From Actinomycetota bacterium (GTDB lineage Bacteria; Actinomycetota; Actinomycetes; Mycobacteriales; HKI-0501), in NCBI GenBank assembly GCA_030840805.1, contig JAVEDU010000110.1, positions 62,001 to 126,000 on the forward strand: a stretch of 64,000 nt of DNA, in the 5' to 3' direction. The position numbers and the translations under genes were made by a program. Under the pieces are notes generated by a model. The model searched no databases. It was given only the letters and a program-made list of their open reading frames with translations, and had not been told where the DNA came from. This document shows positions 1 to 64,000 of the stretch, piece by piece (within the stretch, counting starts at the first letter, position 1; each line of letters opens with the position of its first letter).

Positions 1-142
1 CGAGCCGCAGCATCACGATCGAGTCCTTGCCGCCCGAGAACAGCAGGCACGGCCGCTGCATCTCCGCGGCGACCTCCCGGAAGATGTGGATCGCCTCGGC
101 TTCCAGGGTGTCCAGCTGGCTGAGCCGGTAGTTCGAGGTCAC
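1..142 (-). CDS. cysD: sulfate adenylyltransferase subunit 2 (N-terminal part, cut by window edge)
   Basis: The first 47 codons are present. The frame opens with GTG and reads [20 protein letters not shown], then the PP-loop SGGKDS at about residues 36-41, which binds ATP in CysD. CysD with CysN makes adenosine 5'-phosphosulfate from sulfate and ATP in the cytoplasm. Its GTG start overlaps the TGA stop of cysQ by four bases (GTGA), so the two are translationally coupled. The rest of the gene, and presumably cysN, lies outside the window. Confidence 0.9.
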
Positions 143-927
143 AGGCCTTCTCCGGTCGGGCGGACGGCGTCGAGGATCGCAGGTGCCAGGGCAGGCGAAC
201 AGACGATCAGGTCGGGCAGCAGGGGGTCCGGCTGGTTGTACCTGAGCGGCGAGCCGTCCAGCCGCGACGTGAAGAGTCCGGCGGCCCGGGCCACCGCGGC
301 CGGGGCGGCGGAGTCCCACTCGTACTGGCCGCCGCCGTGCACGTACGCATCGACCTCGCCGAGGACCACGGCGGAGACCTTGACGCCGGCGGAGCCCATC
401 GGCACCAGCTCAGCGCCCAGCCGCTCGGCCAGTGCCGTCACGAAGGCCGGTGGCCGACTCCTGCTCACAGCAAGCCTCAACGCGCCGTCGGCCCGAACCG
501 GTGTCACCGGCGGCACATCGGTGGCGAGGGTCACGCCCCGGGCGGGAAGCGCCACGGCCCCGGCGATCAGCGTGCCGCGCTCCCACAGGGCGACGTGCAC
601 GGCCCAGTCGGTGCGCCCCTCCTCGGAGAACTCCCGGGTGCCGTCGAGCGGGTCCACGATCCACACCCGGTCCGCGCCGAGCCGGACCGGGTCGTCGGCC
701 CCCTCCTCGGACAGGACCGCGTCGCCGGGCCGCAGCGCGGCCAAGCGGGCCATCAGCAGCTCGTGCGAGGACCGGTCACCCGCGGCCTTGAGCGCGGCCG
801 GGTCGGCGAAGCCGGTGGCCGCGCGCACCTCGAGGAGGAGCCGGCCGGCCTCGTCCGCGAGGAGCCGCGCCAATGCAGCGTCGTCTGCGGCGCGACCGTC
901 TGGTCGCGCCGTGGGATCGGTCTGCAT
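139..927 (-). CDS. cysQ: 3'(2'),5'-bisphosphate nucleotidase / inositol monophosphatase family protein
   Basis: A 262-residue IMPase-superfamily phosphatase. The metal-binding signature WIVDPLDGT lies near residue 90 and an upstream LSEEGADD supplies the acidic EE pair; the C-terminal part has [16 protein letters not shown], the second metal motif. CysQ removes the 3' phosphate from PAP (or PAPS), relieving product inhibition of sulfotransferases and recycling the nucleotide. The start ATG shares one base with the TGA stop of the sugar transferase upstream, and its stop overlaps the start of cysD, so it is the middle gene of a three-gene operon. Pairing with cysD favours a sulfur-nucleotide substrate over inositol phosphate. 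This is inferred from context, since the family is hard to tell apart by sequence. Confidence 0.85.
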
Positions 928-2489
928 CAGTAGGCCCCCGAGGTTCGCACCAGCGCGGTGACCGTCCGGAGCAGGATCACCAGGTCGAATGTCAGGGACC
1001 AGTTTTCCACGTACCTCAGGTCGAGCCGCACGGAGTCCTCCCACGAGAGGTCCGAACGCCCGCTGACCTGCCACAAACCGGTGAGTCCGGGCTTGACGAC
1101 CAGCCTCCGGCGGACGTCCTCGGGGTACTGCGCGACCTCGATCGGCAGCGGCGGCCGGGGCCCGACGAGGCTCATCTGGCCGCGCACCACGTTCAGCAGC
1201 TGGGGGAGCTCGTCGAGGGAGAACCGGCGCAGGGTACGGCCGACGGGCGTGACGCGCGGGTCCTGGCGCATCTTGAACAGGACGCCGTCGAGCTCGTTCT
1301 GCTCGTTCAGCTGCTCCTGGTGCCGCTCCGCGTCGGCGTACATCGTGCGGAGCTTGTACAGGACGAACTCCTTGCCGTCCTTGCCGACCCGGACCTGCCG
1401 GAAGAACGCCGACCCGGGGGTGTCCCGCCGGACGAGTGCCGCGAGCACCAGCATCAGCGGTCCGGCGACGACGAGCGCTAGCATCGCGACGACCCGGTCG
1501 AACAGGCCCTTGAGGATGCGGCGGCTTCCGGACAGCTCGGCGTGCTCGACGTGCAGCATCGGGAGGCCGTCGACCGGGCGGATCGTGGTGCGGGGACCGG
1601 CCACGTCCAGCAGGGCGGTCGAGACGACGAGGTCGGTACCGGTGCGCTCGAGCGTCCACGACAGCCGCCGCATCGCGCTGGAGTCCATCTCGGGGCACGC
1701 GAGGACGGCGACCGTGTCGGCGCCGGTGGCCCGGACGGCGCGGTCGACGTCGTCGAACGTGCCGAACACGTCCACGCCGACGTCGTCCAGGCGCGGGCGC
1801 TGCGGCCGGTGCGGCGGCAGGCAGACCCCGACGATCTCCATCCCGTGGTAGCGCTCGCGGCGCAGCTGGCGACAGAAGTTCGCCGCCGCGCGCTCGTACC
1901 CCAGCACGACGACGCGGCGCATGCAGTCACCGCGGTTCCGGAGCCGGAACAGCCGGCGCCGCAGCGCGAACCGCGCCGCCACCCCGGCGACCGTCACCAG
2001 CGGGAGGGCCACCACCACATATCCACGGGCCACCTGGACATTGCCCGCATAGGACAGCACCGCGAGCGCCGCGGTGAGCCCGATGCCGGCGTTGAGGACC
2101 CGGCGGTACTCGTCGTTCCCCACGAACAGGAAGCGCCGCTCGTACGCGTGGCTGACCAGCAGCGCGAGCATCCACGCGAACGGGAACAGCAGGGTGAGGA
2201 CGACGTACGGAATGGTGTACGCGCCGACCTGGCCGAACCGGAGAAGGAAGGCCACGGCGCCGGCCAGCAGGGCCACGCCCCCGTCGAGCCCGGCGGCGGT
2301 CCACAGGTACCGCCGCTGCCACGACAGCGAGTCCGGGACGGAGTACGAGCGATCGGGCGCGGTCAGCTCCTCGAGGTCCGCCACGGCGGTACGGGTCACG
2401 GCGAGGTCGCCGTGGACGACCGGGCGCGGGTCGAGGCCCACGCCGCCGACCCCGCGTCGACCGGGCTTGGCCACACCGAACGTCGTCAT
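927..2489 (-). CDS. exopolysaccharide polyprenyl glycosylphosphotransferase (WbaP/WcaJ type sugar transferase)
   Basis: A 520-residue membrane enzyme that should transfer a hexose-1-phosphate from a nucleotide sugar to undecaprenyl phosphate, the first step of a cell-surface polysaccharide. About four membrane helices occupy residues 60-180, followed by a Rossmann-like CoA_binding_3 region (RVVVLGYERAAANF near 190). A further hydrophobic segment leads into the bacterial sugar transferase domain at about 330-520, with KLRTMYADAE, FSLDELPQLLNV, MSLVGPRPP and PGLTGLWQVSGRS. The ATG start follows a strong GGGGGTGGGGA site. It leads an operon with cysQ and cysD, which suggests the glycan may be sulfated. 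No other glycosyltransferase genes are in view, so the product is unknown. Confidence 0.9.
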   Translation of the reverse strand: MTTFGVAKPGRRGVGGVGLDPRPVVHGDLAVTRTAVADLEELTAPDRSYSVPDSLSWQRRYLWTAAGLDGGVALLAGAVAFLLRFGQVGAYTIPYVVLTLLFPFAWMLALLVSHAYERRFLFVGNDEYRRVLNAGIGLTAALAVLSYAGNVQVARGYVVVALPLVTVAGVAARFALRRRLFRLRNRGDCMRRVVVLGYERAAANFCRQLRRERYHGMEIVGVCLPPHRPQRPRLDDVGVDVFGTFDDVDRAVRATGADTVAVLACPEMDSSAMRRLSWTLERTGTDLVVSTALLDVAGPRTTIRPVDGLPMLHVEHAELSGSRRILKGLFDRVVAMLALVVAGPLMLVLAALVRRDTPGSAFFRQVRVGKDGKEFVLYKLRTMYADAERHQEQLNEQNELDGVLFKMRQDPRVTPVGRTLRRFSLDELPQLLNVVRGQMSLVGPRPPLPIEVAQYPEDVRRRLVVKPGLTGLWQVSGRSDLSWEDSVRLDLRYVENWSLTFDLVILLRTVTALVRTSGAY

Positions 2490-3276
2490 TCCCCACCCCC
2501 GTCCACGGTGCCGGCAGCTTCTGCCCGCACCGCACCCTTGCCCCCGGTACGGGCCCACCCCGTCGGTGCGGCCCCCCTCACCCAGCTCGCGTTCTGCCGG
2601 GCTCCCGACGCGACACGGGACAGATCAGCCATCGGCATCGCCCTCGATCCCGCAATCACTGTCTGTAGTCCCTTTGGCACTGTCGGTGCTGCACGAGTCA
2701 GCGAACCATCCCAGCGTATTCGCCCTTCTGACCAGCGGGAATGCGCCAACCGGCGTAATCACGGCGCCGAACGGGCCAATAATTCAAGGAATACGGAGGG
2801 TTACTACGTCCGGTAGCTGAAGGGCCACTCACAGCGATGGGACAGCCATTCGGTCCCCGGCCGGTGGGCGGGGGTGGCGGGGCCCGGGCCGCGAACGAGC
2901 GGGAACCCGCGACGCGGAGGCGCGGGGTGGGCGCAAGAGCCGCGGCGGGGCGGGGGGCGCAGTTGCAGCGGAGGCGCGTGGAGCGCGGAACGAGCGGCAA
3001 ACACGTGCCACGCGAAAGCACGACCGGGCACGGTCGGGGGCGCGGGCACGGCGGGGCGCGGGCACGGCGGGGCGCGGCGGGGCGCGGGCACGGCGGGGCA
3101 CGGCGGGGGCGCGGGCACGGGGGAGCTGCGGGCACGGCGGGGCACTGCGGGCACGGGGGAGCTGCGGGGGCTGGAGCGCGGGCGGCCGGGAGCGCGCACC
3201 CGCCAGCGCGGGGCACTGCGGGCGGCGCCGGGCCACGGCCACCGGAGCGCGGGCGTGGGAGCGCGGAACGTCGCGG
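2490..3276. other. 787-bp non-coding stretch between pth and the sugar-transferase operon
   Basis: No convincing gene is seen. The half next to the sugar transferase (about 2640-2820) is the most AT-rich stretch nearby, with runs such as caataattcaagg, and probably holds the operon promoter. The other half (about 2860-3270) is extremely G-rich on the plus strand and contains short GCGGGCACGGCGGGGC-like tandem repeats. Frames open through this low-complexity part are an effect of base composition. Confidence 0.6.
3040..3175 (+). repeat. G-rich degenerate tandem repeat (unit about GCGGGCACGGCGGGGC)
   Basis: The unit gcgggcacggcggggc and shortened forms of it recur at least six times, mixed with gcgggcacgggggagct units that themselves occur twice. 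Runs of three to five G every few bases give the plus strand potential for G-quadruplexes. Copies vary in length, as expected for slippage. There are no spacers, so it is not a CRISPR array. Confidence 0.7.
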
Positions 3277-3852
3277 TCAGCCCGCGTGGAAGGCGTTCTG
3301 GGCCGCCTCGAGCCCGTCCGCCACCAGCGCCTCGACGGCGTCGGCGGCGAGGTCCACATGGAAGCCGAGCTCCTTGCGCTCCGCCGGCGAGAAGTCGCGC
3401 AGGACGAAGTCCGCGGGGTCCTGCCGCCCCGGCGGCCGGCCGATGCCGAACCGCACGCGCAGGTAGTCCCGGCCACCGGCCGAGCCGCTGATCGAGCGGA
3501 GGCCGTTGTGGCCGTTGTCGCCGCCGCCGAACTTGAGGCGCACGGTGCCGTACGGGAGGTCCAGCTCGTCGTGCACCACGAGGATCTGACCCAGCGGCAC
3601 CTTGTAGAACTGTCGCAGCCCGGCGACGGGGCCGCCGGACTCGTTCATGTAGGAGCGTGGCTTGGCGAGGACGACGCGGTGGCCGTTCAGGCGGCCCTCG
3701 ACCACGTCCGATCGGCCCTTGTGGGCCTTGAACTTCCCGCCCAGGCGCTCGGCGAGCAGGTCCAGCACCATGAAACCGACATTGTGCCGGTTGCCCGCAT
3801 ACGACGGACCGGGATTCCCCAGGCCGACCACGAGATGGGTGTCGTCGGCCAT
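3277..3852 (-). CDS. pth: peptidyl-tRNA hydrolase
   Basis: A 191-residue protein of normal family length. It frees tRNA from peptidyl-tRNA that has dropped off the ribosome. The sequence has [21 protein letters not shown] at the N-terminus, including the catalytic His of the NRHNVG motif (about residue 23). It also has [19 protein letters not shown] (catalytic Asp) and [13 protein letters not shown]. It follows rplY by 33 bases on the same strand. The rplY-pth pair beside prs and glmU is a conserved actinobacterial arrangement, so function and name are secure. Confidence 0.97.
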
Positions 3853-3885
3853 GCTGGGGAACCCCGGTCCGTCGTTACGGCTGGA

Positions 3886-4515
3886 TCAGGACGAGGAGTC
3901 GGGCGTCTGCGGCGCCTCGCGCTCGATGCCGGCCTCGCCCTCGAGCCCGGCCAGCTCGGCCTCGACGGCCTCGGCGGACGGCGCGGCGGCGACGGCGACC
4001 ACGAGCGCGTCGGGCTCGGTGACGAGCGTCACGCCCGCGGGGAGCTGGACGTCACCGGCGGACACGTGGTGGCCGACCTCGATGTCGCCGATGTTGATCT
4101 CGACACCATCCGGGATGTTGGTGGCTTCGGCCTCGACCGTGAGGGAGTTGAGGTCCTGGTTCACCAGGCCGCCGGGGCGGGCCTCACCGGTGAGCGTGAT
4201 GGGGAGCTCGATGGTGACCTTCTCGCCGCGGCGGACGAGGAGCAGGTCGACGTGCTCGAAGGTGCCCTTCAGCGGGTCGCGCTGGATGGCCTTCGGCAGC
4301 GCCAGCTCGTCGCCGCCCGGCATCGCGACGGTGAGCAGCGTGTTGATGCCACCGCGGATCGCGAAGGCGAACTCACGGACCGGGAGGGCGATGTGCCGCG
4401 GCTCGGTGCCGTGGCCGTAGAGCACGGCGGGGATCTTGCCGGCCCGACGGGTACGGCGGGCGCCGCCCTTGCCGAACTCGGTGCGGGGCTCGGCGGAGAT
4501 ACGGACCTCGGACAC
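3886..4515 (-). CDS. rplY: 50S ribosomal protein L25 (general stress protein Ctc type)
   Basis: A 209-residue long-form L25/TL5/CTC protein that binds 5S rRNA in the large ribosomal subunit. The N-terminal L25 domain (EVRISAEPRTEFGKGGARR, then GKIPAVLYGHG) is followed by the C-terminal beta domain (VEAEATNIPDGVEINIGDIEVG). An acidic Glu/Ala-rich tail ends in ETPDSSS-like residues. The GTG start was chosen because GAGGAG lies eight bases upstream and the family begins SEVRI; an upstream in-frame extension of 18 codons has no family match. It lies between prs and pth. A strong hairpin separates it from prs, so it probably has its own promoter. Confidence 0.95.
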   Translation of the reverse strand: MSEVRISAEPRTEFGKGGARRTRRAGKIPAVLYGHGTEPRHIALPVREFAFAIRGGINTLLTVAMPGGDELALPKAIQRDPLKGTFEHVDLLLVRRGEKVTIELPITLTGEARPGGLVNQDLNSLTVEAEATNIPDGVEINIGDIEVGHHVSAGDVQLPAGVTLVTEPDALVVAVAAAPSAEAVEAELAGLEGEAGIEREAPQTPDSSS

Positions 4516-4669
4516 GGTGGAACTCCTCGTCACAACGATTGCGGTGGGGCTGCCGGGTGGTCGGACCAAGTCTTTTCACGGGCGCCCGCCGGGCACACGC
4601 CACGACCACCGCGTCGATCACGGAAGCTCGCAAGCGTCCCTCGCCGGGCAACCTCGCAATACTAGACGA

Positions 4670-4710
4670 CCCGGCCCCCGCACACCGAATCGGGTTGCGC
4701 GGGGGCCGGG
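4670..4710 (-). terminator. GC-rich hairpin downstream of prs
   Basis: A perfect 12-bp inverted repeat, CCCGGCCCCCGC / GCGGGGGCCGGG, with a 17-base loop starts 27 bases after the prs stop codon on the minus strand. There is no T-run, which is common for high-GC actinobacterial terminators. Confidence 0.7.
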
Positions 4711-4736
4711 ATCGTGCGATCAGCGGGGTCGTGCGA

Positions 4737-5717
4737 TCAGGCGGTGCCACCGAACATCGACGTCACCGAACCGTCGGAGAAGACCTCGCGGATCGCCCGC
4801 CCCACCAGCGGCGCGATCGACAGCACGGTCAGCTTGTCGAGCTGCTTCTCCGCCGGGATCGGGAGCGTGTTGGTGAGCACGATCTCGGTGATCCGGCTGT
4901 TCTTCAGCCGCTCGGTCGCCGGGTCGGACAGCACGCCGTGGGTGGCGGCCACCACGACCTCGGCGGCGCCGGCCTCGAACAGGGCGTCGGCGGCCTTGGT
5001 GATCGTGCCGCCGGTGTCGATCATGTCGTCGACCACGATGCAGACGCGGCCCTCGACCTCGCCGACGACGCGGTTCGCGACGACCTGGTTCGGCACCAGC
5101 GGGTCGCGCGTCTTGTGGATGAACGCCAGCGGGCAGCCGCCCAGCTCGTCCGTCCAGCGCTCGGCCACCCGGACCCGGCCGGAGTCCGGGGCGACGACCG
5201 CGAGGTCACGGCCCGCGTAGGCCTTCGAGATGTGGGACGCCAACAGCGGCAGGGCGAACAGATGGTCGACCGGGCCGTCGAAGAAGCCCTGGATCTGCGA
5301 GGTGTGCAGGTCGACCGTGAGGATGCGGTTCGCGCCGGCGGTCTTGAACAGGTCGGCCACCAGGCGGGCCGAGATCGGCTCACGGCCCCGGTGCTTCTTG
5401 TCCTGGCGCGCGTACGGGTAGAACGGCAGGACCACCGTGATGCGCTTGGCCGAGCCGCGCTTGAGCGCGTCGACCATGATCAGCGTCTCCATGACCCACT
5501 CGTTGATGGGCTGGGTCATGCTCTGCACGACGAACGCGTCGCTGCCGCGCACCGACTCCTGGTACCGCACGAAGATCTCGCCGTTCGCGAAGTCGTACGC
5601 CGAGGTGGGCGTCGGCGCGACCCCCAGGTGCTCACCGATCTCCTCCGCCAGCTCCGGATACGCCCGGCCGGAGAAGAGCATGAGGTTCTTGCGGTTCTCG
5701 ACCTGGATGCCGCTCAC
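4737..5717 (-). CDS. prs: ribose-phosphate pyrophosphokinase
   Basis: A 326-residue PRPP synthase. It makes phosphoribosyl pyrophosphate from ribose 5-phosphate and ATP for nucleotide, histidine and tryptophan synthesis, and in actinobacteria also for decaprenylphosphoryl arabinose. Signatures are YDFANGEIFVRYQESVRG, VLPFYPYARQDKKHRGREPIS (ATP-binding flexible loop), VDLHTSQIQGFF and the PRPP loop VCIVVDDMIDTGGTI. The start is GTG. It lies 15 bases downstream of glmU on the same strand, so the two are probably one transcript ending at the hairpin beyond the stop. Length and motifs are normal. Confidence 0.97.
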   Translation of the reverse strand: MSGIQVENRKNLMLFSGRAYPELAEEIGEHLGVAPTPTSAYDFANGEIFVRYQESVRGSDAFVVQSMTQPINEWVMETLIMVDALKRGSAKRITVVLPFYPYARQDKKHRGREPISARLVADLFKTAGANRILTVDLHTSQIQGFFDGPVDHLFALPLLASHISKAYAGRDLAVVAPDSGRVRVAERWTDELGGCPLAFIHKTRDPLVPNQVVANRVVGEVEGRVCIVVDDMIDTGGTITKAADALFEAGAAEVVVAATHGVLSDPATERLKNSRITEIVLTNTLPIPAEKQLDKLTVLSIAPLVGRAIREVFSDGSVTSMFGGTA

Positions 5718-5732
5718 GGTGTGCCGTTCCCC

Positions 5733-7232
5733 TTAGACCTGGTGTGACTGGTCGGCACCGGCTGGCGGTGCCTCCCCCGACGCCGCCGCGGCGCCGGAAT
5801 CCCCCACTGCGCGGGCGCGGGCCGCCGCGTCCGCCGCTGGCGTACCGGGTCGGCGGCTCTCCACCCACCCCTCCAGGTTGCGCTGGTTCCCGCCGGAGAC
5901 GGCCAGCGCCCCTGGCGGCACGCTCTTACGAACCACGGTACCCGCGCCCGTGTACGCCCCGTCACCAACAGTGACAGGCGCCACGAACATGTTGTCCGAA
6001 CCGGTACGGCAGTGGCTGCCGATGACCGTGTGGTGCTTGTGGACGCCGTCGTAGTTCACGAAGACGGAGGCGGCACCGATGTTGGTCTTCTCGCCGATCG
6101 TGGCGTCGCCGACGTACGACAGGTGGGGCACCTTGCTGCCCGCGCCGATCGTGGCGTTCTTCGTCTCGACGAAGGTCCCGATCTTGCCGTCGGCGCCGAG
6201 GTCGGTGCCGGGGCGGAGGTACGCGAAGGGGCCGACCGTGGCCCCGGCGCCGACCCGGGCCCCGGTCGAGTGGGTACGGATCACCGTCGCGCCGCCCTCG
6301 ACCACCGTGTCGGTGAGCGTGGAGTCCGGTCCCACCGTGGCGCCGGCGTGGATGCGGGTCGCGCCGTGCAGCTGGACGCCGGGCAGCAGCGTCGCGTCGG
6401 GCTCGACGGTCACGGTGACGTCGACCCACACGGTGGCGGGGTCGACCATCGTCACACCGGAGCGCAGCAGGTCGGTCAGGAGCCGGTCGTTGAGCAGCCG
6501 CCCGAGGGTGGCGAGCTCGTACCGGTCGTTGCAGCCGAGCGTCTCGGTGACGTCGGGGGCCGTGTAGGCGCCCACCGGCCGGCCGTCGCCGACCAGGATG
6601 CCGATGACGTCGGTGAGGTACTCCTCGCCCTGCGCGTTGTCGACGGAGATCCGGCCGAGGGCGTCGGCGAGCAGCGCACCGTCGAAGGCGTAGATCCCCG
6701 CGTTGAACTCGGTGATCTGCCGCTGCGCGTCGTCGCAGTCCCTCTCCTCGACGATCCCGGTCACCGCACCGGCGCCGTCCCGGACGATGCGGCCGAGGCC
6801 CCGCGGGTCCGGCACGTCACCGGAGAGGACGGTCGCGGCGCGGCCGTTCGTCCCGTGGTCGGCGACGAACGCGGCCAGCGTCCCGGTGGACAGCAGCGGG
6901 ACGTCGCCGTTGAGCACCACCACCGTGCCGTTGCCGAGGCCGGGCAGCGCGTCGAGCGCGACGCGGACCGCGTGACCGGTACCGCGCTGCTCGGTCTGGA
7001 TGACCGTCTTCGCGGCCGGGGCGACCTCGGCGAGGTGCTCGGCGACCCGGTCGGCACCGTGGCCGACGACGACGAGCGTGCGCTCGGCATCGAGCGGTCC
7101 GGCCGCCGCGAGGACGTGACCGAGCAGCGAACGGCCGCCGATGGAGTGGAGGACCTTGGGCAACTCCGAACGCATCCGCGTGCCCTTGCCTGCGGCGAGG
7201 ACAACGACTGCGTCCGGACGGGCCTGGGACAC
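5733..7232 (-). CDS. glmU: bifunctional UDP-N-acetylglucosamine pyrophosphorylase / glucosamine-1-phosphate N-acetyltransferase
   Basis: A 499-residue cytoplasmic enzyme making UDP-GlcNAc, the precursor of peptidoglycan. The N-terminal uridylyltransferase domain has [20 protein letters not shown] (residues 10-28), [10 protein letters not shown]-like [10 protein letters not shown] and the EFNAGIYAF motif. After a linker near 230 comes a left-handed beta helix of hexapeptide repeats, including [39 protein letters not shown] and [15 protein letters not shown]-terminal Ala/Pro-rich tail of about 40 residues is dispensable-looking. The GTG start faces a tRNA-Gln gene on the same strand 88 bases upstream. 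Linkage to prs is as in mycobacteria. Confidence 0.97.
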
Positions 7233-7320
7233 GCAGAACTCCCCTCGAGCGGCGGCGGTCGGTTCATGCTATCGGGCCGCGCCGCGCCCCCGCCGCAGGG
7301 GAAGGGGAGGCGGTACGGGG

Positions 7321-7399
7321 CTCCCGGGGTAGGAATCGAACCTACGTCGCTTATCCAGGTTCAAAGCCTGGCGGCCCCTGCCAACAGAGCAACCCGGGA
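7321..7399 (-). tRNA. tRNA-Gln (anticodon UUG)
   Basis: The minus strand folds as a cloverleaf. The acceptor is TCCCGGG / CCCGGGA with discriminator G, and the D stem GCTC / GGGC pairs with one G-U. The anticodon arm is CCAGG-CTTTGAA-CCTGG with anticodon TTG, and the T arm is GTAGG-TTCGAAT-CCTAC. The variable region counts nine bases (ATAAGCGAC), giving 79 nt, a little long for a class I tRNA. CCA is not encoded. A Gln tRNA next to glmU is seen in other actinobacteria. Confidence 0.9.
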
Positions 7400-7472
7400 A
7401 GGGCTGATGCGGGACAGGTTACGCGCCGGCGACGGCCCGCGGCCGGGGCCGCGGCCCCGGCGCACGGTGGCA

Positions 7473-7492
7473 AACCTACGGGTACGTAGGTT
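7473..7492. promoter_or_regulatory. 20-bp palindromic operator candidate upstream of the desaturase gene
   Basis: AACCTACGGGTACGTAGGTT is an 8-bp perfect inverted repeat around GGTA, centred 50 bases before the desaturase ATG. Its size and symmetry fit a TetR-family operator. The obvious candidate ligand is the TetR encoded directly downstream of the desaturase. That pairing is inferred from position. Confidence 0.65.
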
Positions 7493-7532
7493 ACGGTGGC
7501 GTAAGGACGCCATCCGATCGCAAAGGACCGTC

Positions 7533-8528
7533 ATGACGCCTCCGACCGACTCGGTCGCCCTCGCGCCGGCACCCGCCCGTTCCGGGCCGCCCCCCGTCAC
7601 CGAGGACAAGCAGACGTGGATCGAGCTGACCGCGCTGTGGACCTACGTGATCCTGCCGTTCCTCGCGCTGCTCGTCGCGGTCCCGTACGCCTGGGGCTGG
7701 GGCATCTCCTGGACCGACGTCGCGATCGCGCTGCCGTTCTACTACGTGTCGGGCCTCGGCATCACGGTGGGCTTCCACCGGTACTTCACGCACGGGTCGT
7801 TCAAGGCCAAGCGCTGGCTGCGCGTCACCCTGGCCGTAGCGGGGTCGCTCGCGATCGAGGGCCCGCCGACCCGCTGGGTGGCCGACCACCGGCGGCACCA
7901 CGCGTTCAGCGACAAGGACGGCGACCCGCACTCGCCGTGGCGCTACGGCGAGTCGCTGCGCGGCCTCACCAAGGGCTTCTTCCACGCCCACCTCGGCTGG
8001 CTGTTCGACGTCGAGCAGACCTCCAAGACCCGCTTCTGCCCGGACCTCGTCGCGGACAAGGACATCCGGCGCGTGGACATGCTGTTCCTGCCGATCGTGA
8101 TCTTCTCGACGTTCGCCCCCGCCGTGATCGGCGGGCTGGTGACGATGTCGTGGCACGGTGCCCTCACCGCATTCTTCTGGGGCTCCCTCGTCCGGATCGG
8201 CCTGCTGCACCACGTGACGTGGTCCATCAACTCGGTGTGCCACATCGTCGGCGAGCGGCCGTTCAAGTCGACCGACAAGGCGACGAACTTCTGGCCGCTG
8301 GCGATCCTCAGCTTCGGCGAGAGCTGGCACAACCTGCACCACGCCGACCCGACCTGCGCCCGGCACGGCGTCATGCGCGGCCAGCTCGACACGTCCGCGC
8401 GGCTGATCTGGCTGTTCGAGCGGTTCGGGTGGGTGCACGACGTGCGCTGGCCGCGCGTCGACCGGCTCGAGAAGAAGCGGATTCCCGGTACCCGTGGCAC
8501 CGTTCGTGGTCAGAGTGCCGCGGCGTGA
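7533..8528 (+). CDS. acyl-CoA (stearoyl-CoA type) delta-9 desaturase
   Basis: A 331-residue integral-membrane di-iron desaturase that puts a cis double bond into fatty acyl chains, adjusting membrane fluidity. All three histidine boxes are present: HRYFTH (about residue 85), HRRHH (about 122) and HNLHH (about 268). Four hydrophobic segments lie near residues 33-60, 63-75, 178-200 and 205-225. The ATG follows AAAGGACC. A TetR gene starts 15 bases after the stop, so the two form a small operon behind a palindromic operator. This pair sits between the glmU block and the conserved TetR position, so the desaturase looks like a lineage-specific insertion. Specificity within the family cannot be read from the sequence. 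Confidence 0.93.
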   Translation: MTPPTDSVALAPAPARSGPPPVTEDKQTWIELTALWTYVILPFLALLVAVPYAWGWGISWTDVAIALPFYYVSGLGITVGFHRYFTHGSFKAKRWLRVTLAVAGSLAIEGPPTRWVADHRRHHAFSDKDGDPHSPWRYGESLRGLTKGFFHAHLGWLFDVEQTSKTRFCPDLVADKDIRRVDMLFLPIVIFSTFAPAVIGGLVTMSWHGALTAFFWGSLVRIGLLHHVTWSINSVCHIVGERPFKSTDKATNFWPLAILSFGESWHNLHHADPTCARHGVMRGQLDTSARLIWLFERFGWVHDVRWPRVDRLEKKRIPGTRGTVRGQSAAA

Positions 8529-8543
8529 TGCGACGATGACCGG

Positions 8544-9191
8544 GTGACCGACGAGCGCAAGCCCGGGCCGCGTACCGGTACCCGCGTTCGGATGACCGGC
8601 AAGGAACGCCGCGAGCAGCTGCTCGACGTCGGCCGGCAGCTGTTCGCCGAGCGGGGCTTCGAGGCGACCTCCATCGAGGAGGTCGCCGCCCGGGCCGGCG
8701 TCAGCAAGCCGGTCGTGTACGAGCACTTCGGCGGCAAGGAAGGGCTGTACGCGGTCGTCGTCGACCGCGAGATGCAGAGCCTGCTGGACCGCGTCAACCG
8801 GGCGCTCACCGCCGGCCACCCCCGGGAGCTGCTGGAGCAGGCCGCCCTCGCCCTGCTCGACTACATCGAGCAGCAGACCGACGGCTTCCGGATCCTGGTA
8901 CGGGACTCACCCGTGACGTCGACGACGGGCAACTTCTCCAGCCTCATCGGGGACATCGCGAGCCAGGTCGAGCACATCCTCGGGGCCGAGTTCACCGCGC
9001 GCGGGTACGACGCGGAACTCGCGTCGATGTACTCGCAGGCGCTGGTGGGCATGGTGGCGCTCACCGGCCAGTGGTGGCTGGAGGCCCGGCACCCGAAGAA
9101 GGACGAGGTCGCCGCGCACCTGGTGAACCTGGCGTGGCACGGGCTGTCGCATCTGGAGAACGAGCCGAAGCTGATGTCCCGCAACCGCTGA
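8544..9191 (+). CDS. TetR family regulator beside glmU/desaturase (Rv1019-like by position)
   Basis: A 215-residue TetR repressor-type protein. The N-terminal helix-turn-helix spans residues 20-65 (REQLLDVGRQLFAERGFEATSIEEVAARAGVSK..VYEHFGGKEGLY), followed by an all-helical ligand domain. The start is GTG, 15 bases after the desaturase stop, and co-transcription is likely. In mycobacteria a TetR gene occupies the equivalent place beside glmU. Here the gene has been joined by a desaturase, which suggests it senses acyl-CoA or lipid and controls the operon through the palindrome at 7473. Regulatory targets are inferred. Confidence 0.85.
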   Translation: MTDERKPGPRTGTRVRMTGKERREQLLDVGRQLFAERGFEATSIEEVAARAGVSKPVVYEHFGGKEGLYAVVVDREMQSLLDRVNRALTAGHPRELLEQAALALLDYIEQQTDGFRILVRDSPVTSTTGNFSSLIGDIASQVEHILGAEFTARGYDAELASMYSQALVGMVALTGQWWLEARHPKKDEVAAHLVNLAWHGLSHLENEPKLMSRNR

Positions 9192-9216
9192 GCCCGCCGT
9201 CCACCCCGCAGGAACG

Positions 9217-9257
9217 CGAGAGCGACGCCGCCGCACGGAGGCGGGGCGTCGCTCTCG
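9217..9257. terminator. shared bidirectional terminator between convergent genes
   Basis: A 13-bp perfect stem (CGAGAGCGACGCC / GGCGTCGCTCTCG) with a 15-base loop sits 26 bases after the TetR stop and 14 bases after the DUF4383 stop on the other strand. It can serve both transcripts. Confidence 0.8.
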
Positions 9258-9270
9258 GCGGACCGGGACC

Positions 9271-9717
9271 CTAGGCGCGGGCGGTGGCCACCGGCTTGCG
9301 CGTCAGGGAGGTCCGGCCGTACAGCCCGGCCGTGATCAGCGCCGTGCCGATCAGGAACGAGACGCACACGTTCGTGATCGAGAACGCCAGGATGTTCAGG
9401 TCGGTCCGCAACACGCACAGCATCACGCCGCCGGCCAGCAGGAACACGATCCCGCCCAGCAGGTTGACCGTCGCGTCCCAGTTGCGGCCGAGGTAGCCGG
9501 CCCCCGCGATGATCGCACCGGCCACGATGTTGAGGACCGCGAACGCGGGGTTCATCGTCAGGCCCACGATGCGCTCGCCGTGGGTCGCGAAGAAGTCGAC
9601 GTCCCCGGCGGTCTGCACCAGGCCGAGGAGACCGATCACGACCAGGGCCACGCCGATCGCCGAGGCGGTCGCGCGGTACAGGCCTCGAAGTGGATGGTCG
9701 ACCGGAATGTGCGCCAT
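9271..9717 (-). CDS. DUF4383 four-helix membrane protein
   Basis: A 148-residue protein with four predicted membrane helices at about residues 15-38, 55-78, 86-105 and 112-132. It starts MAHIPVDHPLRGLYR and contains GDVDFFATHGERIVGLTMNPAFAVLN-type residues, the pattern of the DUF4383 family, which is common in actinobacteria and has no known function. The ATG follows GAGAGAGGACC. It is a single gene between convergent neighbours, with its own upstream gap of 80 bases to the ABC-F gene. Confidence 0.75.
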   Translation of the reverse strand: MAHIPVDHPLRGLYRATASAIGVALVVIGLLGLVQTAGDVDFFATHGERIVGLTMNPAFAVLNIVAGAIIAGAGYLGRNWDATVNLLGGIVFLLAGGVMLCVLRTDLNILAFSITNVCVSFLIGTALITAGLYGRTSLTRKPVATARA

Positions 9718-9797
9718 CGTGGTCCTCTCTCGGTGCTGACGGTGCCAGCGCCAAATCGTAGTCAACGGGCCGCGGGCCGCAGCACGAGGCTCCCCTG

Positions 9798-11600
9798 TCA
9801 GACGTCGAGCAGCTCGCCGAGCGCCAGCCAGCGTTCCTCGGCGGTGTCCCGCTCGGCGCGCAGGTCGCGCAGCTCGGCGTCGAGCTCCGCGACCTTGCCG
9901 TAGTCGGTGGCGTGCTTCGCGAGCTGGTCGTGCAGCTCGGCCTCCCGGGCGTCCAGCTTCACGACCTGCCGCTCGACCCGGGCCAGCTCCTTGCGCGCGG
10001 CCCGGAGGTCGACCGCGGGCGCCGCGGGGGCGCCCCCGGCGGCCGGAGCCCCCGGGGACACCGGCGCCGAGGCACCGCGCGACCGGCGCCGCGTCAGGTA
10101 CTCGTCGATCCCGCCGTTCAGCGGCGTGATCGAGCCGTCGCCCAGCAGTGCCACCACGGTGTCGGTGACCCGCTCCACCAGGTACCGGTCGTGGCTGACC
10201 ACCACGACCGTCCCCGGGAACGAGTCGAGCAGGTCCTCCAGCGCGGTCAGCGTGTCGATGTCGAGGTCGTTGGTGGGCTCGTCGAGGACGAGCACGTTCG
10301 GCTCCGCCATCAGCAGCCGCAGCAGCTGGAGCCGCCGCCGCTCGCCACCGGAGAGCTCGCCGACCCGGGTCCACTGCCGCGCCGACCCGAACCCGAACAT
10401 CTCGGCGAGCTGACCCGCCGTCAGGTCCCGGTCCCCGACCTGGATCCGCTGGGCGACCTCCTGGATGGCCTCCAGCACGCGCAGCCCGGCGGGCAGCTCG
10501 GCGACCTCCTGGGACAGGTACGCCGCCTGCACGGTCTGGCCGATCTTCACCACCCCGGCGTCGGGCTCCCGCTCCCCGGCGAGCAGCCGCAGCAGCGAGG
10601 TCTTGCCGGAGCCGTTGACGCCGACGATGCCGACGCGGTCACCCGGGCCGAGGCGCCAGGTGACGTCCTGCAGCATGACCCGGTCCCCGTACCGCAGCGA
10701 GACGTTCTCGACGTCGTACACGCTCTTGCCGAGCCGGGCGGTCGCGAACCGCTGCAGCGACAGCGTGTCGCGTACCGGCGGCTCGTCGGCGATGAGCGCG
10801 TTCGCGGCATCGATCCGGAACTGGGGCTTGGAGGTTCGGGCCGGCGGGCCACGGCGGAGCCAGGCGAGCTCCTTGCGGAGCAGGTTCTGGCGACGCGACT
10901 CGGTGGCGGCCTCGACGCGGGACCGCTCGGCCCGGGCGAGCACGTACGCCGAGTAGCCACCCTCGTACGCGTGGATCTGGCCGTCGGCGACCTCCCAGGT
11001 CACCGTGCACACCTCGTCCAGGAACCACCGGTCGTGGGTGACGACCAGGAGGGCACCGCGCCGGGCCGCGAGATGCGCGGCGAGCCACGCCACGCCCTCG
11101 ACGTCGAGGTGGTTCGTCGGCTCGTCCAGCACCAGCAGGTCGGCGTCCCGGACCAGCAGCGCGGCGAGCGCGACCCGCCGCCGCTCGCCACCGGAGAGCG
11201 GGTCGATCACGACGTCGAGGCCGATGTCGTGCAGGCCGAGCCCGTCCAGGACCTCGCGGACGCGGGAGTCACCGGCCCACTCGTGCTCGGCGCCGAAGCC
11301 CTCGCCGAGCCAGGCGGCGTCCAGCACCACCTCGCGGATGGTGGCGCCGACGGGCAGCCGGACCGTCTGGTTCAGCACGCCGATCCGGAGGTCGCCGCGC
11401 ACCGCCACCCGCCCGGAGTCCGGGGGCTCCGCCCGGGTGAGGACGTTCAGCAGGGTGCTCTTGCCGGCGCCGTTGGAGCCGACCACGCCGACGCGGTCGT
11501 TGGCGCCGATGCCGAGCGAGATCCCGTCGAGGAGGGTGGTGGTGCCGTGGGTCTTGGAGACGGCCTCGAGGTTGACGAGGTTTCCGCGGGGAGAAGTCAT
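9798..11600 (-). CDS. ABC-F type ATPase (Uup-like)
   Basis: A 600-residue soluble protein with two ABC ATPase domains and no membrane segments. Domain 1 has Walker A GSNGAGKST (about residue 41), signature LSGGERRR and Walker B LLVLDEPTNHLD. Domain 2 has GVNGSGKTS (about 345), LSGGERRR and VLVLDEPTNDLD. The linker includes RRGPPARTSKPQFRI. A C-terminal coiled coil (about 530-600) carries Arg/Glu heptads, as in Uup. ABC-F proteins act on the ribosome or on nucleic acid rather than in transport. It is 13 bases downstream of ispE and probably belongs to the ispE-rsmA-rpfB-tatD transcript. Confidence 0.9.
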   Translation of the reverse strand: MTSPRGNLVNLEAVSKTHGTTTLLDGISLGIGANDRVGVVGSNGAGKSTLLNVLTRAEPPDSGRVAVRGDLRIGVLNQTVRLPVGATIREVVLDAAWLGEGFGAEHEWAGDSRVREVLDGLGLHDIGLDVVIDPLSGGERRRVALAALLVRDADLLVLDEPTNHLDVEGVAWLAAHLAARRGALLVVTHDRWFLDEVCTVTWEVADGQIHAYEGGYSAYVLARAERSRVEAATESRRQNLLRKELAWLRRGPPARTSKPQFRIDAANALIADEPPVRDTLSLQRFATARLGKSVYDVENVSLRYGDRVMLQDVTWRLGPGDRVGIVGVNGSGKTSLLRLLAGEREPDAGVVKIGQTVQAAYLSQEVAELPAGLRVLEAIQEVAQRIQVGDRDLTAGQLAEMFGFGSARQWTRVGELSGGERRRLQLLRLLMAEPNVLVLDEPTNDLDIDTLTALEDLLDSFPGTVVVVSHDRYLVERVTDTVVALLGDGSITPLNGGIDEYLTRRRSRGASAPVSPGAPAAGGAPAAPAVDLRAARKELARVERQVVKLDAREAELHDQLAKHATDYGKVAELDAELRDLRAERDTAEERWLALGELLDV

Positions 11601-11613
11601 ATCTCCGTCAAGG

Positions 11614-12603
11614 TTAGCCGCTCACCACGCGTGCGCCCGGCACGGGGCCGTACGCGGTCCGGACGGTGCGGCAGACGCCGTGCCCGGCGAGCCGGGCGGC
11701 GATGTCCACGGCGTGGTCCGCGTCGGACGCCAGGAACACGCAGGTGGGCCCGGACCCGCTGACGATGCCGCCCAGCGCGCCCTCCTCGATCCCGGCGGCG
11801 AGCGTGCGCCGCAGGGTCCCGCGCAACGACAGCGCGGCCGGCTGGAGGTCGTTGGCGAGCGTCCGGCCGAGCACCGCGGGCTGCTCGGCCCGCAGGGCCG
11901 CCAGGAGCAGGTCCGGCGAGCCGGCCGCGAGCAGCGGCCGCTGCTCGGCCCGGAGCCGGTCCAGCTCGCCGTACACCTCGGGGGTGGCCAGTCCCCCGGC
12001 CGCGACCGCGACGACCCAGTGGCGGCGGCGCGGCGCGAGGACCGGGGACAGCAGCTCGCCGCGCCCGGTGCCCAGCGCGGTACCGCCCGCGAGCGCGAAC
12101 GGCACGTCGCTGCCGAGCGTGGCGGCGACCTCGCCGAGCTCCTCGCGGGACAGCCCGGTCGCCCAGAGCGCGTCGCACGCGACCAGCGCCGCCGCGGCGT
12201 CCGCGCTGCCACCGGCCATCCCGCCGGCCACCGGGATTCCCTTGTGGACGGTCAACCGGACCTTCCCGCTGCGGCCGGTGTGCTCGGCGAGCGCGTGCAC
12301 CGCCCGGACCGCGATGTTGTCGGAGTCGGTCGGCAGCTCGTGCGCGCCCTCGCCGGTGATCGTGATCGAGGTCCGGTCGGCGGGCGTCGCGGTCAGCTCG
12401 TCGTACAGCGAGATGGCCTGGAACACGGTGGCGAGCTCGTGGAACCCGTCGGCCCGGACGTCCCCGACGGACAGGTGCAGGTTGATCTTCGCGGGCACCC
12501 GCACCCGGACCGGCGCGGGCGCGCCGGGGAGCCGGCGGTCCCGCTCCTCCTCGTCGACGGGGTCGCCGTCGGCCGCGACGGCCGCGAGCGGCGTCGGGTC
12601 CAC
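11614..12603 (-). CDS. ispE: 4-diphosphocytidyl-2-C-methyl-D-erythritol kinase
   Basis: A 329-residue GHMP kinase that phosphorylates CDP-methylerythritol in the non-mevalonate isoprenoid pathway. Markers are RVPAKINLHLSVG at about residue 33, the ATP-binding IPVAGGMAGGSADAAAAL at about 150 and LGSDVPFALAGGTALG. The C-terminal GHMP motif is GGIVSGSGPTCVFL. It starts at GTG immediately after the stop of rsmA (adjacent bases), giving tight coupling. The N-terminus carries about 30 extra residues before the family start; an internal start is possible but none has a better site. The rsmA-ispE order is conserved in actinobacteria. Confidence 0.95.
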   Translation of the reverse strand: MDPTPLAAVAADGDPVDEEERDRRLPGAPAPVRVRVPAKINLHLSVGDVRADGFHELATVFQAISLYDELTATPADRTSITITGEGAHELPTDSDNIAVRAVHALAEHTGRSGKVRLTVHKGIPVAGGMAGGSADAAAALVACDALWATGLSREELGEVAATLGSDVPFALAGGTALGTGRGELLSPVLAPRRRHWVVAVAAGGLATPEVYGELDRLRAEQRPLLAAGSPDLLLAALRAEQPAVLGRTLANDLQPAALSLRGTLRRTLAAGIEEGALGGIVSGSGPTCVFLASDADHAVDIAARLAGHGVCRTVRTAYGPVPGARVVSG

Positions 12604-13455
12604 CTAGGCCTCCACCGCCGCCGCCGCGGCGATCGCGACGAACTGGTCGACGCCGAGCGCCTCGCCGCGGGCCTTCGGGTCGACGCCCGCCGCCCGGAGC
12701 ACCCGCTCCGCGCGGTCGGCCGAACCCGCCCAGCCCGCGAGCGCCGCGCGCAGCGTCTTGCGCCGCTGGGCGAACGCGGCGTCGACCAGCGTGAACACGG
12801 CCTTCCGGTCGACGCCGACGGGCGTCGCGCGCCGGGTCATCGCCACCAGGCCGGAGTCCACGTTCGGGGCCGGCCAGAACACCGTGCGCCCGACCGCCCC
12901 GGCCCGCCGCACGTCGGCGTACCAGGCCGCCTTCACGCTCGGCACGCCGTACGTCCGGGAGCCCGGCCCGGCCGCCAGCCGGTCGGCCACCTCTGCCTGC
13001 ACCATGACCAGAACGGTACGCAGGCTCGGCAGCCTCTCCAGCAGGTGGAGCACCACCGGAACGGCGATGTTGTACGGCAGGTTCGCGACCAGGGCCGTCG
13101 GCGGTGGACCGGGCACCGACCCGATCCGCAGCGCGTCGGCCACGACGACCTCCAGCCGGTCGGCGTGCTCCGGCAGCCGGTCGGCGACCGTGACCGGCAG
13201 CGCGGCGGCGAGCACCGGGTCGATCTCCACGGCGACCACCCGCTGGACATTCGGCAGCAGACCCAGCGTCAGCGAGCCGAGCCCGGGCCCGACCTCCAGC
13301 ACGACGTCGTCCGGGTGGAGGTCGGCGGTGCGGACGATGCGGCGGATCGTGTTCGCGTCGTGGAGGAAGTTCTGCCCGAGCGTCTTCGTCGGCCGGATGC
13401 CGAGTGCCGACGCCAGGGTCCGGACCTCCACGGGTCCGAGGAGCCCTTCGCTCAC
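12604..13455 (-). CDS. rsmA: 16S rRNA (adenine1518-N6/adenine1519-N6) dimethyltransferase
   Basis: A 283-residue KsgA-type methyltransferase that dimethylates two adenines in the 3' helix of 16S rRNA during 30S maturation. Motifs are [10 protein letters not shown] at about residue 22, [10 protein letters not shown] (SAM motif I), VVAVEIDP, and NLPYNI (the NLPY catalytic motif). The GTG start overlaps the rpfB stop as GTGA, so an open frame extending upstream is only read-through of the rpfB region. The gene is also widely called ksgA. Placement between rpfB and ispE matches mycobacteria. Confidence 0.95.
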
Positions 13456-14618
13456 AGGTACCGCCCGCAGTGCGGCCACTGGCCCGCGCCCGATCGCTCG
13501 TACAGCAGGATCGCCCGGTAGGTCTGTTCCCGCGGGGTGGCCTCGCTGGGCAGGCCGGTGCCGCCCGTCCGCTGCCAGGTGTCCACGCTGAACTGGTACA
13601 GCCCGTGGTACAGCCCGTTCGGGCTCACCGCGTCGGGCCGGCCGCCGGACTCGCATCGCGCGAGCGCGTCCCAGTTCGCGCCGGTCTCGTCCGGCGGGTA
13701 CGGCGTGGAGCCCTTGGTGACGACCTCGGTCCGCGGTTCGGCGGTCCGCCGCGACGACACGATCCGGGTGCCGCGCAGGGTGCCGTCGGCGTAGGTGTAC
13801 TCGACGGTGCGTTCCTCCTCGCCGGGGGCGCCCGGGGTGACGACCGACGTCTGGTCGAGCATCAGCTCCGGGTCGGTACGGGTCTCGACCGGCGCCGGGA
13901 TCGGCACGGTCAGCGTGCGGGTCTCCCGCTCGAGGTGCGCGACGGTCACGACGGTCCCACGGACGAGCGGCGCGGCGGGCGGGGGCTCGGCCTCGTCGCC
14001 CGGATCGAGCGTGACGGACTGCTCGGTGAGCAGCTCGCCCACGGTCGCGGCGTAGCTGGTCACGACGCGCCGGTCGCGGTGCACCGCGAGGGTGACCCGC
14101 TTCTCGGTCCGCACCTCGAACCGCATCCCGGACAGCGGCAGCCGGTCCGACCGGGACGCCGAGAGCCGCAGCCGGCTCTCCCGCATCCCGAGGTCGGCGA
14201 GCGCGTCCTCGACGCTCCGCGCGGTCGTCCAGAACTCCCGCGCGCGCCCGTCCACGACCGCGGTCACGCGGCGACCCCGCTCGACGATGATCTCCGCCCC
14301 GTTGCCGACGGCCTGGTCGCGGTGGGGCGCCACGGCGTCGTGCGGGCCGAGCGCGATCCCGGCGTGGGCGAGGACGCGGGACACCTCCCGGGCGTGGGTG
14401 TACAGGGTCCGGGACTGCCCGTCGACGGTCACGGTGATCGTGCGGTTCGTCGCGGCCCAGGCCCCGGTGCCGCCGACGAGCAGCACCCCGGCGATCCCGG
14501 TCACGACCGCCCGGAGCAGGCGCGGCGAGGTGCCGGCGGACGCCGGGGTGACCTGGCCCGACCGGTACACGGTGGCGTGCCGGCTGCCGTACCGGGTGCC
14601 CTGCGGCGGGCTCACCAC
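13452..14618 (-). CDS. rpfB: resuscitation-promoting factor B (DUF348-G5-Rpf lytic transglycosylase)
   Basis: A 388-residue exported muralytic protein. A single N-terminal membrane or signal segment spans about residues 34-56. Three DUF348 repeats follow at about 60-200 ([57 protein letters not shown]), then a G5 domain at about 210-300. The C-terminal Rpf lysozyme-like domain has [28 protein letters not shown], with the catalytic Glu in CESGG. Rpf proteins cleave peptidoglycan glycan strands and help dormant cells regrow. Two GTG codons in a row (14618, 14615) can start it; the second gives a 4-base overlap with tatD. It is the middle of the overlapping tatD-rpfB-rsmA-ispE operon. Confidence 0.95.
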
Positions 14619-15433
14619 GGGCCGAAGACCCGTTCGGCGTTGGCGTCCACCGCGGCGCAGAGCTCGGCGACCTCGACGCCCTTCACCTCGGCGAGCCGGC
14701 GGACGGTGTGCGGGGCGAGGTACGGCTCGTTCGGCCGGCCGCGGTACGGGTCGGGCGTGAGGAAGGGCGCGTCGGTCTCAACCAGCAGCTGCTCCAGTGG
14801 GACCACCGCAGCAGCCTCCCGCAGATCACCGCCGTTGCGAAAGGTCACCGGCCCGGCGAACGACAGTACGTACCCCGCCTCGACGCACGTCCGGGCCATC
14901 GCCGCGTCGCCGGAGAAGCAGTGGAACACCACCGTCTCGGGTGCGCCCTCCTCGGCCAGCACCCGGAGCACGTCGTCGTGGGCGTCCCGGTCGTGGATCA
15001 TCAGCGGCTTGCCGAGCCGCTTCGCCAGGTCGATGTGCCAGCGGAACGCGAACTCCTGGGCGTCGTGCGGCGCGTAGTCCCAGTAGTGGTCCAGCCCGGT
15101 CTCCCCGACCGCGCGAACGCGGGGCCGCGCCGCCAGCTCCTCCAGGGCGGCCCGGACGTCCGGGCCGAACTCGCTCGTCCGGGTGGGGTGCAGCGCGACC
15201 GCGGCCAGCACGCCGGGGTGCCAGGTCGCCGCCTCGGCGGCCCAGCGGGCGGAGTCGAGGTCGTCGGCGACCGTGACGACCCGCGTCACGCCCACCGCGG
15301 CGGCACGGTCCATCGCCGCGGCGAGGTCCTCTGGTGTCTTCACCCCGCAGGCGTCCAGATGGGTGTGGGCGTCCGCCACCGGCACCGGGAGGGGCTCGGG
15401 GGCCGGCGGGGGCGTACCGCGTCGGTCGCTCAC
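14612..15433 (-). CDS. tatD: TatD family metal-dependent DNase
   Basis: A 273-residue TIM-barrel hydrolase. The metal ligands are in [12 protein letters not shown] (about residue 22), [36 protein letters not shown] and [10 protein letters not shown]. TatD enzymes are 3'-5' DNases with roles in repair. The GTG start follows GGGAGGGG. An in-frame extension of 83 codons upstream runs through a palindromic repeat and was not accepted. It heads the tatD-rpfB-rsmA-ispE group. metG lies upstream but is separated by a hairpin element. Confidence 0.93.
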
Positions 15434-15465
15434 CGCGCGTTCCCCTCCCGCACCCTTCCCGCGTT

Positions 15466-15520
15466 GATCATGGGGCTTGCAACAGACACGCCGGCGTGTC
15501 GTGTTGCAAAGTCCATGATC
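15466..15520 (-). repeat. type A TGATCA hairpin repeat, copy 1 (inverted relative to the copy at 42933)
   Basis: An imperfect palindrome with outer arms GATCATGG / CCATGATC, middle arms TTGCAACA / TGTTGCAA and a self-complementary core GACACGCCGGCGTGTC. Read on the minus strand it matches the copy at 42933-42991 over most of its length, including CAACACGACACGCCGGCGTG. It starts 20 bases after the metG stop codon, so it probably ends metG transcripts. Confidence 0.8.
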
Positions 15521-15539
15521 ATCGCGGGGTTGAGGGTCG

Positions 15540-17330
15540 TCACTGCGCGATCGGGGCCCACTCCGGGCCCGTCTCGCCGAGCTTCGGGTCCAGCTTGGGG
15601 AACAGCGGGCTCGGGGTCCCGAGGGGACGGCCGGCCACGATCGGCGTGGACTGCCAGCGCGCCTGCTCGGCCGCGTACTCACCCATCAGGACCGGGTACT
15701 CGCGGTCCTCGCCCTCCCCGGAGACCTCCCGGATCTCGGGCTGCGCGGCCCAGACGCCCTCGCCGCCGAGGAGCGTGTGGACCTTCTGCGACGCGTGCGG
15801 CAGGAACGGGGTGAGCAGCGTGTTCGCGTCCGACACCACCTGGAGCGCGGTGTGCAGGATCGTGCCCTGCCGCTCGGGGTCGTCCTTGCGCTTCCACGGC
15901 TCCTGGTCGGACAGGTACTTGTTCGCCGCCGACACCACCCGCATCGCCTCGCCGACCGCCTGCTTGAAACGGCTCCGGCCCAGCAGGTCCCCGACGCTCG
16001 CGAACGCCGCGCGGGAGGTGGCCAGCAGGTCCGCGTCGGCCTCCGTGGGCGCCACCGGGGTGGGCACGCCGCCGAAGTTCTTCGCCGCCATCGAGACCGA
16101 CCGGTTGACCAGGTTGCCCCACTCGTTCGCCAGCTCGAAGTTGGTGCGCCGGACGAACTCGTCCCAGGTGAAGTCCGCGTCCTGCGTCTCCGGGCCGGCG
16201 GCCGAGATGAAGTACCGCAGCGCGTCGGGGCCGAACTCCCGCAGGAAGTCCCCCACGTAGATGACCGTGTTGCGGGACGTGGAGAACTTCGAGCCGCTCA
16301 TCGTGAGGAACTCGCTCGACACGACCTCGCTCGGCAGGTTCAGCCTGCCGAACGCACCGGGCTCACCGCCCCGGTCACCCGCCCCGTTCTGGCCCAGCAG
16401 CAGGGACGGCCAGATCAGCGAGTGGAAGACGATGTTGTCCTTGCCCATGAAGTAGTACGCGGTGGCATCGGGGTCGGTCCACCACTTCTTCCAGGCCTCC
16501 GGGTCACCGGTGCGCCGGGCCCACTCCACGCTGGCCGACAGGTACCCGATCACCGCGTCGAACCAGACGTAGAACCGCTTCATCGGCTGGTCCTTCCAGC
16601 CCTCCAGCGGGATCGTCACGCCCCAGTCGATGTCCCGGGTGATCGGTCGCGGCCGGAGGTCCTCGATCAGGTTCTGGCTGAACTTCAGGACGTTCGGCCG
16701 CCAGTCCGAGCGCGTCGACAGCCAGCCGCCGAGCGCCTCGGCGAACGCGGGCAGGTCGAGGAACAGGTGCTCGGTCTCGATGAACTTCGGCGTCTCACCG
16801 TTGATCCGGCTGACCGGGTTGATCAGGTCGACCGGGTCCAGCTGGTTGCCGCAGTTGTCGCACTGGTCACCGCGGGCGCCGTCGTACCCGCAGATCGGGC
16901 AGGTGCCCTCGATGTACCGATCGGGCAGCGTCCGGCCGGTGGACGGGCTGATCGCGCCGTGCGTCGTCTTCGGGACGATGTACCCGTTGCGGTACAGCGC
17001 CGTGAACACGTCCTGCACGACCCGGGCGTGGTTGTTCGTCGTCGTCCGGGTGAACAGGTCGTACGAGAGGCCGAGCCCCTGGAGGTCGCCGACGATGATC
17101 CGGTTGTACTTGTCGGCGGCCTGCTGCGGCGTCAGGCCCTCCTTCTCGGCCTGGACGAGGATCGGCGTGCCGTACTCGTCGGTGCCGGAGACCATCAGCA
17201 CGTCGTTGCCCGCCATGCGCGCGTAGCGGCTGAACACGTCCGAGGGGACGCCGAAGCCGGACACGTGCCCGATGTGGCGAGGGCCGTTGGCGTAGGGCCA
17301 CGCCACGGCCGTCAAGATGCGCTGGGTCAT
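15540..17330 (-). CDS. metG: methionyl-tRNA synthetase
   Basis: A 596-residue class Ia aminoacyl-tRNA synthetase. The N-terminus has [18 protein letters not shown] (HIGH motif, residues 8-25). A zinc knuckle with [17 protein letters not shown] lies near residue 140, and the KMSKS loop is present as [10 protein letters not shown] at about residue 340. This FSTS variant is the usual form in this MetRS subtype. A C-terminal anticodon-binding helical domain follows and there is no tRNA-binding EMAP domain. The start ATG lies 82 bases from the divergent gene at 17413. A long in-frame extension beyond the ATG is antisense to that gene and is not coding. A hairpin repeat follows the stop. Confidence 0.96.
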
Positions 17331-17412
17331 GCCCTCCAGCCTATCGACAGCGGTGCGCGGCCCTCGCGGCGCGCCGAGGGACGCCCGGGTTCGACGCCCC
17401 GCCGGGTGATCG

Positions 17413-18690
17413 GTGTCCAATGGGTCGGTGCCGCAGCAACCGCAGGAAGCCACGCCGGACGTCGACATCGAGGTCCGGGCCGCCGCCGACCCCGGCTCCC
17501 CGTTCGCCGAGCAGCCACACGACGACACGCTGGCCGCGCTGGCGGGCGACGAGTCCCCGACGCCGTACGAGCCGGAGAGCGGCCCGCCGATGGAGGCGGG
17601 GCCGGTGACCGACGCCCGGCGGGCGGTCGACACCGAGCCCGCGGTCACCGAGCGGGCGGTCGAGCGGCGCCCCGAGGACCCCCCGGCCCAGGACGCACCG
17701 ACCCAGGACGCACCGACCGACGGCGCCCCGACCGAGGACCTCCCGGCCGAGGACACCCGGACCGAGGACCCGGTCCCGCGGGCCGAGGAGCGCCCGCAGG
17801 ACGACGCCCGCGGCGCCGCGCTCCAGGCCGACACCCTCGCGGCGGGGCGACGCGCTGCCGTCCAGGCCCAGGCGATCGAGGCGAGCCGCCGCGCGGCCGC
17901 GCATGCCAACGCCGCCCAGGCCGCCTCGGCGCCGGGCGACCACGACAGCGCGGTGGCGGCTGCCCTCCACACCGAGCGCCGTCCGGCCGCCGAGGCCGAC
18001 ACCGCACCTTCGCCGGACACCGCCTCTCGATCGGACACCGCCTCTCGATCGGACACCGCACCGCTGCCCGACACGGCACCGGAGCGCGACGCCGCACCGG
18101 CGGCCGAGCCCGCGGTCGACCTGCTGCCCGGCTTCGACCGGCGGCCGGCGGGGCGGGCGCGCCGGACCCGCGACGACGGCCCGGCGACGGGGCTCCGCCG
18201 TACCCGGCGGCCGATCGTCGGGCTCACCGCGCTGGTCCTCTTCGGGCTGGTGGCGGTCTTCCTCGGCTGGGTGAGCGCGGACCCGTTCTGGCTCGCGGTC
18301 GGCAGGGGGACCGAGGGCACGGTCACCGTCACGCGGTGTGAGTCGGGCGCCGGACAGTGCGTCGGAAAGTTCACCTCGGACTCGTTCTCGGCCGACGGCG
18401 TCGCGGTGTCCGGGATGTCACCGGCGGAGCGAACGGCCGGGGACGCCGTGCCGGTCCGGATGCTGGCCGCCGACCGGGACCGGGCGTTCGCCGGTCCGGT
18501 GTGGGCGCTGCACCTGCGCTGGGCCCTCGGACTCGGTGTCGCGCTGCTGTGCGGGCTGGCGGTGGCCGTGGCGACCGGGGCGCGGTTCCTGCGGCCGCTG
18601 GGCCGCCGGGCCGTGGTCACCGGTCGGCTGCTGGCCGTGGCCGGGCCGCTGCTGCTGTTCGCCGGGATGCTGGGCGCCGCGCTGCTGTAA
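17413..18690 (+). CDS. membrane protein with long acidic Pro/Ala-rich disordered N-terminus
   Basis: A 425-residue protein without a recognised domain. Residues 1-255 are low complexity, rich in Asp, Glu, Pro, Ala and Thr, with hexapeptide repeats of the form DTAxxx (residues 196-225) and QDAPT repeats near 96. The C-terminal third has three hydrophobic helices (about 268-290, 358-382 and 400-424). Between the first two lies a loop with a pair of cysteines ([11 protein letters not shown]) that could form a disulfide outside the cell. GTG at 17413 is the first start; GTG at 17428 is also possible. It is divergent from metG and convergent with rsmI. Function unknown. Confidence 0.7.
17998..18087 (+). 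repeat. 18-bp coding tandem repeat (five copies, two identical)
   Basis: Five consecutive 18-bp units encode [24 protein letters not shown] and DTAPER. The two middle copies (cgcctctcgatcggacac) are identical, suggesting a recent slippage duplication in the disordered region of the membrane protein. Confidence 0.8.
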
Positions 18691-18698
18691 CCCGCCCA

Positions 18699-18764
18699 TT
18701 TCTCATGATCATGAGCGGATTTTCGTCGCTGTAGCAACGGAAATCCGCTCATGATCATGGGAAA
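18699..18764. terminator. type B TGATCA hairpin between convergent genes, copy 1
   Basis: A perfect 19-bp inverted repeat (CATGATCATGAGCGGATTT) extends outward to about 24 bp with one G-U pair. The apical part (CGTCGCTGTAGCAACG) can pair further. It starts 8 bases after the stop at 18690. On the other strand its TGATCA supplies the TGA stop of rsmI (18755-18757). It probably terminates both transcripts. Confidence 0.8.
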
Positions 18765-19618
18765 CCGGGGGCGTCCCGCTTGGCCGCCAGCACCGCGTCG
18801 TACACGGCCCGCTTCGGGAGCCCGTGCGCCGTCGCGACCTCGGACAGCGCCTCCTTGCGCGGCGTACCGGCCGCGATGGCGGCCGCGACCTCGGCCGCGA
18901 GGTCGCCGTCCGACACCGGCTCGGGGGCGCGCGGCGGGGCCCCGCCGACCACCAGCGTGATCTCGCCGCGGAGCCCGTCGGCCGCCCACCCGGCGAGCTC
19001 ACCGAGCGGACCCCGGCGTACCTCCTCGTAGGTCTTCGTCAGTTCGCGGCAGACCGCGGCCGGGCGGTCCGGGCCGAACGCCTCGGCCAGATCGGCCAGC
19101 GAGCTCGCTATCCGGTGCGGGGCCTCGAACAGCACCAGCGTGCGCGGCTCCGACGCGAGCGACCGGTAGTAGGACCGCCGCTCGGCGGGCTTGCGCGGCG
19201 GGAACCCCTCGAAGCAGAACCGGTCCACCGGCAGCCCGCTCGCGGCGAGCGCCGTCGTGACCGCGCTCGGCCCGGGCACGACCTGCACCGGTACGCCGGC
19301 CGCGATCGCCGCCACCACGAGCCGGTACCCGGGGTCGGACACGCTCGGCATCCCACCGTCGGTGACGACCAGCACGGTCGCGCCGTCCCGGAGGGCCTCG
19401 GCCAGCTCGGGGGTACGCCGCTCCTCGTTGCCGTCGAAGTACGACACGACCCGGCCGGGTACCTCGGCGTTCAGGTCCGAGGCGAGCCGCCGCAGCCGCC
19501 GGGTGTCCTCGGCGGCCACGATGTCGGCCGACCCCAGCGCGGCGACCAGCCGCGCGGACGCGTCACCCGGGTTGCCCAGCGGTACTCCGGCCAGCACCAG
19601 TCGCCCCGTTGTGGTCAC
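18755..19618 (-). CDS. rsmI: 16S rRNA (cytidine1402-2'-O)-methyltransferase
   Basis: A 287-residue tetrapyrrole-methylase-fold enzyme that 2'-O-methylates C1402 in the decoding centre of 16S rRNA. Motifs are [15 protein letters not shown] (residues 8-22), [71 protein letters not shown] and the C-terminal [23 protein letters not shown] helices. The GTG start lies 58 bases from the divergent pmt gene. rsmI beside pmt is the mycobacterial order. Its stop codon lies inside a palindrome. Confidence 0.95.
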
Positions 19619-19676
19619 CGGCCCATCCTCGCGTACGGGTGAACGACACCTGGCGGCGGAGCATACGATCGACCGC

Positions 19677-21203
19677 GTGTCCGCCACCGTGACCGACCCG
19701 ACGACGACGCCGGTCGACCCCGAGACTCCGGTGCCCGAGGCACGCCGACGCCGCTTCTTCACCCCGCTGCCGGACGACCGGTTCTCGTCCTGGGGCTGGG
19801 CGCTGGCGATCACCCTCCTCGCCGGGATCGTCCGGTTCACGAACCTCGCCCACCCGAGGGGCATGATCTTCGACGAGGTGTACTACCGGAAGGACGCCTG
19901 GTCGCTCCTGCACCACGGGTACGAGCTCAACCCGGGGGGCAACGGTCCCGGATTCGTCGCCCACCCGCCGCTGGGCAAGTGGTGCATCGCGATCGGGCAG
20001 TGGCTGTTCGGGAACACCGAGTTCGGCTGGCGGTTCTCCGCCGCGGTGGTGGGCACGCTGTCGGTGCTGCTGCTGATCCGGATCGGCCGGCGGCTGTTCC
20101 GCTCGACGCTCCTCGGCTGCCTCGCCGGGCTGCTGCTCGCGCTGGACGGCCTCGCCGTGGTGCAGAGCCGGGTCGCGCTGCTGGACATCTTCCTGATGTT
20201 CTTCGTGCTGGCCGCGTTCGGCTGCCTGTTGATGTACCGGGAGGCGCGGCGGCGGCAGGTCCTGCGGGACGTCGAGGAGGGCAGGACCAGCCACATCCGG
20301 CTGCCCCGGCGGCGGCGCGGCGACCTCCCGTGGTGGCTGCTCGCGGCCGGCGTGATGATGGGCTGCGCGCTCGGGGTCAAGTGGAGCGCGGCGTTCTACC
20401 TCGTCGCGTTCGCCCTGCTGATCTTCGCGTGGGAGGTCGGGGTACGGCGATCGGCCGGGGTGCGGCACCGGTTCCTCGAGGCCCAGCGCGAGATCGGCTG
20501 GATCGGGGCGTTCGGGGTCACGGCGCTCGTCACCTACCTCGCGACCTGGACCGGCTGGTTCGTCACGGACGGCGGCTGGGACCGGCACTGGGCGGAGAGC
20601 GCCGGGAAGCACTACCCGCTCGTCCCGGATGCGCTGTTGAGTCTGAAGCACTACCACGAGGCGGTCCTGGCGTTCCACCGTCACCTCTCCACACCGCACG
20701 ACTACGCGTCCGGTCCGTGGAGCTGGCTGCTGCTGGGCCGGCCGGTCGCGTTCGCGTACTCCGGGCAGGGCGGCTGCGGAGCGGCGGCGTGCGCGTCCGA
20801 GACGATGGCCCTCGGTACGCCGACGCTGTGGTGGTCGTTCATCCCGGCCCTGGTGGCGCTGGCGTTCTTCTGGATCGCACGCCGCGACTGGCGCGCCGCG
20901 GCCCTGCTCGTCGGCGTCGCCGCGGGTCTGCTGCCGTGGGTGTTCTTCCCGTCACGGACGATGTTCTTCTTCTACACACTGCCCGCACTGCCGTTCCTGG
21001 TGCTCGCCGTGACGTACGTGCTGGGCGTGATCCTCGGGTCGCCGGCGGCCGGCCGGGAGCGCCGGCTCACCGGGGCGATCGTCGTGGGGGCGTACGTCGC
21101 CGTGGTCGCCGTGACGTTCGCGTACTTCTATCCGGTCTACACCTCCGAGCTGCTGACCTACGCGCAGTGGCGCGGCCGGATGTGGCTCGACAGCTGGATC
21201 TGA
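19677..21203 (+). CDS. pmt: dolichyl-phosphate-mannose-protein mannosyltransferase (GT39, actinobacterial Pmt)
   Basis: A 508-residue polytopic membrane enzyme that transfers mannose from polyprenyl-phosphate-mannose to Ser/Thr of exported proteins during Sec translocation. The N-terminus is cytoplasmic. The first external loop holds the catalytic acidic pair in GMIFDEVYYRKDAW (about residue 65), followed by HPPLGKW. About ten helices follow, and FPSRTMFFFYTLPALPFL near 420 is typical. GTG at 19677 is used; a second in-frame GTG lies four codons later. It is divergent from rsmI. The Ser/Thr-rich exported proteins in this window, such as the ice-binding protein, are plausible substrates by composition only. 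Confidence 0.93.
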   Translation: MSATVTDPTTTPVDPETPVPEARRRRFFTPLPDDRFSSWGWALAITLLAGIVRFTNLAHPRGMIFDEVYYRKDAWSLLHHGYELNPGGNGPGFVAHPPLGKWCIAIGQWLFGNTEFGWRFSAAVVGTLSVLLLIRIGRRLFRSTLLGCLAGLLLALDGLAVVQSRVALLDIFLMFFVLAAFGCLLMYREARRRQVLRDVEEGRTSHIRLPRRRRGDLPWWLLAAGVMMGCALGVKWSAAFYLVAFALLIFAWEVGVRRSAGVRHRFLEAQREIGWIGAFGVTALVTYLATWTGWFVTDGGWDRHWAESAGKHYPLVPDALLSLKHYHEAVLAFHRHLSTPHDYASGPWSWLLLGRPVAFAYSGQGGCGAAACASETMALGTPTLWWSFIPALVALAFFWIARRDWRAAALLVGVAAGLLPWVFFPSRTMFFFYTLPALPFLVLAVTYVLGVILGSPAAGRERRLTGAIVVGAYVAVVAVTFAYFYPVYTSELLTYAQWRGRMWLDSWI

Positions 21204-21204
21204 G

Positions 21205-21503
21205 TCACCCCTCGGAGAGCAGGACGTACCGCTCGTCGTCGATCTCCCGCCCCCACAGCGCGGGGTCGTCGAGCAGCTCGACCCGGGCGGTCCGCACGAG
21301 TGGCGCCAGCGAGGAGGTCGCCCGCGGCGACTCCGCCCGACCACGGCGGCGGAGTGTCCACAGAGGAGCCGCGGCCGCGCCTCAGCGGCCCTCGACCAGC
21401 ACCAGCCGGCCGCCCGGGCTCGGCAGGGTGACCCAGCGGGCGAGGCCGCCGGCGGGTCCGGCAGGGTCCACGCCACGTGCCGGGCGAGGACCACGTCGGC
21501 CGA
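21205..21503 (-). pseudogene. remnant of a class I SAM-dependent methyltransferase
   Basis: Three fragments in different minus-strand frames resemble the second half of a methyltransferase. They are VLARHVAWTLPDP, then LARWVTLPSPGGRLVLVEGR followed by a stop, and finally a tail APLVRTARVELLDDPALWGREIDDERY ending at TGA 21205. The SAM-binding motif I region is missing and the frame changes at least twice, so the gene is dead. It begins inside or just after the stop of the gene at 21526. It is recognised from the WxLPDP and PGGRLVLVEG motifs only. Confidence 0.65.
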
Positions 21504-21525
21504 GGCGGGACGTACCGGTCGGTGC

Positions 21526-22614
21526 TCACCGGACGAACCACGTACCGGTGCTGCCGCCGATCCGGCCGCGTTCGATCCGCTCCGGCCCGCGGTCCCGGTA
21601 CGAGGCGGCGAGGACGCCCGGCCAGTCGGCGCCCTCGTTCATCGCGATGCACGGGCTCCGGTACGGGCAGCGTCCGCAGTGCGCCCACGACGGCGTGGGG
21701 TACACCCGCAGCATCGGGTCGGTGATGTCCTGGGCGAGCGCCGCGAGCTGCTTGCCGAAGCCCTCCACCTCCGCGCGGCTCCGGGCGATCCTCGTCCGGC
21801 GGAAATGCTCGGTGGTCTGCTGGTCGACCACCTCGGTCGCGGGCCGGGGCGGCGGCGGCGGGCCGAACTCGTCGTACCGCCGGGTGTGCCGCTGCGGCCA
21901 CGCGTACGCCTCCGCGGGGTCGGGGACGGCGGGTGGCGGGGGCGGGTCGACGTCGATCCGCAGCTCGTTGTGGATCGTGCCGGCCACGGTCACCTTCGAG
22001 TAGAACTCCTCGCAGGCCCAGCACTGGGCGAGCGCCTCCTCGTCCAGCACGAGCTGGTCGAGATGCGCCCACCCGCCCTCGGCGAGCCGGTGCGTGACCA
22101 CCCAGAACTGGTCGGCGTCGTCCACCACCAGCAGCTCCAGCCGGTCGCGGTAGTACATCGTGTCGCCGTCCGGGGTCACCAGCCCGACCCCGCGGATGAC
22201 CGGGTCCGGGATGTTCACGTCCACGTCCATCTCGACGTGCAGGGTCTCGAAGTGGTCCACCGACTGCGCCCAGCGGAAGTAGCCGCGCAGCAGCGCGTCA
22301 CCGTGTTCCAGGGCCTCGGCCCAGTCCCGTTCCTCCGCCGGGGAGAACGGCCGGTGCGCCTCGTACCGCTCCCGCTGCGTGCGCATCGACTTGCCGAACC
22401 CCTCCAGCGCGATCGGCCGCACGATGCCACGGCTCCAGTCCCACATGGCGGGGAAGTAGTACACGGTGAGGGCGTACCGCAGCGCCTCCTCCAGATCGAA
22501 GGCGCGCGGCGGCGTGATCGGCTCGTAGTTCCCGCGCGCCCGCGAGCCGAAGTCCCACGCGCGGCGGCAGCGCTTGAACGTCGCCCGGTCCCAGTTCGTG
22601 ATGGTGTAGGTCAT
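21526..22614 (-). CDS. PD-(D/E)XK-like protein with Cas4/AddB-type cysteine set and altered active site
   Basis: A 362-residue soluble protein. It has Cys16 in ATFKRCRRAWDFG and a C-terminal C-X2-C-X5-C group (Cys313, 316, 322; HCGRCPYRSPC). This is the one-plus-three arrangement that binds a 4Fe-4S cluster in Cas4 and AddB exonuclease domains. The middle part YRDRLELLVVDDADQFWVV fits the beta strands carrying the nuclease motifs. The expected (D/E)xK is replaced by TH, so nuclease activity is doubtful. A proline-rich insertion (DPPPPPAVPDP, GPPPPPRP) lies near 230-270. The ATG at 22614 has AGGGGG nine bases upstream; an earlier start does not. No repair partner gene is adjacent. Fold assignment is by motif reading alone. 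Confidence 0.55.
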   Translation of the reverse strand: MTYTITNWDRATFKRCRRAWDFGSRARGNYEPITPPRAFDLEEALRYALTVYYFPAMWDWSRGIVRPIALEGFGKSMRTQRERYEAHRPFSPAEERDWAEALEHGDALLRGYFRWAQSVDHFETLHVEMDVDVNIPDPVIRGVGLVTPDGDTMYYRDRLELLVVDDADQFWVVTHRLAEGGWAHLDQLVLDEEALAQCWACEEFYSKVTVAGTIHNELRIDVDPPPPPAVPDPAEAYAWPQRHTRRYDEFGPPPPPRPATEVVDQQTTEHFRRTRIARSRAEVEGFGKQLAALAQDITDPMLRVYPTPSWAHCGRCPYRSPCIAMNEGADWPGVLAASYRDRGPERIERGRIGGSTGTWFVR

Positions 22615-22783
22615 GGGCACGGCCCCCTGCAGCGTCGGCTGACGCAATCGTGTGAAACCACACGGGTCCCGTCAACCGGTTCGCACACCCTTGCCGCCCC
22701 TCGGCCGCCCCAGTAGCGTCCGGCGAACGGAACCTCCGCGACCGACGGGCCGGTTCCCGGCCCTCTGGACGAAGAAGGCAGCA

Positions 22784-23881
22784 ATGGCGCTGACCCCTCA
22801 CCGTTCCCTCCGGACCGCCGTCGTGGCCGTCGTGTCGCTGCTGCCGGCCGTCGCCCTCCTCCTGGTGCCGACCGGCGCGCTCGCCGCGCAGGCGCCGGTC
22901 GGGCTCGGCACGGCCGGGAGCTTCGCGGTGCTGGCCGGCACCACCGTGACGAACACCGGGCCCACCGTGCTGGTCGGCGACCTCGGCCTGGAGCCGGGCA
23001 CCTCCGTGACGGGCGGACCGGTCGTTACGGGGTCCACGCACGTCCACGACGCGGTGGCGGCGCAGGCCCAGCACGACCTCGTCACGGCGTTCGACGACGC
23101 CGCCGGGCGGGCACCGGCGACCGCCGTCGCGGGTGACCTCGTCGGGCGGACCCTCGCTCCCGGGGTCTACCGGTCCACGTCGTCGCTGGGGCTGACCGGC
23201 ACGGTGACCCTCGACGCGGCCGGCGACCCGCAGGCGGTGTTCGTCTTCCAGATCGCCTCGACGCTGGTCACCGGCACGCAGAGCCGGGTGGCGATCATCA
23301 ACGGCGGGCAGGCCTGCAACGTGTTCTGGCAGGTGGGCAGCTCCGCGACGCTGGGTACCGGCAGCCAGTTCAAGGGCAGCATCCTGGCGCTGACCTCGAT
23401 CGCGGCCCAGACGGCGGCGACGGCGGAGGGACGGCTGCTGGCGCGGAACGGCGCGGTCACGCTCGACTCCAACACGATCACGCGTCCGGGGTGCACCACG
23501 CCGGGACCGACCCCGTCCGGCACCGTGGTGCCCGGGCCGACCGTCTCGACCACACCGAGCGCGACGCCGACGGGGTCCGGAACGCCGGCCCCGGTGCCGA
23601 CCGTGTCGCCGTCGGGGTCGGGGTCGCCGTCGGGGTCGCCGACCGCCGTGCCGACCCTGTCGCCCACCTTGTCGCCCAGTGCCGTGCCGACCGCGTCGCC
23701 GACCGGGGCGCCGTCCCCCTCGGTGCTGCCGTCGAGCGTCACCTCTCCCCCGGCGGGCGGGACGCTGCCCTCGACCGGACCGCGGGTGCCCCTGGCGGCC
23801 ATCGTCTCGCTGGCGGCCGGAGCGCTGCTGCTGGGAATCGTGCTACTGGCCCTCACCCGCCGGAGATCGGCGCGGCGGTGA
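22784..23881 (+). CDS. DUF3494 ice-binding-like protein with LPxTG cell-wall anchor
   Basis: A 365-residue exported protein. A signal peptide (1-35, cleavage near ALAAQA) precedes an ice-binding-like domain at about 38-240. Hallmarks are GTAGSFAVLAGTTVTNTGPT, the PQAVFVFQIASTLVT strand and NVFWQVGSSATLGTGSQFKG. A Pro/Ser/Thr-rich linker at about 240-325 (VPTVSPSGSGSPSGSP) leads to LPSTG (328-332), a hydrophobic helix and the basic tail RRRSARR, the sortase sorting signal. Ice-binding proteins of this type inhibit ice recrystallisation or attach cells to ice; some relatives act only in adhesion. The linker is a likely O-mannosylation target for Pmt. The ATG follows GAAGAAGG. It stands alone inside a patch of decayed genes. 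Confidence 0.88.
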   Translation: MALTPHRSLRTAVVAVVSLLPAVALLLVPTGALAAQAPVGLGTAGSFAVLAGTTVTNTGPTVLVGDLGLEPGTSVTGGPVVTGSTHVHDAVAAQAQHDLVTAFDDAAGRAPATAVAGDLVGRTLAPGVYRSTSSLGLTGTVTLDAAGDPQAVFVFQIASTLVTGTQSRVAIINGGQACNVFWQVGSSATLGTGSQFKGSILALTSIAAQTAATAEGRLLARNGAVTLDSNTITRPGCTTPGPTPSGTVVPGPTVSTTPSATPTGSGTPAPVPTVSPSGSGSPSGSPTAVPTLSPTLSPSAVPTASPTGAPSPSVLPSSVTSPPAGGTLPSTGPRVPLAAIVSLAAGALLLGIVLLALTRRRSARR

Positions 23882-23946
23882 CCCGAGGGTCACCGCCGGG
23901 CGGCCCGACAGCCGGCCGGGCCGCCGCCGTCGAGGAGAACGCGCCC

Positions 23947-24646
23947 GTGCCCGACCCGACCGACGACCTGTACCGCAGCACGGCCCGTCTCCTGGACACG
24001 GCCGAACGGCTCACCGACGTCGACCTCGCTGCGCCGTCGCGGCTCCCCGGCTGGACCCGACGGCACCTGCTGACCCACGTGTCGCGGTCGGCGGACTCGC
24101 GGCGCCGGATGCTGGACGCCGCCCGTGCGGGGGCGGTCGGCCGTCAGTACCCCAGCGAGGAGCACCGCGCCGCCGAGATCGAGGCAGGTTCCGGGCGGCC
24201 CGCCGGGGAGATCCGCCGTGACCTGCGCGAGTCGCTGGAGCTCCTGAGGTCCGCGGTCGCGGGGCACCCGCCCGACCGCTGGGACGAGCCCGGCGAGTGG
24301 CTGGGTGTCGGGCTCCGGCCGGTGCGCCGGGTGGTGCCCAGCATGGTGCGCGAGATCGAGTACCACCATGTCGATCTCGGCGCGGAGTACGAGCCGGCCG
24401 ACTGGCCGGCGGAGTTCGTGGACGGCCAGCTCTCCTCGGGTGGTCGAGTCGATGGGGAGCCGTCCCGGCGTACCGCCCCTCACCGTCGTCGCGGCGGGCC
24501 GGACGCTGCGGATCGGCACCGGCGAGGCGGTCACGGTGAGCGGTGAGCCGGCGGCGGTGCTCGCCTGGCTGACCGGGCGCTCGGACGGGCGCGGGCTCAC
24601 GGTCGATCCCCCCGGCGCGCTGCCGGATCTGCCGCCGCTCGCGTGA
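23947..24646 (+). pseudogene. DinB/maleylpyruvate-isomerase (MDMPI) family protein, frameshifted
   Basis: A mycothiol-dependent maleylpyruvate isomerase-like protein. Residues 1-168 (LPGWTRRHLLTHVSRSAD, MVREIEYHHVDLGAEY, DWPAEFVDG) read in one frame. The C-terminal part (VVESMGSRPGVPPL, then AAVLAWLTGRSDGRGLTV) continues in the next frame. Removing one G from the GGG run at 24438-24440 restores a continuous protein of about 232 residues ending at TGA 24646. Without that repair the frame stops at 24546 with a missing C-terminal domain. Start is GTG 23947. The lesion could be a true mutation or a base error in a G-run; broken neighbours favour real decay. The family uses mycothiol, or is of unknown function when stand-alone. 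Confidence 0.75.
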
Positions 24647-24721
24647 GCCCCGTCGACCCGTGTTCCCGCGGTGGGCCGCGAGTCGACTCGGCACGGCCAG
24701 GCGGCTCGCCCCAACCACCTG

Positions 24722-25374
24722 CTACGCGGGGCCGAGCGGAACCGTGGCGAGCGTGTCCCACTCGTACGTCTGGCGGTCGCGGTTGAGCCGGATCAGGGAG
24801 ACGGCGCGGACCGGTGAGCGGGCCGACCCGTCCCGAACTCGGGCGACAGCCTCGATGTACGGGGCAGCCGGGCCCGCCGCCCTCAGGTACGCCACCGACG
24901 CGTGGGGCCGGAACCGGTCCGCGTCCTCGGGCCCCGATCCGCTCCCCATACGTCCGCGATGGACGAGCGGATTGCCGCCCGGATGGCACGCACGGCGTTG
25001 TCCGGCTGGGCCGGGAGGGCAACGGCCTCCTCCCCGACCACGACCGGTCCCAGCTGGACCGTCACCGGCTCGATCTCGGCCAGCCGAGTAGCGGCCTACT
25101 CGGTGATCGCCCGCAGGTGGGCGTCCTCGACCTCGTCGGTGAACCCGACGCCCTGCATCGTGAGGTGGAGCCAGCGGTCCGGCACGATCGTGACGTCCGG
25201 CAGGTCGGCGAGGGCGGTGCGGTAGCGCGCGGCGACCGCAGGTAGCTCGTCGGCACCGTCGAATGTGATGTGCCAGGTGTCAAAGGTCCGGCCGATCCTC
25301 CAACCCGGCCGCCACCACCAGTGGTCGCGGATCGTCTCGGCATGTGCGCCGGGCGCGAGGTCGGCCAGGCCCAC
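24722..25374 (-). pseudogene. 2'-5' RNA ligase / cyclic phosphodiesterase-like gene, broken
   Basis: The reconstructed protein has the two catalytic HxT/S motifs of the 2H phosphoesterase family: HLTMQGVGF in the N-terminal part and RPHASVAYL in the C-terminal part. An in-frame TAG interrupts it after AITE (stop at 25096-25098). The same frame then continues with EIEPVTVQLGPVVVG, and a frameshift near 24945 is needed to reach SGPEDADRFRPHASVAYL. Two independent lesions make it a clear pseudogene. The family processes RNA 2'-phosphates or cyclic phosphates. Confidence 0.75.
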
Positions 25375-25383
25375 GGTTGCTCC

Positions 25384-25524
25384 TCAGATCTCGGACGGCG
25401 CCTCGGGCATCGCGGTCTCGACGGGGTACTCGTCGATCAGCATGATCCGGTCGGCGGGCCACCCCGACTCCGACACCTCCAAGACGCCGCCGTCCTCGGC
25501 TCGCGCCACGTGGATGACCTGCAT
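25384..25524 (-). CDS. 46-residue hypothetical protein, possibly a remnant
   Basis: A short frame starting ATG with AGGA nine bases upstream, reading MQVIHVARAEDGGVLEVSES at the start and ending in ETAMPEAPSEI. It lies nine bases before the broken 2'-5' RNA-ligase-like gene on the same strand, and its start is only 8 bases from the transposase fragment. It may therefore be the surviving piece of a gene cut by an insertion. No domain recognised. Confidence 0.4.
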   Translation of the reverse strand: MQVIHVARAEDGGVLEVSESGWPADRIMLIDEYPVETAMPEAPSEI

Positions 25525-25531
25525 GACGGGT

Positions 25532-25775
25532 CGTCCTGGCCCGCTACGCCCGCAACCACCGGCTCGCCGACGCCACCCACCAATAAGCATTCTGCGTCCT
25601 CACCGCCTCACCCGGCGCCCGTGCCTGCTACGACGCCCTCCGCGGCCTCGGCCACCACGCGGCCCTCCGCCCACTCGGCAACCGGCTCGTCGGCATCCTC
25701 CACGGCTGCCTCAAAACCGGTCGGCCCTACGACGAACAACTCGGCCGGAGCCACCACGCCACCACCGCCGCTTGA
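25532..25775 (+). mobile_element. IS110-type transposase C-terminal fragment
   Basis: The plus strand reads LARYARNHRLADATHQ, then an in-frame TAA where the family usually has Trp, followed by AFCVLTASPGARACYDALRG, LGNRLVGILHGCLKTGRPYDE and a final stop. This is the tail of an IS110/IS116-like transposase (Transposase_20 region). The N-terminal DEDD catalytic half is absent and no terminal repeats are visible, so it is a dead remnant next to tRNA-Ala. Confidence 0.7.
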
Positions 25776-25827
25776 CCCACAGCGGCCCTGGGATGTCTGA
25801 CTTCCTGACTGCGGCCGTACAGATGCT

Positions 25828-25863
25828 CAGAGGCCGCCTCCCGAAACTGGGAGACGGCCTCTG
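25828..25863 (-). terminator. hairpin terminator after tRNA-Ala
   Basis: CAGAGGCCG-C-CTCCC pairs with GGGAG-A-CGGCCTCTG around a six-base loop, one mismatch in fifteen. It starts 8 bases past the tRNA 3' end on the minus strand. Confidence 0.8.
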
Positions 25864-25869
25864 AACTGC

Positions 25870-25945
<76 letters not shown>

Positions 25946-25998
25946 GCCGAACCCGAACAGATTATCAGCCCCCGGGGCCGGTCCTGCACCGGGTCGGA

Positions 25999-26952
25999 TC
26001 AGAGGTTCACGGCACGGGGGAGGTCGTCTTCGCCGGTACCCCGGACCGGGTGCTCGTACGCCGGGGCGGGCGCCGTGACCACGGGCGGGGCCACCGGCGC
26101 GGCCACCGGCGGGGCCGGCGCGCGCGGCGCGGTGACGTACAGCGGCAGCGGGATCTCCCGCGGGTACCAGGTCCCGTCGCCGGCCTGCACGACCTCCTGG
26201 CCGCCCGCGGCGAGCACCGCGACGACCTCCTCCGACGGGGGCTCCACGCGGGCCTGCCGGGGCATCGCCAGCCACTCCGCGACCATGGCCTCCACCTCGG
26301 CGGCCACCCCGGCGGCCAGCGCGGCCTCGCGGGCGAGGATCCGGGCGCGGCGGCGGCGCAGGGTCAGCCGTTCCCGGCGGCGGCGTTCCGAGGCGGCGAC
26401 GCCGCGCAGGTGCAGCACATAGGTGCCGAGCAGCCCGGCGGACAGCCCGAGTCCGGTCCAGAAGCCGGGTCCGACGACCGCGACGCCGACCGCCTGCCCG
26501 GCGACGAGGAGCACCAGGAGCAGGAGGACCCGCCGGCGCCGGAACCGCCACCAACGCTGGAGCGACTCCGGGTCGACCGGGCGGCGCGAGCCGCGCCGGG
26601 TCGACCGGGCACGACGAAGAGCGGGTTCGTCCTCGGTGAGCCCCGCCCGGGCGTCGGCGCTGGCGGCGTCCCGGGCGCCGAGGGCATCCGCGACGAGGGC
26701 CTCCCGGGTCTCGGCATCCAGACCGCTCTCGGCAGGTTCGGAAAGCGAGTACCCGAGGACCGCCGACGGCGGCGCGACGGGGGTCCGCCCGGGGACGGTC
26801 CGCTGCCGGCGACGCCGCGCCAGCACGCGCATCGAGGAGTCCTGGAGCTCACGGTCGGCACGCTCGGCCCGGTCGAACTTCCGGACCAGCGAGGGCAGCA
26901 GGCTCAGCACGCCCGCGACGACGAGAACTGCGACGAGCACCGAGGCCGGCAT
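25999..26952 (-). CDS. SepX/GlpR-type divisome membrane protein
   Basis: A 317-residue membrane protein. An N-terminal helix (2-22, PASVLVAVLVVAGVLSLLPSLVRKFDRAERA) is followed by a basic region with RRRRQRTVPGR and an acidic/arginine-rich cytoplasmic stretch. A helical pair lies at about 145-195 (VLLLLVLLVAGQAVGVAVV; GLGLSAGLLGTYVLHLR), then an arginine-rich helix and a Pro/Ala-rich tail. It lies after galU, a moeA-like gene and rimJ, where SepX of Streptomyces and GlpR of corynebacteria are encoded. There it binds the gephyrin-like Glp and the divisome. ATG 26952 fits the GAGGAGG site better than the GTG two codons earlier. Identification leans on synteny plus topology. Confidence 0.75.
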   Translation of the reverse strand: MPASVLVAVLVVAGVLSLLPSLVRKFDRAERADRELQDSSMRVLARRRRQRTVPGRTPVAPPSAVLGYSLSEPAESGLDAETREALVADALGARDAASADARAGLTEDEPALRRARSTRRGSRRPVDPESLQRWWRFRRRRVLLLLVLLVAGQAVGVAVVGPGFWTGLGLSAGLLGTYVLHLRGVAASERRRRERLTLRRRRARILAREAALAAGVAAEVEAMVAEWLAMPRQARVEPPSEEVVAVLAAGGQEVVQAGDGTWYPREIPLPLYVTAPRAPAPPVAAPVAPPVVTAPAPAYEHPVRGTGEDDLPRAVNL

Positions 26953-27070
26953 TGCCACCTCCTCGCCACATCCGCCACATTCGTCACAGCAGGTTACGGG
27001 CGCCGCGCGCGGCGCGCAGGGATCCGGCTCGGCGTGTCACCCCGACACGCGAGTCGATCCCGCCACAATC

Positions 27071-27703
27071 TCAGCGTGACGACCGCTGCGACTCCCGCCA
27101 CCGGCTCAGCAGGCCGTGCGGCGCGACGTCCTCGACGGTCACCGCGTACCCGATGTGGTCACGCCACCCGCCGCCGATGTGCAGGAACCGCGGGTGGTAC
27201 CCCTCCTCGCGGAGGCCGAGCTTCTCCACGACGCGGCGGCTGGCCATGTTCTCCGGGCGGATGTTGACCTCGACGCGGTGCAGGCCCACCGAGCGGAACG
27301 CGTGGTCCACCGCCATCGCCAGCGCCGTGGGCGCGATGCCGCGACCGGCCAGCCGACCGTCCACCCAGTAGCCCGCGTACGCCGAGCAGGCCGCGCCGCG
27401 CACGACATTGCCCAGGGTCAGCTGACCGGCGAACCGGCCCTCGTACGTGACCACCCACGGCAGCAGCACCCCGGCCCGGGCCCCGCGGCGCAGACTCCGG
27501 AGCAGCGGCGGGTACTCCGAGACGGCGTGCTGGGACAGCCACGGCCGCGGCCTCGTCGGCTCCCACGGCTCCAGCCACCCCTGGTTCGCACACCGCACCT
27601 CGCTCCACGCGATCGCGTCGCGGGCGCGGTGCGGCCGCAGCCCGACCGGCCCCTCGGCGAGGGTGACCGGCCAACCAGGTGTGCGGACCATCTGTCCCGT
27701 CAC
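27071..27703 (-). CDS. GNAT family N-acetyltransferase (RimJ-like)
   Basis: A 210-residue GNAT enzyme of the RimJ/RimL ribosomal-protein serine/alanine acetyltransferase type. It has VGLRPHRARDAIAWSEVR, the acetyl-CoA region YWVDGRLAGRGIAPTALAMAVDHAF (about 118-142), and the motif B stretch VNIRPENMASRRVVEKLGLREEGYHPRFLHI. The GTG start overlaps the stop of the moeA-like gene by four bases, so it is the third gene of the galU operon. A mycobacterial relative sits at the same place. Its substrate is unknown; modification of a ribosomal or cell-division protein is only a suggestion. Confidence 0.85.
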   Translation of the reverse strand: MTGQMVRTPGWPVTLAEGPVGLRPHRARDAIAWSEVRCANQGWLEPWEPTRPRPWLSQHAVSEYPPLLRSLRRGARAGVLLPWVVTYEGRFAGQLTLGNVVRGAACSAYAGYWVDGRLAGRGIAPTALAMAVDHAFRSVGLHRVEVNIRPENMASRRVVEKLGLREEGYHPRFLHIGGGWRDHIGYAVTVEDVAPHGLLSRWRESQRSSR

Positions 27704-28920
27704 CGCCTCCGATCGAACAGCAGCACGTCCACCGTCTCACCCGCCGGCGCGGCGGACACCCGCTCGCCGAGGACCATCAGCCCGTTCGCGTCCGCCAGGC
27801 CGGTGAGCCCGACGGGAAGCGCCTCGGCGGTGTATCCCCCGCCGCGACGTTCCGCGACCCGGGCCGGCCGGAACTCCCGCAGCCCCCGCGGCGAGTGCAC
27901 CGCGGTCTGCAGGTTGGCCCGCACGGAGGGCCGGTACACCGGCTCCGCGCCGGCGAGCCGCTGGATCACCGGCCGCGCCAGCACCTCGAACCCGATGAGG
28001 GCCGACGCCGGGTCACCGGGCAGGCAGACCACGGGCGTCCGGTCGACCCCGACCTGGCCGAAGCCGAGCACGTCGGTGGGGTGCACGGACAGGTCGGTGA
28101 ACACCACACCCTCCCGCCCGAGCGTCCGGCGCACCATGTCGCCGGGTCCGGTACCTGTCCCGCCGGTGGTGACCACGAGGTCGGCGCGGATCAGCTGGTC
28201 GTCCAGCAGCGCCCGCAGCGCGTCGGGGTCGTCCGCGGTGATGCCCACGCGGTACGCCTGCGCGCCCGCCTCGACGGCCGCCGCGGTGAGCGCGTGGGAG
28301 TTCGCGTCCACGACCTGGCCGGGCGCGCCGGCGCGGCCGGTGTCCACCAGCTCGTCCCCCGTGGCCACGACCACGACCCGCGGGCGGGGCCGGACGACCA
28401 CGTGGTCGACCCCGCACGCGGCGAGCAGCCCGACGAGCGCCGCGCCGACGTACGCACCGGCGGGTGCGATGACCGCGCCCGCCGCGAGGTCCTGGCCGGC
28501 CCGCCGGACGAACGCGCCCCGGGTCGGGACATGCGCCACCTCGATCGCGACCATCCCGCCGTCGGTCCAGCTGACCGGGACGACGGCGTCCGCGCCCGCG
28601 GGCAGCGGCGCCCCGGCGGCGACCGAGAAGCAGGCCCCCGGCGACACCCGGCTCGGGCGCCACGAGGACGCGGTCACGTCGCCGACGACGGACAGCCGGA
28701 TCGGCGACTCCGGCGTGGCGCCGGCGACGTCGTCGGCCCGTACGGCGTACCCGTCCACCCCGGCGGCGTCGAACGGAGGCAACGCGGCGGAACTGGTGAC
28801 CCCCTCGGCGAGCACTCCGCCGTGGGCGTCGTGCAGCGCCAGATCCAGGGGTCGCAGCGGAGTGATGCCGGACAGGACTGCGGTGAGGTACTCGGCGAGA
28901 CCGGTACGTCCCTCCGTCAC
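27700..28920 (-). CDS. MoeA/gephyrin-like protein (probable Glp of the divisome, or molybdopterin molybdotransferase)
   Basis: A 406-residue protein with full MoeA architecture: domain I/II (LPPFDAAGVDGYAVRADDV near residue 48), the MoCF-binding domain III (VVVVATGDELVD, VVTTGGTGTGPGDMV) and C-terminal domain IV (FRPARVA..GLADANGLMVL). MoeA inserts molybdate into molybdopterin. In Corynebacterium the copy in this operon (Glp) binds FtsZ and the membrane protein GlpR to organise division. The neighbours here are galU, rimJ and a SepX/GlpR-like gene, with no other moa/moe genes in view, which favours the Glp role. The conserved DPGDM-type aspartates are retained in part (GPGDMV), so catalysis is not excluded. 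It overlaps galU by GTGA. Confidence 0.85.
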   Translation of the reverse strand: MTEGRTGLAEYLTAVLSGITPLRPLDLALHDAHGGVLAEGVTSSAALPPFDAAGVDGYAVRADDVAGATPESPIRLSVVGDVTASSWRPSRVSPGACFSVAAGAPLPAGADAVVPVSWTDGGMVAIEVAHVPTRGAFVRRAGQDLAAGAVIAPAGAYVGAALVGLLAACGVDHVVVRPRPRVVVVATGDELVDTGRAGAPGQVVDANSHALTAAAVEAGAQAYRVGITADDPDALRALLDDQLIRADLVVTTGGTGTGPGDMVRRTLGREGVVFTDLSVHPTDVLGFGQVGVDRTPVVCLPGDPASALIGFEVLARPVIQRLAGAEPVYRPSVRANLQTAVHSPRGLREFRPARVAERRGGGYTAEALPVGLTGLADANGLMVLGERVSAAPAGETVDVLLFDRRR

Positions 28921-29867
28921 GAGCCCCCCTCCGAACCGGAGCCGAAGCCTCCTCCGACAAAGTCGGTCAGCCACTTCCGGAAGTCGGGCCCCAGGTCTTC
29001 GCGGTCGCACGCGAGCTGCACGACGGCACGCAGGTACGACTGCCGGTCACCGGTGTCGTACCGGCGGCCCCGGAACAGGACGCCGTGCACCGGCGTGCCG
29101 GCCTCGGCCATCGCCGCGATCGCGTCGGTCAGCTGGATCTCGCCCCCGCGGCCGGGCTGCGTCGTCTCCAGCACGTCGAAGATCTCGCCGGGCAGCACGT
29201 ACCGCCCGATCACGGCGAGATTGCTGGGCGCCTCGTCCGGGTCGGGCTTCTCGACCAGCCCGGAGATCGTGACGATGTCCTCCTGGTCGGTGGGGGACGT
29301 GGTCGCGATGCCGTACAGCGAGGTCCGCTCGCGCGACACCTCGATGAGCGCCACGACGATGCCGCCGGTCTCCGCCTGGAGCTCCAGCATCCGGGGCAGC
29401 AGCGGGTCCCGCTCGTCGATGAGGTCGTCGCCGAGCATCACCGCGAACGGCTGCCGGCCGACGTGCGCGGCGGCGCACAGCACGGCGTGGCCGAGGCCGA
29501 GCGGCTCCGACTGCCGGGAGGTGTGGATCGAGGCCAGCTCGCACGGGCGGCGGATCGCGTCGAGGAGCTCCTTCTTGTCGGCCGCCTCGAGCTGCAGCTC
29601 CAGATCGGGCCGCCGATCGAAGTGGTCGACCATCGAGCTCTTGCCGCGGCCCGTCACCAGCAGCACGTCGGTGAGGCCGGCCGAGGCGGCCTCCTCGACG
29701 ATGTACTGCAGGGCGGGCTTGTCGACGACCGGCAGGAGCTCCTTCGGTACGGCCTTGGTGGCCGGTAGGAAGCGCGTGCCGAGGCCGGCGGCCGGGATCA
29801 CGGCCTTGGTGGCGACACGCCCGGTCGGGACGGGACGCTCGGGTACAGCTCCGGGTACTGAAGGCAT
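28917..29867 (-). CDS. galU: UTP-glucose-1-phosphate uridylyltransferase
   Basis: A 316-residue nucleotidyltransferase making UDP-glucose for cell-wall glycans, trehalose and galactose use. It has KAVIPAAGLGTRFLPATKAVPKELLPVVDKPALQYIVEEA (about 21-60), FAVMLGDDLID, VEKPDP and GRGGEIQLTDAI near residue 235. A Gly/Ser-rich C-terminal tail ends the protein. It is the first gene of the galU-glp-rimJ operon, all linked by 4-base overlaps. The upstream gap to the GGDEF gene is only 29 bases, so read-through is possible. Confidence 0.95.
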   Translation of the reverse strand: MPSVPGAVPERPVPTGRVATKAVIPAAGLGTRFLPATKAVPKELLPVVDKPALQYIVEEAASAGLTDVLLVTGRGKSSMVDHFDRRPDLELQLEAADKKELLDAIRRPCELASIHTSRQSEPLGLGHAVLCAAAHVGRQPFAVMLGDDLIDERDPLLPRMLELQAETGGIVVALIEVSRERTSLYGIATTSPTDQEDIVTISGLVEKPDPDEAPSNLAVIGRYVLPGEIFDVLETTQPGRGGEIQLTDAIAAMAEAGTPVHGVLFRGRRYDTGDRQSYLRAVVQLACDREDLGPDFRKWLTDFVGGGFGSGSEGGS

Positions 29868-29896
29868 GCGGCGAGACTATCCGTAGCGACCCGGGG

Positions 29897-31939
29897 TCAC
29901 CGCGTACGCGGCCCCTCCGACATGCGCCACGTGTCGCGGCCGGCCGCCTTGGCCCGGTACATCGCGTCGTCGGCGGCCTCCAGCACCTCCGGCCCGGTGC
30001 TGCCGTGTTCCGGGTACACGGCCACCCCGATCGACGCCGTGATCGACGCGACGAGCTCCCCGAACACGGGGTCGTCGGCGGACAGCCGCACCGGGACTGC
30101 CCGCAGCGCGTGGCAGATCCGCTCGGCGGCGCGCTCCGCCCCCGCCAGGTCGGTCTCCGGGAGGAGCATCACGAACTCCTCGCCGCCCTGCCGGAACAGC
30201 AGGTCGACCTCCCGGACCTCCTCCCGCAGCCGCCGGGCCACCTCGGAGAGCACCGCGTCGCCGGCCGGGTGGCCGTGCGTGTCGTTGACGTCCTTGAACC
30301 GGTCCAGATCCAGCGCCAGCACGGCCAGCGGCCGGTCGAACCGGATCGCCCGCTCGACCTCGCGGTGCATCGACACCTGGAGGTACCGGTAGTTCCACAG
30401 GCCGGTGAGCGGGTCGGTGAGGGACAGCCGTTCGGCCTCGCGGTGCAGCAGGACGTTCTCCACCGCGATGGCGGCCTGCCCCGCGAAGGTGCGCAGCGTG
30501 ACGAGGTCGCTGTCGTCGAAGTCGTCGGCGCCGAGCCGGTCGTACAGCGCGAGCACGCCGAGCAGCCGGCCGGACGCCGGGAGACCCGCCTCGTCGTATC
30601 CCGCCTGCCCGGAACCCGAGAACGGCACCGCGATGAACGTCCGGCAGGTCGGCTCGCCGGGCGCCAGCTCGACACCCTTCTCGCCGACCCGGCCGCGGCG
30701 CGGCTCGCCGCTGGCGGCCACCCCGCCGAGCATGCCGTCACCGATGTGGAGCCGGAGGCCGTCCTCGGGGATGCCGCGCCCGCCGAGGCCGCGGGCGGCC
30801 TGGCCGACCAGCAGCCCGGGCCAGGACTTCTCGCCACGCTCGACCAGCAGCACGGTGCCGGCCTGGGCGCCGGTCGCCGCCATCACGGTCTCCAGGATCA
30901 CCTCGAGGATGCGGTCCAGGTTGTGGGTGCTGGACAGCGTGTCGCCGAGGAGCGCGAGGTTGCCGCGGAGCTGGTCACGGCTGGCGGTCAGCGCGATGAC
31001 GTACGCCTGCATCTCGCGGGTCATGCGGTTGAACGAGCTCGCCAGGCGGCCGACCTCGTCCCGTCCTCGGACGGGAACGCGGGCGCTGAGGTCGCCGTCG
31101 GCGACCCGCTGGGAGGCCCGGGCCACCTCGGCGAGCGGGAGCGTCGTGGTCCTGGCGAGGCGCCAGGCGACGACGACGGCGAGCACCCCGGCACCGAACA
31201 CGGCGAGCACCAGCGTGGCGTACAGGCCCTGGAGGGCCGGCCGCGGCGTGGCGAGCGCGAGGCGCAGCGGTTGGCCCTTCACGGGCGGGACCACCCGCAG
31301 GACGTAGCCGGCGATCTCCGGCATGTCCGCTGGGGACCGGACCACCGCGGCGGCCCGCGTCACGACCGCGGCCTCCGCGGTGGGGAGCACGGTGACCGCC
31401 GGGCGAGCCGGGCCGAGCACGGTGACCGCCAGCCCCGACTCATCCGACAGGCGCTCCACCAGCGCCTTGTTCACGGTGAACCCGGCGCGCGCCCGGCCGA
31501 GCAGGGTGCCGTTCGGACGGCGCAGCTCGATGCTGGCGATGATCCCGGCCGGCATCGGGGCGCCGGCACGCGGCGCGTCGGTACAGTCGGTCCAGGGGGC
31601 GGTCGGCAAGGCCGACAGCCGGCCCGCGGTGGCGCGCACCTTGCCGGTGGGGCCCTCCAGCCGGGCCGCGTCGGCGAGGCCCTGGCGGACGACCTGGGTC
31701 ACGGCGCCGGTCCGGGTCCCCCCGTTGGACGAGGTGGCGACGACCTGGGCCGCGGCGCGGGCGCGCTGGCACATCGACGACAGCGTGCTGACGATGGCGT
31801 TGCTGCCGACCGCCAGCCGGTCCCGGGCGCGCTCGCCCGCGTACTTGGTGACCACGAAGCCGACGGCCACCGCGCCGACCAGGACCGGGCCGAGGACGAT
31901 GGCGAGGAAGGCGGCGGTCAAACGGGACCGCAGGGTCAC
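29897..31939 (-). CDS. membrane diguanylate cyclase with extracellular sensor, HAMP, GAF and GGDEF domains
   Basis: About 680 residues. The first helix (8-30) and second helix (about 233-255) bracket an extracytoplasmic sensor region. A HAMP linker (LPLAEVARASQRVADGDLSARV) and coiled coil, a GAF domain (about 335-495) and a C-terminal GGDEF domain (about 515-670) follow. The active loop is GGEEF near residue 585, with an inhibitory RxxD (REVD) exactly five residues before it. It should therefore make c-di-GMP and be feedback inhibited. No EAL domain is present. GTG at 31939 sits six bases after GAGGAG and is preferred over ATG 31945, which touches it. Sensor ligand unknown. Neighbours give no clear output target. 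Confidence 0.9.
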   Translation of the reverse strand: MTLRSRLTAAFLAIVLGPVLVGAVAVGFVVTKYAGERARDRLAVGSNAIVSTLSSMCQRARAAAQVVATSSNGGTRTGAVTQVVRQGLADAARLEGPTGKVRATAGRLSALPTAPWTDCTDAPRAGAPMPAGIIASIELRRPNGTLLGRARAGFTVNKALVERLSDESGLAVTVLGPARPAVTVLPTAEAAVVTRAAAVVRSPADMPEIAGYVLRVVPPVKGQPLRLALATPRPALQGLYATLVLAVFGAGVLAVVVAWRLARTTTLPLAEVARASQRVADGDLSARVPVRGRDEVGRLASSFNRMTREMQAYVIALTASRDQLRGNLALLGDTLSSTHNLDRILEVILETVMAATGAQAGTVLLVERGEKSWPGLLVGQAARGLGGRGIPEDGLRLHIGDGMLGGVAASGEPRRGRVGEKGVELAPGEPTCRTFIAVPFSGSGQAGYDEAGLPASGRLLGVLALYDRLGADDFDDSDLVTLRTFAGQAAIAVENVLLHREAERLSLTDPLTGLWNYRYLQVSMHREVERAIRFDRPLAVLALDLDRFKDVNDTHGHPAGDAVLSEVARRLREEVREVDLLFRQGGEEFVMLLPETDLAGAERAAERICHALRAVPVRLSADDPVFGELVASITASIGVAVYPEHGSTGPEVLEAADDAMYRAKAAGRDTWRMSEGPRTR

Positions 31940-32072
31940 CGACATCTCCTCAAGTTGCACCCGGACCGGCCCGGACGGTTGCTGCGATGCTGGCACACCG
32001 CCGGAGGCGATGCGTGCCCACCTCACGGATACGCCGGGACCAGGCGTTATGCCCGCGCGGCAGAATGAGCGG

Positions 32073-32708
32073 GTGACCCTTCCCGAACCGGACGCGGTGG
32101 CCGCGAAACGGGCATTCCGGACCGAGCTGCTCGCCCGGCGACGGGCCGTACCGGTCGCCGAGCGCGCCGGTGCCGACGCCGCGCTGCTCGCCCACCTGCT
32201 CGCCGAGTTGGCCCGGCGGGGTGTGACGACGGTCGCGGCCTATGTTCCGGTGGGCGCCGAGCCGGGTGCGCCGGGGCTCCCGGACGCACTCCGCTCGGCA
32301 GGTTTCACCGTGCTGCTGCCGGTGCTGGAGCCGGACGGGGCGCTGGACTGGGCCCGGTACACCGGCGAGCTCGCCGACGGCCCGCGCGGCCTCCGGGAGC
32401 CGGTCGGGCCGCGGCTCGGGCAGGCGGCGGTGACCGGCGCCGAGACCGTCCTGGTCCCCGCGGTGGCGGTGGACCGGCGCGGGGTGCGGCTGGGCCGGGG
32501 CGGCGGGTCCTACGACCGGGCCCTGACCCGGCTCGCGCCCGGGGTGTCCGCGACCGCGCTGCTCTACGACGGGGAGCTGGTCGACGTGCTCCCGGCCGAG
32601 CCACACGACCGCCGGGTCGACGCGGTCGTCACGCCCGCCGGGGTCCGCTCGCTGCCGTGGCCGGCTCCCGCTGGAACAGCGCGAACAGCCACCACATCGA
32701 CGGGATGA
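32073..32708 (+). CDS. 5-formyltetrahydrofolate cyclo-ligase
   Basis: A 211-residue enzyme converting 5-formyl-THF to 5,10-methenyl-THF with ATP. Motifs are AAKRAFRTELLARRR at the N-terminus, VAAYVPVGAEPG, LVPAVAVDRRGVRLGRGGGSYDRALTRL (about 132-160) and PAEPHDRRVDAVVTPAGV. GTG 32073 starts at the usual family position; ATG 32049 is an alternative. It is divergent from the GGDEF gene, and its last 80 bases overlap the end of cydB on the other strand. The final 20 residues beyond TPAGV have no family match, so the overlap involves only unconserved tail. The mycobacterial copy is also next to galU. Confidence 0.9.
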   Translation: MTLPEPDAVAAKRAFRTELLARRRAVPVAERAGADAALLAHLLAELARRGVTTVAAYVPVGAEPGAPGLPDALRSAGFTVLLPVLEPDGALDWARYTGELADGPRGLREPVGPRLGQAAVTGAETVLVPAVAVDRRGVRLGRGGGSYDRALTRLAPGVSATALLYDGELVDVLPAEPHDRRVDAVVTPAGVRSLPWPAPAGTARTATTSTG

Positions 32709-33648
32709 GCAGCACGGCACCGACGGCGAACACCCACAGCGTGGTCCGCAGCACGGTCGGGTCGGCCGCCGCCTGCTGGGCGGTGAGCCCGGGCAGCAGC
32801 TCCGGGTACTGCGCGATCCCCCAGCCCCAGATCACCGCGGTGACGGCGAGCGCGGCGGTGATCCGGACGGCCACGTAGCGCCGCCGCCACAGCAGCACGA
32901 GCGACGCCACCCCGCTCACCGCCGAGACCAGCATCTCGGGGAAGCCGTCGCCGGTCAGCGCCGCCGCGAACTCCGGCGCGTCGGCGCGCAGCACGAGCGG
33001 CCCGGCGAGCGCGACGGCCCCGGCGACGACGCCGATGATCAGGCCCCTGCGGCGGAAGTGCTCGGCGACCGTCTCCTCGCCGGCCCGCTGCGCGTCCCGG
33101 GTGAGGTACACCGCCGCGAGGTAGGCCATCGCCACGAGCGCGAGGACGCCCGCGAGCACCGAGGTGGGGTTCCACCAGCTGGTGACGAGGTCGCCGTGGG
33201 CGATCCCCGGCGGCACCCGGCCGGACGCCAGCGCGCCCGCGATCGCCCCCAGGAAGAACGGGGTCACCACCGACGACACCGCGAATGCCGCCCCGAACAA
33301 CCGCTGCTGCCACAGCTCGGTGCTCGCCTTGCGGAACGCGAACGCCGCGCCGCGGGCGATCACCCCGAACGCCACCAGCGTCAGCGGGATGTACAACGTG
33401 GACGCGAACGCCGCGAACGCCGGCGGGAACCCGGTCCAGAACAGGGTGATCACGAAGATCAACCAGACATGGTTGGCCTCCCACACCGGGCCGATCGAGT
33501 GCTCGATCCGTGCCCGGACCGCCGCGCCGCGGTCGGCTCCCCCGGCGAGCAGGTCCCACAGTCCGGCGCCGAAGTCCGCCCCGGCCAGCAGGGCATAGGC
33601 GGTCAGGCCGATCCCGAGCAGGGCGAGGAACGCGACGACGGCGCTCAT
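32629..33648 (-). CDS. cydB: cytochrome bd oxidase subunit II
   Basis: A 339-residue membrane protein with about eight or nine helices. The N-terminus has YALLAGADFGAGLWDL (about residues 18-33), followed by SIGPVWEANHVWLIFVITLFWTGFPPAFA, both diagnostic of CydB. The C-terminus ends in a helix WVFAVGAVLLIPSMWWLFALFQ and a short polar tail. It overlaps cydA by ATGA. It helps CydA reduce oxygen to water with quinol at low oxygen. The stop lies inside the antisense cyclo-ligase gene. No cydDC genes follow in this window. Confidence 0.95.
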   Translation of the reverse strand: MSAVVAFLALLGIGLTAYALLAGADFGAGLWDLLAGGADRGAAVRARIEHSIGPVWEANHVWLIFVITLFWTGFPPAFAAFASTLYIPLTLVAFGVIARGAAFAFRKASTELWQQRLFGAAFAVSSVVTPFFLGAIAGALASGRVPPGIAHGDLVTSWWNPTSVLAGVLALVAMAYLAAVYLTRDAQRAGEETVAEHFRRRGLIIGVVAGAVALAGPLVLRADAPEFAAALTGDGFPEMLVSAVSGVASLVLLWRRRYVAVRITAALAVTAVIWGWGIAQYPELLPGLTAQQAAADPTVLRTTLWVFAVGAVLLIPSMWWLFALFQREPATAASGPRRA

Positions 33649-35051
33649 GCCTCCACCTGCAGCGGCGCGTGCTCCTGGGGCGCCGCCGGCACCGACCCGT
33701 CGGGCGCCTCGGGCCCGCGCCCGGCGAGCCGCCGCAGGACGTACACGGACGCCACGGTGAGCACCAGGTACACGGCGAGCGCCGCGAGGAACAGCAGGCG
33801 GATACCGGGGGCGGGGTTCACGGCGTCGGCGGTCCGCATCACGCCGTACGCGATCCACGGCTGGCGGCCGACCTCGGTCGTGACCCAGCCGGCCTCCAGC
33901 GCCGCCACCGCCGCGATCCCCGACAGCGCGCCGCCCCACAGGAACAGCCGCGACCGCGGCAGGTCCCGTCGTCGCCACCACGCCAGCGCAGCCCACCCCC
34001 CGAGGGCCAGGAGGAAGAACCCGGCCGCCACCATCAGCTGGAAGCTCAGGTGCACGGGGTTCACCGGCGGCCGCTCGTCCGGCGGCACCTCGGCGAGCCC
34101 GCGGACCTCGGCGCTCGGATCCCAGTGCGCCAGGAGCGACAGCGCGTCCGGGATGGCGATCGCGTACCGCAGCTCGTTGTCGACGTAGACGCCGCCGATG
34201 TGGAGGGCGGCGGGTTTCTCGCTCTCGTACAGCCCCTCCATCGCCGCGAGCTTGGTCGGCTGCTGCGTCACCACGACGTGCGCCGCCCAGTCCCCCACCA
34301 CGATCTGCACGGGGGCGATCGCCGCGGCAATCGTGAACGGCAGCAGGAACCCGACGCGGTGGTACCGGTCGCGGCGCCCCCGCAGCATCGCCGCCGCGTA
34401 CACCGACGCCATCAGGAACCCGGCCACCATGAACGCCGCCAGGATCATGTGCACCGTCTGCGCCGGCGTCGCCGGGTTGAACATCGCGTGCCACGGGTCG
34501 ATGTTCACCGCCCGCCCGTTCACCAGGTCGAACCCGACCGGCTGGTTCATCCAGGCGTTCGCGGTCACCACGAAGAACGCCGAGGCCACGCCCGCGACGA
34601 CGACCGGGATCCCGGAGAGCAGGTGGGCCCGCGGGGACAGCCGGTCCCAGCCGTACAGGTAGATGCCCAGGAAGATCGCCTCGATGAAGAACGCGATGCC
34701 CTCCATCGCGAACGGCGGCCCGATCACGTCCCCGAACGCGCCCATGAAGACCGGCCAGAGCAGGCCCATCTCGAAGCTCAGGATCGTCCCGGACACCGCC
34801 CCGACGGCGAACAGCACCCCCATCGCGCGGGCCCAGGTGCGGGCGAGCCGGCGGTACACCGGATCGCCGGTCCGTATCCCGCGCCACTCCGCGAGCAGCG
34901 TGACGGCCGGCATCCCGACGCCGAGACAGGCCAGGATGATGTGCCACCCCAGCGACAGCGCCATCTGGCTGCGCGCCGCCGCGAGATCGGCCGGGGTCGC
35001 CGCGGCGGTGTGGACCAGCGCGGCGGTGTGAACCAGGAGGAACGGTGCCAT
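33645..35051 (-). CDS. cydA: cytochrome bd oxidase subunit I
   Basis: A 468-residue membrane subunit that binds haems b558, b595 and d. Conserved residues include the axial His in ALSLGWHIILAC (about 38), acidic residues in TILSFEMGLLWP and FFIEAIFLGIYLYGW, the haem b558 ligand region near HMILAAFMVAGF, and the quinol (Q-loop) motif VVTQQPTKLAAMEGLYES near 255. GRQPW follows at about 395. It is of short Q-loop type. The ATG at 35051 has GGAGG six bases upstream; an extension of six codons is unlikely. The EamA gene downstream of the divergent gap reads on the same strand but ends 62 bases away. Confidence 0.95.
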   Translation of the reverse strand: MAPFLLVHTAALVHTAAATPADLAAARSQMALSLGWHIILACLGVGMPAVTLLAEWRGIRTGDPVYRRLARTWARAMGVLFAVGAVSGTILSFEMGLLWPVFMGAFGDVIGPPFAMEGIAFFIEAIFLGIYLYGWDRLSPRAHLLSGIPVVVAGVASAFFVVTANAWMNQPVGFDLVNGRAVNIDPWHAMFNPATPAQTVHMILAAFMVAGFLMASVYAAAMLRGRRDRYHRVGFLLPFTIAAAIAPVQIVVGDWAAHVVVTQQPTKLAAMEGLYESEKPAALHIGGVYVDNELRYAIAIPDALSLLAHWDPSAEVRGLAEVPPDERPPVNPVHLSFQLMVAAGFFLLALGGWAALAWWRRRDLPRSRLFLWGGALSGIAAVAALEAGWVTTEVGRQPWIAYGVMRTADAVNPAPGIRLLFLAALAVYLVLTVASVYVLRRLAGRGPEAPDGSVPAAPQEHAPLQVEA

Positions 35052-35112
35052 CTCGGGCCTCCGGGGCACGTCGGGAGTCTGGTTCTACCCCCGTCGTAGG
35101 ACAACACGCCAG

Positions 35113-36030
35113 CTACGGCTCGGCGACCTGCGGAGTGTCACGGACGCAGACGTCCTCGCCGGCCGCCACGGCGGGCCGCCGGTTCCGCGCCGTGGCGAAG
35201 AACGACCCGAGCAGGATCAGCGGGAACCCCACCGCGATCCCGACGCTGAACGGCTCGCCGAGGAGCAGGACGCCGAGGAGCACCGCGACCGCCGGGTTGA
35301 TGAACGTGATCACCGTGGCGCGGGCCGGCCCGACCTCGGCGATCAGCGCGAAGAACAGCAGGAACGCCAGCGCGGTGCAGACGATCGCCAGCAGCGCCAC
35401 CGAAACCGCCGACTCGGCGGACACCGACGCCGGGAGATGCGTCAGCGCGTACGGCGCGTAGCCGACCGCGGCGACCCCGAGCGTCACGGCGATCACCCCG
35501 AGGCTCGGCAGGTGGGCGAGACGGCGGGCGACGATCAGCGGGCCCACCGCGTACCCGATCGCGGTGAGCGCGACCTGGCCGAGCGCGACGAGCTCCGCGC
35601 CGCGGACCTCGATACCGACGAGGGCCACCACGCCGGCGAAGCCCACGGCGAGGCCGAGGAGGCGGCGGCGGTCGAGCCGATCCTGGGTGTGGCCGACGGC
35701 GAACGCGGCGAGGATGCCGATCAGCGGCACGGCCGCGACGAGCAGGCCGGTCAGCGAGCTGGTGAGGTGCTCCTCGGCGGCCGAGAGCAGGTACCAGGGC
35801 CCGGCGATCTCCGCGACCGTGTACAGGGCGAGGATCCGCCAGTGCGGCAGCAGCGGCCGGATCATGTCCCGGTGCCAGGCAATCGGCAGCAGGATCAGCG
35901 CCGGGAGCGCGGTGCGGGCGAAGACCAGCGTCCCCGGCTCGAAGTCGCGGATCGCCACCCGGATCAGCAGGTACGGGATACCCCAGATCACGCACATGGC
36001 GATGAACAGTGCCCAGCCGCGTCTCGACAT
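35113..36030 (-). CDS. EamA/DMT superfamily transporter
   Basis: A 305-residue protein with ten hydrophobic helices in two EamA repeats: residues 3-130 (WGIPYLLIRVAI, then FARTALPALILLP) and 135-280 (GEPFSVGIAVGFPLILLG at the end). DMT proteins export amino acids, nucleosides or drugs. The substrate is not predictable. ATG 36030 (MSRRGWALF) is chosen because the first helix starts right after it. The gene lies upstream of cydAB on the same strand and downstream of the acyl-CoA operon, from which it is separated by a strong hairpin. Confidence 0.85.
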   Translation of the reverse strand: MSRRGWALFIAMCVIWGIPYLLIRVAIRDFEPGTLVFARTALPALILLPIAWHRDMIRPLLPHWRILALYTVAEIAGPWYLLSAAEEHLTSSLTGLLVAAVPLIGILAAFAVGHTQDRLDRRRLLGLAVGFAGVVALVGIEVRGAELVALGQVALTAIGYAVGPLIVARRLAHLPSLGVIAVTLGVAAVGYAPYALTHLPASVSAESAVSVALLAIVCTALAFLLFFALIAEVGPARATVITFINPAVAVLLGVLLLGEPFSVGIAVGFPLILLGSFFATARNRRPAVAAGEDVCVRDTPQVAEP

Positions 36031-36105
36031 GCTGCCGTGAACCCCCCGTTGTCGGCCCATCCTCCCCCGGGCCGCCGAGGGGTTTCCCGTGGGGCCCTCC
36101 TCCGA

Positions 36106-36156
36106 TGATCACCACCGGTTTTTCGTCGCCAGGGCGCGAAAAACCGGTGGTGATCA
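36106..36156 (-). terminator. type B TGATCA hairpin, copy 2, overlapping the acyl-CoA ligase stop
   Basis: A perfect 20-bp inverted repeat, TGATCACCACCGGTTTTTCG and its complement, with an 11-base loop. On the minus strand the TGATCA that opens the hairpin supplies the TGA stop of the acyl-CoA ligase. The apical GCGACGAAAAACCG is shared with the hairpin at 18699. It likely terminates the five-gene acyl-CoA operon. Confidence 0.8.
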
Positions 36157-37695
36157 CGAGGCAGACGTGCCGAGGGCCTTCCGCAGCTCCCGCTTGAGCA
36201 CCTTGTGGCTCGGCCCGAGCGGCAGCGCCTCGACGACCTGGAGCCGGCGCGGGTACTTGTGCTTGCCGAGCCGCTCGTGGGCCCAGGCCACGAACTCGTC
36301 CTCGCCCGGCAGGTCCGCGCCGGGCACGGGCACGACGACGGCCCACACCTCCTCGCCGTACCGCTCGTCGGCCACGCCGACGACCGCCACCTGCGCGACG
36401 GCGGGGTGCCGGGCGAGCACCTCCTCGACCTCCCGCGGGTACACGTTGAAGCCGCCGCGGATGATCACGTCCTTCTTGCGGTCCACGATGGAGATGAAGC
36501 CGTCGGCGTCCTTTTCGCCGAGGTCCCCGGTCCGGAACCAGCCGCCGGTGAGCGCCGCCGCGGTGGCCTCGGGCCGGCCGAGGTACCCGTCGAACACGTT
36601 GTGCCCGCGGATCACGATCTCCCCCAGCTCGCCGGCCGGGAGCAGCTCGATCCGGTCCTCCACGTCGGCCTCCGCGACCTCCACCTCGACGCCCCAGATC
36701 GGGTGCCCGACCGTGCCGGGGCGGGTGCCGAAGTGCGGCTGGTTCACCGACGCGGTGGGCGAGGTCTCGGACAGCCCGTACCCCTCGTACACCGTGGTCG
36801 AGAACGCCGCCTCGAACCGCTCCAGCACCGCGACCGGCAGCGACGCCCCGCCGGAGATGCACAGTCGCAACCGGGGCAGCTCCGCGATCCCGGCCGCCGC
36901 CTCGAGCAGCGCGATGAACATCGTCGGTACGCCGTGGAAGACGTCGACGCGCTCGGCGACCATCAGCTCGACCGCCGCCGGGCCGGAGAACCGCGGCAGC
37001 AGCACGAGCGTCCCGCCGGCGCGGAAGGTCGAGTTCATCCCGACGGTCTGCCCGAACGTGTGGAACAGCGGCAGGCAGCCGAGGACCACATCGGACGGCC
37101 GCATGTCGTGGGCGTCGAACGCGTTGACGGTCGCGTTCATGACGAGGTTGAGGTGGGTGAGCACCGCGCCCTTGGGCTCCCCGGTCGTCCCGCTGGTGTA
37201 GAAGACCACCGCCGGGTCGCCCGCGTCCCGGGACACATGCGACACCAGCGGTTCCGCGGCGGTGTCCTCCAGCCGCGGTACGCCGAGCTCCCCCTGGGCC
37301 GGTCCGACGGCGACCAGCGGCAGGCCCGCCGACGCGGCCGCCGCCCGGCCCAGCTCCAGCCGGCTCGTGTGGCACACGACGACGTCGGCACCGCTGTCCC
37401 GGAGGACGTACGCCACCTCGTCCGCGGTGAGCAGCAGGTGCACCGGGACGACGACCCCACCGGCCGCCGCGATCGCGAAGTACGCGCGCGGGAAGTCCAC
37501 GACGTTCGGCGCGATCAGCGCGACCGTGCCGCCGGGGGTCACCCCGAGCGAGCGGAGCGCACCCCCGAAGGAGAGTGCCTGCGACCACAGCTCGCGGTAG
37601 GTCACCCGCACCGGGCCGTCCACCACGGCGACCTTGTCCGGGTACCGGCGGGCCGCCTCGGCGAGCACGGACGCGAGCGACAGCGTGGCGCTCAC
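36154..37695 (-). CDS. acyl-CoA ligase (FadD/ANL superfamily)
   Basis: A 513-residue AMP-forming acyl-CoA synthetase. Motifs are VVFYTSGTTGEPKGAVLTH (P-loop, about 165), YEGYGLSETSPTASVN (about 300), WFRTGDLGEKDADGFISIVDRKKDVI (hinge and A8) and the C-terminal catalytic Lys in GPSHKVLKRELRKAL. It activates a carboxylic acid with CoA for degradation. The GTG start overlaps the MaoC stop (GTGA), making it the last gene of the five-gene operon. The P-loop is canonical. Chain-length preference cannot be assigned; the operon context suggests a branched or medium-chain acid. Confidence 0.92.
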   Translation of the reverse strand: MSATLSLASVLAEAARRYPDKVAVVDGPVRVTYRELWSQALSFGGALRSLGVTPGGTVALIAPNVVDFPRAYFAIAAAGGVVVPVHLLLTADEVAYVLRDSGADVVVCHTSRLELGRAAAASAGLPLVAVGPAQGELGVPRLEDTAAEPLVSHVSRDAGDPAVVFYTSGTTGEPKGAVLTHLNLVMNATVNAFDAHDMRPSDVVLGCLPLFHTFGQTVGMNSTFRAGGTLVLLPRFSGPAAVELMVAERVDVFHGVPTMFIALLEAAAGIAELPRLRLCISGGASLPVAVLERFEAAFSTTVYEGYGLSETSPTASVNQPHFGTRPGTVGHPIWGVEVEVAEADVEDRIELLPAGELGEIVIRGHNVFDGYLGRPEATAAALTGGWFRTGDLGEKDADGFISIVDRKKDVIIRGGFNVYPREVEEVLARHPAVAQVAVVGVADERYGEEVWAVVVPVPGADLPGEDEFVAWAHERLGKHKYPRRLQVVEALPLGPSHKVLKRELRKALGTSAS

Positions 37696-38144
37696 CCGAG
37701 GTACCGGACCACGGACTCCGCCACGCACACCGGCTTGTCCACGCCGTCGGCCTCCACGGTGGACCTGAGCACCAGCTGCACGCCACCGGCGATCTGGTCC
37801 ACCGAGACGATCTCCGCGGTGAGCCGCACCTTCGACCCGACCCGGACGGGCGAGGGGAACCGCACCTTGTTGAGGCCGTAGTTGATGCCCAGCTTCACGC
37901 CGTCCACCGAGTACAGGTCCTTCATCAACACCGGCAGCATCGACAGCGTCAGGTAGCCGTGCGCGATCGTCCCGCCGAACGGACCGTGCGCGGCCCGCTC
38001 CGGGTCGACGTGGATCCACTGGTGGTCGCCGGTGGCCTCGGCGAACAGGTCGACCCGATTCTGGTCGATTTCCCTCCAGGGACCCGGCCCGAGGACGGTG
38101 CCGACGGCGTCGGCGAGGGAGGCAACGGACGGAAAGGTCTTCAC
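37692..38144 (-). CDS. MaoC-like hotdog-fold enoyl-CoA hydratase
   Basis: A 150-residue hotdog protein. The catalytic region reads FAEATGDHQWIHVDPERA (about 34-51), with the Asp/His pair and GPFGGTIAHGYLTLSM following, the R-hydratase 2 signature. It hydrates trans-2-enoyl-CoA to a 3-hydroxyacyl-CoA, fitting between the acyl-CoA dehydrogenases and the SDR in this operon. GTG start and stop overlap both neighbours by four bases. Confidence 0.92.
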   Translation of the reverse strand: MKTFPSVASLADAVGTVLGPGPWREIDQNRVDLFAEATGDHQWIHVDPERAAHGPFGGTIAHGYLTLSMLPVLMKDLYSVDGVKLGINYGLNKVRFPSPVRVGSKVRLTAEIVSVDQIAGGVQLVLRSTVEADGVDKPVCVAESVVRYLG

Positions 38145-39313
38145 GCGAGGTGTCCTCCGATCTTGGTGTAACCGCGGAGCAGGTCACGGGACAGGATCAG
38201 CCGCTGCATCTCGTCGGTGCCCTCGAAGATGCGGAACAGCCGGACCTGCCGGTACCAGCGCTCGATGGGCAGTTCCCGGGTGTACCCCATGCCGCCGTGG
38301 ATCTGCATGACCCGGTCGATCACGCGGTTGACCATGCCGGCGCCGTACAGCTTCGCCATGGACGACGGGTGCCGCGGGTCGAGGCCGGCGTCGATGCTCC
38401 ACGCGGCCCGGAGCACGAGCCAGCGCGCCGCCTCGAGCTCGACCTCGGAGTCGGCGATCATCCACTGGATGGCCTGGTTGACGGCGATCGGCTTGCCGAA
38501 CGTCACGCGGTTCCGGGCATGGTCGATGGCCATCTGGAGCGCGCGTTCGGCGATGCCGACGGCGTGCGACGGGATGATGTACCGGCCCTTGCCGATCCAC
38601 TTCATACCCAGCTCGAAGCCCTGGCCGATCTCGCCGAGGATGTTGCGGCTCGGGACGCGCACGTTGTCGAAGACCAGCGACGCCGGGCCGCCCTCACCCA
38701 TGGTCTGGATGAACTCGGACGTCCAGCCCATGTCCCGGTCCACCAGGAACGCGGTCGTGCCGCCCCCGCGGGCGCCCTTCTCCTTGTCGGTGACCGCCAC
38801 GACGATCGTGAAGTCGGCGTCGTTTCCGCCGGTGATGAAGGTCTTCTCGCCGTGGAGGATCCAGTCGTCGCCGTCCGGGCGGGCCGACAGCGTGATGTTG
38901 GCGGCGTCCGAGCCGGCGCCCGGCTCGGTGATCGCGAAGCAGGAGATCCGGTCACCGGCGATCGTCGGGAGGAGGTACTCCTCGCGCTGCGCGTCGTTCG
39001 CGTAGTAGAGGATGTTGTCGGCCTCGCCGCCGAAGCGGAACGGCACGAACGAGTGGCCGATCTCGGTCCAGATCAGCGACTGCATCACGGCCGGGAGGTT
39101 CATCCCGCCGTACTCCTCCGGCGTGGACAGCCCCCAGAAGCCGAACTTCTTGGCCTTCTGCTGGAGCTCCTTCAACTCGTCGTGGGTGATGCCGGGCTGG
39201 TGGTTGCGCTCACGGCGCAGCACCTCCTGCTCCAGCGGCGCGACCTCCTTGCGGATGAAGTCCCGGGCCGTGTCCCGGATCGCCTTCTGCTCGTCGGAAA
39301 GGGAAAAGTCCAC
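38141..39313 (-). CDS. acyl-CoA dehydrogenase
   Basis: A 390-residue flavoprotein of the three-domain acyl-CoA dehydrogenase family. It has FGFWGLSTPEEYGGMN, CFAITEPGAGSDAANI (FAD-binding, about 128), FITGGNDADF, GFELGMKWIGKGRY, and the C-terminal GGMGYTRELPIERWYRQVRLFRIFEGTDEMQR. The catalytic base is often Glu at the FEGT position here. It removes two hydrogens from an acyl-CoA, passing electrons to ETF. Lies nine bases downstream of the SDR gene and overlaps maoC. The substrate differs from the second dehydrogenase in the operon, as the two share little beyond the family motifs. Confidence 0.93.
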   Translation of the reverse strand: MDFSLSDEQKAIRDTARDFIRKEVAPLEQEVLRRERNHQPGITHDELKELQQKAKKFGFWGLSTPEEYGGMNLPAVMQSLIWTEIGHSFVPFRFGGEADNILYYANDAQREEYLLPTIAGDRISCFAITEPGAGSDAANITLSARPDGDDWILHGEKTFITGGNDADFTIVVAVTDKEKGARGGGTTAFLVDRDMGWTSEFIQTMGEGGPASLVFDNVRVPSRNILGEIGQGFELGMKWIGKGRYIIPSHAVGIAERALQMAIDHARNRVTFGKPIAVNQAIQWMIADSEVELEAARWLVLRAAWSIDAGLDPRHPSSMAKLYGAGMVNRVIDRVMQIHGGMGYTRELPIERWYRQVRLFRIFEGTDEMQRLILSRDLLRGYTKIGGHLA

Positions 39314-39322
39314 CGTGAACTC

Positions 39323-40078
39323 CTATCGGGCTCCGCCGTTGACGTACAGGGTCTGACCACTCACATAGGACGCGTCGTCGCTGGCCAGGAAGGCGATCAC
39401 CGAGGCGATCTCCTCGGGCCGGCCGACCCGGCGGAGCGGGGTGTTCGCCGCCGCGCGCTCCTGGTGCTCCTCGGGGCTCGCCCCGACCCGGGTCGCGGTG
39501 GCCGCGGTCATCGAGGTTGCCACGTACCCGGGCGCGACGGCGTTGACGTTGATGTTGAACGGGCCGAGCTCGAGGGCCATCGTCGCGGTCAGGCCCTGGA
39601 CGCCGGCCTTCGTGGCCGCGTAGTTGACCTGGCCGCGGTTGCCGAGCGCCGACCGGCTCGACAGGTTGACGATCTTGCCGGACCGCTGCTCGACCATGTA
39701 CCGCTGGGCGGCCTGGCTGCAGAGGAAGACGCCGGTGAGGTTGATCGACAGCACCGCGTCCCAGTCGTCCTTGGACATCTTGAACAGCAGGTTGTCCCGG
39801 GTGATGCCGGCGTTGTTGACGAGGATGTCCAGCCGCCCGAACCGCTCGACCACGGCCGCGGCCATCCGGTCCACGGAGGACTGGTCGGACACGTCGCAGC
39901 CGAACGCGACCGCCACCCCGCCGCCGGTGGTGATCTCGTCCACCACGGGCTGGCCACGTTCGGCGGTCAGGTCGACGATCCCGACGCTCGCGCCCTCGGC
40001 GGCGAGGAGGCGGGCGGTCGCCGCACCGATGCCCTGCGCCGCGCCGGTGACGACGGCGACCTTGCCGGTGAATCGCAC
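39323..40078 (-). CDS. FabG-like short-chain dehydrogenase/reductase
   Basis: A 251-residue classical SDR. It shows the NAD(P) motif VVTGAAQGIGAATA (residues 8-21), CDVSDQSSV, NNAGITRDNLLFKM, the catalytic Ser in NLSSRSALG and YAATKAG (Tyr-Lys pair, about 154-158), and PGYVATSM. The acidic residue VDLTAE after the second strand favours NAD over NADP. Its likely job here is oxidation of a 3-hydroxyacyl-CoA. The GTG start follows AAGGGAG. It lies between the two acyl-CoA dehydrogenases with 9 and 14 base gaps. Confidence 0.92.
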   Translation of the reverse strand: MRFTGKVAVVTGAAQGIGAATARLLAAEGASVGIVDLTAERGQPVVDEITTGGGVAVAFGCDVSDQSSVDRMAAAVVERFGRLDILVNNAGITRDNLLFKMSKDDWDAVLSINLTGVFLCSQAAQRYMVEQRSGKIVNLSSRSALGNRGQVNYAATKAGVQGLTATMALELGPFNINVNAVAPGYVATSMTAATATRVGASPEEHQERAAANTPLRRVGRPEEIASVIAFLASDDASYVSGQTLYVNGGAR

Positions 40079-40092
40079 GGGTACTCCCTTGG

Positions 40093-41241
40093 CTAGAAAG
40101 CGTTGACGCCGGTCAGTGCCCGGCCGATCAGCAGCTGCTGGATCTGCGACGTGCCCTCGTACAGCGTCATGACCCGGGCGTCGCGGAGGTACTTGCCGAC
40201 CGGGTACTCGTCCACGTACCCGTACCCGCCGAACACCTGGAGCGCGTTGTTGGCGGCGCGTACGGCGGCCTCGCTGGCGTGGAGCTTGGCCATGTTGGCC
40301 TCGGTGGCGAACTGCTCGCCGCGGTCGATCAGGTCGGCGACCCGCCAGGTCAGCAGGCGCGAGGCGTGCAGGTCCACGGCGATCTGGGCGATGAGCTGCT
40401 GCACGAGCTGGAACGACGCGATCGGCTTGCCGAACTGTGTCCGCTCGGTCGAGTACCGCACCGCCGCGTCGAGGCAGCCCTGCGCGATGCCGACACAGCC
40501 CGCGGCGACCGACATCCGGCCCTTCGCGAGCGCCGACATGGCGACCGAGAAGCCCTTTCCCTCGGCGCCGAGCATCGCCCCCACGGGCACCCGCACCCCG
40601 TCCAGCGACAGCGACGCGGTCGCCTGCCCGCGCAGGCCGAGCTTGCCGTGGATCTCGGTGCGCTCGAACCCGGCCGAGTCGGTCGGCACGAGGAACGCGC
40701 TGATCCCCCGGTGCCCCTCGCCGCCGGTCCGCGCGAAGATCAGCGCCACGTCGGCCCAGGTGCCGTTGGTGATGAACATCTTCGAGCCGGTGACCACCCA
40801 CTCGTCGCCGTCCCGGACGGCCCGGGTCACCAGCGAGGCGGCGTCGGAGCCCGTGCCGGGCTCGGTCAGGCCGAAGCAGGCAAGCGCCTCACCGGCGCAC
40901 AGCCGGGGCAGCCACGTCCGCTTCTGTTCCTCGGAGCCGTACGCCGCGATCGACTTGCCGACCAGGCCGAGCGAGACCGAGACGATGCCACGGACCGACG
41001 AGTCGCCGCGGCCGAGCTCCTCCAGCACCAGGCAGTACGCGAGGTGGTCACCGCCCGAGCCGCCGTACTCCTCGGGGATCGTCAGACCGAGGAACCCGAG
41101 GTCGCCGAGCTTCCGGACGATCCCGCGGTCGACGGACTCGGCGCGGTCCCAGTCCCGGGCGTACGGGATCACGTCCCGCTCGACGAACTCCGCGGCGAGT
41201 TGCCGTACCGCGATCTGCTCTTCGGACAGCGTCAGGTCCAT
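40093..41241 (-). CDS. acyl-CoA dehydrogenase (first gene of the acyl-CoA degradation operon)
   Basis: A 382-residue acyl-CoA dehydrogenase. Signatures are LGFLGLTIPEEYGGSGGDH, ACFGLTEPGTGSDAASLVTRA (FAD loop, about 122), MFITNGTWADVALIFARTG, KLGLRGQATASLSLDGVRVP and the C-terminal FGGYGYVDEYPVGKYLRDARVMTLYEGTSQIQ, with catalytic Glu in YEGTSQ. It resembles short/branched-chain and isovaleryl/butyryl-CoA type enzymes. It leads a run with SDR, a second ACAD, MaoC and acyl-CoA ligase. The 157-base gap to the divergent alcohol dehydrogenase holds the promoters and a TGGAA/TTCCA palindrome. Confidence 0.93.
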   Translation of the reverse strand: MDLTLSEEQIAVRQLAAEFVERDVIPYARDWDRAESVDRGIVRKLGDLGFLGLTIPEEYGGSGGDHLAYCLVLEELGRGDSSVRGIVSVSLGLVGKSIAAYGSEEQKRTWLPRLCAGEALACFGLTEPGTGSDAASLVTRAVRDGDEWVVTGSKMFITNGTWADVALIFARTGGEGHRGISAFLVPTDSAGFERTEIHGKLGLRGQATASLSLDGVRVPVGAMLGAEGKGFSVAMSALAKGRMSVAAGCVGIAQGCLDAAVRYSTERTQFGKPIASFQLVQQLIAQIAVDLHASRLLTWRVADLIDRGEQFATEANMAKLHASEAAVRAANNALQVFGGYGYVDEYPVGKYLRDARVMTLYEGTSQIQQLLIGRALTGVNAF

Positions 41242-41302
41242 GCTGCCTCCCCGGCCGATGTGTGCTGGAACACCCAGAGAGGGCGCGCAGCTAAACTAGC
41301 GC

Positions 41303-41315
41303 TGGAAGTTTTCCA
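41303..41315. promoter_or_regulatory. TGGAA-N3-TTCCA palindrome in the divergent promoter region
   Basis: TGGAAGTTTTCCA lies between the acyl-CoA operon and the alcohol dehydrogenase gene. A near-identical TGGAAACTTTCCA lies before the catalase gene (49677). Short, so possibly chance, but both are in promoter gaps. Confidence 0.35.
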
Positions 41316-41398
41316 CCGTCCAGCACCCCCACCACGCGTCCCGCGCCCGGCCGCGGATGGCTACAGTGCCGTCGCCGGGGGCGTACGAGGAGGACGAC

Positions 41399-42478
41399 AT
41401 GGTCAAGGCTCTGGTGGCCCGCGCGGCGGGACACGCACTGCACGTCGAGGACATCGAGCTCCCCGCCCCCGGTCCGGGGCAGGTCCGCGTGCGGGTTCGC
41501 GCCGCGGGGGTGTGCCATTCCGACCTGTCGATGGCGAACGGCACGCTGACCGCGCCGTTCCCGCTGGTCCTGGGGCACGAGGCCGCGGGCGTCGTCGCGG
41601 AGATCGGCGCGGACGTCCAGCGTGTGGCGGTCGGGGACCACGTCGTCCTCAACTGGTCGCCGCCGTGCCGGCAGTGCTGGTTCTGCTCCCACGGTGAGCC
41701 GTGGCTCTGCGAGACCGGCGGTACGCCCGCCGCCCGGCGTGGGACGGCCTCGGACGGCACGCCGCTGAACGTGACGCTCGGTCTCGGCGCACTCGCCGAG
41801 GAGGTCGTCGTGCCCGAGGCGGCCGTCATCCCGCTGCCGGCCGGAGCGCCGCTGGAGGAGTCCGCGCTGCTCGGCTGCGCCGTGCTCACCGGCGTCGGCG
41901 CGGTCGTGAACACCGCCCACGTCGCCGCGGGCGACACCGTCCTGGTGATCGGGCTCGGCGGCGTCGGGCTCTCCGTCGTGACCGCCGCCCGTGCCGCCGG
42001 GGCCGAGACGGTCATCGCCGTCGACATCTCCGACGCGAAGAGGGACCTCGCCGCGGCGGCCGGGGCCACTCATTTCCTGGTCTCCGACGAGGCGCTGACC
42101 AAGGGCGTCCGCGGGCTGACCGGCGGCCGCGGGGTCGACCACTCGTTCGAGTGCGTCGGCCGGTCGGCGACGATCCGGTCCGCCTGGCGCAGCACCCGCC
42201 GCGGCGGGCAGGTCATCGTCGTCGGGATGGGCGCGAAGGACGACATGGTGACCCTGTCGGCGCTGGACATCTTCCACTCGGCCCGCACGCTGCGGTCCGC
42301 GGTGTACGGCAACTCCGACCCCGACCGCGAGGTACCGCAGCTCGCCGAGGCCGTGCTCGACGGCTCGCTGGATCTCAAGCCCCTGGTCACGCACCGGATC
42401 ACCCTCGCCGAGGCGCCCGCCGCGTTCGAGCGGATGGCCCGCGGGGAGGGCGCCCGGTCGGTCGTGGTGTTCGACTGA
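41399..42478 (+). CDS. zinc-dependent alcohol dehydrogenase
   Basis: A 359-residue medium-chain dehydrogenase. Catalytic zinc ligands are in AAGVCHSDLSMANG (Cys near 38) and GHEAAGVVAEIG (His near 62). The structural zinc is bound by CRQCWFCSHGEPWLC (about 90-104). The NAD motif is VIGLGGVGLSVVTAARAAGA near 190, followed by VIAVDIS, whose Asp points to NAD use. The ATG at 41399 has a strong GAGGAGG site. It may oxidise alcohols feeding the divergent acyl-CoA operon. DUF488 follows five bases after the stop. Confidence 0.92.
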   Translation: MVKALVARAAGHALHVEDIELPAPGPGQVRVRVRAAGVCHSDLSMANGTLTAPFPLVLGHEAAGVVAEIGADVQRVAVGDHVVLNWSPPCRQCWFCSHGEPWLCETGGTPAARRGTASDGTPLNVTLGLGALAEEVVVPEAAVIPLPAGAPLEESALLGCAVLTGVGAVVNTAHVAAGDTVLVIGLGGVGLSVVTAARAAGAETVIAVDISDAKRDLAAAAGATHFLVSDEALTKGVRGLTGGRGVDHSFECVGRSATIRSAWRSTRRGGQVIVVGMGAKDDMVTLSALDIFHSARTLRSAVYGNSDPDREVPQLAEAVLDGSLDLKPLVTHRITLAEAPAAFERMARGEGARSVVVFD

Positions 42479-42483
42479 CGAGG

Positions 42484-42915
42484 ATGCTGTCCACCGTCGG
42501 GTACGAGGGGATCAGCGCCGAGGAGCTGGTCTCCGCGCTGCGTGAGGCGCGGGTCGAGGTGCTCGCCGACGTCCGGCTGAACCCGCAGTCCCGCAAGCGC
42601 GGGCTGTCGAGGCGCGGGCTCGCCGCGGCGCTGGCGGAGGCCGGCATCCGGTACGTCCACCTGCCCGCACTGGGCAACCCGAAGGACAACCGGGACGCGT
42701 TCCGGCGCGGGGAGCCGGCGGCGTGGGACCGGTACCGCGCGCAGTTCGAGACCCCGCCCGCGGACGACGCACTGGACGAGCTGGTGGAGCTGGCGCGGGC
42801 GTCCCGCGTGGCGCTGCTCTGCTACGAGCACGACCACGCGAGCTGTCACCGCTCGGCGGTGGCGGCGGAGCTGCTGCGCCGCGACCCGTCACTCGGGCCG
42901 GTCACCGAACTCTGA
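42484..42915 (+). CDS. DUF488 family protein
   Basis: A 143-residue protein of the DUF488 family. It has STVGYEGISAEELVSALREA at the N-terminus, VLADVRLNPQSRKRGLSRRGL, YVHLPALGNPKDNRDAF, and the conserved Cys-His cluster LLCYEHDHASCHRSAVAAEL near residue 118. Family members are widespread and of unknown function; the Cys/His pair looks catalytic. It is 5 bases after the alcohol dehydrogenase and probably co-transcribed. A palindromic repeat starts 17 bases after its stop. Confidence 0.85.
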   Translation: MLSTVGYEGISAEELVSALREARVEVLADVRLNPQSRKRGLSRRGLAAALAEAGIRYVHLPALGNPKDNRDAFRRGEPAAWDRYRAQFETPPADDALDELVELARASRVALLCYEHDHASCHRSAVAAELLRRDPSLGPVTEL

Positions 42916-42932
42916 CGCCCCCCGAAGCGGAG

Positions 42933-42991
42933 TTGATCATGGGGTATGCAACACGACACGCCGGCGTGTCTGTTGCAGAGCCCAAGATCAA
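42933..42991 (+). repeat. type A TGATCA hairpin repeat, copy 2
   Basis: An imperfect palindrome with outer arms TTGATC / GATCAA, middle arms TGCAACA / TGTTGCA and the core CGACACGCCGGCGTGTC. It matches the reverse complement of the element at 15466-15520, and both copies are followed by ACGCGG outside the arm. It starts 18 bases after the DUF488 stop and precedes the end of the convergent hydrolase gene. Confidence 0.8.
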
Positions 42992-43005
42992 CGCGGGGTG
43001 GGGGG

Positions 43006-43980
43006 TCACGCCCCGCTGATCGGGGCACCGTCCACGGCCGTCGCACCGGCCTGCTCGACGTGCCCGGACCGCAGCAGGCCCCGCCACCGCTCCACGTCGT
43101 ACTCGGCCGGGCTGGTGGTCCCGACGAACTCCCGTACCAGCTCGACGAACCGCTCCGGCTCCTCCTCGTGCGGGAAGTGCCCGGCCTCCGGGAAGAAGAC
43201 CAGCCGGCTCCCCGGCATCGCGCACGCGGCCCGCGCGGCATGCGACAGCGGGATGACGTGGTCGCGGCCACCCCACACGATCCAGGTCGGCAGCCCCGCC
43301 GCGAGGTAGCTGCGGTCCAGCATGGTGATCACCTGGCCGCGTCCGTCCACCGCGGACCGCAGCGTGCGCAGGAACGCCCGACGGGCCTCCGGCGTGGCCA
43401 GCGACTCCATCCGGTCGAACAGGCGGTCGAGGTCGGGCCCGACACCCCACCCGCCGAACCGGGGCAGCACCGGCCGCAGCCGCTCCGCCAGCCGGCGCGT
43501 GGGCGCCACCGTCGCCAGCTTCAGGAACACCCCGCCGTTGGAGCTCGCCAGCAGGCGCAGCGCCGGGTGCACCTGCCGGCCGACACCCCCGCTGCCGACC
43601 AGCATGAGCCGGGCGCAGCGCTCCGGGAACTGATACGCGAACTGCATCGCGACGCCGCCGCCGAGCGAGTGCCCCACCACCGTCGCCTGCTCGACGCCCA
43701 GCACCGTCAGCAGGTCCCGCATGCCGCAGGCGTACGCGCCGACGGCGTAGTCGGCGCGGGGCTTCGCCGAGTCACCGTGCCCGAGCAGGTCGGGCGCGAT
43801 CACGGTGAAGTGCTCGGCCAGCCCGGGCAGCACCGGGAGCCACGTCGCCGAGCTGACCCCGATGCCGTGGATGAGGAGCAGCGGTGGGCCGCTCCCCATC
43901 CGGCGGAAGGCCCGCCGGTAACCGTGGATCGTCCGGTACTCGACCTCCATCGCGGAAGTGTCGCGCGTGGACGTTGCCAC
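43006..43980 (-). CDS. alpha/beta hydrolase
   Basis: A 324-residue alpha/beta-hydrolase fold protein. The oxyanion HGIGVSS and nucleophile elbow VVGHSLGGGVAMQFA (Ser near 105) are followed by the acid in VWGGRDHVIPLSHA and the catalytic His in PEAGHFPHEEEPERF (about 280). A cap domain lies at 130-215. The GTG start is used; ATG ten codons later is possible. It lies four bases after the long-chain acyl-CoA synthetase stop on the same strand and is likely co-expressed. An ester or thioester substrate is suggested by that pairing. No membrane segment or signal peptide. Confidence 0.85.
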   Translation of the reverse strand: MATSTRDTSAMEVEYRTIHGYRRAFRRMGSGPPLLLIHGIGVSSATWLPVLPGLAEHFTVIAPDLLGHGDSAKPRADYAVGAYACGMRDLLTVLGVEQATVVGHSLGGGVAMQFAYQFPERCARLMLVGSGGVGRQVHPALRLLASSNGGVFLKLATVAPTRRLAERLRPVLPRFGGWGVGPDLDRLFDRMESLATPEARRAFLRTLRSAVDGRGQVITMLDRSYLAAGLPTWIVWGGRDHVIPLSHAARAACAMPGSRLVFFPEAGHFPHEEEPERFVELVREFVGTTSPAEYDVERWRGLLRSGHVEQAGATAVDGAPISGA

Positions 43981-43984
43981 GGTG

Positions 43985-45811
43985 TTACACGTACAGGCTG
44001 TCCAGCACGTCGGTGTACTTCTTCTCCACCATGCGGCGCTTCAACTTCAGGCTCGGCGTCAGCTCGCCCTCCTCGACCGTGAGGTCCTTGGGGAGGATGG
44101 CGAACTTCTTGATGGTCTCCCACGGGTTGAGGCGCGCGTTGAGCTGGTCGAGGTAGCCCTGCACCATGTCCCGTGCGGCGTCGGACCGGACGATCTCCTC
44201 GTACGTCCGGCCGGCGAGCCCGTGCTGCTCCGCCCACGGCTCCATCGCCTCGGGGTCGAGCGTGACGAGGGCGCTGACGAACTTCCGCTGGTCGCCGTGC
44301 ACGATCAGCTGCGCCGCGTACGGGCAGATGCCCTTGAACTGGCCCTCGATGAGCTGCGGCGCGACGTACTTGCCGCCGGAGGTCTTGATCAGGTCCTTCT
44401 TCCGGTCGGTGATCCGGATGAACCCGTCCTCGATCTCGCCGATGTCCCCGGTCCGCAGCCAGCCGTCCGGGCTCAGCACCTCGGCCGTCTCCTCGGGGAG
44501 GTTGTGGTACCCGCGCATCACACCGGGGCCGCGGACCAGGATCTCGCCGTCCTCGGCGAGCCGGATCTCGGTACCGGGGAGCGGGAGGCCGACCGTGCCG
44601 AATCGGTACTTCTCCGCGCGTGCCACCGTGGTGCCCGCCGCGGTCTCGGTCAGGCCGTACCCCTCCAGGATCAGGATGCCGGCCGCGTGGAACCACTCCG
44701 CCACGTCCCGGTGCAGCGCCGCGCTGCCGGAGATGAAGTGGCGGATCCGGCCGCCGAACCGGTCGCGCAGCTTCTGGAACACCAGCTTGTCCGCGATCTT
44801 GTGCTGGATCGCGAGGAACCCGGACGGCTCCCGACCCGCCTGGCGCAGCCGGGACACCTCGATGCCGACGCGGAACGCCCAGTCGAAGATCTTCGCCTTC
44901 GCACCGCCCTCGGCGTGGGTCATCGTGACGACCCGCCCGTGCACCTTCTCGAAGATCCGCGGGGCCGCGCCCATGAACGTCGGGCGGACGACGGCGAGGT
45001 TGTCCACCAGCTTGTCGATCCGGCCGTCGATCGCGCTGGCGAAGCCGACCGCCAGCTGCGCCGACAGCAGGACCTTGCCGAACGAGTGCGCCAGCGGCAG
45101 CCAGAGGTACTGGACGTCGTCGGCGGACAGCTCGCCGAGCGCCTCGATCGCCGCACCCTCGTACACCCAGCAGTCGTGCACGAGCCGGACCCCCTTGGGG
45201 CGGCCCGTCGTGCCGGAGGTGTAGATCAGCGTCGCCAGGCTCTCCGGGGTCAGCTGGGCGACCGCGTCCTCGACGGCGGTGGGGTGCCCGCCGAGGTACT
45301 CCCGGCCGAGCTGTTCAAGGTCGGCGAGGGAGAGGACCCAGTCGCCGTCGCCCACGCCGTCCAGCGTGACGACCTTGGTGAGCACGGGAAGGTCCGCGCG
45401 GTGGGCCCGGGCCTTCGCGACCTGCTCGTCGTTCTCGGCGAACAGCACGCGACTGTCGGAGTCCGCGAGGATGAACCCGACGTCCTCGGCACCGGTCGTC
45501 GGGTACACCGTGGTCGTCGCCGCACCCGCGCAGAGGATGCCCAGATCGGCGAGCACCCACTCGTACCGGGTGGACGAGGCGATCGCGACCCGGTCCTCGG
45601 CGGCGACGCCGAGGGCGAGGAGGCCGGCGGCGATCGCGCGGACGCGGTCGCCGACCCCCCGCCAGCTCACCGAACGCCAGTCGTCGCCGTCCGGGTACCG
45701 GAACGCCTCCCGATGCGGCGTGGTGTCCACCCGCTGCAGGAACATGTGCGCGAGCGACGGTGCCCGGTTCTCGATGGCTCCGGTGGCGCGTTCCTGGAGG
45801 TCTTCCGTCAT
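43985..45811 (-). CDS. long-chain fatty acid-CoA ligase (FadD15-type)
   Basis: A 608-residue AMP-dependent acyl-CoA synthetase of the FadD15/FAA1 class. Motifs are LIYTSGTTGRPKGVRLVHDC (about 185), LPLAHSFGKVLLSAQ, HFISGSAALHRDVAEWFHAAGILILEGYGLTETAAGT, WLRTGDIGEIEDGFIRITDRKKDLIKTSGGKYVAPQ and SLKLKRRMVEKKY at the end. The linker signature SGSAALHRDV is typical of long-chain forms. The ATG follows AGGAGAGC. It activates fatty acids for phospholipid or degradation routes. Forms a two-gene unit with the alpha/beta hydrolase. Confidence 0.93.
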   Translation of the reverse strand: MTEDLQERATGAIENRAPSLAHMFLQRVDTTPHREAFRYPDGDDWRSVSWRGVGDRVRAIAAGLLALGVAAEDRVAIASSTRYEWVLADLGILCAGAATTTVYPTTGAEDVGFILADSDSRVLFAENDEQVAKARAHRADLPVLTKVVTLDGVGDGDWVLSLADLEQLGREYLGGHPTAVEDAVAQLTPESLATLIYTSGTTGRPKGVRLVHDCWVYEGAAIEALGELSADDVQYLWLPLAHSFGKVLLSAQLAVGFASAIDGRIDKLVDNLAVVRPTFMGAAPRIFEKVHGRVVTMTHAEGGAKAKIFDWAFRVGIEVSRLRQAGREPSGFLAIQHKIADKLVFQKLRDRFGGRIRHFISGSAALHRDVAEWFHAAGILILEGYGLTETAAGTTVARAEKYRFGTVGLPLPGTEIRLAEDGEILVRGPGVMRGYHNLPEETAEVLSPDGWLRTGDIGEIEDGFIRITDRKKDLIKTSGGKYVAPQLIEGQFKGICPYAAQLIVHGDQRKFVSALVTLDPEAMEPWAEQHGLAGRTYEEIVRSDAARDMVQGYLDQLNARLNPWETIKKFAILPKDLTVEEGELTPSLKLKRRMVEKKYTDVLDSLYV

Positions 45812-45885
45812 CGGTGCTCTCCTGGTATCCGAACGGGGTCCGAGGAGCAGCACCATAGGGCGAAGATCACAAACCGTCGACCCCG

Positions 45886-46197
45886 TCAGCGCGAAGGCGA
45901 CTCTTCCAGGATCTCGACCGCGAACGGTGGCGCCGACTCCGACCGCAGGTGCCAGTGGCCCCAGAGGTCCTGTTCGGTGATCGTGGCGTCACCCTCGCCG
46001 TGCGGTGTGCGTACCCGCACCTCGGCCCGGGCACCCAGCAGCTCCGGCACGCCCTCCAGCCGGCCGTACCAGACGACCCGGCCCGCCACGGGCTCGAACC
46101 GCGCGCCCAGCACGGCCCGGGCATCGTGCGCCGCGCCCCCCACGAGGACCTGCGCGGGGCCGGTGTAGCCGTCGTCATGCTCGTGCGGGTCCGACAT
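45886..46197 (-). CDS. DUF4873 small protein
   Basis: A 103-residue soluble protein. It reads DDGYTGPAQVLVGGAAHDAR, FEPVAGRVVWYGRLEG, and WGHWHLRSES near the C-terminus, fitting DUF4873, which is often fused or next to monooxygenases or AurF-like enzymes in actinobacteria. It lies eleven bases downstream of the TetR gene on the same strand, so both may form one transcript opposite AurF. Function unknown. Confidence 0.75.
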   Translation of the reverse strand: MSDPHEHDDGYTGPAQVLVGGAAHDARAVLGARFEPVAGRVVWYGRLEGVPELLGARAEVRVRTPHGEGDATITEQDLWGHWHLRSESAPPFAVEILEESPSR

Positions 46198-46208
46198 GGA
46201 CGGGCTCC

Positions 46209-46910
46209 TCAGCTGGTGTTTTCGGGCGGCAGCACGCCGGACAGGCCCTGCCAGGCGAGCGAGACGAGGTAGTCGACGAGCGCCTCGGCGGACATCGTCG
46301 GGTGGTCCGCCCACCGGTGGGCCGCGAGCTGGACCATGCCGACCACCCCGTACGCCCATGGCTCGGCACCGCCGGAGTCGGCACCCGCCTCGCGCAGCCG
46401 GTCGGCCATCAGCGCACTCAGCGCCTGGGCGATGGCGTCCTCCATGTTCGCGACGAAGTCCCCGCTGCGGGCGAACGTGTTGTGGCTGAACACGAAGCGG
46501 TACAGCTGCGGCTCGTGGACGACGAGCTGCACATAGGACGAGACGGTGCCCCGCAGCAGGGCGAGGTCGTCCCCTCCGACGAGCAGCGCGGCCGCCACCC
46601 GGGGCAGGAACACCTCGGTCGCGATCCGGTCGAGCACCGCGGCGAACACGTCGGCCTTGTCGGCGAAGTGGCGGTACAGCACCGGCTTGGAGACCCCGGC
46701 CTCCGCGGCGATGTCGTCGAGGCCGACGCGGTCACCGTGGACGCGGATGGCGCGCAGCGCGGCGGAGACGAACTCCTCGCGCCGTGCCCGCTTGTGTTCC
46801 TCCCAGCGGCGGCGGCGGCCGTCGCCGCGGATCGTGTCGTCGTGATCCGCGGGTGAGCTGTGCACCTCCAGATTGTGCACCGCCCGCCGCTTGACGGTGA
46901 CCGGGTTCAT
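46209..46910 (-). CDS. TetR family regulator divergent from AurF-like gene
   Basis: About 233 residues. The HTH domain (REEFVSAALRAIRVHGDRVGLDDIAAEAGVSK..LYRHFADKADVF) lies at about 45-92. A long N-terminal basic stretch (GRRRRWEEHKRARRE) precedes it. The ligand domain includes FVFSHNTFARSGDFVANMEDA and MVQLAAHRWADHPTMSAE. ATG 46910 is tentative; no good ribosome site is visible, so a later GTG could be used. It faces the AurF-like diiron gene across a 59-base gap with repeats, the usual layout for a TetR that represses its neighbour. Confidence 0.85.
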   Translation of the reverse strand: MNPVTVKRRAVHNLEVHSSPADHDDTIRGDGRRRRWEEHKRARREEFVSAALRAIRVHGDRVGLDDIAAEAGVSKPVLYRHFADKADVFAAVLDRIATEVFLPRVAAALLVGGDDLALLRGTVSSYVQLVVHEPQLYRFVFSHNTFARSGDFVANMEDAIAQALSALMADRLREAGADSGGAEPWAYGVVGMVQLAAHRWADHPTMSAEALVDYLVSLAWQGLSGVLPPENTS

Positions 46911-46948
46911 GTGAATCATAGTAACCCGTAACGACGGTTCACAGTAAC
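46910..46948. promoter_or_regulatory. operator candidate between TetR and AurF-like genes
   Basis: The gap contains the inverted pair TGTGAA (46910) / TTCACA (46938), an inner CCGT-AACG-ACGG and two direct AGTAAC copies (46920, 46943). Overlapping dyads in a short divergent gap fit TetR binding. The exact site is uncertain. Confidence 0.5.
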
Positions 46949-46969
46949 TGCCGACGAGGGGATCTTCTG

Positions 46970-47893
46970 ATGAGCGCACCCGTCCAGGAACGACCGACCC
47001 GGCGCGCCCTCCAGCCCACCGACCGGAACGCGATCGCGAACCGGCTCCTGGCCTCGTCCGCCAAGGCGTCCTACGACCCGATGGTCGAGATCGACTGGGA
47101 CGCCCCGCTGCCCGACGGCCTCTACGGCATGACTCCCGAGTGGTCCTCGCTGTACGGCACGCCGCTGTGGGAGAGCATGTCCGAGGCCGACCGGATCACC
47201 CTCACCAAGCACGAGTTCGCGTCGATCTCCGGCGTCGGCATCTGGTTCGAGATGATCCTCATGCACCTCGTGCTGCGCGACATCTACGACCAGGACCCGG
47301 CCACCCCGCACGTGCAGTACGCGCTGACCGAGATCGCGGACGAATGCCGCCACTCGGTGATGTTCGCCCGGGCGGCCGAGAAGTTCGGCGCCCCGTCCTA
47401 CGGGCCCACGAGGCACGTGAACCACCTCGGCCGCATCTTCAAGACGCTGACCTTCGGCCCCAACGTGTACGCCGGCATCCTGGTCGCGGAGGAGATCCTC
47501 GACATCTTCCAGCGCGACATGATCAAGGACGAGCGCGTGCAGCCGATCACCCGGACCGCCAGCCGCATCCACGTGGTGGAGGAGGCGCGGCACATGCGGT
47601 TCGCCCGCGAGGAGATCGTCCGGCGCACCCAGCACATGAACTGGTTCGAGCGGCAGGAGCAGCGCGCGGTGCTCGCGACCGTCGCCTACTACATCGCGAC
47701 CAGCCTGGTGCACCCGGACGTGTACCGGTCCGTCGGCCTCGACCCCAAGGTGGCGAAGCGGGTCGCGCGGAACAACGAGCACTACACCGAGAAGCTCCGC
47801 AACGCCGCCTCCGGGCTGACCGAGTTCCTGAACGACGTGGGGCTCATCGGTGGCCCGTCGGTGCGGCTGTGGAAGAAGGCCAACCTCCTCTAG
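46970..47893 (+). CDS. AurF-type diiron oxygenase
   Basis: A 307-residue ferritin-like protein of the AurF (p-aminobenzoate N-oxygenase) family. Metal ligands can be read in KHEFASISG (about 82), EIADECRHSVMF (about 122), AEEILDIF and VVEEARHMRFAREE (about 200), giving the E/ExxH repeats of a carboxylate-bridged diiron site. AurF oxidises arylamines; many actinobacterial relatives have unknown substrates. ATG follows GAGGGG. It is regulated, by position, by the divergent TetR. Its TAG stop shares the palindrome CTAG with the stop of the next, convergent gene. No peptide- or polyketide-synthase genes are near, so a natural-product role is not supported here. Confidence 0.88.
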   Translation: MSAPVQERPTRRALQPTDRNAIANRLLASSAKASYDPMVEIDWDAPLPDGLYGMTPEWSSLYGTPLWESMSEADRITLTKHEFASISGVGIWFEMILMHLVLRDIYDQDPATPHVQYALTEIADECRHSVMFARAAEKFGAPSYGPTRHVNHLGRIFKTLTFGPNVYAGILVAEEILDIFQRDMIKDERVQPITRTASRIHVVEEARHMRFAREEIVRRTQHMNWFERQEQRAVLATVAYYIATSLVHPDVYRSVGLDPKVAKRVARNNEHYTEKLRNAASGLTEFLNDVGLIGGPSVRLWKKANLL

Positions 47894-48558
47894 ACGTACA
47901 GGCGCGCCTTCCGTACGAACGCCTCACCGGAGGAGCCGGACCAGTCCAGCGCACCCCGGGCACGCCAGTGCCCGGGGTCGCCGCGCCCGGCGAGCAGCAG
48001 GACCAGCGCCGCCGGCGTCGCGGTCACCGACCCGTCCGCGCCGTCCGGCCGCCACAGCTCGGCACCGCCCACGGTCAGCTCCGTCTCGGCCCCCGGCAGC
48101 CCGACCCGCAGCGTGTCACCGGTCTGCGCGCCGGCCCGGAGCGCGAGCAGGCGCGGGGCGAGGTGCAGCAGGTAGCGGGCCGCCTCCCGTACCGCCGGCG
48201 AGTCCTCGGTGAGGTCCACCGGCACGCCGAGCGCGGTCGACAGGTCGTGCGCGTGGACGTACAGGTCCAGGCAGGACGCCCCGACCGCGTGATGGTTGTG
48301 GCCGGGCCCGTGGGCCGCCGCCGCGTCGGCCGCGAGGCGCTCCGCATGAGCGGCGCGGGCCAGCCGCAGCCCCTCGATCAGCTCGTCCGGCGTACCGGTG
48401 CGCCCCACCGCGATCCCCGAGGCGACATGGCCGACCACGTCGCGGACGGTCATCTCGGGATCGGGGGTCGGGCGGCCCCAGTCGGTCGCCTCGGCCTGCT
48501 CGGCGAGCGCGATGACGCGGTCCCAGAGGGACAGGACGGCCTGCGCGGGAGCAGTCAT
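47890..48558 (-). CDS. MDMPI/DinB-like family protein
   Basis: A 222-residue protein of the mycothiol-dependent maleylpyruvate isomerase / TIGR03086-like group. The N-terminal helical region has TVRDVVGHVASGIAVGR (metal-binding His region) and CLDLYVHAHDLSTALGVPV. The C-terminal half has the ELWRPDG..LVLLLAGRGDPGHWRARG pattern of this family. ATG 48558 has GAGGTG eight bases upstream. It ends tail to tail with the AurF-like gene, sharing four bases (CTAG). Stand-alone members have no known substrate. Compare the frameshifted relative at 23947. Confidence 0.75.
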   Translation of the reverse strand: MTAPAQAVLSLWDRVIALAEQAEATDWGRPTPDPEMTVRDVVGHVASGIAVGRTGTPDELIEGLRLARAAHAERLAADAAAAHGPGHNHHAVGASCLDLYVHAHDLSTALGVPVDLTEDSPAVREAARYLLHLAPRLLALRAGAQTGDTLRVGLPGAETELTVGGAELWRPDGADGSVTATPAALVLLLAGRGDPGHWRARGALDWSGSSGEAFVRKARLYV

Positions 48559-48675
48559 GGGCACACCTCATGGAAGGAACGGTCCCCCCGCGTGCAGGCC
48601 GCCACGGTAGCCCGGCAGCCGGGACGGGACAACGGCCGAAAGGCGCACAGACCCCGAAAACGACAGAATGCGGCG

Positions 48676-49653
<978 letters not shown>

Positions 49654-49676
49654 TCGGGGCGTGCCCTCCCACAGAA

Positions 49677-49689
49677 TGGAAACTTTCCA
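49677..49689. promoter_or_regulatory. TGGAAACTTTCCA palindrome upstream of catalase
   Basis: A 13-base perfect dyad around a central C lies 69 bases before the katE start and just after the aldo/keto reductase stop. It may be part of an operator for peroxide-responsive control, but it does not match a Fur/CatR box I know. See the related site at 41303. Confidence 0.4.
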
Positions 49690-49757
49690 GACAAAGGATT
49701 GAACGCCTTCGCCGTCGGGCACCGCGGTAGTCCGACGATTGCGGAGGAGTACCGCGC

Positions 49758-51818
49758 ATGGCGAAGCAGAAGCCCGACCAGGCAGCACCCGAGCCGGTGG
49801 GACCCTCCGGCGCGGAGGCGGCGGGAACCACCGAGTGGCGGTCGCAGACCGGCGGTTACCTGACCACCGCGCAGGGGACCCGGCTGCCCGACACCGACCA
49901 CTCGCTGAAGGCGGGCCCACGCGGCCCGCTGCTCATGGAGGACTTCCACTTCCGGGAGAAGATCACCCACTTCGACCACGAACGCATCCCCGAGCGGGTG
50001 GTGCACGCCCGTGGCACGGGAGCGCACGGCGTGTTCCGCTCCTACGGGACGGCGGCGACCGCGACCCGAGCCGGGTTCCTCGCACAGAAGGACAAGGAGA
50101 CGCCGGTCTTCGTCCGGTTCTCCACGGTCCTCGGCTCCCGCGGTTCGGCCGACACCGTCCGTGACGTCCGCGGTTTCGCGGTGAAGTTCTACACGGACGA
50201 GGGCACGTTCGACCTCGTCGGCAACAACATGCCGGTGTTCTTCATCCAGGACGGCATCAAGTTCCCGGACGTCATCCATGCCGGCAAGCCGCATCCCGAC
50301 CGGGAGATCCCGCAGGCCCAGTCGGCCCACGACACGTTCTGGGACTTCGTCTCCCTGCACACCGAGACGACCCACATGCTCATGTGGGCGATGTCCGACC
50401 GCGGGATCCCCCGCTCGTACCGCACGATGGAGGGCTTCGGCGTCCACACGTTCCGGCTCGTCGCGCCGAACGGCGACACGACCCTCGCCAAGTTCCACTG
50501 GAAGCCGGTGGCCGGCATCCACTCGCTGGTGTGGGAGGAGGCGCAGATCGCCGCCGGGGCCGACCCGGACTTCCACCGCCGCGACCTCGCGGACGCGATC
50601 GAGAACGGCGCCTTTCCCGAGTGGGAGCTGGGCGTCCAGCTGCTGCCGGACACCGAGGACCAGCTGTTCGAGGGCATCGACCTGCTCGACCCGACGAAGA
50701 TCGTGCCGGAGGAGCTCGCGCCGGTACAGCCGATCGGGCGCCTGACGCTCGACCGGAACCCGACGAACTTCTTCGCCGAGACCGAGCAGATCGCGTTCCA
50801 CGTCGGACACCTCGTCCCCGGCATCGAGATCACCGACGACCCGCTGATCCAGGCGCGGATGTTCTCCTACCTGGACACCCAGCTGTCCCGGTTGGGTGGG
50901 CCGAACTTCGGGCAGCTGCCGATCAACCGTCCCCATGCGCCGGTCAACGACCTGCTGAGGGACGGGATGCACCAGACGGCGGTACACACCGGCGTCGCGC
51001 CGTACCTGCCGAACTCGCTGGACGGCGGGGAACCGGCAGTCGACCACGAGAACGGGTACGTCAACGTCCCGCGCATGGTCGAGGGCGCCAAGGTCCGGGA
51101 GAACCCGGTGTCCTTCGACGACCACTACACCCAGGCGACGCTGTTCTGGAACAGCATGACCCCGGTGGAGCGCGCCCACCTGGCGGACGCATTCACGTTC
51201 GAGCTGGGCAAGTGCTACGAGCAGGCCGTCAAGGAGCGGATGCTCACCCGGCTCGCGGAGGTGGACGCCGAGCTGTGCGCCACGGTCGCCGCGGGGCTCG
51301 GCCTCCCGGCGCCGTCGGGCTCCCCCGCCGCGGACGCCGGCGCGTCTCCCGCGCTGTCCCAGCTCGTCACCGAGCCCGGCCCGATCCTCGGCCGGCTCGT
51401 CGGCGTGATCGCCACGGACGACGCGGACCTGACCGGGATCGCCAAGCTCCGCAAGGAGCTCGAGAAGGAGGGGGCGCTGCTCAAGGTCATCGCGTCGCAC
51501 GGCGGCACGATCGGCGAGGAGATCGTCGAGCGGACGTTCCTCACCGTGCGCTCGATCGAGTTCGACGCCGTGGCGGTGGCGGACGGCGCCGGCAGCGTGT
51601 CCGACCCGCGGGCGCTCCTCCTGCTCCAGGAGGCGTACCGGCACTGCAAGGCCATCGTGGCCTGGGGTGACGGCGGCGACCTGCTGACGGCGGCCGGGAT
51701 CGCGGCGGACGCGCCCGGCGTGCTCGTCGACGACAAGGCGTCGGCGGCACAGCGCAAGGCGCTGATCGAGGCGATGGGCCTGCACCGGGCCTGGGACCGC
51801 TTCCCGGCCCAGGCCTGA
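49758..51818 (+). CDS. katE: large-subunit (clade II) monofunctional catalase
   Basis: A 686-residue HPII-type catalase. The haem pocket His lies in RIPERVVHARGTGAHGVF (about 81), the catalytic Asn in DLVGNNMPVFFIQDG (about 156), and the proximal Tyr in ARMFSYLDTQLSRLG (about 370). A C-terminal flavodoxin-like domain at about 550-686 (LVGVIATDDADLTGIAKLRKELEKEGALLKVIASHG) places it in the large-subunit class. It decomposes hydrogen peroxide. The ATG follows GGAGGAG. A strong bidirectional terminator follows the stop. In this class expression usually rises in stationary phase; here the only visible candidate site is the palindrome at 49677. Confidence 0.96.
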   Translation: MAKQKPDQAAPEPVGPSGAEAAGTTEWRSQTGGYLTTAQGTRLPDTDHSLKAGPRGPLLMEDFHFREKITHFDHERIPERVVHARGTGAHGVFRSYGTAATATRAGFLAQKDKETPVFVRFSTVLGSRGSADTVRDVRGFAVKFYTDEGTFDLVGNNMPVFFIQDGIKFPDVIHAGKPHPDREIPQAQSAHDTFWDFVSLHTETTHMLMWAMSDRGIPRSYRTMEGFGVHTFRLVAPNGDTTLAKFHWKPVAGIHSLVWEEAQIAAGADPDFHRRDLADAIENGAFPEWELGVQLLPDTEDQLFEGIDLLDPTKIVPEELAPVQPIGRLTLDRNPTNFFAETEQIAFHVGHLVPGIEITDDPLIQARMFSYLDTQLSRLGGPNFGQLPINRPHAPVNDLLRDGMHQTAVHTGVAPYLPNSLDGGEPAVDHENGYVNVPRMVEGAKVRENPVSFDDHYTQATLFWNSMTPVERAHLADAFTFELGKCYEQAVKERMLTRLAEVDAELCATVAAGLGLPAPSGSPAADAGASPALSQLVTEPGPILGRLVGVIATDDADLTGIAKLRKELEKEGALLKVIASHGGTIGEEIVERTFLTVRSIEFDAVAVADGAGSVSDPRALLLLQEAYRHCKAIVAWGDGGDLLTAAGIAADAPGVLVDDKASAAQRKALIEAMGLHRAWDRFPAQA

Positions 51819-51829
51819 CAGCCCACGAT

Positions 51830-51856
51830 GGGGGCAGCGGCATCGCCGCTGCCCCC
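51830..51856. terminator. bidirectional terminator between katE and the MMPL gene
   Basis: GGGGGCAGCGGC / GCCGCTGCCCCC is a perfect 12-bp stem with a three-base ATC loop, 11 bases after the katE stop and 15 bases after the stop of the convergent MMPL gene. Confidence 0.85.
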
Positions 51857-51871
51857 GTCGTCGTCACCGTC

Positions 51872-54085
51872 CTAGCTGGACGCTCCGACCAGCGGACGCG
51901 ACTCGGCCACCGGCTCGTCGAGCAGGGCCCGGAGCTTCTCGCCCTCCACGTCCACATCGGGCAGCACGCGGTCGAGCCAGCGCGGGAGCCACCAGGCGTG
52001 ACGCCCGAGCAGCGACATCACGGCCGGGACGATCGTCATCCGCACCACGAAAGCGTCCACCGCGACGCCGAACGCCATCGCGAACCCGAGCGACATGATC
52101 ATCGCCTCGCCGGAGAAGATGAACCCGGCGAAGACGCTCACCATGATGAGCGCGGCGGCGGTCACCACGCGGGCACCCTGCCGGACCCCGCCGATCACGG
52201 CGTCGTTCGCCGTGGCGCCGTGCACGTACTCCTCACGCATCCGCGTGACCAGGAACAGCTCGTAGTCCATCGCCAGTCCGAAGACCACTCCGATCATGAA
52301 GATCGGCAGCATGCTCATGATCGGCCCCGGGCTGTCCACGCCGAGCAGATCGGCCAGCCAGCCCCACTGGAACACCGCCACGACCGCGCCGAACGTGGCG
52401 CCGATCGTGAGCAGGAAGCCCAGCGTTGCCTTGACCGGGACGAGGATCGAGCGGAACACCAGGACGAGCAGCAGCAGGGCGAGCCCGATGATCACGCCGA
52501 GATACGGCAGGAGCGCGGCCGCGAGTTTCTCCGACACGTCGATCATCACCGCCGTCTGGCCGGTGACCGAAACGCTCACGCCCGGGAACTCGTCCGCTCG
52601 GTCCCGGAGCGCGGCGACGAGCTGCTCGGTCGCGGCATCGGCCGGGCCGGTCTTCGGGACGACCGTCAGCAGCGCGGTGTCACCCGCCGGGTTGAACATT
52701 GGCGGCGTCACCGCGACAACACCGTCCACCGTGGACAGTTCACCGGCGACCTCGGCCGCCGCGGCCTTCGGGTCGGCCGCCTTCGCGGTGTCCACCACGA
52801 CCGCCAGCGGTCCGTTGAACCCGGGCCCGAACCCACCGGCGAGCAGGTCGTACGCCTTCCGCTGGGTGGTCTCCGGGGAGGCGACCTCGTCGCCGGGCAT
52901 GCCGAGCCGCAGGTCGGTGACCGGTATCGCGGTCACGCCGAGCGCGAGCACCGCGGCGAGCAGGACCGGCACGCGGTGACGGGTGACGAACCGGCCCCAC
53001 CGGTCACCGGCCGTCCGGGTGGTGGGGTTCTCCGGGTCCTCGACCTCCTTGCCGGCCGCGAGTGCCTTGCGGGCCTTCCGGCCGAGGACCCGCGTACCGG
53101 CGAAGCCGAGCAGGGCCGGCACGAGCGAGAGTGCGACGACGACCGCCAGAGCGACCGTGCCCGCGGCGGCGAGGCCCATCACGGTGAGGAACGGGATGCC
53201 GACCACGGCGAGGGCGGCGAGCGCGATCACCACGGTGGCGCCCGCGAAGACGACCGCGCTACCGGCCGTACCGGTGGCGCGCCCGGCGGCCTCTTCGCCG
53301 GTACGGCCGAGGGCGAGTTCGTGCCGGTAGCGGGACACGATGAACAGCGAGTAGTCGATGGCGACGGCGAGGCCGAGCATGAGCGCGAGGACCGGCGCCG
53401 TGGACGACAGCTCGACGAAACCGGTGACGGCAGTGATGGCCGACATGCCGATGCCGATCGCGATCAGCGCGGTGAGCAGCGGGAGACCGGCGGCGACGAG
53501 CGAACCGAACGTGATCACCAGCACGACCGCGGCGACCGCGACACCGAGGATCTCGGTGGGGCTCTGCGCCGGCGGCGGGCTGAGCGCGTCGCCACCGATC
53601 TCCACGGCCAGGCCCGGACGCTCGGCGGCGTCCGCGGCCGCGGTCAGCCCGTCGAGGGCCGCCGGCTGCAGCTCGGCGGCCTGGACCTTGAACGAGACCT
53701 GCGCGAAGGCGACCCTGCCGTCCGGCGACACGCCCTGGGCCGGGAAGGGGTCGGTGACCCGCTCCACCTGCGGGACCTTGCGGAGCGCGGCGACGGTGGC
53801 CTCCACCGCCGCCCGGCGCTCCGGGTCGGTGACCTTCGCCGCGCCCTCGGCCGCGAACACGACCCGCGCGGTCGCGCCGCCGACGTTGGCCTCCGGGAAC
53901 CGCTCGGCGAGCAGGTCGAGCGCCTGCTGGGACTCCGTACCGGGGATCGAGAAGCTGTCGGAGGTCGGGCCGCTCAGCGCCGCACCGCCCGCGCCGAACC
54001 CGACGAGCAGCGCGATCCACAGCGCCACCACCCACCGCCGTCGGCGGAACGACAGCCGGCCGAGCCGGTACAGGAATGTAGCCAT
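51872..54085 (-). CDS. MMPL family RND-type transporter
   Basis: A 737-residue membrane transporter with two MMPL halves, each with a large external loop followed by five helices. Loop 1 spans about 40-180, helices 180-345, loop 2 about 395-540 and helices 540-700. Diagnostic stretches are LMLGLAVAIDYSLFIVSRYRHEL and VVFGLAMDYELFLVTRMREEYVHGA, whose Asp/Tyr pairs carry protons in MmpL3. The C-terminal tail is short (about 40 residues). MMPL proteins export lipids, glycolipids or drugs. ATG 54085 has GGAGA five bases before. A TetR gene starts the same unit 40 bases upstream and probably represses it. Confidence 0.92.
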   Translation of the reverse strand: MATFLYRLGRLSFRRRRWVVALWIALLVGFGAGGAALSGPTSDSFSIPGTESQQALDLLAERFPEANVGGATARVVFAAEGAAKVTDPERRAAVEATVAALRKVPQVERVTDPFPAQGVSPDGRVAFAQVSFKVQAAELQPAALDGLTAAADAAERPGLAVEIGGDALSPPPAQSPTEILGVAVAAVVLVITFGSLVAAGLPLLTALIAIGIGMSAITAVTGFVELSSTAPVLALMLGLAVAIDYSLFIVSRYRHELALGRTGEEAAGRATGTAGSAVVFAGATVVIALAALAVVGIPFLTVMGLAAAGTVALAVVVALSLVPALLGFAGTRVLGRKARKALAAGKEVEDPENPTTRTAGDRWGRFVTRHRVPVLLAAVLALGVTAIPVTDLRLGMPGDEVASPETTQRKAYDLLAGGFGPGFNGPLAVVVDTAKAADPKAAAAEVAGELSTVDGVVAVTPPMFNPAGDTALLTVVPKTGPADAATEQLVAALRDRADEFPGVSVSVTGQTAVMIDVSEKLAAALLPYLGVIIGLALLLLVLVFRSILVPVKATLGFLLTIGATFGAVVAVFQWGWLADLLGVDSPGPIMSMLPIFMIGVVFGLAMDYELFLVTRMREEYVHGATANDAVIGGVRQGARVVTAAALIMVSVFAGFIFSGEAMIMSLGFAMAFGVAVDAFVVRMTIVPAVMSLLGRHAWWLPRWLDRVLPDVDVEGEKLRALLDEPVAESRPLVGASS

Positions 54086-54125
54086 CAACGTCTCCAGGAT
54101 TCGTGCGGGTGGCGGGCGAGGCGGA

Positions 54126-54740
54126 TCAGGGCGCGGGCAGTCCCGCGGCCAGGCAGGCGAAGGACTCGTCGAGCAGTTCGGGCACCGAGGGCTCGAAGTC
54201 GCCGGTCCGCCAGAGGTGGAGGGCGGTCCGCAGAGCGGCGGCGGCCACCGCCGCCAGCAGAGACGGGTAGACGTCCCGGTCGACGTCCGTACCGGTGCGC
54301 TCCGCGACGGCCTCGGCGAAGAGACGTTCCGCGGCGGCGAACGACCCGACCAGGTGCGGCAGCAGCGCCGGGTTGGGCTCCACGACCGCCATCCGGAGGC
54401 GCAGGAGGTCCAGCTCGGCCGCCTCCACGGTGAGGCTGTGCACGAGCACGGCCCGCATCGCCTCCAGCGGCGACTCCGCGGCCGGTCGCTCGACCATCTC
54501 CCGGGCCATCTGCTCGAGCAGCTGGGGATCCGGTGCGACCAGCGCCTCCTCCTTGGAGGAGAAGTAGTTGAAGAACGTGCGCGTCGAAACCTCCGCGGCG
54601 GCCGCGATGTCGTCGACCGTGACGTGCTCGACGCCCCGCTCGGCGCTCAGCTCCAAGGCGATGCGCTGAAGGGTGCGGCGGGTGGCGCGCTTCTTGCGCT
54701 CGCGCAGGCCCGGTACCGGGCCACTCACCGTGTGCTCCAT
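54126..54740 (-). CDS. TetR family regulator of the MMPL transporter
   Basis: A 204-residue TetR protein with HTH at about 20-66 (RTLQRIALELSAERGVEHVTVDDIAAAAEVSTRTFFNYFSSKEEAL), the FFNYF form seen in actinobacterial drug-efflux regulators. A C-terminal helix domain follows. It lies 40 bases upstream of the MMPL gene on the same strand, consistent with an autoregulated efflux or lipid-export operon. ATG 54740 (MEHTVSG) is preferred; an in-frame extension of 23 codons reaches into the opposite promoter region. Confidence 0.88.
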   Translation of the reverse strand: MEHTVSGPVPGLRERKKRATRRTLQRIALELSAERGVEHVTVDDIAAAAEVSTRTFFNYFSSKEEALVAPDPQLLEQMAREMVERPAAESPLEAMRAVLVHSLTVEAAELDLLRLRMAVVEPNPALLPHLVGSFAAAERLFAEAVAERTGTDVDRDVYPSLLAAVAAAALRTALHLWRTGDFEPSVPELLDESFACLAAGLPAP

Positions 54741-54858
54741 GCTGCTGACAGTAAGTCCTTCTTGCGCGTCATGCAAATATTCACTACAGGAATGTTTCCT
54801 CCACCACACTGTGAGGTGTTCCCGAACGGCTGGACGAAACCGTCCCGATGCCGCACCA

Positions 54859-54885
54859 TTGGCACTCGAAGAGTGTGAGTGCCAG
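54859..54885 (+). promoter_or_regulatory. CIRCE-like HrcA operator upstream of the FmdB/Ruc-like gene
   Basis: TTGGCACTC-N9-GAGTGCCAG matches the CIRCE consensus TTAGCACTC-N9-GAGTGCTAA in both half-sites, with one change in the left and two in the right (the consensus spacer is exactly nine). Symmetry over TGGCACTC / GAGTGCCA is perfect. It ends 15 bases before the GTG start, just ahead of the GGAGG site, so HrcA bound here would block transcription or initiation. HrcA is the heat-shock repressor of groE genes. Confidence 0.85.
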
Positions 54886-54900
54886 ACCGGAGGAAAACCC

Positions 54901-55230
54901 GTGCCGACCTACCAGTACGCCTGCACCGAGTGTGGTCACGACCTGGAGGCGGTTCAGTCGTTCACGGACGACGCGCTGACCGTCTGCCCCGCGTGCGACG
55001 GCAAGCTCCGCAAGGTCTTCTCCCCGGTCGGCGTGGTCTTCAAGGGCTCGGGCTTCTACCGGAACGACTCCCGCTCCGCCTCGAAGAGCGTCGACCCGGC
55101 GCCCAGCTCGTCGTCCCCGGCCTCCTCCGCGTCGTCGTCCTCCTCGTCCTCGTCGTCGTCGAGCACCCCGGCCACGACGCCCGCGTCGAGCGGCGCCTCT
55201 CCCTCCTCGAAGTCGGCCGCCACCTCCTGA
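54901..55230 (+). CDS. FmdB/Ruc-like zinc-ribbon protein with poly-Ser tail
   Basis: A 109-residue protein. An N-terminal zinc ribbon (CTECGHDLEAVQ, CPACDGKL; residues 8-37) and the conserved VGVVFKGSGFYRNDSR are followed by a 50-residue tail made mostly of Ser with Pro, Ala and Thr. It resembles M. tuberculosis Rv0991c (Ruc), a redox-regulated chaperone with the same zinc ribbon and Ser-rich disordered tail, and lies in the same gene neighbourhood near mscL. The four cysteines could form disulfides under oxidation. Upstream is a CIRCE-like site, so heat control through HrcA is likely. The GTG start follows GGAGG. The poly-Ser part is a TCG/TCC microsatellite. Confidence 0.85.
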   Translation: MPTYQYACTECGHDLEAVQSFTDDALTVCPACDGKLRKVFSPVGVVFKGSGFYRNDSRSASKSVDPAPSSSSPASSASSSSSSSSSSSTPATTPASSGASPSSKSAATS

Positions 55231-55331
55231 TCCCGGTCGCGCGGGCCGGCCCCGCGCGCCACCGGGCCGGCCGCTGCCCGCGCGGCCCACACACGCGCCC
55301 GACCCCGGGTCCGGACCGCACGCACCCCCGG

Positions 55332-55445
55332 CCCCACGCGCACCGGCCCACGCGCCGCCGGCCCGGTCCCTGCCACGCGGCCCCCTCATGCGCCCCACGC
55401 GCACCGGCCCACGCGCCGCCGGCCCGGTCCCTGCCACGCGGCCCC
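55332..55445 (+). repeat. 53-bp direct repeat, two copies with 61-bp period
   Basis: A unit beginning ccccacgcgcaccggcccac and ending ccctgccacgcggcccc occurs at 55332-55384 and again at 55393-55445, apparently identical. It lies in the C-rich gap after the FmdB/Ruc-like gene. Recent tandem duplication is the simplest origin. Confidence 0.8.
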
Positions 55446-55529
55446 GCCCCCCGCGCCGCCGGCCCGCGCACTGCCCATCCGCGCCCCGCGCGCCGCTCCC
55501 TTTACCACCCGGGGAGCCCGGGATCCGAG

Positions 55530-55557
55530 TTATCCACAGCTAGGCCGTTTATCCACA
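55530..55557 (+). other. two perfect DnaA boxes (TTATCCACA)
   Basis: TTATCCACA occurs at 55530-55538 and 55549-55557, same strand, 19 bases start to start. Both copies extend to TTATCCACAGCT. No dnaA, dnaN or AT-rich unwinding region is near, so this is not oriC. It could be a DnaA-binding regulatory or titration site, or chance. Confidence 0.6.
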
Positions 55558-55665
55558 GCTGAGCTGTGTGTCCGTTCAGGCAGATCCCGTCCGCCCTACG
55601 TTGGCCCCAGCGGAGCGACCCTCGCCCCGCACGGAGCGGGGCGGGGCGGAGCGGAGGTGGTGCGG

Positions 55666-56139
55666 ATGTTCGGCGGGGCGGCGGACGACGAGCGCCTGGA
55701 CCGCGCACCGTTCCGGCTGCCGCGTCCGCGCCGCGGCGCCGTGCTGCGATGGAGCGTCGCGACGGGCCTGGTGGTGCTGGCGGCGCTGGTCCTGTTCGTC
55801 GGAAGCCCGGCACGGCACGTCACGACCGGGTGCCCCGAGATGCCGTCACCCCGGCGGCCGGTGCCGCCGCCGGGATCGGTGGGCGTGCCGGTCGACCTCG
55901 CCACCGCCGGCGCCGCCGAAGTCGTCCGGCCCGGCGATCGGGTGGACGTTCTCCAGGTGGCGGCGGGCCGCGTGGCCGTCGTCGTCGCCGACAATGTCCT
56001 CGTCCTGTCCGTGCACGCGGCCGACCAGGCGCTCGCGGACGGCGCCTCCGTCTACCTCGCCGCGCCCGTGGCCCTCGCGCGGCGTCTTGTCGGGGTCGCC
56101 CCGGATGCCCGGTTGGCGATTACAGTGCGACCGCCGTGA
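55666..56139 (+). CDS. SAF-domain (RcpC/CpaB-like) membrane-anchored protein
   Basis: A 157-residue protein with one N-terminal membrane helix (about 28-48, VLRWSVATGLVVLAALVLF). A SAF/RcpC-like beta region follows, with VPPPGSVGVPVDLATAGAAEVVRPGDRVDVLQVAAG, typical of CpaB/RcpC (Flp pilus assembly), and VYLAAPVALARRLVG. The short length and lack of other pilus genes make a pilus role doubtful; similar stand-alone SAF genes sit beside mscL in other actinobacteria. ATG 55666 has GGAG nine bases upstream, better than GTG 55657. Two DnaA boxes lie 110 bases upstream. Confidence 0.75.
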   Translation: MFGGAADDERLDRAPFRLPRPRRGAVLRWSVATGLVVLAALVLFVGSPARHVTTGCPEMPSPRRPVPPPGSVGVPVDLATAGAAEVVRPGDRVDVLQVAAGRVAVVVADNVLVLSVHAADQALADGASVYLAAPVALARRLVGVAPDARLAITVRPP

Positions 56140-56181
56140 GCGGCCGACCGGGCCGGCTCACCTCAGCTGCCGGGAGGGCTC

Positions 56182-56592
56182 GTGCTCAAGGGGTTCAAGG
56201 ACTTCGTGCTGCGGGGGAACGTGATCGACCTGTCCGTGGCCGTCGTCATCGGTGCGGCGTTCGCGACCTTGGTCAAGCAGTTCGGGGACTCGTTCTTGAT
56301 GCCGCTGATCGAATTGGCGGGTGGCGGTGGGCGACACGGCGGAACGTTCTGGATCGGCGAGACGGACTTCGGATGGGGAGCGTTCGTCAGCGCGGTGGTC
56401 ACGTTCCTGATCACGGCGGCCACGCTGTACTTCCTGGTCGTGGCGCCGATGAACGCGCTCGCCGCCCGGCGGAAGCGCGGTGCCGAGCCGGAGCCGAAGA
56501 CGCCGGCCGAGGAGGTCCTGCTGCTCCAGCAGATCCGCGACCTGCTGGTCGAGCAGCAGCGGCAGAACGCGGGCGGACCGCCGCGCCCCTGA
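56182..56592 (+). CDS. mscL: large-conductance mechanosensitive channel
   Basis: A 136-residue channel with two helices. N-terminal amphipathic and TM1 is LKGFKDFVLRGNVIDLSVAVVIGAAFATLVKQF (1-35). A periplasmic loop carries GGGGRHGGTFWIGETDF. TM2 is GAFVSAVVTFLITAATLYFLVVAPMNAL (about 68-93), and a charged C-terminal bundle (KTPAEEVLLLQQIRDLL) closes the protein. It opens under membrane tension to release solutes after osmotic downshock. GTG start after GGGAGG. It is 42 bases after the SAF-domain gene, so the two may share a transcript. Confidence 0.96.
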   Translation: MLKGFKDFVLRGNVIDLSVAVVIGAAFATLVKQFGDSFLMPLIELAGGGGRHGGTFWIGETDFGWGAFVSAVVTFLITAATLYFLVVAPMNALAARRKRGAEPEPKTPAEEVLLLQQIRDLLVEQQRQNAGGPPRP

Positions 56593-56683
56593 CGGGAGTC
56601 CCACGGCGCGGTCCCGGCAATGTGCCGGTCGTCGAGGCCGTCGTCGTCCCGCGCCGCACGGTGCGGGTCGGCGGCGCGGGGCC

Positions 56684-56863
56684 TCAGTGGTCCCAGTGCG
56701 GGGGCCGGTCGGCGATCAGCCTCTCCTCGGAGTCCCGATCGCGCTCGGCGCCGAACCGGTCACCCCAGCCCTCGTCGGTGTCGTCCAGGGTCTGGTCGGG
56801 CAGCACGACGATGTCTCGTTCCTCCGACATCGGGACCTCACGGTCCCCGTCACGGCCGTTCAC
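56684..56863 (-). CDS. small acidic hypothetical protein (SEERDI..RPPHW family)
   Basis: Fifty-nine residues with SEERDIVVLPDQTLDDTDEGWGDRF and the ending LIADRPPHWDH, a small conserved protein I have the impression of seeing in many actinobacteria, without known function. GTG 56863 follows GAGGAGGG. ATG 56830, which begins the conserved part, has GAGG five bases before and is also possible. Acidic and probably soluble. Confidence 0.65.
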   Translation of the reverse strand: MNGRDGDREVPMSEERDIVVLPDQTLDDTDEGWGDRFGAERDRDSEERLIADRPPHWDH

Positions 56864-57027
56864 GGTCCCACCCTCCTCGGTGCGCTCTCGCCCGGTGTCC
56901 CTGGTCACGACGACCCCCGGGGCGAGCCTGTCGACGGTAGCGCGCCGAGCGCGGGTGGGCGAGGCACGGCACAGTAGAGGCGGCGACACCGCGGCGCATC
57001 CGGCGGCGCGGCGACGAGAGGACTCCC

Positions 57028-57216
57028 ATGACCAGCTTCTTCAACAAGGCCAAGAACCTCGCCCGCGAGCACGGGGACAAGATCGACAAGGCCCTGGACA
57101 AGGTCGGGGACGTGGTGGACCAGAAGACCGGCGGCAAGCACCGCGACAAGATCGACAAGGCCCTGGGCGAGGCCAAGAAGCACACCGGCAACGGGGACTC
57201 GACCACGCGTCCCTGA
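57028..57216 (+). CDS. MT0933/Rv0909-type antitoxin-like protein
   Basis: A 62-residue protein with two similar amphipathic segments: REHGDKIDKALDKVGDVVDQKTG and KHRDKIDKALGEAKKHTG. This pattern fits the MT0933-like antitoxin family (PF14013), first described with the SRPBCC toxin Rv0910. No toxin gene is adjacent; the gene stands alone, divergent from the small acidic gene. ATG follows GAGGA. The assignment is by sequence pattern and the antitoxin role is uncertain. Confidence 0.7.
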   Translation: MTSFFNKAKNLAREHGDKIDKALDKVGDVVDQKTGGKHRDKIDKALGEAKKHTGNGDSTTRP

Positions 57217-57368
57217 CCACCCGGCCCGCGGGACCGATTCGACCTTGCACGTCGGCGGCGGGCCGGGACCGGGCGGCGGGGCGCACGTCGTTCGCACGGC
57301 GCGCGGCGCGCGGCCCGCCCGGATGCCACCTCCCAGGATCCCTCGACCGCAGGAGGGAGACTGACGCC

Positions 57369-58397
57369 ATGCGTCCCGGACCGTTCAGCGCACTCCGTCC
57401 CGCCGGCCGCGGCGGTCGCCACGACCCGGACGAGCGGGCCGCCGACCCGCGTCCGGACGTGTCGCCGGGCGGAGCACGGGTGTGGCCCGCCACGTTCGCG
57501 GACCGGCTGACCTCTCCCCTGCCCGGCCCGCGGGACATGCTGCGCCTGATGCGGACGGGCGGCTTCCGCGGTTCCCGGGAGGAGGCCGACCGTGTCCCGG
57601 TGCGACGTTCCGGGCTCCCCGCGGTCGCTCGCGACCAGCTCGCACTGACCTGGGTCGGTCACGCGACATACGTCGTGCGGATCGGCGGCATCACGGTGCT
57701 GACCGACCCGATCTGGTCGGACGCCATTCCCGGCGTCCCGCGGCGCGTCACCCCACCCGGTGTCGCGTGGGCCGACCTCCCGGTGATCGATGCGGTGGTG
57801 ATCAGCCACAACCACTACGACCACCTCGACGCACCGACCATTCGCCGGCTGCCGCGGGACACGCCCGTCTTCGTGCCGGCCGCCCTCGGCCGGTGGTTCA
57901 CCCGTCGCGGGTTCGTGGACGTGACCGAGCTGGACTGGTGGGAGTCGGCCACCCTCGCCGGCGTGACGTTCGACTTCGTGCCGGCCCACCACTGGAGCCG
58001 CCGGTCCCTCCGGGACACCTGCCGCACCCTGTGGGGCGGCTGGGTCATCACGGCCGAGGACGGCCGGCGCGCCTACCACGCCGGCGACACCGGGTACGGC
58101 CACTGGTTCTCCGAGATCGGCGCGCGGTACCCCGGCATCGACGTGGCCATGCTCCCGATCGGGGCGTACGAACCGCGGTGGTTCATGGCCCCGTCGCACC
58201 TGGATCCCGGCCAGGCCGTCCGGGCGCTGCACGACCTCGGTGCGGACCGGCTGGCGTCGATGCACTGGGGCACGTTCGTGCTCAGCCGCGAGCCACTGCT
58301 CGAACCGCTGGAGCTCCTCCGCGCCGCCTGGGACGAGACCGGCCGTGACCGCGGCGACCTGTGGGATCTGGCGGTCGGCGGGTCCGGGGTGATCTGA
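57369..58397 (+). CDS. MBL-fold metal-dependent hydrolase (NAPE-PLD/UlaG-like)
   Basis: A 342-residue protein of the metallo-beta-lactamase fold. Metal ligands lie in AVVISHNHYDHLD (HxHxDH, about 138), AHHWSRRSL, YHAGDTGYG and the C-terminal HWGTF (about 297). The sequence around TWVGHATYVVRIGGITVLTDPIWSD is typical of the NAPE-phospholipase-D-like group. Family members cleave phosphodiester or lactone bonds. The ATG follows AGGAGGGAG. It precedes copC by about 58 bases on the same strand. Substrate unknown. Confidence 0.88.
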   Translation: MRPGPFSALRPAGRGGRHDPDERAADPRPDVSPGGARVWPATFADRLTSPLPGPRDMLRLMRTGGFRGSREEADRVPVRRSGLPAVARDQLALTWVGHATYVVRIGGITVLTDPIWSDAIPGVPRRVTPPGVAWADLPVIDAVVISHNHYDHLDAPTIRRLPRDTPVFVPAALGRWFTRRGFVDVTELDWWESATLAGVTFDFVPAHHWSRRSLRDTCRTLWGGWVITAEDGRRAYHAGDTGYGHWFSEIGARYPGIDVAMLPIGAYEPRWFMAPSHLDPGQAVRALHDLGADRLASMHWGTFVLSREPLLEPLELLRAAWDETGRDRGDLWDLAVGGSGVI

Positions 58398-58455
58398 GGT
58401 GCCCGTCACGCCCCCGGGCCCCGATCGGCCCTTCCCGGTGAGGGAGACTGGACAC

Positions 58456-59076
58456 ATGCCCGGCCCCCTGTCGCCCGCCCTCCGCCTCCCCACCGGCCGC
58501 CTGCTCGCCACGCTGGGGGCAGTGCTCCTCGGCGTGCTCACCGGCGCCGCCGGGGTGGCGGCGCCCGCTTCGGCACACACCTCGCTGCGCTCCTCGTCCC
58601 CCGCCGACGGTGCCGCCCTGACGACCCCGCCCGGCGAGGTCCGGCTCGAGTTCAACGAGCGCCTCGCCTCGTCGCCCCTCGCGGTCGCGGTCACGCTCGC
58701 CGGCACGCGGGTGGAGTCCGGACCGGCGCGGGCCGACGGCGCCGCCGTGGTGACCCCCGTGACACTGCCCGGCCCCGGCGCGTACACCGTGGCGTACCGC
58801 GTCGTGGCCGGCGACGGGCACCCGGTCCAGGGGACGGTCCGGTTCCGGGTGAACGGCAGCGCCGCCCCCGCCCCGGCGACCACGTCCAGCGCCGGCCCGA
58901 CCGAGGTCGCCAAGCTCGCACCCCGGGCGTCGGCCAGCCCGACCGCTCTCGTCCCGCCGCCCCCGGACACGACCCGCTGGCCGCATCTCGTCATCGGGCT
59001 CGTCGTGCTGATCCTCGTCGGCATCGCGGTCGTCCTGGCCACCGGCAAGCGTCCCCCGAAGCGGCCGAGGTTCTGA
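58456..59076 (+). CDS. copC: copper resistance protein CopC
   Basis: A 206-residue exported cupredoxin-like protein. The signal peptide ends at about 34 (AASAHTSLR). The mature His1 lies in AHTSLRSSSPADGA, the second ligand set near GDGHPVQGTVRFRV (about 115-128). A proline-rich stretch and a C-terminal helix (WPHLVIGLVVLILVGIAVVLATG, about 172-195) anchor it. CopC binds extracytoplasmic Cu(II). ATG 58456 has GAGGGAG upstream. The next gene starts one base after the stop, so they form an operon for copper handling with CopD-CtaG. Confidence 0.92.
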   Translation: MPGPLSPALRLPTGRLLATLGAVLLGVLTGAAGVAAPASAHTSLRSSSPADGAALTTPPGEVRLEFNERLASSPLAVAVTLAGTRVESGPARADGAAVVTPVTLPGPGAYTVAYRVVAGDGHPVQGTVRFRVNGSAAPAPATTSSAGPTEVAKLAPRASASPTALVPPPPDTTRWPHLVIGLVVLILVGIAVVLATGKRPPKRPRF

Positions 59077-59077
59077 C

Positions 59078-61264
59078 ATGGTGACCACCCAGGCGGAACA
59101 GACCGCGCCCGCCCGGCCCGAGTCCGGCGCGGTTCGCACGCCGCTGGTGCTCGGCGCCGCCCTGGTCGCGGCGCTGCTCGTCGCCGCCGCCGCGCTGTGG
59201 ACCGGCGGCGCGATCGACGCCCGGACCCTGCCCGGCCTCCCCGACGCCGGAAGGGTCACCCCCTGGGCGCTGCCGCTGCTGCGGGTGCTCGGTGACCTCG
59301 CCGCCGCGGCCACCGTCGGCTGCCTGCTGGCCACCGCGTTCGCGGTACCCGGCCGGCTGGACGACGGCGGCAGGCGGCGGGTGTCGCCGCACGGTTACCG
59401 ATGGCTCCGGGCGGCGGCCCTCGCCGCCGCCATCTGGGCGGTCGTCACCGCCGGTGCGCTCGTCTTCACGCTGTCGGACCTGCTCGGCCGTCCCGTGTCG
59501 ATGGTCGTCACGCCGACGTCGCTCTGGAGCTTCGTCACGACGATCCAGCAGGGCCGCGCGCTGCTGCTGGTCGTCGTCGGCGCCGCGGTACTCGCCGTGG
59601 CCTGCCGGACGGTGCTCTCCCCCACCTCGGCCGCGGTCCTCGCGGTGCTCGCGATCGCGACGGCGATGCCGCCGGTGTTCTCCGGCCACGCCGCCTCCGC
59701 GGGCAACCACCAGGTCGCCGTCTCCACGATGCTCCTGCACCTCACCGGAGTGCTGGTCTGGACGGGCGGGCTGCTCGCGCTCCTGCTCGGGGCACGGCTC
59801 CCCACCGCGGAACTCTCGGCCGCCGCCCACCGGTACTCCCGCGCGGCCCTGTGGTGCTTCGTCGCCGTCGGGCTCAGCGGGGTCGCGAACGCGTGGGCCC
59901 GCCTCCCCTCGCTCGGTGACCTCACCGGCTCCTCGTACGGGCGGCTGGTGCTGGTCAAGACCGGCGCGCTGATCGCCCTCGGCGCCGTCGGGTGGCTGCA
60001 CCGCGGGCGCACGCTGCCCGCGCTCGCCGCCGGCCGGCGGTCGGCGTTCGCCCGGCTCGCGGCCGTCGAGGTGCTGCTCATGGCCGCGACGATCGGCGTC
60101 GCCGTCGGGCTCTCCCGCACCCCGACCCCCGGCGGCGGTCCGGCCACGGACCGCACCACGGAGCTGCTGGGGTACCCCATGCCCGGGCCGATCTCGCCCC
60201 AGGCACTGCTCGGCGACTGGCTCGTCGAACCGCTGTTCGCGACCCTCGCCGTCACCGCGATCGCCGTGTACCTCGCCGGAGTCCTGCGCCTCCACCGCCG
60301 TGGCGACCGGTGGCCGCCCCTGCGTACGGCCGCCTGGGTGGCCGGCTGGCTGGTGGTGCTGGTCGTCTCCAGCAGCGGACTGGCGCGGTACGGACCGGTG
60401 CTGTTCAGCGTCCACATGATCCAGCACATGGCGCTGACCATGCTCGCGCCGGTGCTGCTGGTGCTCGGCGGGCCGATCACGCTCGGGCTGCGAGCCCTGC
60501 GACCGTCGGGTGACCCGGCGCTCCGCGGACCCCGGGAGTGGCTGCTCGCGATCGTCCACAGTCGGCTGTCGGTGCTGCTCACGCACCCCCTGGTCGCGCT
60601 CACCATCTACGTGTCGAGCCTGTACGCCATGTACTTCACCGGCGTGTACGAGGTGACGCTGCGCTCCCACCTGGCGCACCTGCTGATGTTCGCCCACTTC
60701 CTGCTGGCCGGGTCGCTGTTCTTCTGGATCCTCATCGGGGTCGATCCGGCACCCCGGCAGCTCCCGTACCCCGTCCGGATCCCGCTGCTGTTCATCTCGA
60801 TGGTGTTCCACGCGTTCTTCGGGGTCGCGATCATGCAGTCCGAGGCCGTCATCGCGGCGGACTGGTATGCGGCCCTCCACCGGCCGTGGGGCGGCACGCC
60901 GCTGGCCGACCAGAGCGTCGGCGGCGGTATCGCGTGGGCGTTCGGGGAGATCCCCAGCCTGCTGGTGATGGGCTCGCTGTTCTTCCAGTGGGCGCAGTCC
61001 GACGAGCGTGAACAGCGCAGGCTCGACCGCGCCGCGGACCGGTCCGAGGCGCGTACCGCCGCCCGGGCAGAGGCCCGCGCGGCCGGTACCGAGGGCACGT
61101 CCGGTCCGGGTGCCGACGAGGACCACGACGACCCCCTCGCCGCGTACAACCGGCAGCTCCGGGCACTGGCCGAGGCGGACTCGGCGCAGGACCGGGCGCA
61201 AGAGGCCGCGTACCGGCGCTCTGCCGTGTCCCGGGCCACCGGACGGCGCGCGCAGGGGCAGTGA
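59078..61264 (+). CDS. CopD-CtaG fusion membrane protein
   Basis: A 728-residue polytopic protein. The first half (about 20-330) carries the CopD copper-import fold (LLHLTGVLVWTGGLLALLLG near 220, LVKTGALIALGAVGWLHR near 300). The second half (about 380-660) is CtaG/caa3-type, with LLGDWLVEPLFATLAV, FSVHMIQHMALTMLAPVLLVLGGPITL, LAHLLMFAHFLLAGSLFFWIL and WYAALHRPWGGTPLADQSVGG. A charged helical tail (EREQRRLDRAADRSEAR) ends it. CtaG is linked with cytochrome c oxidase copper-centre assembly in Bacillus. With CopC it should bring copper to extracytoplasmic enzymes. About 15 helices. ATG is one base after the copC stop. Confidence 0.9.
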   Translation: MVTTQAEQTAPARPESGAVRTPLVLGAALVAALLVAAAALWTGGAIDARTLPGLPDAGRVTPWALPLLRVLGDLAAAATVGCLLATAFAVPGRLDDGGRRRVSPHGYRWLRAAALAAAIWAVVTAGALVFTLSDLLGRPVSMVVTPTSLWSFVTTIQQGRALLLVVVGAAVLAVACRTVLSPTSAAVLAVLAIATAMPPVFSGHAASAGNHQVAVSTMLLHLTGVLVWTGGLLALLLGARLPTAELSAAAHRYSRAALWCFVAVGLSGVANAWARLPSLGDLTGSSYGRLVLVKTGALIALGAVGWLHRGRTLPALAAGRRSAFARLAAVEVLLMAATIGVAVGLSRTPTPGGGPATDRTTELLGYPMPGPISPQALLGDWLVEPLFATLAVTAIAVYLAGVLRLHRRGDRWPPLRTAAWVAGWLVVLVVSSSGLARYGPVLFSVHMIQHMALTMLAPVLLVLGGPITLGLRALRPSGDPALRGPREWLLAIVHSRLSVLLTHPLVALTIYVSSLYAMYFTGVYEVTLRSHLAHLLMFAHFLLAGSLFFWILIGVDPAPRQLPYPVRIPLLFISMVFHAFFGVAIMQSEAVIAADWYAALHRPWGGTPLADQSVGGGIAWAFGEIPSLLVMGSLFFQWAQSDEREQRRLDRAADRSEARTAARAEARAAGTEGTSGPGADEDHDDPLAAYNRQLRALAEADSAQDRAQEAAYRRSAVSRATGRRAQGQ

Positions 61265-61358
61265 CCGCGTGCAGGAGCAGTGACCCGGACGACCGCGACG
61301 GCGGGGGCGATGAGGCGGTTCCGCTAGGCTCGGAGCGCCGTCAGCACCACCGAGACGA

Positions 61359-61382
61359 CCCCGGCGGCCTCTGCGGCCGGGG
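61359..61382 (+). terminator. possible hairpin after the CopD-CtaG gene
   Basis: CCCCGGC / GCCGGGG, a 7-bp stem with a 10-base loop, lies 95 bases after the stop and 14 bases before tRNA-Arg. Weak. Confidence 0.35.
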
Positions 61383-61396
61383 CCCCGTGTCGCCCC

Positions 61397-61469
61397 GCCC
61401 TCGTAGCTCAGGGGATAGAGCAACCGCCTCCTAAGCGGTAGGCCGCAGGTTCGAATCCTGCCGGGGGCA
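61397..61469 (+). tRNA. tRNA-Arg (anticodon CCU)
   Basis: A 73-nt cloverleaf. The acceptor is GCCCTCG / CGGGGGC with discriminator A. The D arm is GCTC..GAGC, and the anticodon arm ACCGC-CTCCTAA-GCGGT gives anticodon CCT for AGG. The T arm is GCAGG-TTCGAAT-CCTGC. CCA is not encoded. Confidence 0.93.
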
Positions 61470-61627
61470 CCACCGTGCTCTCCAGTACGCGGGCTTCGCG
61501 CCGGTCGTCGACGGCGCGGCCGGGCTCCTCGGCCGGTCCGGCTGGGGACGGGCGTGCGCCACCTCGCCATCGATGTGGTCCGGTCGTGCTCGTCGTCGCG
61601 GACCACGCCGGGCCGACCACAGGCACG

Positions 61628-61665
61628 ACGAAGCCCGGGACCCGCGCAGAGGTCCCGGGCTTCGT
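61628..61665. terminator. hairpin terminator downstream of the protease gene
   Basis: A perfect 15-bp stem, ACGAAGCCCGGGACC / GGTCCCGGGCTTCGT, with an 8-base loop, starting 8 bases past the protease stop on the minus strand. It may also end transcripts from tRNA-Arg. Confidence 0.85.
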
Positions 61666-61672
61666 CCCGCGG

Positions 61673-63652
61673 CTACCGCCGCGGGGACAGTCCCCACTTG
61701 GTGTTGGCCGCCGTGTCCTCCACGCCGGTGTAGCCCTCCGACGGGTTGTAGGCGTCCTCACCGAAGTCGACGTCCCAGTCGTCCGCGGTGCCGCCCACCC
61801 CGTCGGGGCCGACCCCGAACAGCAGCGGGAAGTTCCCGCCCTGGTCCATCAGGTTCAGCACGGTGTCGAACTGGTCCACGTGGAAGCTGCCGAGCAGGTG
61901 CCCCGCCTCGTGCGACACCACGTTGCCGACCGCCTGGCCCACGAACCCGACGCGGTCACTCTGCGGCGTCAGGTACGCGTTGAGCGACGGGTTCGGGTCC
62001 TCGTAGTCCGACGCGGGGTCGGACATCACGTCGAGGAGGACCAGCGCCGTCTCCTCGGTCCCGAAGTTGCCCGGGTCGATCGACTGCGCGATGCCGATCG
62101 TCGGAACCCCCGACTCGGCGATCGTGCCGCCGACAATGACCCTGCTGACGTTCGGCTTCCCGAACGGGTCCGCGTGGTGCCGGCTGTCGAGCACCCGGAC
62201 GGCCACGCCCTTCGCGCCGAAGTCACGCTGCAGGTTCTCCGTGACGGTCCGCACGATGCGGTCGGCGACGGCGCCCTCCTGCGACGCGGCCAGGCCCCAC
62301 CGGCCGAGGAAGGACCGGAACGGCGACAGTTGGCTGACGCCCGACCCGCCGAAGACGCCGGTGTTGACGCGCGCCCCGTCGAAGTCCAGGAAGACCGTCT
62401 GCATCGCGGTCTTCCCCAGGGACTCCGCACCTGGTCGGTACACCTCCAGTGTGATGTCGTAGTTCCCCGAACCGCCGGTGACGGCGATCGCGTGCCGGCC
62501 CGCCACGTCGGCCACGTGCGCGAAGACCGCCTTGCCGCCCCCGGGCAGCGGCGAGGACATCGGGTAGAGGAACGACGCGTCCTGCTGGGACACGATCCGC
62601 GCCCGGCTGCTGGGGTCGTAGACCGCGAGCTGGGTACCCGCACCGGTCACGGAGCCGCCGAGCACGTCGCCCGCCCGCAGGTCGACGCTGTACACGTCGA
62701 CATCCTGCGAGTCGAGTCCGAACGTCACCCGGTATGCACCCTCGGAGCCGACCCCGTCGCCACTTCCCGAGTTGAACGGGTCGTTCGGCATCGGGGAGGG
62801 GCCGAATCCCGCCACCGAGACGAAGTAGTCGCCGGCCGTGGGAAGCGTGAACGTGAGCCGGCTGTCGAAGGTCTGACCGTCGTCGTCGTTGAGCGCGATC
62901 GGGTTGCCGGCCGCGTCCCAGAGGACCACGACACTGTCCAATCCGGACGTCTCGAAGGCGTCGATGTCCACCTCGAACCGCTGCCCGGCCTCGGCCGCGG
63001 TCAGCTTGTAGAAGTCGAAGTCGCCCGCGCCGTCCCCCGCCGACCCGTGCGGGCCGTCGCCGACCGTCCCTGTCGTCGTCGCGCGGGACCCCGGCCGGGT
63101 CGGGCCGATGTCGCCGGCGAGCGGGATGGCGCCGTTGTCCTCCGCCGGGGAGTCAAAGCTCAGCGGCGCCGGGCCGACGGCCAGCGTGCCGAGAATCCGT
63201 GCTGCCGGTCGTTTCCCCGCGGCACTGCCGAACTGACGGATCCGTTCCGCCGTTGCCGGCGTGTCGTTCCCGCCCCGGATCTGGTCCGGCTCCTGCTCGT
63301 CCACCAGCAGTGGCGGGGCGGCGGTCTTGGTCTTCTTCGCCGCCGCGGCGGCCCGCTTCTTGCCGCCGGACTTCAGGACCGCGCGCCAGTACGCCACATC
63401 GGCCTTGCTGGGATCGGCCAGCAGCCCGATGAAGGGGTTGGTGCCGTGGCCCCTCGCTGACAGCGCGCTCTTCGCGGAGGACGCCCCGGCGACGTGCTTC
63501 GGTACCTGCTGCAGCCCGAGGCGCTCCGCGGCGGTGAAATGCCCTGGCGCGGGGCCACGGCTGGGTGCCGTCGTTCCCACGGCCGGTGCGGTCAGCACCA
63601 GGAGTCCGGCTGTCACAACAGCCGCGGCTCCCAGGATCGGAGATCGTCTCAT
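61673..63652 (-). CDS. secreted metzincin-like zinc metalloprotease with PPC-type domain
   Basis: A 659-residue exported protein. The signal peptide (1-28, ending near TAPAVGTTA) is followed by a propeptide-like region to about 150. A pre-peptidase-C-like beta domain (DFDFYKLTAAEAGQRFEVDIDAF and AFETSGLDSVVVLWD, about 210-330) and a further beta region come next. The C-terminal catalytic domain has VVSHEAGHLLGSFH (HExxHxxxxxH, about 580) followed by a Met in NLMDQGG, as in metzincins. The His-11-residue pattern is complete. ATG 63652 has GGGGAG upstream. It probably degrades extracellular protein. It ends with a strong terminator. Confidence 0.85.
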   Translation of the reverse strand: MRRSPILGAAAVVTAGLLVLTAPAVGTTAPSRGPAPGHFTAAERLGLQQVPKHVAGASSAKSALSARGHGTNPFIGLLADPSKADVAYWRAVLKSGGKKRAAAAAKKTKTAAPPLLVDEQEPDQIRGGNDTPATAERIRQFGSAAGKRPAARILGTLAVGPAPLSFDSPAEDNGAIPLAGDIGPTRPGSRATTTGTVGDGPHGSAGDGAGDFDFYKLTAAEAGQRFEVDIDAFETSGLDSVVVLWDAAGNPIALNDDDGQTFDSRLTFTLPTAGDYFVSVAGFGPSPMPNDPFNSGSGDGVGSEGAYRVTFGLDSQDVDVYSVDLRAGDVLGGSVTGAGTQLAVYDPSSRARIVSQQDASFLYPMSSPLPGGGKAVFAHVADVAGRHAIAVTGGSGNYDITLEVYRPGAESLGKTAMQTVFLDFDGARVNTGVFGGSGVSQLSPFRSFLGRWGLAASQEGAVADRIVRTVTENLQRDFGAKGVAVRVLDSRHHADPFGKPNVSRVIVGGTIAESGVPTIGIAQSIDPGNFGTEETALVLLDVMSDPASDYEDPNPSLNAYLTPQSDRVGFVGQAVGNVVSHEAGHLLGSFHVDQFDTVLNLMDQGGNFPLLFGVGPDGVGGTADDWDVDFGEDAYNPSEGYTGVEDTAANTKWGLSPRR

Positions 63653-63770
63653 GGTTTCTCCCCGGGATTTCCTGCCCGGTCGGCAGGGGGTGCCCAGGCT
63701 ATTGAGCAAGATCGACTCTGCGGTGCCCCTGTCCGGGTCACGACTCACGGAATGTCCACACCCGACACGG

Positions 63771-63812
63771 ACGATCCCCCCGCCCGTACCAGGTACCGGG
63801 CGGGGGGATCGT
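63771..63812 (-). terminator. terminator after the His-rich secreted protein gene
   Basis: A perfect 16-bp stem ACGATCCCCCCGCCCG / CGGGCGGGGGGATCGT with the 10-base loop TACCAGGTAC, 9 bases past the stop of the gene at the window edge. Confidence 0.85.
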
Positions 63813-63820
63813 CGGCGGGA

Positions 63821-64000
63821 TCAGCCGGGGTGGTGGCCGGCGGACTCCACGTGGCCGGGTCCGGCACCGTGTGGGTGTGCGTGCGCACCGGCCGGCGTAC
63901 CGGCCAGGGCCGGCGTGGTGATCAGGCCGACCACGAGCGCGCCGCCCGCGAGACCGGCCAGCAGGCCGGCCTTCGACGCCCGCGGTACGCCGAGCACGCC
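63821..64000 (-). CDS. small secreted His/Gly-rich protein (C-terminal 59 codons, cut by window edge)
   Basis: The visible part has a hydrophobic segment (AGLLAGLAGGALVVGLITTP) ending with a signal-peptidase-like ALAG. A short His-rich tail GAHAHPHGAGPGHVESAGHHPG follows to the stop. Seven histidines in the last 21 residues could bind metal. The start is outside the window. The gene is not recognised; a small exported metal-binding or cell-surface peptide is only a guess. Confidence 0.5.
   Translation of the reverse strand, partial: GVLGVPRASKAGLLAGLAGGALVVGLITTPALAGTPAGAHAHPHGAGPGHVESAGHHPG

Follow-up and report, generated by a model that had tools for sequence, protein, structure and literature searches.

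A predicted iron-sulfur pseudo-nuclease family of Actinobacteria is associated with group 1h [NiFe]-hydrogenase genes

A gene in the window (the whole stretch of 64,000 nucleotides that was analysed) belongs to a protein family which shows a strong genetic association with the group 1h [NiFe]-hydrogenase (Hhy). We consider it likely, with a rough probability of 0.6, that the family arose from a phage-type Cas4-like exonuclease through loss of catalysis, with retention of the Fe-S fold, and now provides an accessory protein of this hydrogenase, with a role in assembly or redox. The hydrogenase link is weaker for the copy in the window, which has no linked hydrogenase genes. The features of this copy are listed in Table 1.

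Table 1. Features of the predicted pseudo-nuclease gene in the window and their state in relatives
Feature	Coordinates	Strand	Remarks
Gene for the predicted Fe-S PD-(D/E)XK-fold pseudo-nuclease	21526..22614	-	362 aa
Cys16, first predicted [4Fe-4S] ligand, in the FKRCRR motif	22567..22569	-	Cys in 71/71 relatives and 12/12 viral homologues
GxxxH position of active homologues, here E-E-A-L-R (residues 42-46)	22477..22491	-	Viral homologues all G...H; family G in 10/71, H in 16/71
Glu160, replacing the first active-site Asp	22135..22137	-	Family D in 53/71, E in 6/71; viral homologues all D
Degenerate (D/E)xK strand, WVVTHR (residues 171-176)	22087..22104	-	Acid replaced by Thr174, Lys by Arg176; His175 and Trp171 retained
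Glu193, replacing the active-site Gln (DEQ motif)	22036..22038	-	Q in all viral homologues and in 16/71 of the family
Cys313-X2-Cys316-X5-Cys322, other three predicted Fe-S ligands	21649..21678	-	Invariant columns
Proline-rich low-confidence insertion (about residues 224-262)	21829..21945	-	Block with pLDDT 57-67; missing in four short relatives

The open reading frame is free of internal stops, and the ATG at 22614 as start codon fits the N-terminus of the relatives, M-x-Y-x-I. The protein matches the phage family phrog_1218 ('exonuclease') from PHROG over most of its length (E 3.4e-14) and, in a tblastn search, a 'putative Cas system-associated protein' from Bacillus phage BSP7 (25.5% identity over 93% of the protein, E 2e-18). 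Outside the family, phage Cas4-family exonucleases are thus nearest in sequence, not AddB or YqaJ. Neither Pfam nor NCBIfam gave a match above cut-off: Pfam returned only PDDEXK_1 (E 0.017) and PEX11, and the NCBIfam model cas4 (TIGR00372) had an E-value of 0.041. The PDDEXK_1 and cas4 matches cover the C-terminal Cys region only. An identity as CRISPR Cas4 was ruled out because the TIGR00372 score is far below the cut-off (13.7 vs. 65 bits). A search of PDB sequences with a four-sequence profile gave no useful match.

The original prediction, made from the letters alone, was that of an Fe-S protein with the PD-(D/E)XK nuclease fold, an altered active site, and a proline-rich insertion. Modeling with AlphaFold2 on a 53-sequence family alignment (pLDDT 90.1, pTM 0.88) gave a structure of the AdnA/AddB/Cas4 type rather than a different fold. 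The VIA structural alignment of the model has Z-scores of 16.1 for AdnA (236 residues, 3.5 Å), 15.8 for AddB, 13.8 for the Cas4-family protein ACE1, 12.0 for Dna2, and 10.4 for Cas4; the nearest viral model was retrieved by Foldseek with an E-value of 1.8e-20. The model thus provides good support for assigning the protein to the Fe-S RecB/AddB/Cas4 branch of the PD-(D/E)XK fold. AddB and Cas4 have the same four-Cys Fe-S layout. The predicted Cys16 and C-terminal C-X2-C-X5-C are present, and all four residues (C16, C313, C316, C322) are invariant in 53 aligned relatives. In a larger set, three Fe-S Cys sites are conserved in 71/71, 70/71, and 70/71 sequences, the single gap being due to a frameshifted MAG copy. 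The insertion is also real; it is variable and poorly structured, with the pLDDT 57-67 block spanning about residues 231-260, and the short relatives lacking it are L049, L061, L066, and L069.

A single scan of species genomes yielded 77 family loci, and 71 members were aligned. Nearly all loci are actinobacterial (Pseudonocardiales, Mycobacterium, Nocardia, Geodermatophilaceae, and Acidimicrobiia MAGs), with one from a MAG labelled Chloroflexi. A second paralogue clade is characterized by an EHR motif (L007, L008, L010, L011, L013, L014, L016, L017, L018, L020, L028, L078, L079) and is found together with a hydrogenase-linked paralogue in about ten assemblies. Its neighbours at most loci, named by sequence reading, are propionyl-CoA carboxylase-like, biotin carboxylase-like, and acyl-CoA dehydrogenase-like genes; an endonuclease/exonuclease/phosphatase-like gene, named in the same way, is also near.

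At least 25 of the relatives' loci carry two or more group 1h hydrogenase markers within 8 kb. The markers were HhyL (Pfam NiFeSe_Hases), the small subunit, a NifU-like protein fitting the published description of HhyE, DUF5947, the maturation protease, HypD, an AIR-synthase-type protein at the HypE position, and HypA/B/C/F. In Pseudonocardiales, the family gene belongs to the same operon and is located directly after HypE. The same-operon layout is exemplified by L030, with the order HypC-HypD-HypE-companion-gene. Mycobacterial family genes either diverge from HypA-HypB or converge with the protease gene, and those from Acidimicrobiia are found within the hydrogenase cluster. Divergent layouts occur at L051, L055, L067, and L071, convergent ones at L050 and L060. 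In the RefSeq entry of a Mycobacterium chimaera plasmid (NZ_CP012886.2), the family gene and its companion, both annotated as 'hypothetical protein', adjoin HypA and the group 1h cluster. This is a mobilizable plasmid of 438 kb, and its group 1h cluster adjoins NADH-quinone oxidoreductase (nuo) genes (L127, 372564-401544). In the phylogenetic tree, the hydrogenase-linked members are spread over many deep branches.

The companion gene codes for a protein of about 100 aa and is located directly upstream of the family gene in most linked and many unlinked loci. The protein has an invariant RCRW and a C-terminal ending of the PWPHxH type (L030:7671-7961, L067:7647-7979, and about 40 other loci). 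It had no Pfam match above cut-off and no significant fold match in PDB; its AlphaFold2 model has a pLDDT of 78.5.

From these data, we infer an accessory role in assembly or electron transfer. The actinobacterial family would descend from phage-type Cas4/AddB-like exonucleases, having lost the nuclease active site while retaining the fold and the predicted four-Cys [4Fe-4S] site. It would then most likely serve Hhy as a scaffold for assembly or maturation, together with the companion protein; we prefer this role because the family gene is placed beside hyp genes, with a redox or electron-relay function as second choice. For group 1h hydrogenases, the assembly proteins are unclear and the electron route to the respiratory chain is unresolved (PMC6883350). 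As these enzymes have no known electron-transfer subunit (PMC6883350), the protein might act, in the lineages where it occurs, as a redox partner which takes electrons from HhyS and delivers them to the respiratory chain. The invariant Cys ligands and the gene linkage to hydrogenase clusters are consistent with such a function. However, the Fe-S cluster is structural in AddB and Cas4, the gene occurs in only 7 of 78 genomes with HhyL, and the same hydrogenase clusters encode an existing candidate for this role, the NifU-like protein that matches HhyE. We thus regard a redox partner as rather unlikely. The family protein is not itself HhyE/HucE, as the NifU-like protein has a gene of its own in these clusters and a NifU domain is absent from the Pfam matches to the 362-aa protein.

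The original prediction had also proposed, as one possibility, a non-nuclease protein that binds DNA. The altered active site was borne out; the tie of the family to group 1h clusters makes a hydrogenase-accessory role more likely than that of a DNA-binding non-nuclease. An Fe-S regulator or sensor that binds nucleic acids through the old DNA channel, and so controls genes for hydrogenase or starvation, would fit a fold of the DNA-processing type, a core that is retained despite the loss of catalysis, and the divergent layout in some mycobacteria. It is nevertheless improbable, since neither a helix-turn-helix nor another regulator signature was found in the 362-aa protein and nothing in Pfam or NCBIfam exceeds the cut-off.

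The association with the hydrogenase extends to the genome level. Among 399 genomes of the order, seven have a full family member and all seven, the genome of the window among them, have HhyL with at least 76% identity. HhyL at 70% identity or more is found in 78 of the 399 genomes (hypergeometric P 9e-6, which is optimistic as the genomes are related). The family is missing from 71 of these 78 genomes and is thus not essential to Hhy, so that any function must be lineage-specific. In a set of 41 family-bearing genomes with mostly unlinked loci, the HhyL query was matched in 33, several matches being short or weak. All six named isolates with unlinked loci (Nocardia colli, N. altamirensis, Antrihabitans, M. 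moriokaense, M. agri, and Mycobacterium OAS707) have HhyL with at least 90% identity. The eight genomes of this set in which the query remained unmatched are all incomplete MAGs; one has DUF5947 plus HypD, a HypD fragment was found in another, and several had no hydrogenase hit. The two genome sets overlap (e.g., G415 and G152, with HhyL at the same place), and their counts are kept separate.

In Ca. Mycobacterium methanotrophicum (L081), the genes for HhyL, the companion, and the pseudo-nuclease have decayed jointly: in the complete genome, an in-frame stop interrupts the companion, the family gene is cut short at about 56 codons, and HhyL is fragmentary. The family might still be a chance neighbour with an unrelated role, which merely shares genomic islands with hydrogenase genes. 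Many members are indeed unlinked, and the carboxylase-linked clade and the window copy are located elsewhere. Several independent layouts, the co-occurrence even when unlinked, and joint decay stand against this, and we consider it quite improbable.

The window copy was predicted to stand alone, and this is true locally. It is flanked by a PMT glycosyltransferase gene and an ice-binding-like (DUF3494) gene; the latter (22724-23881) is divergent from it and codes for a C-terminal region rich in serine, proline, and threonine. The claim that it lies in a patch of accessory DNA was not supported, as the checked neighbours are ordinary chromosomal genes (rsmI, a methionyl-tRNA-synthetase-like frame, tRNA-Ala) and the G+C content is unremarkable. 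Within the family, values of dN/dS are about 0.13-0.22 in 12 close pairs, indicating purifying selection and thus functional genes. A residue of a phage or mobile element is ruled out by the ordinary neighbours together with this selection.

The genome from which the window is taken has an hhy cluster on a different contig (C80) from that of the window gene (C93), which is its sole family member. The cluster codes for HhyS, HhyL, the NifU-like protein, DUF5947, two more cluster proteins, the protease (HupD), HypA, HypC, HypD, HypE, and, on the opposite strand, HypF. The reading frame of HhyL is open through its full length, and its best match among solved structures (1055 bits) is PDB 5aa5 (HofG) from Ralstonia eutropha, where HofG forms the large subunit of the actinobacterial-type hydrogenase. 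Only about 300 bp separate HypE from HypF here, at the place which the family gene occupies in relatives, and the companion had no match in this genome. In the tree, the window copy is sister (98/85) to an unlinked clade which is found beside acyl-CoA dehydrogenase and carboxylase genes. Because linked members are on deep branches, hydrogenase linkage is probably ancestral and was lost here. The window copy may be a relocated version which acts in trans on the C80 cluster; the linked members can be assigned a role with more certainty.

The degenerate (D/E)xK motif was predicted as VVTHRL, and the translation confirmed this (residues 172-177, with T-H-R at the site). In the 71 aligned relatives, the position of the catalytic Lys is R in 46, Q in 15, L in 4, H in 2, and I, C, S, or E in the others; K is found in none, so that its loss extends throughout the family. 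The preceding acid position is varied (R 22, E 16, Q 10, V 8, others). His175, the counterpart of the central residue in the phage EHK, is kept in 71/71, and Trp171 is likewise invariant. GxxxH and Gln are partly retained, mainly in one clade. In phage and IMG/VR homologues ('Cas4 family exonuclease'), G-x3-H, D, (D/E)xK, and Q are intact in 12/12. The absence of Lys from all 71 relatives, the conserved Cys and His, the purifying selection, and the intact site of the viral homologues make it well supported, at the level of sequence, that the whole family consists of pseudo-nucleases. Nuclease activity that persists through a catalytic residue which has moved or been replaced (K to R or Q) is highly improbable even though the carboxylase-adjacent (L007-type) clade retains H, D, E, and Q with K to R as its sole change, since a compensating Lys was looked for and is absent from the invariant columns of the family alignment, the K position is free to vary, and the window copy is altered at G, H, D, E, K, and Q. 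Caution is warranted when such proteins are annotated as exonucleases.

Through group 1h hydrogenases, soil actinobacteria can live on H2 taken from air, and this oxidation of atmospheric H2 is a major process in soil. A conserved, lineage-specific predicted Fe-S protein which co-occurs and co-decays with this enzyme is a directly testable candidate. We propose only tentatively that a viral exonuclease was recruited after losing its active site, with a previously unnoticed partner of about 100 aa, to serve group 1h hydrogenase specifically, either in Fe-S assembly or by carrying electrons, which would be the first Cas4/AddB fold in hydrogen metabolism. If true, a nuclease fold would have departed from nucleic-acid work altogether. 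Fold and hydrogenase are each already known, and their combination appears to be new; no description of a Cas4-like or PD-(D/E)XK protein tied to hydrogenase clusters was found in the open-access literature.

Among known systems, HhyE and HucE, iron-sulfur proteins which the mycobacterial hydrogenases require (PMC6883350), resemble the family protein in being putative Fe-S proteins encoded with group 1h hydrogenases. HhyE differs in being a protein with a NifU domain and CxxC. The nuclease domains of AddB and AdnA, and Cas4 (ACE1, Cas4-Cas1-Cas2), have the fold in common with the family protein (VIA Z 10-16) at 9-14% sequence identity, but they are active nucleases in recombination, CRISPR, or Argonaute contexts. 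The phage Cas4-family exonucleases (phrog_1218; Bacillus phages BSP7 and BSTP, Weizmannia phage Youna2) are alike in length and domain order, with 24-25.5% identity over 93%, and share the N-terminal Cys and the three C-terminal Cys, although with C-X3-C in these three phages instead of C-X2-C in the window protein. They keep GxxxH, D, (D/E)xK, and Q and are encoded in replication modules with a helicase or AAA-ATPase.
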